Shown here: positions 1 through 23,683 of the stretch, in pieces
Position numbering within the stretch: the first letter of the stretch is position 1
Layout: the number at the start of each line of letters is the position of its first letter
Source of the DNA: a virus
IMG/VR virus record: IMGVR_UViG_3300030331_000645
Coordinates: 1-23,683 of that record
DNA: 23,683 nt
Direction: 5' to 3' (one strand)
Notes under the pieces: model-generated
What the model was told of the DNA's origin: nothing
Databases searched by the model: none
The model's input: only the letters and a program-made list of their open reading frames with translations
Program-made: the position numbers and the translations under genes

Positions 1-182
1 ATCGTTCTGTCCAGAACGAAAAGAAAGACAAGTATGCTAGATGGTTTGTATCTGCTACTAGCTATCACATGCCAGAAGGTGAGTATGAATATGGAGATAC
101 GTATATCCATGACATACTTGTTAATGGGAGAGGTAAACTAATAGATGCGACTCCAGAATGGAGAGATGCGTACTCTCACTAA
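1..182 (+). CDS. C-terminal fragment of an unidentified protein
   Basis: An open frame enters from the left edge and stops with TAA at 180-182, leaving about 59 residues of the C-terminus. The fragment is rich in charged and aromatic residues (it contains KYARWFVSATSYH and ends EWRDAYSH). I do not recognise a family. It is followed at once by a perfect hairpin, which suits the end of a transcript or a processing site. It runs in the same direction as the following small genes, so it is probably the last gene of the preceding early operon. The start codon and N-terminal domain lie outside the window. Confidence 0.6.
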   Translation, partial: RSVQNEKKDKYARWFVSATSYHMPEGEYEYGDTYIHDILVNGRGKLIDATPEWRDAYSH

Positions 183-190
183 TCACTTGC

Positions 191-221
191 AAGGAGATTG
201 TGGCTATGCTACAATCTCCTT
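191..221 (+). terminator. 11-bp perfect hairpin after the first gene
   Basis: AAGGAGATTGT (191-201) is the exact reverse complement of ACAATCTCCTT (211-221), with a 9-nt loop. The T/A-rich TATTAATTATTA follows, but there is no clean T-tract. The 5' arm carries an SD-like AAGGAG that would be hidden when folded. It could be a weak terminator or an mRNA-processing or stabilising hairpin. Confidence 0.5.
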
Positions 222-245
222 ATTAATTATTACAAGGAGAATCAA

Positions 246-656
246 ATGAAATATGTAACTTTTCAACACAGAGATTTGCACAAACTTATCAAGCATTCCA
301 AAGAGAATGTAAGACACTATCCATATACACATAAGATTGCACATGAAATTGGTCTGACCTTAGTAAAGGACGAAGGTGTTTATCTCATGTCATCTGCAAA
401 GAAAACTCTTTTAGATCCTAAGAAAAAACTACCAGAGGGATTAACACCCAACCTAGTAGTGTATGGTAAAGGATATAAACCCACAGAATCAAACAAGGAT
501 ACTCTATGGGATAAGACGTATGAGTTTAGTAGGGATGACTTCGCAGAGTTTATTCCTCTGACACCACAACAACTCTCTAACTTAAAGAGTATGCACATCC
601 CAAAAATAACTATTGGATTGGATCAAGAAACAGATGAAATGGTTATATCTGTATAA
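246..656 (+). CDS. small phage protein, possibly DUF3085-like
   Basis: A 136-residue protein. The ATG at 246 is chosen because AAGGAG lies at 234-239 with 6-nt spacing; a longer frame from 198 has no such site. The central segment has a GVYLMSS strand followed by K-rich sequence and LVVYGKGYKP. This reminds me of the small DUF3085-type phage proteins, but the match is from memory and weak. There is no signal peptide, membrane segment or catalytic motif. It sits in the run of small early-type genes and is followed by two strong hairpins, so it may be a one-gene transcript. Function unknown. Confidence 0.75.
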   Translation: MKYVTFQHRDLHKLIKHSKENVRHYPYTHKIAHEIGLTLVKDEGVYLMSSAKKTLLDPKKKLPEGLTPNLVVYGKGYKPTESNKDTLWDKTYEFSRDDFAEFIPLTPQQLSNLKSMHIPKITIGLDQETDEMVISV

Positions 657-666
657 GAGTTGGCTT

Positions 667-686
667 GGGGGGGAGCCTGTCCCCCC
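667..686 (+). terminator. G-tract/C-tract hairpin
   Basis: Seven G (667-673) face six C (681-686) across the loop AGCCTGT. It lies 10 nt after the preceding stop codon. No T-tract follows, so on its own it is a pausing or mRNA-end hairpin; together with the next hairpin it probably ends the upstream transcript. Confidence 0.5.
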
Positions 687-696
687 ATCCTTGTCG

Positions 697-749
697 CAAC
701 TGGTAGCACTAGAGGAGCCTCAACATGCTACCAGTTGTTGTTATAAAAA
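697..749 (+). terminator. 12-bp perfect hairpin, terminator-like
   Basis: CAACTGGTAGCA (697-708) is the exact reverse complement of TGCTACCAGTTG (726-737), separated by 17 nt. The sequence TTGTTATAAAAAA follows the 3' arm, giving a partial U-run. The loop repeats the GGAGCCT motif also found in the loop of the hairpin just upstream. Probably a terminator for the gene ending at 656. Confidence 0.55.
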
Positions 750-767
750 AGGTTGCCGGGCCGCAAT

Positions 768-785
768 GAAGCCGCAAGGTCGCAA
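768..785. repeat. CGCAA-rich dispersed repeat, copy A
   Basis: GAAGCCGCAAGGTCGCAA occurs here and, identical over 18 bases, at 1733-1750. The flanks at 760-807 hold further GCCGCAATGA and GTCGCAAC units (760, 779, 798). The 751-866 stretch is clearly more GC-rich than the neighbouring genes. All copies in the window lie between about 690 and 2530. Confidence 0.7.
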
Positions 786-875
786 CCAGGCTGTTGGGCC
801 GCAATGATGGAGCCGGTGCTGGTGTTATTCCTGGTCTTGCCGCTGCTGCTGCAACTACTGACAACATAATAATTG

Positions 876-904
876 TTGACAAGGTACAATAAATTTGAAA
901 CAAT
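876..904 (+). promoter_or_regulatory. sigma70-type promoter for the 941 gene
   Basis: TTGACA at 876-881 matches the -35 consensus perfectly. A 17-nt spacer leads to AACAAT (899-904), 4 of 6 matches to TATAAT. The predicted start would lie about 30 nt before the ATG at 941, leaving room for the AAGGAG ribosome binding site. Confidence 0.5.
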
Positions 905-940
905 AAGATATTAATTTTAATTATAACAAGGAGAATCAAC

Positions 941-1351
941 ATGGGTTTAGACATGTATTTAGTAGGCGAAAAATATCACAGACAATGGAGCAAAGGAGAG
1001 GAATTGGAAAGACCAAAGACAGATGGCATTCCTCAAAAGTCTGTACAATTAGATTTGGGATATTGGAGAAAACACCCAAATCTACATGGCTATATTGTTA
1101 ATACATACGCAGATGGCGTAGACGAATGCCAAGAAATCCACCTCAATGCAGATGCTTTGGAAGACATTGCATGTGCGATTGAGTTGGACAAACTTCCACA
1201 TACTGATGGCTTCTTTTTTGGCACATCTGAATGGCATGAAGAAGACAAGAAAGAAAATGCTGAAATCTTTAGAAGAGCAAAGGCTTGGCTTGAATCCTAT
1301 CCAGAACATGAGAGAGTTTGGAATCATGTTTACTATAGGGCATCTTGGTAA
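941..1351 (+). CDS. MGLDMYL-type conserved phage protein
   Basis: A 136-residue protein that starts MGLDMYLVG after AAGGAG. From memory, it belongs to a widespread family of phage and bacterial proteins of about 110-150 residues. These share the MGLDMYL start, a YWRK motif (here LGYWRKHPNLHGY), a DGVDxC motif (ADGVDECQEI) and TxGFFFG (HTDGFFFGTSEW). All of these are visible in the expected order. The biochemical role of the family is, to my knowledge, unknown; no nucleic-acid-binding or catalytic signature stands out. A good -35/-10 pair lies upstream. Its stop codon shares a base with the next gene's ATG (TAATG), so the two are translationally coupled. Confidence 0.85.
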   Translation: MGLDMYLVGEKYHRQWSKGEELERPKTDGIPQKSVQLDLGYWRKHPNLHGYIVNTYADGVDECQEIHLNADALEDIACAIELDKLPHTDGFFFGTSEWHEEDKKENAEIFRRAKAWLESYPEHERVWNHVYYRASW

Positions 1352-1530
1352 TGGAAAATATCTTTGTATCAGAGGACTATGAAGAAAAGAAAAAGTATCA
1401 TAGTCAGATTGAAGAAGAGGTCTTTGGGGAGCAATCCCCAATGATCCTAGCAGAAACTAACCCAAAGGAATTTGATCGCCTCACTAAATTGGTGGCTGAA
1501 AAAATGATTGAAAGATTTGGGGATGGATAA
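1351..1530 (+). CDS. 59-residue unidentified protein
   Basis: Starts at the ATG overlapping the preceding TAA (1349-1351), a coupling arrangement repeated through this genome. The product is strongly charged (EDYEEKKKYHSQIEEEVFG) and ends KLVAEKMIERFGDG, probably helical. No family recognised. Its end overlaps the start of the next small frame. Supported by context and packing rather than by homology. Confidence 0.6.
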   Translation: MENIFVSEDYEEKKKYHSQIEEEVFGEQSPMILAETNPKEFDRLTKLVAEKMIERFGDG

Positions 1531-1723
1531 TCTATCTATGGATATTTGGCTAGCACCTAATGGTGCTAGCCAATATAGACTCGAGGTGTCCCAAAACTAT
1601 GAGGGATCTCCTTGGTATGTAGTTGTGTACCAGGTAAATGATCTTGAACCGGCAGACATTCGCCGGCTGAAGAGCTGGACACAAGTTCTTTCTCTTATGA
1701 AGGAGATACAAAAAAGTGAGTAA
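1523..1723 (+). CDS. 66-residue unidentified protein
   Basis: I chose ATG 1523, inside the tail of the preceding gene; ATG 1538 is a second possibility. The ribosome binding site is weak (TTTGGGG). The product (MDNLSMDIWLAPNGASQ, then YVVVYQVNDLEPADIRRLKSW) looks like a small alpha/beta protein. Its early codons contain a perfect 12-bp hairpin with a 4-nt loop, which is unusual inside a coding region and may control translation. No family recognised. It is followed by the CGCAA repeat copy B. Confidence 0.55.
   Translation: MDNLSMDIWLAPNGASQYRLEVSQNYEGSPWYVVVYQVNDLEPADIRRLKSWTQVLSLMKEIQKSE
1546..1573 (+). other. 12-bp perfect hairpin inside a small gene
   Basis: TTGGCTAGCACC (1546-1557), loop TAAT, GGTGCTAGCCAA (1562-1573). 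It encodes WLAPNGASQ in the surrounding frame. With a 4-nt loop and no mismatches it would be very stable in RNA. No T-tract follows. It could be an RNase cleavage or protection element or a translation-control hairpin. Confidence 0.6.
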
Positions 1724-1732
1724 GGTCGCAAC

Positions 1733-1750
1733 GAAGCCGCAAGGTCGCAA
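1733..1750. repeat. CGCAA-rich dispersed repeat, copy B
   Basis: Identical over 18 bases to 768-785, and again surrounded by GTCGCAACGA (1725) and GTCGCAATGA (1744). Like copy A it lies between a stop codon and a promoter, in the 143-nt gap after the gene ending at 1723. Confidence 0.7.
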
Positions 1751-1768
1751 TGATCTCGGAACGAAGTA

Positions 1769-1787
1769 CCGGGGGAAAGTCCCCCGG
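1769..1787 (+). terminator. 8-bp GC hairpin
   Basis: CCGGGGGA (1769-1776), loop AAG, TCCCCCGG (1780-1787). It lies after the 1723 stop and upstream of a promoter, so it probably marks the end of the 941-1723 transcript, although no T-tract follows. Confidence 0.5.
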
Positions 1788-1809
1788 AACCAGCAGCCAG
1801 TAAAGATAC

Positions 1810-1838
1810 TTGCGTTCTACTTGTTGTTGGTGTATAAT
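1810..1838 (+). promoter_or_regulatory. promoter with perfect -10 box
   Basis: TATAAT at 1833-1838, 17 nt after TTGCGT (1810-1815). The start point would be about 20 nt upstream of the next gene's ribosome binding site and ATG at 1867. Confidence 0.55.
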
Positions 1839-1866
1839 TTAATTTTAACTATTACAAGGAATCAAA

Positions 1867-2145
1867 ATGAAAAATGTTATGTCACATGAAGGCGTTCTTC
1901 ATATCGTTCAACGTCTGAACAATTCAGTTTACGGAAATCCAAGATACCTGGTTTACTTATTAGACTATAATAGTAGTGATAAAAGAGTTCTCGCAACTGG
2001 CTGGTCTGCCAAGACAGTTCCAAACTCAAGCGAGGCTTACCGCATCACGAACTACGACGGAAAAGTGGTCCGTTGTTATATGGGAACATTAAGGAACTCA
2101 AGACATATATTTAATGTCGAACCGTTGGAGGTGTCCAATGCCTAA
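1867..2145 (+). CDS. 92-residue unidentified protein
   Basis: ATG 1867 follows AAGGA with normal spacing and a promoter with a perfect TATAAT. The protein (MKNVMSHEGVLHIVQRLNNS, then RYLVYLLDYN and GKVVRCYMGTLRNS) has alternating strand-like segments and looks like a small beta-rich domain. There are no cysteine clusters, membrane segments or recognised motifs. The last codons overlap the next gene's start, whose ribosome binding site GGAGGT lies inside this gene, so the pair is co-translated. Function unknown. Confidence 0.65.
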   Translation: MKNVMSHEGVLHIVQRLNNSVYGNPRYLVYLLDYNSSDKRVLATGWSAKTVPNSSEAYRITNYDGKVVRCYMGTLRNSRHIFNVEPLEVSNA

Positions 2146-2374
2146 CTGGAAACAAGAATTCTACGATTACGTTTATTCGTTCTACGGAAAACATCCTGAA
2201 GGTTTATACCTTCAGGAGTTAAACCTAACCAGGAAGAAGATCAAAAAGTATTGCGACATCTATATAGATGTACACCAGCTGCTATACCCCAAAGAAAGTT
2301 TACTTTATATGGTGGGATGTGACTCCATAGATAGGGAACGTGTCCGGGATATAATAGTCAACCATGAAACTTAA
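2138..2374 (+). CDS. 78-residue unidentified protein
   Basis: ATG 2138 is preceded by GGAGGT (2127-2132), the best ribosome binding site nearby; an earlier in-frame ATG at 2114 has none. The product is rich in Tyr, Lys and Leu (EFYDYVYSFYGKHPEG, LNLTRKKIKKYCDIYID) and probably helical. No family recognised. Its stop codon shares TTAA with the stop of the opposing nuclease gene. A very stable UUCG hairpin 18 nt downstream probably ends its transcript. Confidence 0.6.
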   Translation: MPNWKQEFYDYVYSFYGKHPEGLYLQELNLTRKKIKKYCDIYIDVHQLLYPKESLLYMVGCDSIDRERVRDIIVNHET

Positions 2375-2835
2375 ATCGTTTCCTTGTCGGTCCGGCCCTT
2401 CGGGGCCGGTACTGTTTCAAGTTTCTTTTTATAATGATCCAGAACAAGAGGTCGCAAAGACGCAAACAAGGACGCAAAGTCGCAAGCTCGCAACGTGTAA
2501 AAAGGTGCAAGCTCGCAAAGTCCTTGATCCTTTAATCTTGCACCTTGATCCCCTCGAAATAAAAATAGATCCCCCCAAAAGAGGTGCTTTACCAAGAAGA
2601 AATTTAACCCACCACTTACAGAATACTTATAATTCCAAGCCACTTGATGTGGAGAGATGTTTACTGCGTTGCTTTTGGTTGTCTTTAACTCACACCAGAA
2701 AGGCAACCCACCCCAAAGAAAATGTACGTCTGGTATGCCACCACCATTTCTATTTTCTATCCTCGTTGCTATCATGTTCGAGGGCAAGTTTCTCTTCATC
2801 TGTTTCCAAAGATTGCTCTCCATTCCCTTGCTCAT
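2371..2835 (-). CDS. VRR-NUC-like PDDEXK endonuclease
   Basis: A 154-residue protein. Residues 8-70 carry the VRR-NUC nuclease pattern: an early helix, a Glu (E27), GIPDV with D36, then CELK (E49, K51) and SPHQ (Q64) followed by an aromatic helix. VRR-NUC enzymes are structure-specific or single-strand nucleases, common in phages beside replication or packaging genes. ATG 2835 is used; AAGGA lies 9 nt upstream. The gene overlaps the 3' end of terS by 86 nt in another frame. The last 50 or so residues are atypical, because they are translated through the CGCAA repeat block (2451-2517) and the UUCG hairpin; the native domain may end earlier. The alternative of a Holliday-junction resolvase role cannot be excluded. 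Confidence 0.75.
   Translation of the reverse strand: MSKGMESNLWKQMKRNLPSNMIATRIENRNGGGIPDVHFLWGGLPFWCELKTTKSNAVNISPHQVAWNYKYSVSGGLNFFLVKHLFWGDLFLFRGDQGARLKDQGLCELAPFYTLRACDFASLFASLRPLVLDHYKKKLETVPAPKGRTDKETI
2392..2430 (+). terminator. cUUCGg tetraloop terminator
   Basis: CCGGCCC (2392-2398), TTCG loop, GGGCCGG (2403-2409), followed by TACTGTTTCAAGTTTCTTTTT. The C(UUCG)G loop is the classic extra-stable tetraloop. It serves the + strand transcript ending at 2374 but lies within the last codons of the opposing nuclease gene. Confidence 0.65.
2451..2517. repeat. CGCAA repeat cluster, block C
   Basis: CGCAA recurs at irregular 8-13 nt steps: GTCGCAAAG, GACGCAAAC, GACGCAAAG, GTCGCAAG, CTCGCAAC and CTCGCAAAG, with one GTGCAAG variant. 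It is the same core as copies A and B but lies inside the 3' coding part of the minus-strand nuclease gene. Confidence 0.65.
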
Positions 2836-3292
2836 TTGTTATGTCCTTATATGTTCCATCAACTAGAAATGCTTGTGGATATTTACGTTGTAAATCTGCA
2901 AGTCTTGATACGATTTCATCTCTTGATAGTTGGTCTATGTTATGAGTTGTTTCTCTTCTATCAATAGTAAGACCACCAAGAGCAGAACGAATTTTTTCTG
3001 CGTTGATCGCAGCAGAAAACTGTCCTTCTTCTTCAGCACCAAGAGAAAGTTTATGCAACCTTTCAAGTTGACCAATGAGAGTGACACCATATCTTCTTTC
3101 TCTTTCTTCTCGAAGCTCAGTTATGTATGCCAGTACATGTGGATAATCTCTGCCATTCAAAAGTCTGGACGCATGTTCCTTGGCTCTTTCAATATTGTAA
3201 CCAGCAAGCCTAGCGCATTCTGCGTTACTATAAATTCCCTCGACTATTTTCTCAGCGAATGTCTTCTGTCTATTCGTAAGTTTATTTTCCAT
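2750..3292 (-). CDS. terS: terminase small subunit
   Basis: A 180-residue protein. The N-terminus reads LTNRQKTFAEKIVEGIYSN, then AECARLAGY, the characteristic helix-turn-helix start of terminase small subunits, which recognise the packaging site and recruit the large subunit. The middle (ERERRYGVTLIGQLERLHKL, about residues 65-85) is the helical oligomerisation region, followed by LGGLTIDRRET. The C-terminal tail is acidic (ETDEEKLALEHDSNEDRK), as usual for the segment touching the large subunit. No large subunit is in the window; it may lie beyond an edge. The promoter region upstream is full of GTAAAC boxes. The ribosome binding site is AAAGG about 9 nt before ATG. Confidence 0.85.
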   Translation of the reverse strand: MENKLTNRQKTFAEKIVEGIYSNAECARLAGYNIERAKEHASRLLNGRDYPHVLAYITELREERERRYGVTLIGQLERLHKLSLGAEEEGQFSAAINAEKIRSALGGLTIDRRETTHNIDQLSRDEIVSRLADLQRKYPQAFLVDGTYKDITNEQGNGEQSLETDEEKLALEHDSNEDRK

Positions 3293-3301
3293 ATAGGGAC
3301 C

Positions 3302-3392
3302 TTTATAAGAAATTTTGTAAACAATGTAAACCTATGTAAACAAGTGAGGGCATATATAAAAGGTTTGGTTTACGGTGTTTACGGTGTTTACA
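3302..3392. promoter_or_regulatory. inverted GTAAAC/GTTTAC box array
   Basis: TGTAAAC occurs at 3316, 3325 and 3335. The inverse GGTTTAC or TGTTTAC occurs at 3367, 3376 and 3385, at 9-10 nt steps. An AT-rich centre (CATATATAAAAGG) separates the two halves. On the minus strand the 3325 box gives TTTACA, 17 nt from TATAAA (3307-3302), a plausible terS promoter. This looks like a multi-site operator or an iteron-type origin between divergent genes. Confidence 0.7.
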
Positions 3393-3479
3393 AGAAAAAC
3401 CACTTGGAAAAAAATAAAATTATTTTTTCTGGTAAAACATATATAAAGTGTAAATCTGTAAATTGTTTTATAATACCTC

Positions 3480-3507
3480 TTGACATATATTATAACAACA
3501 TTATATT
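3480..3507 (+). promoter_or_regulatory. strong promoter for the 3546 operon
   Basis: TTGACA (3480-3485), 16-nt spacer, TATATT (3502-3507, 5 of 6). The surrounding 3400-3545 is extremely AT-rich, including a 9-bp A/T palindrome near 3408-3428. It drives rightward genes from 3546. Confidence 0.65.
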
Positions 3508-3545
3508 TGAGATATCTTTTAATTATTACAAGGAAGGAATCAATT

Positions 3546-3950
3546 ATGATTACAAAGATAGATAAGAATGAATGTCGTATCATTAGAGATGCAATAGTAA
3601 ATGCTTTGAAAGATGTAGAGAATACTCTAGGTCTTGAGATCAATCTAGGAAGTGGTAGGTTTGATGAAGATTGTCTGACCTTCAACAAAGTAAGTTGCAA
3701 GGTTCGAGGTGCTAAGTCACAAGAACAGAAAGACTTAGATTGGGTTTTAACTACCACCCATGCTTATGACAATGTAGACTTTGACAAAGTATTTTCTTAT
3801 CAAGGTAAGAAGTTCAAAGTTTCTGGCTTCAATATGAAAGCAAGGACTAATCGTTGGAACGTAGTCGATACTCTTACTAACAAACAGTATAGAATTAATG
3901 ATGACACATTGAAAGCATGGTTCACAAAGGACAAGGCATCATGCGAATAG
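3546..3950 (+). CDS. conserved small phage protein
   Basis: A 134-residue protein from ATG 3546, with AGGAAGG just upstream and a good promoter. Residues 1-45 form an amphipathic helix then a strand (NALKDVENTLGLEINLGSGR). The C-terminal half has FKVSGFNMKARTNRWNVVD and KQYRIND. From memory this layout (helix, strand, a short GxK motif, then a Kx-hx-Gxxxxxx-R-x-xxh segment) is common in marine phage hypothetical proteins found near replication genes; no function is assigned. It is the first gene of the coupled operon, and its stop overlaps the next ATG by 10 nt. Confidence 0.75.
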   Translation: MITKIDKNECRIIRDAIVNALKDVENTLGLEINLGSGRFDEDCLTFNKVSCKVRGAKSQEQKDLDWVLTTTHAYDNVDFDKVFSYQGKKFKVSGFNMKARTNRWNVVDTLTNKQYRINDDTLKAWFTKDKASCE

Positions 3951-4111
3951 TTCGTTGTGAGAATGGTGTTGGTGAGTGGGAGATTGATCCCACTCACGAA
4001 ACCTTTGATACTTATGCAGAAGCAGAGGAGCATCTGAATAAGATCCAAGATGAAATGTCATTAGTGAATATCGTAAATGAACTACATAAAATGTTAGAGA
4101 GGAGAAAGTAA
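3941..4111 (+). CDS. 56-residue unidentified protein
   Basis: ATG 3941 lies in the last codons of the preceding gene, with AAGGACAAGG upstream. The product starts MRIVRCENGVGEWEI and has an aromatic-acidic segment (THETFDTYAEAEEHL) then a helical, basic C-terminus ending LERRK. No family recognised. It ends on the base where the next ATG starts (TAATG, 4111), continuing the coupled layout. Confidence 0.65.
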   Translation: MRIVRCENGVGEWEIDPTHETFDTYAEAEEHLNKIQDEMSLVNIVNELHKMLERRK

Positions 4112-4536
4112 TGCCTAATCATTGTACAAACGAAGTGTATATAAGTTTCAAGGATCAAGGAACGACAGATAAATTTCTTGACTTTGTAAAAGGCAAAGAC
4201 ACAGAGGGAGAAGAGATGCCTTTTACATTCAATGCAATCATGCCAACACCAGATGGTAAGTGGGATTATGATTGGTGTAGAAAAAACTGGGGTACGAAAT
4301 GGGATGCCTACAATTTCTCTGAACCCAATGGAGATAGCAGAGTTGTCATTGATAAAGAAGACGACCAAATTGTAACCATAGAATTTCTTACTGCATGGGG
4401 ACCTCCCCATCCTATCTTAGAAAAGATTAATGAAAAGTTTGGCGATAAGATTGAGTATTGCAGATGGTTCTATCGAGATGAAGCAGACATGTTCTGTGGT
4501 TATCTTGATGTAGATGTGGGGATGAATGATGAGTAA
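4111..4536 (+). CDS. Api92-like / DUF1281-family protein
   Basis: A 141-residue protein starting MPNHCTNEVYIS behind GAGGAG. It follows the pattern I know from Api92-like/YubB-type proteins: an N-terminal MPNxCxN strand, FTFNAIMPTP, WCRKNWGTKWDAYNF and TAWGPPHPILEKI. These have a ferredoxin-like fold and are common on plasmids and phages; the molecular function is not established to my knowledge. The NWGTKWDA motif is particularly characteristic. It overlaps the next gene by 11 nt. Not membrane-associated. Confidence 0.8.
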   Translation: MPNHCTNEVYISFKDQGTTDKFLDFVKGKDTEGEEMPFTFNAIMPTPDGKWDYDWCRKNWGTKWDAYNFSEPNGDSRVVIDKEDDQIVTIEFLTAWGPPHPILEKINEKFGDKIEYCRWFYRDEADMFCGYLDVDVGMNDE

Positions 4537-4717
4537 AAAGAGAAAAGATACTTACTACCTTAAAGTTCGAATAACTTATGAGGATGTAGTCAAGGTGAAA
4601 GCTAGAAGTTATGTTGAAGCTGCCACCAAAGCAGAACAATCTGTTTACGACAGAATGAATGATGAGGTAGAAGGACATGCAGAGATACAGGAGTGGTCAG
4701 ATGAGTTCCACCACTAG
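4526..4717 (+). CDS. 63-residue unidentified protein
   Basis: Starts at ATG 4526 or 4529 behind GTGGGG. The product is lysine-rich (MSKKRKDTYYLKVRITYED), then a helix (SYVEAATKAEQSVYDRM) and an acidic end. The strand-helix-strand pattern VRITYEDVVKVKARSYVEAATKAE resembles many small phage proteins with a beta-alpha-beta unit. No family assigned. It overlaps the methyltransferase start by 17 nt; that gene's ribosome binding site lies inside it. Confidence 0.6.
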   Translation: MMSKKRKDTYYLKVRITYEDVVKVKARSYVEAATKAEQSVYDRMNDEVEGHAEIQEWSDEFHH

Positions 4718-6140
4718 ACTTAGACATGTAGATTTATGTAGTGGCATAGGTGGTTTCAGCTTGGGATTTTCTTGGGCTGAACTATCTAAGACCATTATGT
4801 TCTGTGACACAGAGAAGTGGTGCAGACAAATACTTAACCAAAATTTTCCAAATATACCTATAGCTACAGATGTAAAGGAGTTAGCTAATGATCCAGAAAG
4901 ACTTGTTCCAGACCACGACATCCTCACAGCAGGATACCCATGTCAACCCTTCTCCGTCGCGGGACTTAGGAAAGGCGAAAAAGATGACCGCCACATCTGG
5001 CCGGACATCTTTAGAATTGTTACATTCAAAAGACCCACTTGGTGCGTTTTCGAAAACGTTTATGGTCACGTTGCCTTGGGCCTCGACAAAGTGTTGTCTG
5101 ACATGGAAAGCCAAGGCTACGCCACAAGGACGTTTATTGTACCAGCTTGTTCCAAAAATGCTCCCCATAGGAGAGATAGATTATGGATCGTCTGCAAAAA
5201 TGTGGAGGACTCCAATAGTGGACGACTCGAAGAACGTAACTCCAAATCCCAAGAGGCATCAAGGTCTGTACGCACAAGTGCAAGAGACGGGGATGGAGAA
5301 ACTTTGGGCGACACCTCGAGTGGGGGGAGAGGAAGGCTTCGAGTCAGTAGAGAAGAGGTTGGGGACTCAAGCAGCCAAGAAGCACAATCTGTACTCGCAA
5401 GTTCAGTACGAGGAGATGTGGGCGACACCCAACACAATGGATCATCTACCCCCAAGATCAGAGGAAGCAACGAAGAAGATGCAAGAGGGTCACAGAAAGG
5501 GGAGATCCAAGCCAAGCAATCTGAGGGAACAAGTGGACGAGGACACCATGAAACTTTGGCCCACACCAAATGCTTGGGATGGGAACAGAGGACCGAGATC
5601 CAAGGAGAATTTGATCGAGAAGAACCATCAGATCAATCTAATCTCAGCGGTGAAGGACGCAGAAGATCCAGAACCAGTTCACATGTGGCCCACACCTCGA
5701 GCCAAGGAACCGGGAAGGACGACCAAAGGTTATGGGAGAGGTCTGAAGGAGTTGGTCGAGGGGAAGGAACAACTATGGCCCACACCTCGAGCAAGGGATT
5801 ACAAGGACGGGACCTCGATACCACCTTCGATCAAGGAAGGGAAGAGGAGTCACAACTTGGGTACGAAAGTACAAGAGAAGATGTGGCCCACACCATCAGC
5901 CAACGAGGACGCGGCGGGTCAACCCGGTGGGAAGATGCAGAAGATGTTGGGCAACCACCCAGAATTAGGGAAGACGAAGGGATCTGGTTCTCTGAACCCA
6001 ACGTGGGTCGAGTGGCTCATGGGGTATCCAAGAGGGTGGACCGTCTTAAAGGACTAGGCAATGCCATAGTACCTCAGTTGGCAATGCAAATTGGATTAGC
6101 AATTAAGAAGGAGATTGATAATGACAAGCATACGAAGTGA
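4701..6140 (+). CDS. dcm: DNA (cytosine-5-)-methyltransferase
   Basis: A 479-residue C5 cytosine methyltransferase transferring methyl from S-adenosylmethionine to DNA. Motif I DLCSGIGGF (11-19), motif IV GYPCQPFSVAG with catalytic Cys81, motif VI ENV (118-120), motif VIII HRRDRLW (156-162), and motifs IX/X RVDRLKGLGN to AIVPQLA (about 445-461) are all present, so catalysis looks intact. ATG 4701 is preferred: AGGAG lies 7 nt upstream. Between motif VIII and IX, where the target recognition domain should be, is about 275 residues of low-complexity Ser/Glu/Arg/Gly sequence with repeated VAHT or GDT words. The same DNA encodes a second open frame (4888-6057). The gene is visibly more GC-rich than its neighbours, which suggests acquisition or dual coding. 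Confidence 0.9.
   Translation: MSSTTRLRHVDLCSGIGGFSLGFSWAELSKTIMFCDTEKWCRQILNQNFPNIPIATDVKELANDPERLVPDHDILTAGYPCQPFSVAGLRKGEKDDRHIWPDIFRIVTFKRPTWCVFENVYGHVALGLDKVLSDMESQGYATRTFIVPACSKNAPHRRDRLWIVCKNVEDSNSGRLEERNSKSQEASRSVRTSARDGDGETLGDTSSGGRGRLRVSREEVGDSSSQEAQSVLASSVRGDVGDTQHNGSSTPKIRGSNEEDARGSQKGEIQAKQSEGTSGRGHHETLAHTKCLGWEQRTEIQGEFDREEPSDQSNLSGEGRRRSRTSSHVAHTSSQGTGKDDQRLWERSEGVGRGEGTTMAHTSSKGLQGRDLDTTFDQGREEESQLGYESTREDVAHTISQRGRGGSTRWEDAEDVGQPPRIREDEGIWFSEPNVGRVAHGVSKRVDRLKGLGNAIVPQLAMQIGLAIKKEIDNDKHTK
4888..6057 (+). CDS. nested W-x-T-P repeat protein in the +1 frame of dcm
   Basis: A 389-codon open frame wholly inside the methyltransferase gene, shifted +1. ATG 4888 has a textbook AAGGAG (4875-4880) with 7-nt spacing. 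Residues 50-95 include PLGAFSKTFMVTLPWASTK and CLTWKAKATPQGRLLYQLVP. Seven W-x-T-P units follow, with Trp at 106, 140, 178, 224, 267, 297 and 333, most preceded by (N/G)LxxxV. The C-terminus is SLNPTWVEWLMGYPRGWTVL. I recall similar proteins, often labelled DNA methyltransferase, with LTWKxxATPxGRLLFQL, repeated L/W-PTP and LNPxFVEWMMGxPxGWT. No catalytic motif is visible. Translation is inferred from the SD site, the length without stops and wobble variation; the frame could still be a by-product of methyltransferase conservation. Confidence 0.55.
   Translation: MIQKDLFQTTTSSQQDTHVNPSPSRDLGKAKKMTATSGRTSLELLHSKDPLGAFSKTFMVTLPWASTKCCLTWKAKATPQGRLLYQLVPKMLPIGEIDYGSSAKMWRTPIVDDSKNVTPNPKRHQGLYAQVQETGMEKLWATPRVGGEEGFESVEKRLGTQAAKKHNLYSQVQYEEMWATPNTMDHLPPRSEEATKKMQEGHRKGRSKPSNLREQVDEDTMKLWPTPNAWDGNRGPRSKENLIEKNHQINLISAVKDAEDPEPVHMWPTPRAKEPGRTTKGYGRGLKELVEGKEQLWPTPRARDYKDGTSIPPSIKEGKRSHNLGTKVQEKMWPTPSANEDAAGQPGGKMQKMLGNHPELGKTKGSGSLNPTWVEWLMGYPRGWTVLKD
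5200..5895 (+). repeat. seven degenerate repeats in the dual-coded region
   Basis: The core RTGTGGCCCACACC or a close variant recurs with its TGG at 5203, 5305, 5419, 5557, 5686, 5776 and 5884, at 90-138 nt intervals. It reads (M/L)W-x-TP in the nested frame and (V/L/M)-(A/G/E)-(H/D)-(T/S) in the methyltransferase frame. The units are too diverged and unequal for a recent tandem expansion. Confidence 0.75.
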
Positions 6141-6540
6141 TCTATCTGGAGAGAGATTAATTCGAGAGGACAGAGTGACAAGTGTACCCAAGTGTTACAC
6201 TTGTCAGAAGGAAGCCAAGCGAAAAACTGTGACGCATTACAGTACACATGCTTACCAAGGTCCCGAAGAAATTAAGAAGGAAGTGCCAGTTACAGATGAG
6301 AATGGCAGAGTTTCCTACATTACAGAAGTGTTTACTGGACATTATGTTATGAAGTTCGGCAACTTTTGTTCTGTTAAATGTGGATTAAACTGGGCGAATA
6401 GTGAGCTAAACAGAAGAAGAATACATAGGCTTGAACAGAAACAAGCCAAGGCTCAAAGAATTGGTGAAGGTTGGAGTTCTGAAAACCAGGCTAAACTTCA
6501 GCAATTCAAAGATGCACAGAAAGGTAGGAAGTATGGATGA
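6121..6540 (+). CDS. zinc-binding treble-clef-like protein
   Basis: A 139-residue protein from ATG 6121 (AAGGAG, 7-nt spacing, inside the methyltransferase end; 20-nt overlap). Cysteines C25-x2-C28 (KCYTCQK) and C83-x3-C87 (NFCSVKCGLNWAN) could hold one zinc ion, as in small FCS/MYM-like or treble-clef domains. The intervening 50 residues look like a beta-hairpin insert. The C-terminal 45 residues are a basic, Gln/Lys-rich helix or coiled coil (RRRIHRLEQKQAKAQR). A role in nucleic-acid or protein binding is inferred from the zinc site and basic tail; no named family is certain. Confidence 0.7.
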   Translation: MTSIRSDLSGERLIREDRVTSVPKCYTCQKEAKRKTVTHYSTHAYQGPEEIKKEVPVTDENGRVSYITEVFTGHYVMKFGNFCSVKCGLNWANSELNRRRIHRLEQKQAKAQRIGEGWSSENQAKLQQFKDAQKGRKYG

Positions 6541-6721
6541 GAAAAAGAAATCTATCGCTGATGAGTTCGCAATCAATAACTTTCTTAACAAAGAGAAAGA
6601 ACATGCAAACAGATGGGCTAACCAGCACCGATGGAGAAATGGTGGCAGACATATATCGAAAGCTATTAGGACTCATTTGACGAAAGGTAAGAAGATCAAT
6701 GCGAAAAATAAATCAAGCTGA
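6533..6721 (+). CDS. 62-residue basic protein
   Basis: ATG 6533 overlaps the preceding stop (ATGGATGA) and follows GGTAGGAAG. The product begins MDEKKKSIADEFAINNFLNK and becomes strongly basic and Asn/Arg/His-rich (RWANQHRWRNGGRHISKAIR, then KGKKINAKNKSS). It could contact nucleic acid through charge alone. No recognised domain. The tail overlaps the next start by 23 nt. Confidence 0.6.
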   Translation: MDEKKKSIADEFAINNFLNKEKEHANRWANQHRWRNGGRHISKAIRTHLTKGKKINAKNKSS

Positions 6722-6881
6722 AGAATACCAGCTGCAGTTTCTAAGACGAGAGGTAGATCGCACTATGGAACAATGGATTGCAAAGCCGCAACATCAAGAC
6801 CTATCGAGCAACGCAAACCAGGCAAGAAAAGAATTGAAAGAATTTGTAACCAAATTAAGGAAAGAAGGAGTCAATATATGA
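6699..6881 (+). CDS. 60-residue helical protein
   Basis: ATG 6699 with a weak GGTAAGAAG upstream. The whole product is predicted helical and Gln/Glu/Lys/Arg-rich (AEEYQLQFLRREVDRTMEQW, then ARKELKEFVTKLRKEG), suiting a coiled coil. Its stop TGA overlaps the next ATG (ATGA at 6878-6881), the same coupling seen elsewhere; this packing is the main evidence. No family recognised. Confidence 0.6.
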   Translation: MRKINQAEEYQLQFLRREVDRTMEQWIAKPQHQDLSSNANQARKELKEFVTKLRKEGVNI

Positions 6882-7186
6882 CAGAGGAATATAACGAGCA
6901 TGGCAACTTGAAGCCACCAGTATCCTTTTATACTAATCCAAAGGATCAGATTAAGCAGATACTTGTAGAATACTTAACGTCTAGTGGTAGTGCATTTGCA
7001 ATCACAGAGGAAGGTGAGCAAGTATTCTTATCAGAACGACTTGTAACTCGCATGAATGTACAACCCGGAGATATCTTTGATGCTTTTGTTGTACTAAACT
7101 ATGCAGACAAAAGAGAGAGGATCAAGTATCGAGCAATGAGAATAGTAGAGCCACAAGTTATAGCTCCTGTGTTTCAAGATGCTTGA
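6878..7186 (+). CDS. small protein with OB/cold-shock-like pattern
   Basis: A 102-residue protein from ATG 6878; AAGGAG lies at 6865-6870. Residues 35-85 alternate strands: SGSAFAITEEGEQVFLSERL, then MNVQPGDIFDAFVVLNY, then KYRAMRIVEP. The order GxAFxIT - xGExVFLxxxL - xPGDhhxAxVV - AxRI resembles cold-shock or S1-type OB folds, which bind single-stranded nucleic acid. This is a pattern resemblance, not a firm family call; the typical RNP aromatic residues are only partly present. The last gene before a 63-nt gap with an inverted repeat. Confidence 0.65.
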   Translation: MTEEYNEHGNLKPPVSFYTNPKDQIKQILVEYLTSSGSAFAITEEGEQVFLSERLVTRMNVQPGDIFDAFVVLNYADKRERIKYRAMRIVEPQVIAPVFQDA

Positions 7187-7211
7187 CCTTAACTTGTTCT
7201 TAGTGTACAAG

Positions 7212-7250
7212 TAGTTACCTAGAGTATAACAATTAAGGAGTAGGTAACTA
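7212..7250 (+). promoter_or_regulatory. 10-bp inverted repeat around -10 and RBS
   Basis: TAGTTACCTA (7212-7221) and its exact reverse complement TAGGTAACTA (7241-7250) flank TATAAC (7225-7230, -10-like) and AAGGAG (7235-7240). The right arm includes the first base of the next ATG. It could be an operator for the ribbon-helix-helix protein encoded next, or an RNA hairpin limiting its translation. Confidence 0.6.
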
Positions 7251-7477
7251 TGAATCCAAAGAGAGAGTTAGAAGAGTCGATGCTTCATCATCATCAGAAG
7301 AAATCCGAAAAGAAAGAGCTACCTTTTAGAAACGTAGCTCTTCTCCCGGAAGACCACGATAAGTTAAAAGCTATAGCAGTTACAGAGCAGAGAACAATGA
7401 CACGACAACTATCTGTTATTATTCGTAAAGAATACGAGAAGTATTATGATCCAGATGATACAACAGTAGGTTCATAA
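7250..7477 (+). CDS. ribbon-helix-helix (Arc/CopG-like) protein
   Basis: A 75-residue protein. After a basic His/Lys-rich N-terminus (residues 12-23) comes one strand, FRNVALLP, then two helices, EDHDKLKAIAVTEQ and MTRQLSVIIRKEYEKYY. This is the strand-helix-turn-helix order of RHH repressors, which bind operators as dimers through the paired strand. AAGGAG lies 9 nt before ATG 7250. A perfect inverted repeat overlaps its promoter and start codon, which suggests autoregulation. It could also act as an antitoxin, though no convincing toxin lies beside it. Stop and next start overlap (TAATG). Confidence 0.75.
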   Translation: MNPKRELEESMLHHHQKKSEKKELPFRNVALLPEDHDKLKAIAVTEQRTMTRQLSVIIRKEYEKYYDPDDTTVGS

Positions 7478-7698
7478 TGATATATGAGGGAGCAGTAACA
7501 GGAACACAGATTGTTTTGTATAGCTTTCTAATGGTTTTAAACTTTGAGAAAGAAGTAGATTGCGAAGCAGCTGCAAAGATTGTACACAAAGAAGAGTACA
7601 TTGAAGGTGAGTGTTGGAAGTCATATAGATATGTCCATTCAGCACCAATGAAAAGACCAGATGATTTGTGGAGAAATGTAAGTGGGGGTAGAGAATAA
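7477..7698 (+). CDS. 73-residue unidentified protein
   Basis: ATG 7477 overlaps the RHH gene's stop. The N-terminal 25 residues are hydrophobic with a few polar ones (AVTGTQIVLYSFLMVLNF), possibly a buried helix rather than a true membrane span. The rest is charged (EKEVDCEAAAKIVHKEEY, KRPDDLWRNVSGG). No family recognised. A toxin-like role beside the RHH gene is conceivable but unsupported. Its stop overlaps the next ATG (TAATG at 7696-7700). Confidence 0.6.
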   Translation: MIYEGAVTGTQIVLYSFLMVLNFEKEVDCEAAAKIVHKEEYIEGECWKSYRYVHSAPMKRPDDLWRNVSGGRE

Positions 7699-7877
7699 TG
7701 TTATGTAATAGATGTGGATATGAAGGAGATCCTTTATATGTGCATGGTCATGTGCAATGTTCTTTATGTAAGCAAGTTATAGATGATTGTTGCCAAGGTG
7801 AAACAACTTCTTGTTCTTATGATCCTTGGAAAGTACAATCAGATAAGAACATAACTAGCGACAAGAAAGGAGAATAG
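7698..7877 (+). CDS. 59-residue zinc-ribbon protein
   Basis: A complete frame of 59 residues. ATG 7698 follows a G-rich AGTGGGGGTAG. It has C3-x2-C6 and C21-x2-C24 knuckles (LCNRCGYEG; QCSLCKQVI) separated by 14 residues, a rubredoxin-like zinc ribbon, then further cysteines C31, C32 and C39. From memory, very similar mini zinc-ribbons (start MxCNxCGYEG, then YxxGHxxCxxC) are common in marine phage genomes. They may act as transcription or nucleic-acid adaptors, but that is unproven. The coupling with the upstream stop supports it. The tail is hydrophilic. Confidence 0.75.
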   Translation: MLCNRCGYEGDPLYVHGHVQCSLCKQVIDDCCQGETTSCSYDPWKVQSDKNITSDKKGE

Positions 7878-7930
7878 TGGTATGCTACGAATCATATCCA
7901 TAATCCCTCCTACCCGTAAGGGAAAACTTC

Positions 7931-7967
7931 GGGGGAGATTTTCTCCATGATCTCCCCCACTTTTTTT
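7931..7967 (+). terminator. rho-independent terminator just before a start codon
   Basis: GGGGGAGAT (7931-7939), 10-nt loop, ATCTCCCCC (7950-7958), AC, then seven T (7961-7967). This is a textbook intrinsic terminator. The ATG of the next gene lies 4 nt after the T-tract, so the element could also act as an attenuator. GGAGA-TTT-TCTCC inside it, and AATCCCTCC upstream, offer competing pairings. Confidence 0.8.
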
Positions 7968-7971
7968 AGCC

Positions 7972-8805
7972 ATGTATAGTTTTAGTAAACCAGTAGAGAA
8001 CGCAACATTAAGAGTTGTTAGCTTTGGAGCCGGAGTACAATCAACCGTAATGTTATTGATGGCTGCTAAAGGAGAGCTATCTCCTATGCCAGATGTAGCT
8101 ATCTTTGCGGATACACAATTTGAACCACCTCATATCTATGAACATCTTAACTGGTGCAAGACAGAGTTGAAACGTTTGACCAATGACCGAGTGAAACTGG
8201 AGATAACTACTGGTGGCAATCTAAAAAGAAACGAGGAGCAAGGATTGAATGTCTTGGGTCAAGCATACAATACCATACCTTTTTTTACAGACACCGGGTT
8301 AGGACGTAGACAATGTACTACAGACTATAAGATAAGACCCATCAGAAAAAGTGTGCGAGAAAAACTAGGAGTACAGAAACACAAGAAAGTTCCAAAGGAA
8401 ACACTAGTTGAACAATGGATAGGTATATCTACAGATGAAATGGAAAGAGTAAAAGAAGCTAGAGATAAGTGGACCATCAATAGATTCCCATTGATCGAAG
8501 CTGGTATGAGTCGAGGGGATTGTCACCAATGGTTCAAGAAACATTATCCAGATAGACCCTTGGTTAAATCCGCCTGCGTTGCATGTCCATATCATAACAA
8601 TGCAACATGGAGAGAGATGAAGAGGGATCAACCAGAGTTGTGGGAAGAAGCCTGTGCCTTTGATGAGTCGATAAGAAAGATAGCTGCGAATGGGAAGGAT
8701 CAGTTCGTACACTCTTCAGCTACACCATTACGTCAAGCAGACTTAGGAGATGAACATACACCAGATTTATTTCTTGGTGAATGTGATGGGATGTGTGGAG
8801 TTTAG
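7972..8805 (+). CDS. PAPS-reductase-like ATP pyrophosphatase
   Basis: A 277-residue protein of the adenine nucleotide alpha-hydrolase (PAPS reductase / DndC-like) group. The PP-loop reads SFGAGVQST (17-25), which binds ATP or an adenylated substrate. Asp in IFADTQFE (47) and QCTTDYKIRPIRK (C115) follow. A SACVACPYH cysteine pair (C202, C205) with GDCH (C184) could hold an Fe-S cluster, as in DndC-type sulphur enzymes. From memory, such phage proteins are frequent but of uncertain substrate; DNA phosphorothioation, tRNA thiolation and sulphur assimilation are the candidates. There is no dnd operon here. The start is odd: no Shine-Dalgarno precedes ATG 7972, which abuts the terminator, so translation may be leaderless or dependent on readthrough. 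Confidence 0.8.
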   Translation: MYSFSKPVENATLRVVSFGAGVQSTVMLLMAAKGELSPMPDVAIFADTQFEPPHIYEHLNWCKTELKRLTNDRVKLEITTGGNLKRNEEQGLNVLGQAYNTIPFFTDTGLGRRQCTTDYKIRPIRKSVREKLGVQKHKKVPKETLVEQWIGISTDEMERVKEARDKWTINRFPLIEAGMSRGDCHQWFKKHYPDRPLVKSACVACPYHNNATWREMKRDQPELWEEACAFDESIRKIAANGKDQFVHSSATPLRQADLGDEHTPDLFLGECDGMCGV

Positions 8806-8881
8806 ATACGTAGTATAGCTATCAAGATACTGACTAAAGCTATATAACATATTAAATACCATAGCACTACAAAGACATCCA

Positions 8882-9118
8882 TTACTTCCTCTTTAACTGA
8901 TTTGATTTACCTTCTTTACCTTTTAACAATCGTTCCGGCTCCTTTGAATACCCACGTATCTGAGTGACGTTGTTACGTTTCATTGACTTCAAGAGTGCAG
9001 CTGCTACTGATCTATCCAGATCAGTATGTTTTGATACTTCTGTTGTTGCGTTCTCTAGGTTCGTCCACCCTTTTTTATAATCACATACTGCTTCTATAAA
9101 TTTTTCTTTTGACTTCAT
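8882..9118 (-). CDS. 78-residue basic protein
   Basis: The third gene of the minus-strand operon. Its ATG (9118) overlaps the oxygenase stop as ATGA. The product is Lys-rich and helical (MKSKEKFIEAVCDYKKGW, then SVAAALLKSMKRNNV, ending KEGKSNQLKRK). The middle may be a small three-helix domain, perhaps DNA-binding by its basic character, but nothing is recognisable. It ends 77 nt from the converging PAPS-reductase-like gene. That gap (8806-8881) holds only a weak TATAGCT/AGCTATA inverted repeat. Confidence 0.6.
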   Translation of the reverse strand: MKSKEKFIEAVCDYKKGWTNLENATTEVSKHTDLDRSVAAALLKSMKRNNVTQIRGYSKEPERLLKGKEGKSNQLKRK

Positions 9119-9690
9119 CTTTTTACACTCGAGTTACAAAGTAGGTTAAAAGAAAAAATAGTTCTTGGTTTAGAAGATCTATTAGCTGTTGCAAAATGCG
9201 TTAGCATACTAGGAAATATAAGCATAGTTCCCTCTGTTACTTTTGGTGTGCAGTACAAGTTTCTATCAGTAATAAAATTATTAAACGGAGCCATGAACGT
9301 TGTTGCTTCATGTTCATTGGAATCAAATTCTGCATAAAGAACCCCGGAGAAACTTGATGTTCCATGTGTATGAGGTTCCATTCCATCTGTATTATAATAC
9401 CTTTGCGCCCATAAATCTCTAAGCTCGAAACCTGTATTAATCCTTTCACTAAAGATGTGAAACTCCTCCAGTAAATATGTATGAAATTGTTTTTTGTATG
9501 GACAACCAGTATGAAGATGAATGTAGTAATCGGAAAAAGCATTAGCACTTTCACCAAAATCTTTTGTCCCTTCTGATTCTTCCCAGTTCACCAAGGATAA
9601 AAGTTTTTCTTTTTTGTATTCCCAATCAGCAATCCGTATTATGAAGAGTGGGATTTGAAAAGCTGTCTCTTGATGACAGCTACTAATCAT
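9115..9690 (-). CDS. 2-oxoglutarate/Fe(II) oxygenase-like protein
   Basis: A 191-residue protein, TIGR02466-like by pattern, as far as I remember. Residues 103-120 read GMEPHTHGTSSFSGVLYAEF, with the HxH pair H107/H109 as likely iron ligands. The distal part has TMLIFPSMLTHFATAN (H165) and RTIFSFN (R176 for 2-oxoglutarate), all in the usual order for a double-stranded beta-helix dioxygenase. Such enzymes hydroxylate proteins, nucleic acids or small molecules; the substrate is unknown. ATG 9690 shares its base with the helicase stop (TAATG) and follows AGAAGG; an earlier start at 9720 would overlap the helicase by 31 nt and has no ribosome binding site. Co-expressed with the SNF2 helicase. Confidence 0.75.
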   Translation of the reverse strand: MISSCHQETAFQIPLFIIRIADWEYKKEKLLSLVNWEESEGTKDFGESANAFSDYYIHLHTGCPYKKQFHTYLLEEFHIFSERINTGFELRDLWAQRYYNTDGMEPHTHGTSSFSGVLYAEFDSNEHEATTFMAPFNNFITDRNLYCTPKVTEGTMLIFPSMLTHFATANRSSKPRTIFSFNLLCNSSVKR

Positions 9691-11177
9691 TAAGCCTTCT
9701 TTGGTTTTAGCGTTAGCCATTGTCTTGCTTCTTCTCCTAATACTTTTGCACTTAGGTTTATTTTACTCCTTAAAGATTCTACAATTCTCTCGTCAATAGT
9801 TCCTTCTGATATAAGATCAACATAGGTAACGTTATTCTTCTGTCCTATTCTGTGACATCTATCTTCTGATTGCATTCTCGTATCTAAATTAAAATCATTA
9901 GCATAATATACAACAAGGTTAGCCTCTGTCAAAGTCAAGCCATATCCAGCAGTTGCCGGATTGCCTACAAAAAATCTTAACTTGTGCTTTGGGTTTTGAA
10001 ACCTATCAATAATTCTTTGTCGTTGTTCACCCGGTGTGTCGCCATAAAAGGATGCAGCTACACCATAAGGAGTATCGTGACCAAAATACTTTTCATTCAA
10101 TCGTCTTGTTATTTGTTGAATATCATATCTAAATCTTGACCAGATGATAGCCTTACCATCATGCTCCTCAAGTATTTCAAAGAGTGCTTTCATTCTATTA
10201 GATTGAAAGTATTTCATTTCACCATCATCTGTTTTCAAATGACCAGACATAACTTGTTGTATGCGTAGTAATTGTGTGATGATAGCTGGTGCTGTAACCA
10301 TTTCACCATCATCAAACAATAACATAGCTTCATCTTGTAGCTTCTTGTACATAACCTGTTGTTCATCAGTAAGTGTAACATATCGTGCAGTATAAATTTT
10401 CTCTGGTAAATCCAAACAATCTTTCTTCAGCACACGGTACGAATGTAGATCAAGTAGATTGGTTAGAGTATCGAGGTTCCTATATCCTACAACTTGTTGG
10501 AAGGAGTGAGTACCCATAGTTCTACGATTGATAACTGCATACATACCTTGAAAGCTATAGTAGTTTTCATGTCCTAATAATCCTGGTCTAAGAAACTCAC
10601 ATTGCTGGTATATATCCAGAGGTGATCTTGTAATTGGAGAGCCAGTTAATATTCTTTTGTACTTGAACTTCTCTGCTATTTTTACTAGGTTCTTAGAGCG
10701 CTTCGCCTTGTGGTTTTTAATTGTCGTTGATTCGTCAATAGCTATAAGACCAAAGCTGCCAAGCGCACCACCCAACCATTCACCAGCTTTCTTTCCTTTG
10801 ACCGTACTGAATGCTTCAACGTTCATCACAAATATTGTAAGACCGTAAAAGTTTTCTTGCACAGAACGTAACTCTTTCTCTTGAGTTTTGTTTGGATTAG
10901 CTACCCAACGAATCACTCTGTTAGGTATTTCGTCTGATAAATGTTCTGGTATTTCTTTGGCTACCCAATTTCTATACACACCTTTCGGTGCTATGATGAG
11001 AGCAAAGTTTACCTCACCTCTTAGAAACAACATACCAATTTCATCCAATAAAACTTTGGACTTCCCGGTTCCCATCTCCATAAAATATCCATACTCTCTT
11101 TTACCCAATGCCCTGCGTAATGCAGTTTCTTGGTGCTGATATGGTTTTGTTTTAAATTTGTACTTGACTACCATCAT
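9690..11177 (-). CDS. SNF2-family DNA helicase / translocase
   Basis: A 495-residue superfamily 2 ATPase. The Q-like motif YQHQ (13-16), Walker A MGTGKS (35-40), IIAPKGVYRNW, Walker B IAIDEST (D148, E149) and RILTGSPITRSP lie in the first RecA domain. KAIIWSRFRYD, FFVGNPATAGYGLTL and the arginine-finger motif QSEDRCHRIGQ (about 445-455) lie in the second. The DEST box and the RIGQ motif place it with SWI2/SNF2 proteins of phages. It probably translocates on dsDNA during replication, recombination or packaging; it lacks a nuclease or bromo-type extension. A TTGACA-17-TAATAT promoter lies upstream and GGAG precedes ATG 11177. It leads a three-gene operon with the oxygenase. Confidence 0.88.
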   Translation of the reverse strand: MMVVKYKFKTKPYQHQETALRRALGKREYGYFMEMGTGKSKVLLDEIGMLFLRGEVNFALIIAPKGVYRNWVAKEIPEHLSDEIPNRVIRWVANPNKTQEKELRSVQENFYGLTIFVMNVEAFSTVKGKKAGEWLGGALGSFGLIAIDESTTIKNHKAKRSKNLVKIAEKFKYKRILTGSPITRSPLDIYQQCEFLRPGLLGHENYYSFQGMYAVINRRTMGTHSFQQVVGYRNLDTLTNLLDLHSYRVLKKDCLDLPEKIYTARYVTLTDEQQVMYKKLQDEAMLLFDDGEMVTAPAIITQLLRIQQVMSGHLKTDDGEMKYFQSNRMKALFEILEEHDGKAIIWSRFRYDIQQITRRLNEKYFGHDTPYGVAASFYGDTPGEQRQRIIDRFQNPKHKLRFFVGNPATAGYGLTLTEANLVVYYANDFNLDTRMQSEDRCHRIGQKNNVTYVDLISEGTIDERIVESLRSKINLSAKVLGEEARQWLTLKPKKA

Positions 11178-11194
11178 ATATCTCCACTATAGTC

Positions 11195-11233
11195 ATATTA
11201 CGGATTGGCAAATGAATTGTCAATCCTTATCTG
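11195..11233. promoter_or_regulatory. divergent promoters sharing an inverted repeat
   Basis: GGATTGGCAA (11202-11211) and TTGTCAATCC (11217-11226) form a 10-bp inverted repeat with one mismatch. Leftward: TTGACA (11223-11218), 17-nt spacer, TAATAT (11200-11195). Rightward: TTGGCA (11206-11211), 16-nt spacer, TATCTG (11228-11233, weak). Each arm carries a -35-like box, so one regulator could control the helicase and replication operons together. Confidence 0.6.
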
Positions 11234-11261
11234 AAACTTAAAACGATAGGAGTTTTTATTG

Positions 11262-11822
11262 ATGACAGATATATTTGATGACATGTTTGACGCGGCTGGT
11301 GCGTTAAGTGATGTAGATGTAAACACCAGTAAAGATCTTAGCAAGTTAGTTCAGCAGTTAAAAGATACTGAGGAGCAACTTGAAAAGCTCGATCAACAAC
11401 AAAGGCACTTGAAGTTTGTTGCTCACAAGATAAAGACCGAACATATTCCTGCATTGATGGAAGAGATGGGTCAATCAAGTGGCACATTCAATGGTGTCGA
11501 AGTTAAACTTGTACAGAAAGTTGATGCTAGAATCTCTGAGGGTAAAAAGGAAGAGGCTTTTGCATGGCTCCGAAAGAATGGACATGATGGTATTATACAA
11601 AATACTATCAATCTTTCTTTTACAAAAGGAGAAGATAACTTAGCAGGAGATGCTATGGGATTGTTAAGGGATAGAGGATTTAACCCTGTGCAAAAAGAAA
11701 CTATACATGCCAACACATTGAAAAGTTTTATTAGTAAAGGTCTTGAACAAGGCATACCTATGGAACTTGATTTGTTAGGTGCGTATGTCCGTAACGAAGC
11801 CAAGATAGGGAGGAAAGTATAA
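11262..11822 (+). CDS. conserved replication-module protein
   Basis: A 186-residue protein from ATG 11262 (AGGAG upstream). Residues 22-60 form a coiled coil (DLSKLVQQLKDTEEQLEKL, then DQQQRHLKFVAHKIK). Then come GTFNGVEVKLVQKVDARI, EEAFAWLRKNGHDGIIQN and TLKSFISKGLEQGIPM plus LDLLGAYV. From memory this protein recurs next to SSB-like genes in marine phages (same VEVKLV, SEGKK, FAWLRxNGH, ETIHxxTLK, GAYV blocks), mostly without a function. The first residues, DIFDDMFDAAGA, resemble the N-terminus of its neighbour (DDIFDMAGAGAD), perhaps a shared docking segment. Stop and next start overlap (TAATG). Confidence 0.75.
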   Translation: MTDIFDDMFDAAGALSDVDVNTSKDLSKLVQQLKDTEEQLEKLDQQQRHLKFVAHKIKTEHIPALMEEMGQSSGTFNGVEVKLVQKVDARISEGKKEEAFAWLRKNGHDGIIQNTINLSFTKGEDNLAGDAMGLLRDRGFNPVQKETIHANTLKSFISKGLEQGIPMELDLLGAYVRNEAKIGRKV

Positions 11823-12610
11823 TGGCAACAGCAGTAGCACAAGTAAAAGGAGTATCAGTTTCAACTGAGATGGCTGATGATATATTTGATATGGCAGGAG
11901 CAGGTGCAGATTTCTCAAGTGATGAGATGCAAATGCCCTTCATTAGAATAGCACAAGCTATGTCACCAGAAATTAAGAAGTCTGATGCTAAGTTTATCGA
12001 AGGATGTGGACAAGGTGATATCTTTAATAATCTTACCCAAGAATACTGGGGTGAGGGTGTTGAGGTAATACCATGTTACGTTCAAACCAAGTACACCGAA
12101 TGGGTATCACTTGATGATGGTGGTGGATTTGTAGGTGAGATATCTCCTACAGACCCGGTGCTTCAGCAAACTACTCGTGAAGGTAGCCTTGAAACTTTAC
12201 CTAATGGGAACGAGGTTGTTAAAGCTGACAACTATGTTGTGTTGGTAAAGTCTGGTGATGGTTCTTGGACACCAGCTATACTTGATATGAAAAGTACAGC
12301 ACTAAAAGTTAGTCGTAGATGGAAGACACAAATCAATCTACAAACTATCACACATCCAAAGACTAAGAAGATTGCTAAGTGTCCTATCTTTGGAAACATC
12401 TGGAAACTCAAGACCGTTGAGGAAACCAACAAACAGAATCAAACTTACTTTAATTATTCTGTGACTAAGGTTGGTCTTATTGAGGATGCTGACTTGTTTA
12501 CCCAGGCTAAAACATTACATGTTTCTAGTTCTAAAGGTGAAGTAAAGACAGATGCTCCAGAGCAAAGTCAAGCGAACCCGTCAACTGATACTGACGAAGT
12601 TCCATTCTAA
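11822..12610 (+). CDS. ssb: probable single-stranded DNA-binding protein
   Basis: A 262-residue protein. The central region has QMPFIRIAQAMSPEI, FIEGCGQGDIFNN, EGVEVIPCYVQTKYTEWV, VVLVKSGDGSW and SRRWKTQINL, a conserved phage beta-rich pattern. The last 40 residues are low-complexity and end TDTDEVPF. This matches the acidic D-x-x-P-F tip of bacterial SSB, which recruits replication partners. Phage proteins of this type sit beside primase and helicase genes. An OB fold is inferred from strand content and tip, not proven; it could instead be an annealing or Gam-like accessory factor. It has no promoter of its own and is coupled by TAATG to the preceding gene. Confidence 0.6.
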   Translation: MATAVAQVKGVSVSTEMADDIFDMAGAGADFSSDEMQMPFIRIAQAMSPEIKKSDAKFIEGCGQGDIFNNLTQEYWGEGVEVIPCYVQTKYTEWVSLDDGGGFVGEISPTDPVLQQTTREGSLETLPNGNEVVKADNYVVLVKSGDGSWTPAILDMKSTALKVSRRWKTQINLQTITHPKTKKIAKCPIFGNIWKLKTVEETNKQNQTYFNYSVTKVGLIEDADLFTQAKTLHVSSSKGEVKTDAPEQSQANPSTDTDEVPF

Positions 12611-14146
12611 ATGATTCACGCACAAGAAATGCTTGCCGCCTTTGAGGGATCGAGGGCGGCTCATGGCACTACCCATGTTGGAAGAGTTGGTAGGAACGGC
12701 AAGGCTGATGCTGATAGCCGGATTGTGCGTGAGCCATTGACTACGGATAAGATACAAGCACATCTTGATGGGAAGCAGGGGGTCGGAGCTATACCCATCA
12801 ATGATAAGAACGAGTGCAGATGGGGAGCGCTAGATATAGATGTGTATGACTTAGATCATGCTAGCTTACAGCAGAAGATACAGAGGTTAAAGTTACCTCT
12901 GGTGCATTGTAGGTCTAAATCTGGTGGAGCGCACTTGTTCTTGTTTCTCACCCACTATGAACAAGCATCTGTGGTACGAGAGTACCTATTAGAAATGGCA
13001 GTTGCCTTGGGTCATAGTGGGAGTGAGATTTTTCCAAAGCAAGATAAGATACTAGCAGATCGAGGTGATGTAGGTAACTTTATTAATTTACCATATTTCA
13101 ATGCAGATGAACCAATGAGATATTGTTTCAACAAAAAAGGTGAGGCAATGGAACTTGAAGAGTTTGTAAAGTTCATACAGAAAAGCAAAGTATCTACAGA
13201 CAAACTAGAAAAGTCTACTGTATCCGGGAAGAGAAAGTATTTTTCTGATGGACCTCCATGCTTGGAACATCTGTTTGCTAATGGTCCAAGTGGCGAGGAT
13301 CGAAACAAGAAGTTATTTATGTGTGGTGTTTACTGCAGGTTAAAGACACCAGATGATTGGGTTAAGGAATTTGAAACTATGAATAGGCAAATGTTTACAA
13401 CTCCATTAGATGCCAAGGAAGTGATGAACTTACAGAAGTCTTTAGATAAGAAAGAATATTTTTATACGTGTGAACAAGAGCCATTCAAAAGTTATTGTGA
13501 CAAACAACTTTGCATGACCAGAAAGTATGGGGTAGGAGATGATGGACCAGAGATGCCAGCTATTGGTAGCTTAACTATCCTATTATCAGAACCACGATTG
13601 TATTTTATGGACGTTGGTGGACAGAGAGTTCAGTTATCTACAGAACAGCTGCAGAACCAACTGCTATTTCAACGTGCTTGCATGGAACAAATACTGGAGA
13701 TGCCACCAACTATGCGTCCTAACAAATGGAATGCAACTGTATCTAAACTATTGAAGGATGCAACTAAGTTAGAAGTACCAGAAGAACTAACCATTAGTGG
13801 TCAGTTCGTAGAGTTATTACAAACGTTCTGTACAAGTAGGATCAAAGCTATGCACCCGGAAGAAATGAATCATGGCAAGCCTTGGACAGATGAAGGGGTA
13901 ACCATGTTTACTATGCCAGGTTTGATGGAGTTCTTAAACAATCGTAGGTTTACCCACTTCACCAGAGCGCAGGTTCAAGAACAACTTAAACGTTTGAACA
14001 ACGATCAAACGTGTCATGGACATAAGAGTGTCAAGAAAGAGAATGGTGGTAGAACCACGATACGAGTGTGGTGGGTTCCAGAATTTAAAGTAGAAGAAGT
14101 GGAAATGAAAGTAGAGGACATGAGCAATGACGAAATACCCTTCTAA
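12611..14146 (+). CDS. archaeo-eukaryotic-type primase (PrimPol-like)
   Basis: A 511-residue protein starting directly after the SSB-like stop. Motif I is CRWGALDIDVYDLD, with D75 and D77 as metal ligands. Motif II is SKSGGAHLFLF (S104, H108). Motif III may lie in GSEIFPKQDKI and RGDVGNFINLPYF. This order defines archaeo-eukaryotic primases. A Cys-rich segment follows at about 280-310 (YTCEQEPFKSYCDKQLCMTR), as in PriCT-type or zinc-binding C-terminal domains. No Walker A helicase is fused. The C-terminus NDEIPF imitates an SSB tip. It synthesises primers for the Pol A encoded downstream. It resembles the primase domain of TOTE elements, but the partner genes differ. Confidence 0.85.
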   Translation: MIHAQEMLAAFEGSRAAHGTTHVGRVGRNGKADADSRIVREPLTTDKIQAHLDGKQGVGAIPINDKNECRWGALDIDVYDLDHASLQQKIQRLKLPLVHCRSKSGGAHLFLFLTHYEQASVVREYLLEMAVALGHSGSEIFPKQDKILADRGDVGNFINLPYFNADEPMRYCFNKKGEAMELEEFVKFIQKSKVSTDKLEKSTVSGKRKYFSDGPPCLEHLFANGPSGEDRNKKLFMCGVYCRLKTPDDWVKEFETMNRQMFTTPLDAKEVMNLQKSLDKKEYFYTCEQEPFKSYCDKQLCMTRKYGVGDDGPEMPAIGSLTILLSEPRLYFMDVGGQRVQLSTEQLQNQLLFQRACMEQILEMPPTMRPNKWNATVSKLLKDATKLEVPEELTISGQFVELLQTFCTSRIKAMHPEEMNHGKPWTDEGVTMFTMPGLMEFLNNRRFTHFTRAQVQEQLKRLNNDQTCHGHKSVKKENGGRTTIRVWWVPEFKVEEVEMKVEDMSNDEIPF

Positions 14147-14342
14147 GCTAATGAAAGTTAGTGAGATATCAGAATGGTTAAACGTATCTGAAGCAGCCAT
14201 ATATAAGTGGGTGAATGAAGAACGTTTTCCAAAGCCAATTAAGTTTGGCGAAGAAGATAACAAGCGACAATCTTCTCGATGGGTCCGAGAGGACATAGAG
14301 AATTGGTTGGAACAAAAGAGAACCAGAAGCCAATTTGAATGA
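14127..14342 (+). CDS. AlpA/excisionase-like helix-turn-helix protein
   Basis: A 71-residue protein. LMKVSEISEWLNVSEAAIYK, then WVNEERFPKPIKFG and SSRWVREDIENWLEQKR form the winged-helix AlpA/MerR-like module: a helix-turn-helix, a short wing (RFPKPIKFG), and the WVREDIENWL closing helix. Such proteins act as transcription regulators or recombination directionality factors. ATG 14127 overlaps the primase end by 20 nt (GAGG about 10 nt upstream); 14151 is another start. Its location inside a replication operon, with no integrase in the window, makes a regulatory or accessory role more likely. Overlaps the next gene as ATGA. Confidence 0.8.
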   Translation: MTKYPSKLMKVSEISEWLNVSEAAIYKWVNEERFPKPIKFGEEDNKRQSSRWVREDIENWLEQKRTRSQFE

Positions 14343-15868
14343 GAAATAGTAAACTAATACTGGGTCCACCTGGTTGTGGAAAGACGCATACTTTGATAGA
14401 AGAAGTAAAGAAAGCTATTGGAGAAGGTGTATCTTCTACACGTATTGGTGTGGTATCTTTTACCAAGAAAGCTATCAGCGAATTTATAGATAGAGCTTGC
14501 TCCGAGTTTCCTAATTTAACCAAAGATAATTTTCCCCATTTCAAAACTCTACATGCTACCGGGTTTCATGGTCTTGGTTTAGAATCGTCTGACGTTATGG
14601 GAAGAGAAGACTATAGATCATTGAGTGGTATGCTTGGGGTAGACTTCGAGGGTGGAGATGCAACATCAATAGATGATGGTATTAGTATTCCTGCTATTGG
14701 TGGGTCAGGTGCTAAGTATTTACAGATGATAATGAGAGCAACGTATAGAGAAGTTACTCTTGAACAAGAATATAATATGCAAGGTGATTACAACTTATAC
14801 TTTGAAAAGTTAATGCAGATATCCTCACAGTTAACCTCTTATAAAAGTCATGTCACTAAGTTAGACTTCTCTGATATGATATCTCAATACATAGAGAACG
14901 TAGATCCGCCACACCTAGATCTTTTGATTATTGATGAGGCTCAAGATCTCACACCATTACAATGGACAATGGCAAGAAAGATGGCAGATAATGCAGGGGA
15001 AGTTATCATTGCTGGTGATGATGACCAAGCAATTCATCGGTGGACAGGCGTAGATGTCCAGAGGTTCATTGATTCCTCTGACAATGTAAAAGTACTTAAT
15101 AAGTCATATCGCCTACCACGAGCCATATTTAAGGTATCTCAGAGCATTGCTAGACGTATACCTAACAGAATACCTAAACCATTTTATCCAAGAGAAGATG
15201 AAGGGAATGTGCAATGGGTGTACAGAGTAGAAGACTTACCCTTGGAGCAAGGTTCATGGACTATCATGGCAAGAACGAATGGTTTCGTTAAGAACATAGC
15301 TGATCGACTAAGGGGAATAGGATATTTCTTTTCGATAAAAGGTCATCCATCTATTAAACAAGAGTACATACATGTCATGTCTATCTGGAAAGACTTACAA
15401 CAAGGATATGCTCTACCAGTAGAAACAATCAAAAGGTTCTATAGATCAGTTCCAAAAACAAAAGAACATGCGGTGGTGGCAAGAGGTTCTGCGTCTTTGT
15501 TAGATATGTTGGAACCAGATGCAGACGTAGATTATCACCAGTTAGTTAAGGACTTTGGTATGCTTGCTCCATTGGATCGAGATGCAAAGGACATAGCTAA
15601 ATTAAGCAGAGAAGAAAGACTATACATGGAGGCTATCGAAAGAAGAGGTGAATCTATTGATGGTGTTCCACGTATAAAACTATCAACTATCCATGCCATG
15701 AAAGGGGGAGAAGATGATAACGTTGGTGTTTACTTAGGATCTACACAAGCATGTTTAGAAGGTAAGCATCCTGAAGATGAACATAGGGTATTCTATGTGG
15801 CAGTTACTCGAGCAAAACAAAACTTATATTTAATTGAATCAGATAAAAAATACAGGTACGAAATATGA
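14339..15868 (+). CDS. UvrD/Rep-like superfamily 1 helicase
   Basis: A 509-residue SF1A-type helicase. Motif I is LGPPGCGKT (8-16), motif Ia VVSFTKKA, Walker B LLIIDEAQD (D199, E200), motif III GDDDQAIHRW (226-235), motif IV KSYRLPRAI. The C-terminal motifs STIHAMKGGEDDNV and VFYVAVTRAKQNLYL carry motifs V and VI. Motif V lies close to the C-terminus, as in compact UvrD-like phage helicases. It unwinds DNA 3' to 5' with ATP. With no DnaB homologue in the window it could be the replicative or a recombination helicase. ATG 14339 overlaps the preceding stop. Confidence 0.87.
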   Translation: MRNSKLILGPPGCGKTHTLIEEVKKAIGEGVSSTRIGVVSFTKKAISEFIDRACSEFPNLTKDNFPHFKTLHATGFHGLGLESSDVMGREDYRSLSGMLGVDFEGGDATSIDDGISIPAIGGSGAKYLQMIMRATYREVTLEQEYNMQGDYNLYFEKLMQISSQLTSYKSHVTKLDFSDMISQYIENVDPPHLDLLIIDEAQDLTPLQWTMARKMADNAGEVIIAGDDDQAIHRWTGVDVQRFIDSSDNVKVLNKSYRLPRAIFKVSQSIARRIPNRIPKPFYPREDEGNVQWVYRVEDLPLEQGSWTIMARTNGFVKNIADRLRGIGYFFSIKGHPSIKQEYIHVMSIWKDLQQGYALPVETIKRFYRSVPKTKEHAVVARGSASLLDMLEPDADVDYHQLVKDFGMLAPLDRDAKDIAKLSREERLYMEAIERRGESIDGVPRIKLSTIHAMKGGEDDNVGVYLGSTQACLEGKHPEDEHRVFYVAVTRAKQNLYLIESDKKYRYEI

Positions 15869-16128
15869 AAAGAGAAAAGATTCTACAAGAAGCAGAAAGA
15901 CTAATCAATGGTGACAGAGCAGCTGCGTATGGAGATGCGTATGTGAACCATAAAAGAATAGCTGACATGTGGTCAGTAATCTTTGGTCAAGAGGTAACAG
16001 TAAAGCAAGTATTGTTGTGTATGATAGCTTTGAAAACTGCAAGGCTTGTGCATGATAGCCATGAAGACTCATGGGTTGATATCTGTGGGTATGCAGGACT
16101 AGGTGGAGAGATAGATGGCAAGGGATAG
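15865..16128 (+). CDS. DUF6378-type phage protein
   Basis: An 87-residue protein with the pattern ILQEAERLINGDRAAAYGDA, then IADMWSVIFG, VTVKQVLLCMIALKTARL and DSHEDSWVDICGYAGLG. I recognise this from phage proteins annotated DUF6378: a four-helix core with KxxR and DSWxDxxGY near the end. The layout faintly recalls MazG-like nucleotide pyrophosphohydrolases, but the metal-binding ExxE motifs are not clear, so no activity is claimed. It lies between the SF1 helicase and the polymerase, overlapping both by a few bases, so a link to DNA metabolism is likely. Confidence 0.8.
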   Translation: MKREKILQEAERLINGDRAAAYGDAYVNHKRIADMWSVIFGQEVTVKQVLLCMIALKTARLVHDSHEDSWVDICGYAGLGGEIDGKG

Positions 16129-18025
16129 AAAAGATAAAAGCACCATTGATTTCTACCACAGATATGATGCTGATGTAATAGATAAACCTTGGAATATACC
16201 AACTGAATATCCAGACCTTACAAAGTACAAGCAAATAGCAGTAGACCTAGAAACATGTGATCCTCGTATTAAAGAACTTGGTCCGGGGTGGGCGAGAAAA
16301 GATGGGTTCATTGTAGGTGTGGCAGTTGCAGCCGGTGATTACTATGGGTACTTCCCCATTCGACACAAGAATGGACACAACCTAGATCCAAAAATCACAT
16401 TACGTTGGCTCAAGAAACAGATGGAAACACCTTACATAGATAAGATCATGCACAATGCTACGTATGATTTGGGTTGGTTACGTGCTGAAGGGATCGAAGT
16501 ACAAGGTAGAATAATTGATACTATGATAACGGGTGCTATCGTTGATGAGAATAGGTTTTCTTATAGCTTGGATAATCTAGGTAGAGATTGGATTGACATG
16601 CGTAAGAATGAAAAGTTATTACGTGCTACTGCAAAAGATTGGGGAGTAGATCCAAAGGCACAGATGTACGTCCTTCCACCAACTGAGGTTGGTGCGTATG
16701 CAGAACAAGATGCTATTATGACTTTAAAACTTTGGGAAAGGTTAAAGTTAGAACTAGAGAAACAAGATTTATGGAACATCTGGAGATTAGAAACAAGTCT
16801 TATACCCACCATGTTGGATATGAGAACAAAGGGAGTTCGTGTAGACTTAGACAAAGCTGACCAGATTGAGATAGCTTTGAAAGAAAAGGTTGAGGACTTG
16901 AAGAAGTTTATCAAGAGTAAATCAACTATAGATATCCAGCCTTGGGCGAGTGATTCGGTTCGTCAAGTCTTTGAGAAACTAGATTTGAAATACCCAAAGA
17001 CAGAGGAGACAGGCGCTCCATCTTTTACTAAACAGTTTCTTGCGAACCATCAACACGAAGTGTGTCAAGCTATTGTAAAGTTAAGGGAGTTCGACAAGGC
17101 AGGATCTACGTTTATCAATACAATTAAAACTCATGCACACTTAGGACGTATTCATGCAGAGTTCCACCAGTTAAGAAGTGACGATGGTGGTACTGTAACA
17201 GGTAGGTTCTCGTCATCTAATCCTAACCTACAACAAATACCAGCTAGGGATCCAGATATAAGGAAAATGATACGTGGTTTGTTTATTCCAGAAGAAGGAA
17301 CCAAGTGGGGATCCTTTGACTACTCAAGCCAAGAACCAAGGCTCTTGGTACATTTTGCTGCAAGTTTAGGATCGGGTACACATGAGATGGTAGCTAGTAT
17401 CGTAGAAGAATTTCATAACGGTGATGTAGATTTACACCAGATGGTAGCAGACTTTGCAGGCATCACTAGAAAAGAAGCAAAGACAGTAAACCTTGGTATT
17501 ATGTATGGCATGGGTAAAGGTAAACTAGCCAATCAGTTAGGTGTGGATATAGATACAGCATCTGAAGTATTGGAAACACATAAATCCAAAGTTCCTTTTG
17601 TAAAAGGTCTAGCGGATAGGGCAAGTAAACACGCATTAAAGCATGGAGTGATTCGTACTTTACTTGGTAGACGTTGCCACTTTCATTTGTGGGAACCAAA
17701 AACTTTTGCATATAACAAACCTCTTCCTTTGGAAGAAGCGCAGAAGACATACGGCCCACCATTGAGGAGAGCCTTTACTTACAAGGCTTTGAACAAACTG
17801 ATACAAGGTTCAGCTGCAGATCAGACCAAGAAAGCTATGGCTGATTGTTATAAGGAAGGACTTCTTCCTATGTTAACTGTGCATGATGAATTATGCTTTT
17901 CAGTAGAGAACGATAAACAAGCAAAGGAGATAAAAGATATAATGGAAAATGGATTAAATGATATACTGAAAGTACCATCTAAGGTAGATGATGTACTCGC
18001 AAATAATTGGGGAGAAGTAGAATGA
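16115..18025 (+). CDS. polA: family A DNA polymerase with 3'-5' exonuclease
   Basis: A 636-residue polymerase. The proofreading DEDDy set is complete: D44 and E46 in AVDLET, D118 in HNATYDLGW, Y195 and D199 in YAEQDA. The polymerase domain has motif A FDYSSQEPR (D402), motif B RKEAKTVNLGIMYG (R452, K456, Y464) and motif C VHDE (D591, E592). There is no 5'-3' exonuclease domain, as in many phage enzymes. At the position of E. coli F762 this enzyme has Leu460. GGAG precedes ATG 16115, inside the DUF6378 gene. It copies the genome with the primase and SSB encoded upstream. Confidence 0.95.
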   Translation: MARDRKDKSTIDFYHRYDADVIDKPWNIPTEYPDLTKYKQIAVDLETCDPRIKELGPGWARKDGFIVGVAVAAGDYYGYFPIRHKNGHNLDPKITLRWLKKQMETPYIDKIMHNATYDLGWLRAEGIEVQGRIIDTMITGAIVDENRFSYSLDNLGRDWIDMRKNEKLLRATAKDWGVDPKAQMYVLPPTEVGAYAEQDAIMTLKLWERLKLELEKQDLWNIWRLETSLIPTMLDMRTKGVRVDLDKADQIEIALKEKVEDLKKFIKSKSTIDIQPWASDSVRQVFEKLDLKYPKTEETGAPSFTKQFLANHQHEVCQAIVKLREFDKAGSTFINTIKTHAHLGRIHAEFHQLRSDDGGTVTGRFSSSNPNLQQIPARDPDIRKMIRGLFIPEEGTKWGSFDYSSQEPRLLVHFAASLGSGTHEMVASIVEEFHNGDVDLHQMVADFAGITRKEAKTVNLGIMYGMGKGKLANQLGVDIDTASEVLETHKSKVPFVKGLADRASKHALKHGVIRTLLGRRCHFHLWEPKTFAYNKPLPLEEAQKTYGPPLRRAFTYKALNKLIQGSAADQTKKAMADCYKEGLLPMLTVHDELCFSVENDKQAKEIKDIMENGLNDILKVPSKVDDVLANNWGEVE

Positions 18026-18273
18026 AAAATCCTTGGAAGAATTTTAAAGTTGATAAGTGTTTGGGGTTGAAACAAATGCACCCAATGCAGGTAGAAGCCT
18101 TGATGGATTTCATTGGTCTTAGTCTTATGGCAGGTGCAGAATCGGGAGAGGATGATCTAATGGATCAGATAGAAAACAAAGCAGACGAACTTATTCGTAT
18201 GTTTGGTGGGTCTGGTATTAGAATAAAAACTACAGATGATTTACCAGATGGTTTCAAGAAAGGATTACATTAA
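18022..18273 (+). CDS. 83-residue unidentified protein
   Basis: ATG 18022 overlaps the polymerase stop (ATGA) with GGGGAG upstream. The sequence MHPMQVEALMDFIGLSLMAG, then ESGEDDLMDQIENKADELIR, suggests two or three helices and an acidic surface; Met and Asp are frequent. No family recognised. It is the last gene of the replication operon. Its stop codon shares TTAA with the opposing 1446-residue gene, so no separate terminator fits between them. Confidence 0.65.
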   Translation: MKNPWKNFKVDKCLGLKQMHPMQVEALMDFIGLSLMAGAESGEDDLMDQIENKADELIRMFGGSGIRIKTTDDLPDGFKKGLH

Positions 18274-21200
18274 CCAGTAATCTTGGCGATGGTCTGTGTG
18301 TTTGGATTGTCGCCTACAATAATAGGGTTTGTTCTAATGTTAGGATTGGTTGTGCTACTCATAGGTATTGGTACGAAGTTATCGTTGTTCATAGGTATTG
18401 GCACAAAGTCGTTATTGTCCATAGGTATTGGTATGAAAGGTTCAGGTTTAGGTTTAGGTGGCTCTACAGGTATAGGATTAAAGTCTGTAGCTTCTGGATC
18501 CAAACTTATTCCGGCCATACTTTCTTGTACTTGTGATATTGCTTCTTCTGGTAAAAGATTTAAAGTTCCTTTTTCACCTAACTTTCGTATGTCATCTCTG
18601 GATATCCTGTATGGCGTAAACTCACCATTAAGTATACTTAATGCTCCACCTATTTTATTCTTTTTTAGTATAGATCCTATGTCGTCCTCACTTAAACCTA
18701 ACTCTTTAAAGTCTTGTATTATCTGATAGTATCGTCTGTCAGCACGTAACTTATTATTATTTGCTGACACAAAAGCATCAAAAAGTTGACCTGAACTTAT
18801 GTTTGCATCATCAGTTAAACTACTAAATTCTGTCTTAGCTTCTTTTTGTAGTTGTGACATTTCATAGGCTTTAAATTTAAACCCTTCTTTAATATCAAAC
18901 TCTTGTGGACTTACACCAAATAGAGATGAAATAAGTTGCTTTGGTCCAAACTCTCTACCTATTTTATTTTTAGGAGATACAAAGTCTGGAGCTATTTGAC
19001 CTACTGTTCCACGTATTACTTTCTTTGGTTCTACTTTAGTTTCAAAAGGACTTAGTGGATTTAATTTTTCAAATGTAAATGGAACAAAGTTTGGTACGAC
19101 AGTATTAATAACATGTGCTATTTGTTTACCTAACTTATCTCCGGGTTGGTCTGAATTTAAGTATATCTTTGCACCAGTTGCGGTTTCGTTCTGAATGAAA
19201 GCATCTACCATAGCCTCAGTTAACATGGCTTCTGATATAAAAGGTTCTGCAAACTCATACAATGCACCACCCATAACGTTTCTAAATACTTCTTCTGTAT
19301 TGGAGCCAGCCTGTTCCGCTTTATCTGTTTCTCTTAGTAGGCGAACAATGGAACGTGATATGGTGTCATAAGGATTTAATGTACTAAAGTTTACATAAGA
19401 TAGCTTACCATCTTCCATACCTAATGGAAGTAGAGTAGCTCCTCTTTCCCAAGGTGCGCCTGCTGATTGTTGATAGGCTTCCATCTCTTCTCTTGTAACA
19501 CCAGTAATTTGGTGCATAATTTCTTTTGCAGCAGTAGGAACAGCTATAGTTGTGCCAAGTAAACCAAGCATTCTTTGTCTACCTCTAGCTCGTATCCCCG
19601 CTATATCAGATGCCATGTCATCTAGAGCCTGACGCATGATATTAAAACTAGTTCTGTATATCTCCATAGGGAACACAATGAAGTTACCAAATGGTAGTCT
19701 ACGTAAAGTAGAAACCAAATTAGATGCAGCTTTGTTGTAGTTTGGTACAGTATCACGAACAATCTGTGCTGCTCTATCTTTAATTAAAGTATCATACAAA
19801 CCCGGAAATTCATCAAAGTTAAATTTAGGCACTCCATAACCACCTTGAGATATTGGTTTGTTTAAGCCTATATCTCTAGCAAATTGTGGATCTACCATAG
19901 AAGCTGATCTAATTCTATCACCTTGAAGAGTATCTTTAGCTCTACGTAGTATGCTAAGTGTGTCTGGATCTAGGTCTTTATTACCTTTAGTTAGATAATT
20001 AATTTTTGTAGCATCATCCACACCTTCCAAAGCATACTTTAGTTTGGCTATCTCCGCTTGATAAGAATAAAACTTCCAAAGATCATCTGCACCTTGATAA
20101 AATTCTTCAGCAAGTTTGGTTCCTTTTAAAGCAGTTGTAACACCAGGTGCGCTCCTAACTTTTTTTGCCATTGACTCTCCAAGTATAGCGCTCATGCCAT
20201 CTTGGTTAGCCATATCTCGTTGAGATGTAATAATACCTTTTCTTAAACTATCTTGTATCTCTCTTAGTTCTGTATTCGTACCAAGTATACCTCTTCGTCT
20301 AGCATCTTCCAGTTCTCTTAGCACACCTTCATCACCCATTCTACGTATGTTAGCAGTAACCGCTACGGTTGCATCACGTAAGCTACCACCTCTACCAAAT
20401 ACTGGAATGTTTCCATTAGCAGTAGCAAATGCACCAGCAGTAATAAGGTTTCTTATTTGTGTGATTGGAGATAAAACTGTTTTAGAATACTGAGATAATG
20501 CTTTACCACGTAAGAAAGCATTAGCTAAATACTTTATACCTCTTGCACCTAATGTATCATCATTAGCAATAAACCTAGTTAGATCATTATAAATATCTTT
20601 TGGAACATAATAACCATCTAGTTGACCCCACCCTTGTTGGTTCAACCTCTTAAACATTTCATCTTGTTGTCCTACTTGTTTAGCAATGCTTTGAGCATCT
20701 CCAGTACCAAGTTGCACGTACCCTTTTTTTATTAAATCATCTTGCAAAAACTTATTGTTAGCTACCATTTGTCCATCAATGAATAACTCTCTAAGCAATG
20801 GACTTTCTTTAGATAAGTTAGCAATAGTACCAAAGTATTCATCAACAGCTTTAAATTGTGATAGGTCAGCAATAGTAGTTAGATATGCTTCTCTTGGATC
20901 TTTAACCTCACCCATCAAGGCTCTTAATGTTTTTGGAAGTTCAGTTCTGGTAACAAAGATACCAGTATCTAGTTTATCTCTAGCCACTCTTTGTATACCA
21001 GATTTTCCTCCACTCACATACCCACTATGATTAAACACAGTATGTCTATCTAAAAAAGATTTTCTTGCTAACTCCGCTAGTTCTTGTGTAACTTCACCAT
21101 TAATTTTTACTGCACCTGCTTCTGTACCTTTGTTACTAACAGTAATATTATTTCTTAAAATAAAGTCTGGTGTGAACTTCTTATCAAATACATCTGTCTT

Positions 21201-22610
21201 AGCAAGTGTGGTTAGTTCATCCTCTGTATATTTTCTATTTCTTGTAAAAAAATCATCTGCAGCTTTTACTGATTCTTCAGTAGGTGTATACTTGCTATCT
21301 GTATATATCTTGTAGTTTCTTCTAAGGTAACTACCAAGACCTTTTTGTATTACATCTTCTACGTTTAATCCATCTGGAGTTACATATCCTGCTTGTTTTA
21401 AGAAATCACTTTTTAGAATATCATTACTTAAACTATCAACATGTTTTCTCATTCGTATAACAGGTTGTCGTACATTTTGAGGTAGTTCAGAAAGTATTCT
21501 TGCTTTTATACCTGCATCTTTCTCCAACAAATAATCATCAATTCTATTAATAAAGTAAACATCTGTTAAAGCTCCTTGATTAGAAGGTAAATTATTTAGT
21601 GCAACTTTAATTTCTTTATCAACATCTTTTAATATATTCTCTGCTTTAAATAAATCGTTCTGAATTTTTGGATCTAATCTTAATCTTTGTTCAGCTATTC
21701 GATCTGGTAAATAACCTCTGTATCTTCCAAATGCTAAAATTCCAGCTAAGTTGTTTGCAAAAGCACTTTGACTATCTGGATCTGTCATCCTTTTATAAAT
21801 TGTTTCGTCTATGTTTTTAGCCATAGCATTGAGCGCGCCACTTGCTTTTTGAGTAATGGTCTGACCAGTTTCAGTTCTAGCAAGTGCTTGACCACCTTTT
21901 CCTGCACCATACAAAGCACTACCTATTGCTCCACCTAGTACATTAGATTCTGCAAAAATTTTAGCTTTGTTTAAAAGCCTAGCCATAGCTGCTTCTCTAC
22001 CTTCTAATCCAATTAAGTCAGTAGTTTTTGCGGGATCAAACCCAAGCCAATCACCAATAACTGTACTGGCTTGGTCATCTGCAACTATAGTTTCTACCCC
22101 TGCAAATATAGCACCGTCTTTTACAAACTGACCAAACTTTTCCGATTTAGTTTTAGGTACAACTCTTGCTGCTTTACCTACCTTAGATGCAATATTTACT
22201 GCACCAAGACCCGGTGCAAGGTATTGAGTTACAAACTCCGTGCCTTTACCTGCAATACCTTCTGGATTTATGTTAAGGGATTCTCTTAGTTTGTCACCAC
22301 CTCTATCTATTGCACCTCCAAGGTCACTACCCACTACAAGATCTGGAACAAGAGATACTAAACCACCAATACCTTCCAGAATACCAATGCCACCAGAGAT
22401 AAGACCTTCGCCCGCTTCTCCTATTGGTTTTGTAACTCGTTCCACCATTGTATCGTAGCCATCATCAAATCCAATAATGTTATCTGCAATCTCATAGAGG
22501 ATAGAACCCGTTGGATTACGTTCTGTCTTTGGATCATAGGGGATAGGTACAAACGTATCTTTGTTTGTGTTTACCTCAACTGGTATAGGAACAAAAGGTT
22601 TATCTGCCAT
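18270..22610 (-). CDS. 1446-residue probable virion-associated protein
   Basis: The longest gene. Both ends carry F-x-P-I-P words: residues 6-10 and 20-24, then 1377-1381, 1392-1396, 1402-1406 and 1412-1416. A Gly-rich hydrophobic stretch (GLISGGIGILEGIGG, then LVSLVPDLVVG, about 70-98) could insert in or lie against a membrane. The middle is long, charged and helical, like phage internal or ejected proteins. Around 1000-1070 are PFGNFIVFPMEIYRTSFN and GLLGTTIAVPTAAKEI. No lysozyme or catalytic motif was found. Its size, its leftward orientation with the next gene and its place away from replication genes suggest a structural or injected protein. From memory similar 'polyvalent' proteins exist in marine phages, but the role is unassigned. 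Confidence 0.75.
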   Translation of the reverse strand: MADKPFVPIPVEVNTNKDTFVPIPYDPKTERNPTGSILYEIADNIIGFDDGYDTMVERVTKPIGEAGEGLISGGIGILEGIGGLVSLVPDLVVGSDLGGAIDRGGDKLRESLNINPEGIAGKGTEFVTQYLAPGLGAVNIASKVGKAARVVPKTKSEKFGQFVKDGAIFAGVETIVADDQASTVIGDWLGFDPAKTTDLIGLEGREAAMARLLNKAKIFAESNVLGGAIGSALYGAGKGGQALARTETGQTITQKASGALNAMAKNIDETIYKRMTDPDSQSAFANNLAGILAFGRYRGYLPDRIAEQRLRLDPKIQNDLFKAENILKDVDKEIKVALNNLPSNQGALTDVYFINRIDDYLLEKDAGIKARILSELPQNVRQPVIRMRKHVDSLSNDILKSDFLKQAGYVTPDGLNVEDVIQKGLGSYLRRNYKIYTDSKYTPTEESVKAADDFFTRNRKYTEDELTTLAKTDVFDKKFTPDFILRNNITVSNKGTEAGAVKINGEVTQELAELARKSFLDRHTVFNHSGYVSGGKSGIQRVARDKLDTGIFVTRTELPKTLRALMGEVKDPREAYLTTIADLSQFKAVDEYFGTIANLSKESPLLRELFIDGQMVANNKFLQDDLIKKGYVQLGTGDAQSIAKQVGQQDEMFKRLNQQGWGQLDGYYVPKDIYNDLTRFIANDDTLGARGIKYLANAFLRGKALSQYSKTVLSPITQIRNLITAGAFATANGNIPVFGRGGSLRDATVAVTANIRRMGDEGVLRELEDARRRGILGTNTELREIQDSLRKGIITSQRDMANQDGMSAILGESMAKKVRSAPGVTTALKGTKLAEEFYQGADDLWKFYSYQAEIAKLKYALEGVDDATKINYLTKGNKDLDPDTLSILRRAKDTLQGDRIRSASMVDPQFARDIGLNKPISQGGYGVPKFNFDEFPGLYDTLIKDRAAQIVRDTVPNYNKAASNLVSTLRRLPFGNFIVFPMEIYRTSFNIMRQALDDMASDIAGIRARGRQRMLGLLGTTIAVPTAAKEIMHQITGVTREEMEAYQQSAGAPWERGATLLPLGMEDGKLSYVNFSTLNPYDTISRSIVRLLRETDKAEQAGSNTEEVFRNVMGGALYEFAEPFISEAMLTEAMVDAFIQNETATGAKIYLNSDQPGDKLGKQIAHVINTVVPNFVPFTFEKLNPLSPFETKVEPKKVIRGTVGQIAPDFVSPKNKIGREFGPKQLISSLFGVSPQEFDIKEGFKFKAYEMSQLQKEAKTEFSSLTDDANISSGQLFDAFVSANNNKLRADRRYYQIIQDFKELGLSEDDIGSILKKNKIGGALSILNGEFTPYRISRDDIRKLGEKGTLNLLPEEAISQVQESMAGISLDPEATDFNPIPVEPPKPKPEPFIPIPMDNNDFVPIPMNNDNFVPIPMSSTTNPNIRTNPIIVGDNPNTQTIAKITG
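18360..18431 (-). repeat. 30-bp tandem repeat coding for FVPIPM decapeptides
   Basis: CATAGGTATTGG recurs at 18360, 18390 and 18420, an exact 30-bp period. On the minus strand it codes F-(V/I)-P-I-P-M plus four mostly Asn/Asp residues, three units near the C-terminus of the 1446-residue protein. Confidence 0.8.
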
Positions 22611-22613
22611 GTG

Positions 22614-23683
22614 CTACTGCACCTTAAATGTTTTGCCATTTATAGTATAAAAGTTCTTACCTGCTTTTTTGGCTCTATCATTTGCCTCTCTGTGTGAAGT
22701 CATATCAGTATTAGTAGTAGGAGTAGTAGTTGTTCCGGGGATGGGTATACTACCTGGTGCAACGGTGCTAGGATCAAGACCATAAAGTCTTGATACTTGC
22801 TCTATAGCTTTTGTCATTGCCTCCTCGGGTTTAGGCTTATACTGACCCGGAGCTGCCATAATATCATTAAACACTCTAATCACGGCATTTTGAAAAGGCT
22901 CTACAGTTTTACCACCACTACCAGTTTTACCAGCACCAGCTCTCAACATAGCTGTCTCACGTTTACCAGCAAGACCCAAAGCGTAGGCTTGCGCTACTCT
23001 TGCACCTAAACTATTTGGTTGAGCCAGACTACCACTAATTAGAACATTCATAATTCTATCATCTAGTTCATCAATGGATAATCGTTCTGGAGCTTTATTA
23101 CCAGTTACAATTTTATAGGATTCTTTAACCCCTTCTTCTGTAGGTGGTTGCCCTGTTATATTAGTAATTGCTTTGGTCTTTTCTTCTGTAGTTCCATTAG
23201 TAGCCTTACTTATTTTATTAATATCTTCTTTAGCTTGCTCTTCTGAACCAGGCATCATATTCTTTATTAGATCATACAAACCAGCAAATGCTTGAGGTAT
23301 AACCATAGGGCTAGGAGTTTGAGTAATGTTACCAGAACCTGCACCTTGTTTAAATATCTCCATTAAAGTCGGAGTGGTGGGTCCACCATTTGACAACATC
23401 TTTGGAGCAGGCTTTTGATTTGGTGGCGTAGACGGGCCTTGAGGAACAGGAGGTTTCGCAACGCCCATAGGCTTTCTCGCAGGTTGTACTGGAGAAAGAG
23501 AAGCCATAGGCATCTTAGGTAGTCTTATGTTTGGTGGTGTAGTCATAGGTTGTGGCATAGCTCTCATTGGATTATTAAGCTGAGAGTTAAGTAGTTCTGT
23601 AGAGGATGCCATGATTCCTGCCATCAAACTTAGCTTATCACGAGCCATTCTATCGTTTACATTGAACAAAGCCGGATTATTAA
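22614..23683 (-). CDS. Pro/Met-rich probable virion protein, 5' end outside window
   Basis: The frame is open to the right edge (NNPALFNVNDRMARDKL before any ATG), so the true start may lie outside; a TTG at 23669 is not a convincing start. Residues up to about 100 are unusually rich in Pro and Met (RAMPQPMTTPPNIRLPKM, then KPPVPQGPSTPPNQKPAP), a flexible arm. A helical region follows (LYDLIKNMMPGSEEQAKEDI, RLSIDELDDRIMNVLISG), and the end is Thr/Pro-rich (GTTTTPTTNTDM). No family recognised. Directly upstream of the 1446-residue gene with 3 nt between them, so the two are probably one structural operon. Confidence 0.65.
   Translation of the reverse strand, partial: NNPALFNVNDRMARDKLSLMAGIMASSTELLNSQLNNPMRAMPQPMTTPPNIRLPKMPMASLSPVQPARKPMGVAKPPVPQGPSTPPNQKPAPKMLSNGGPTTPTLMEIFKQGAGSGNITQTPSPMVIPQAFAGLYDLIKNMMPGSEEQAKEDINKISKATNGTTEEKTKAITNITGQPPTEEGVKESYKIVTGNKAPERLSIDELDDRIMNVLISGSLAQPNSLGARVAQAYALGLAGKRETAMLRAGAGKTGSGGKTVEPFQNAVIRVFNDIMAAPGQYKPKPEEAMTKAIEQVSRLYGLDPSTVAPGSIPIPGTTTTPTTNTDMTSHREANDRAKKAGKNFYTINGKTFKVQ

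Follow-up and report, generated by a model that had tools for sequence, protein, structure and literature searches.

The six-box array between terS and the operon beginning at 3546 of a 23.7-kb IMG/VR phage contig (the window, that is, the whole stretch analyzed) very probably forms the core of a replication origin, in which the boxes would act as iterons and the phage-encoded AEP primase would bind them through its C-terminal winged helix. The comparison of related phages showed the array, its geometry, the concerted switching of its boxes, the covariation between boxes and primase wing, and the exclusion of neighboring proteins as readers. From this comparison, we infer that the primase physically binds the boxes and that the array acts as an origin, as well as the order of loading and the cause of the switching. 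Among the three options given in the preliminary description, an iteron-type origin that melts in an AT-rich region was favored over a cooperative repressor operator and a terminase recognition site. The array and its surroundings in the window consist of the following elements.

2750..3292, minus strand: terS, neighbor of the array (Pfam Terminase_2)
3316..3341, plus strand: left arm, three TGTAAAC boxes at 3316, 3325 and 3335 (repeat positions in the sequence)
3342..3367, no strand: center between the arms, GGGCATATATAAAAGG; TATAAATAAGG-like in relatives (sequence)
3368..3391, minus strand: right arm, three GTTTAC boxes at 3368, 3377 and 3386, steps of 9 and 9 nt (repeat positions in the sequence)
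3400..3545, no strand: A-tract, AT-rich stretch (79% A+T), candidate DNA unwinding element (base composition)
3450..3463, plus strand: a pair of degenerate GTAAAT boxes starting at 3450 and 3458 (sequence; absent from the preliminary description)
3480..3507, plus strand: sigma70-like promoter candidate of the right operon, TTGACA-N16-TATATT (sequence motif)

The GTAAAC hexamers of the left arm start at 3317, 3326 and 3336, with steps of 9 and 10 nt, and a T precedes each of the three. When the whole window was scanned, GTAAAC was the sole 6-mer with three direct copies (8–12 nt steps) facing three inverted copies, and none of 100 dinucleotide-preserving shuffles yielded a 3+3 array. The array is flanked by terS on the minus strand and the ORF at 3546 on the plus strand, so that the coordinates of the six-box array between two divergent operons were confirmed. 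The extreme AT-richness described for 3400–3545 was also borne out, as the AT-richest 150 nt of the window begin at 3407 (81% A+T). Similarly, the array-adjacent stretch was the AT-richest of the genome in G033 and G035, and it was weaker in G028, G046 and G056. In relatives, one or two extra cognate boxes are located just past the AT-rich stretch, where the window has the degenerate GTAAAT. Short direct repeats near helical phasing and an adjacent AT-rich region, both expected of an iteron-type origin, were thus present. The cumulative GC skew, which is confounded by gene direction, had its minimum at the array in only one of the genomes tried (G046). A −35-like TTTACA, an element noted in the preliminary description, was seen inside one box and faces TTATAAA in the direction of terS. 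Separately, G053 (8900–9100) and other relatives carry a conserved CTCTGG...CTATATAG motif that recurs in mirror image on either flank of the array, whatever the box class.

To compare relatives, 80 related loci were collected by a TerS search. The array was found beside terS in many marine phages as a single copy per genome, and elsewhere the cognate box occurred at background frequency. The box steps were 9–10 nt, and the distance between the arms was 30–32 or 41–43 nt, one helical turn apart. The array has six boxes, or up to eight or more when flanking copies are counted. The letters of the boxes were variable, and in the terS-upstream regions of relatives every box of an array changed in concert. 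The classes were GTAAAC, GTAATC, GTACTC, GTTCTC, GTATCC, GTCCTC, GTCATC, GTCAAC and TGACTCA/TGACGCA, and a subgroup with a different array layout had the boxes TGGGAACC. Conservation of boxes and spacing in related phages, which the preliminary description had made decisive, was therefore found for the geometry but not for the letters. The boxes inside one array were near identical, although some arrays were mixed; phages with GTAATC often had one GTAAAC box, and the box specificity is therefore not absolute.

The switches occurred between phages otherwise approximately 97–100% identical, and the spacers and flanks were kept. Examples are the close pairs L216/L237 (GTCATC vs GTATCC) and L241/L253 (GTTCTC vs GTAAAC), the close trio G055/G058/G059 (GTAAAC vs GTACTC vs GTTCTC), and the close pair G060/G056 (GTAAAC vs TGACTCA), in which the DNA was approximately 98% identical across the shared replication region. 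Such box-by-box switching in otherwise near-identical phages points to a partner protein that varies together with the boxes. The DNA-binding proteins of the phages were compared across the switches. Apart from TerS, two small proteins were of interest.

7250–7477: RHH protein (core DNA-binding candidate)
14127–14342: AlpA-like HTH protein (Pfam Phage_AlpA)

TerS, the AlpA-like HTH protein and the RHH protein were 99.5–100% identical across box switches; therefore, none of the three reads the boxes. TerS was 100% identical in the different-box pairs L032/L034, L073/L081 and L057/L064. Its recognition-helix region (about residues 31–46) differed strongly between TerS proteins that were nearly identical elsewhere, but this variation was independent of the boxes. 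These results speak against a packaging (pac) site recognized by TerS and make it highly improbable, although terS adjoins the array and the complete contig G001 ends in a repeat containing the array. This 56-kb contig (L133–L135) has a 306-bp terminal direct repeat, and several other long contigs stop near the array; such ends may mark the terminus of the genome or a variable site at which the assembly broke. The terminase recognition site of the preliminary description was accordingly not supported.

An operator bound by a phage repressor or activator, with the AlpA-like HTH or the RHH protein in this role, would fit direct repeats phased at promoters, and both proteins are core DNA-binding candidates. 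However, both were 100% identical between L216/G046 (GTCATC) and L237/G053 (GTATCC), the HTH protein was identical in all three box classes of G055, G058 and G059, and the RHH protein was identical in G060 and G056. The chance of such an operator is therefore very slight, and the cooperative repressor operator proposed earlier for the small HTH/RHH proteins was not upheld. Other candidate readers were rejected as they were unchanged across switches, were missing in some phages or varied without following the boxes. In the right operon, the first gene is variable but does not track the box class, its protein being nearly the same in L246 (GTAAAC) and L241 (GTTCTC). A small wHTH family (fam41), the fam14 protein, the OB-like protein at 6773, the DNA methyltransferase and the large virion protein were likewise rejected. 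A phage single-subunit RNA polymerase had been suspected from TATAG-like motifs, and no match was found among the large unknown proteins searched.

What singled out the primase was a slightly lower conservation than that of its neighbor proteins, with 96–97.6% identity in close switch pairs. The relevant parts of its gene, which is located approximately 9 kb from the array, are given below, with residues numbered according to the 511-aa ORF of the window.

12611..14146, plus strand: AEP primase and proposed initiator, 511 aa, phrog_21866, with an AEP-TOTE domain at residues 41–173 (Pfam, Foldseek)
13883..14080, plus strand: C-terminal winged-helix domain, residues 425–490, proposed box-binding domain (covariation and predicted fold)
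14021..14023, plus strand: codon of residue 471 (His in the window), follows box position 4 better than any other residue, though imperfectly
14027..14029, plus strand: codon of residue 473 (Ser in the window), tracks box position 5
14057..14059, plus strand: codon of residue 483 (Thr in the window), tracks box position 3

The AEP/PrimPol catalytic domain was recovered as AEP-TOTE by Pfam and as a CAPP PrimPol by Foldseek; AEP was the sole domain found by Pfam, with neither a TOPRIM-type primase domain nor a fused helicase domain. In the AlphaFold model, the solved structure nearest to the N-terminal AEP domain was the Marinitoga CRISPR-associated Prim-Pol (E=2.6e-9). The C-terminus was predicted as helix-helix-wing, with helices at 435–444 and 452–462 and a hairpin at 469–475/481–490 (moderate confidence, pLDDT 74–88). 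On this modeled hairpin, residues 473 and 483 should face each other across the two strands, because the strand limits give 473+483 = 475+481. A PDB fold search with the winged-helix domain alone returned no significant match. As a minor observation, the C-terminal tip of the primase, NDEIPF (14126–14143), is kept in relatives and resembles the acidic tip of SSB, as does the DEVPF end of the neighboring protein (11822–12610).

The C-terminal winged helix of the primase followed the boxes, for example GVQNIVKAKGKRTNIRCW in L216 vs GIQHVTKKKGQRTTIRCW in L237. Covariation was determined from 21 full primases paired with arrays, in an alignment of 519 columns. Residue 473 corresponded to box position 5 (Ala or Ser with A, Asn with T, His with C) and was the sole column separating A from non-A there. 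Residue 483 corresponded to box position 3 (Thr with A, Asn or Lys with C, Lys or Ile with T) and was the sole column separating that position. For box position 4, residue 471 was the best column, yet an imperfect one, and this position was only partly decoded. Each of the best-tracking columns for positions 3, 4 and 5 was inside the wHTH. When shorter records were included, 30 array-wing pairs obeyed both the 473 and 483 rules; the wing search pattern required R-S/T-x and therefore selected the usual wing form. The exception, missed by this pattern, was G024 of the divergent subgroup (GTACTC, other array layout), which has Gln483 with A at position 3 and obeys the 473 rule.

The distribution of changes in switch pairs pointed to the same domain. 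Primase changes inside vs outside the wHTH block numbered 12 vs 2 in L259/L288, 7 vs 5 in L236/L299, and 11 vs 5 in L391/L256, while same-box neighbors had no change inside the block. On a tree of the 21 primases built without the C-terminal winged-helix domain, the box labels were scattered, with 11 changes compared with a mean of 11.6 for shuffled labels. Box position 5 and residue 473 each changed six times on this tree. Independent pairs agreed in 5 of 5 cases for position 5 with residue 473 and in 4 of 4 for position 3 with residue 483, numbers at which a sign test cannot attain p<0.05.

The residue rules also allowed a prediction. The wing of L398 (Ala473, Asn483, Val471) predicted the then-unseen class GTCAAC, and a later pattern scan found L455, in which a 3+3 GTCAAC array lies beside the family terS, with flanks of the L398 sub-clade. 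As the wing and the array are on different contigs, this result is supportive rather than a closed test, and the GTCAAC array pattern also matched other, unrelated contigs. A GTTCAC array, predicted from the L267 wing, was not seen beside the family terS among the matches listed. Convergent hexamer arrays of similar geometry (GTCAAC, GTTCAC) occur in other phages, namely L449, L469, L570 and L632.

The covariation bears on two further explanations. Neutral homogenization of the boxes (gene conversion, template switching), with no protein to match them, could yield near-identical boxes within one array, but the spacers between the boxes were not homogenized and primase residues 473 and 483 follow the boxes; this explanation is extremely improbable. 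Alternatively, the primase wHTH may bind the boxes while the site acts mainly as a transcriptional switch of the divergent operons (autoregulation, early/late timing) and replication starts elsewhere. The location between divergent operons, with promoter-like elements overlapped or flanked by boxes on both sides, is consistent with such a switch. However, the covarying protein is a primase and no regulator, and it is encoded far from the array; the AT-rich A-tract stretch suits an origin, and the other promoters lack further box clusters. Thus, a mainly transcriptional role was considered unlikely.

Under the preferred reading as an iteron-type origin bound by the primase, several primases would sit on one face of each arm, as the boxes are one helical turn apart and the arms converge. 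The beta-hairpin of the wing would read the inner box bases, with residue 473 contacting position 5, residue 483 position 3, and residue 471 probably position 4. The primases would load beside the AT-rich stretch, the proposed starting point of melting and primer synthesis, and separate phage helicases and the DNA polymerase would join after melting and priming. Joint changes of all boxes and the wing have recurred among these phages and would yield origin/initiator pairs that differ from one another. We lean modestly towards a broader proposal, in which the phages belong to one extended family of replicons that are incompatible with one another. Iterons and primase wing would switch jointly, one base at a time, by a residue-base code that can be read, and would have done so at least 11 times across the 21-primase tree, presumably under antagonism from superinfecting relatives, satellites or origin-directed nucleases. 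Specificity would then be set by the wing hairpin, not by the recognition helix.

Known systems resemble the proposed origin in part. In P4 alpha, the winged helix binds origin repeats, and unwinding and priming follow (PMC4234260). Here, too, a primase with a predicted C-terminal winged helix would bind short repeats of a probable origin. However, the P4 alpha primase is of the bacterial (TOPRIM) type and is fused to a helicase, and the primase studied here is therefore no member of that family; the convergent 3+3 array with many switched box classes is a further difference. In mobile elements, the AEP primases PolpTN2 and PrimQH have been proposed to recognize the origin by their C-terminal WH (PMC5862659). 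The combination of AEP domain and C-terminal WH is alike, but that proposal was speculation from structure modeling, whereas box-residue covariation supports the present one, and the AEP match here is AEP-TOTE/CAPP-like. The AEP primase ORF904 of pRN1 also has a C-terminal winged helix, but the pRN1 origin contains a large stem-loop and lacks iterons (PMC4234260), unlike the iteron-like array. In the PLE satellite, the RepA_N initiator covaries with the origin iterons, and in PLE-ICP1, swapped origin/RepA modules are selected by an origin-directed nuclease (PMC8263062). The covariation of an initiator DNA-binding domain with iterons is shared, and nuclease selection of this kind is a plausible model for why the pairs switch. 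In contrast, RepA_N is no primase and has only two, module-swapped specificity groups, whereas individual bases and a few residues switch here. The cultured primase relatives MW202510, JeffCo and DSL-LC04 lacked an array of this kind. A distant primase relative, Klebsiella phage VLCpiS6a, has three CCGTTCCA repeats with 8-nt steps just upstream of the primase gene (L404, 25424–25447).

Origin recognition by the C-terminal WH of AEP primases, formerly a proposal, is now directly supported by comparison and is given a residue-level code. In these uncultured phages, the primase sequence allows the origin to be located and the box class to be predicted. The repeated origin-initiator switching in near-identical phages provides a natural system for the evolution of protein-DNA specificity and is also suited to asking why phages diversify their origins. 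Two other variable features were observed. A long WPTP-repeat ORF overlaps the cytosine methyltransferase ORF in a different frame (4677–6140, 4888–6057); 16 relatives retain this pair of ORFs, and the WPTP repeats are shuffled between G021 and G024. The large virion protein (18270–22610) shows 27–36% identity between phages approximately 97% identical elsewhere, such as G058/G059, which suggests that it is frequently replaced.
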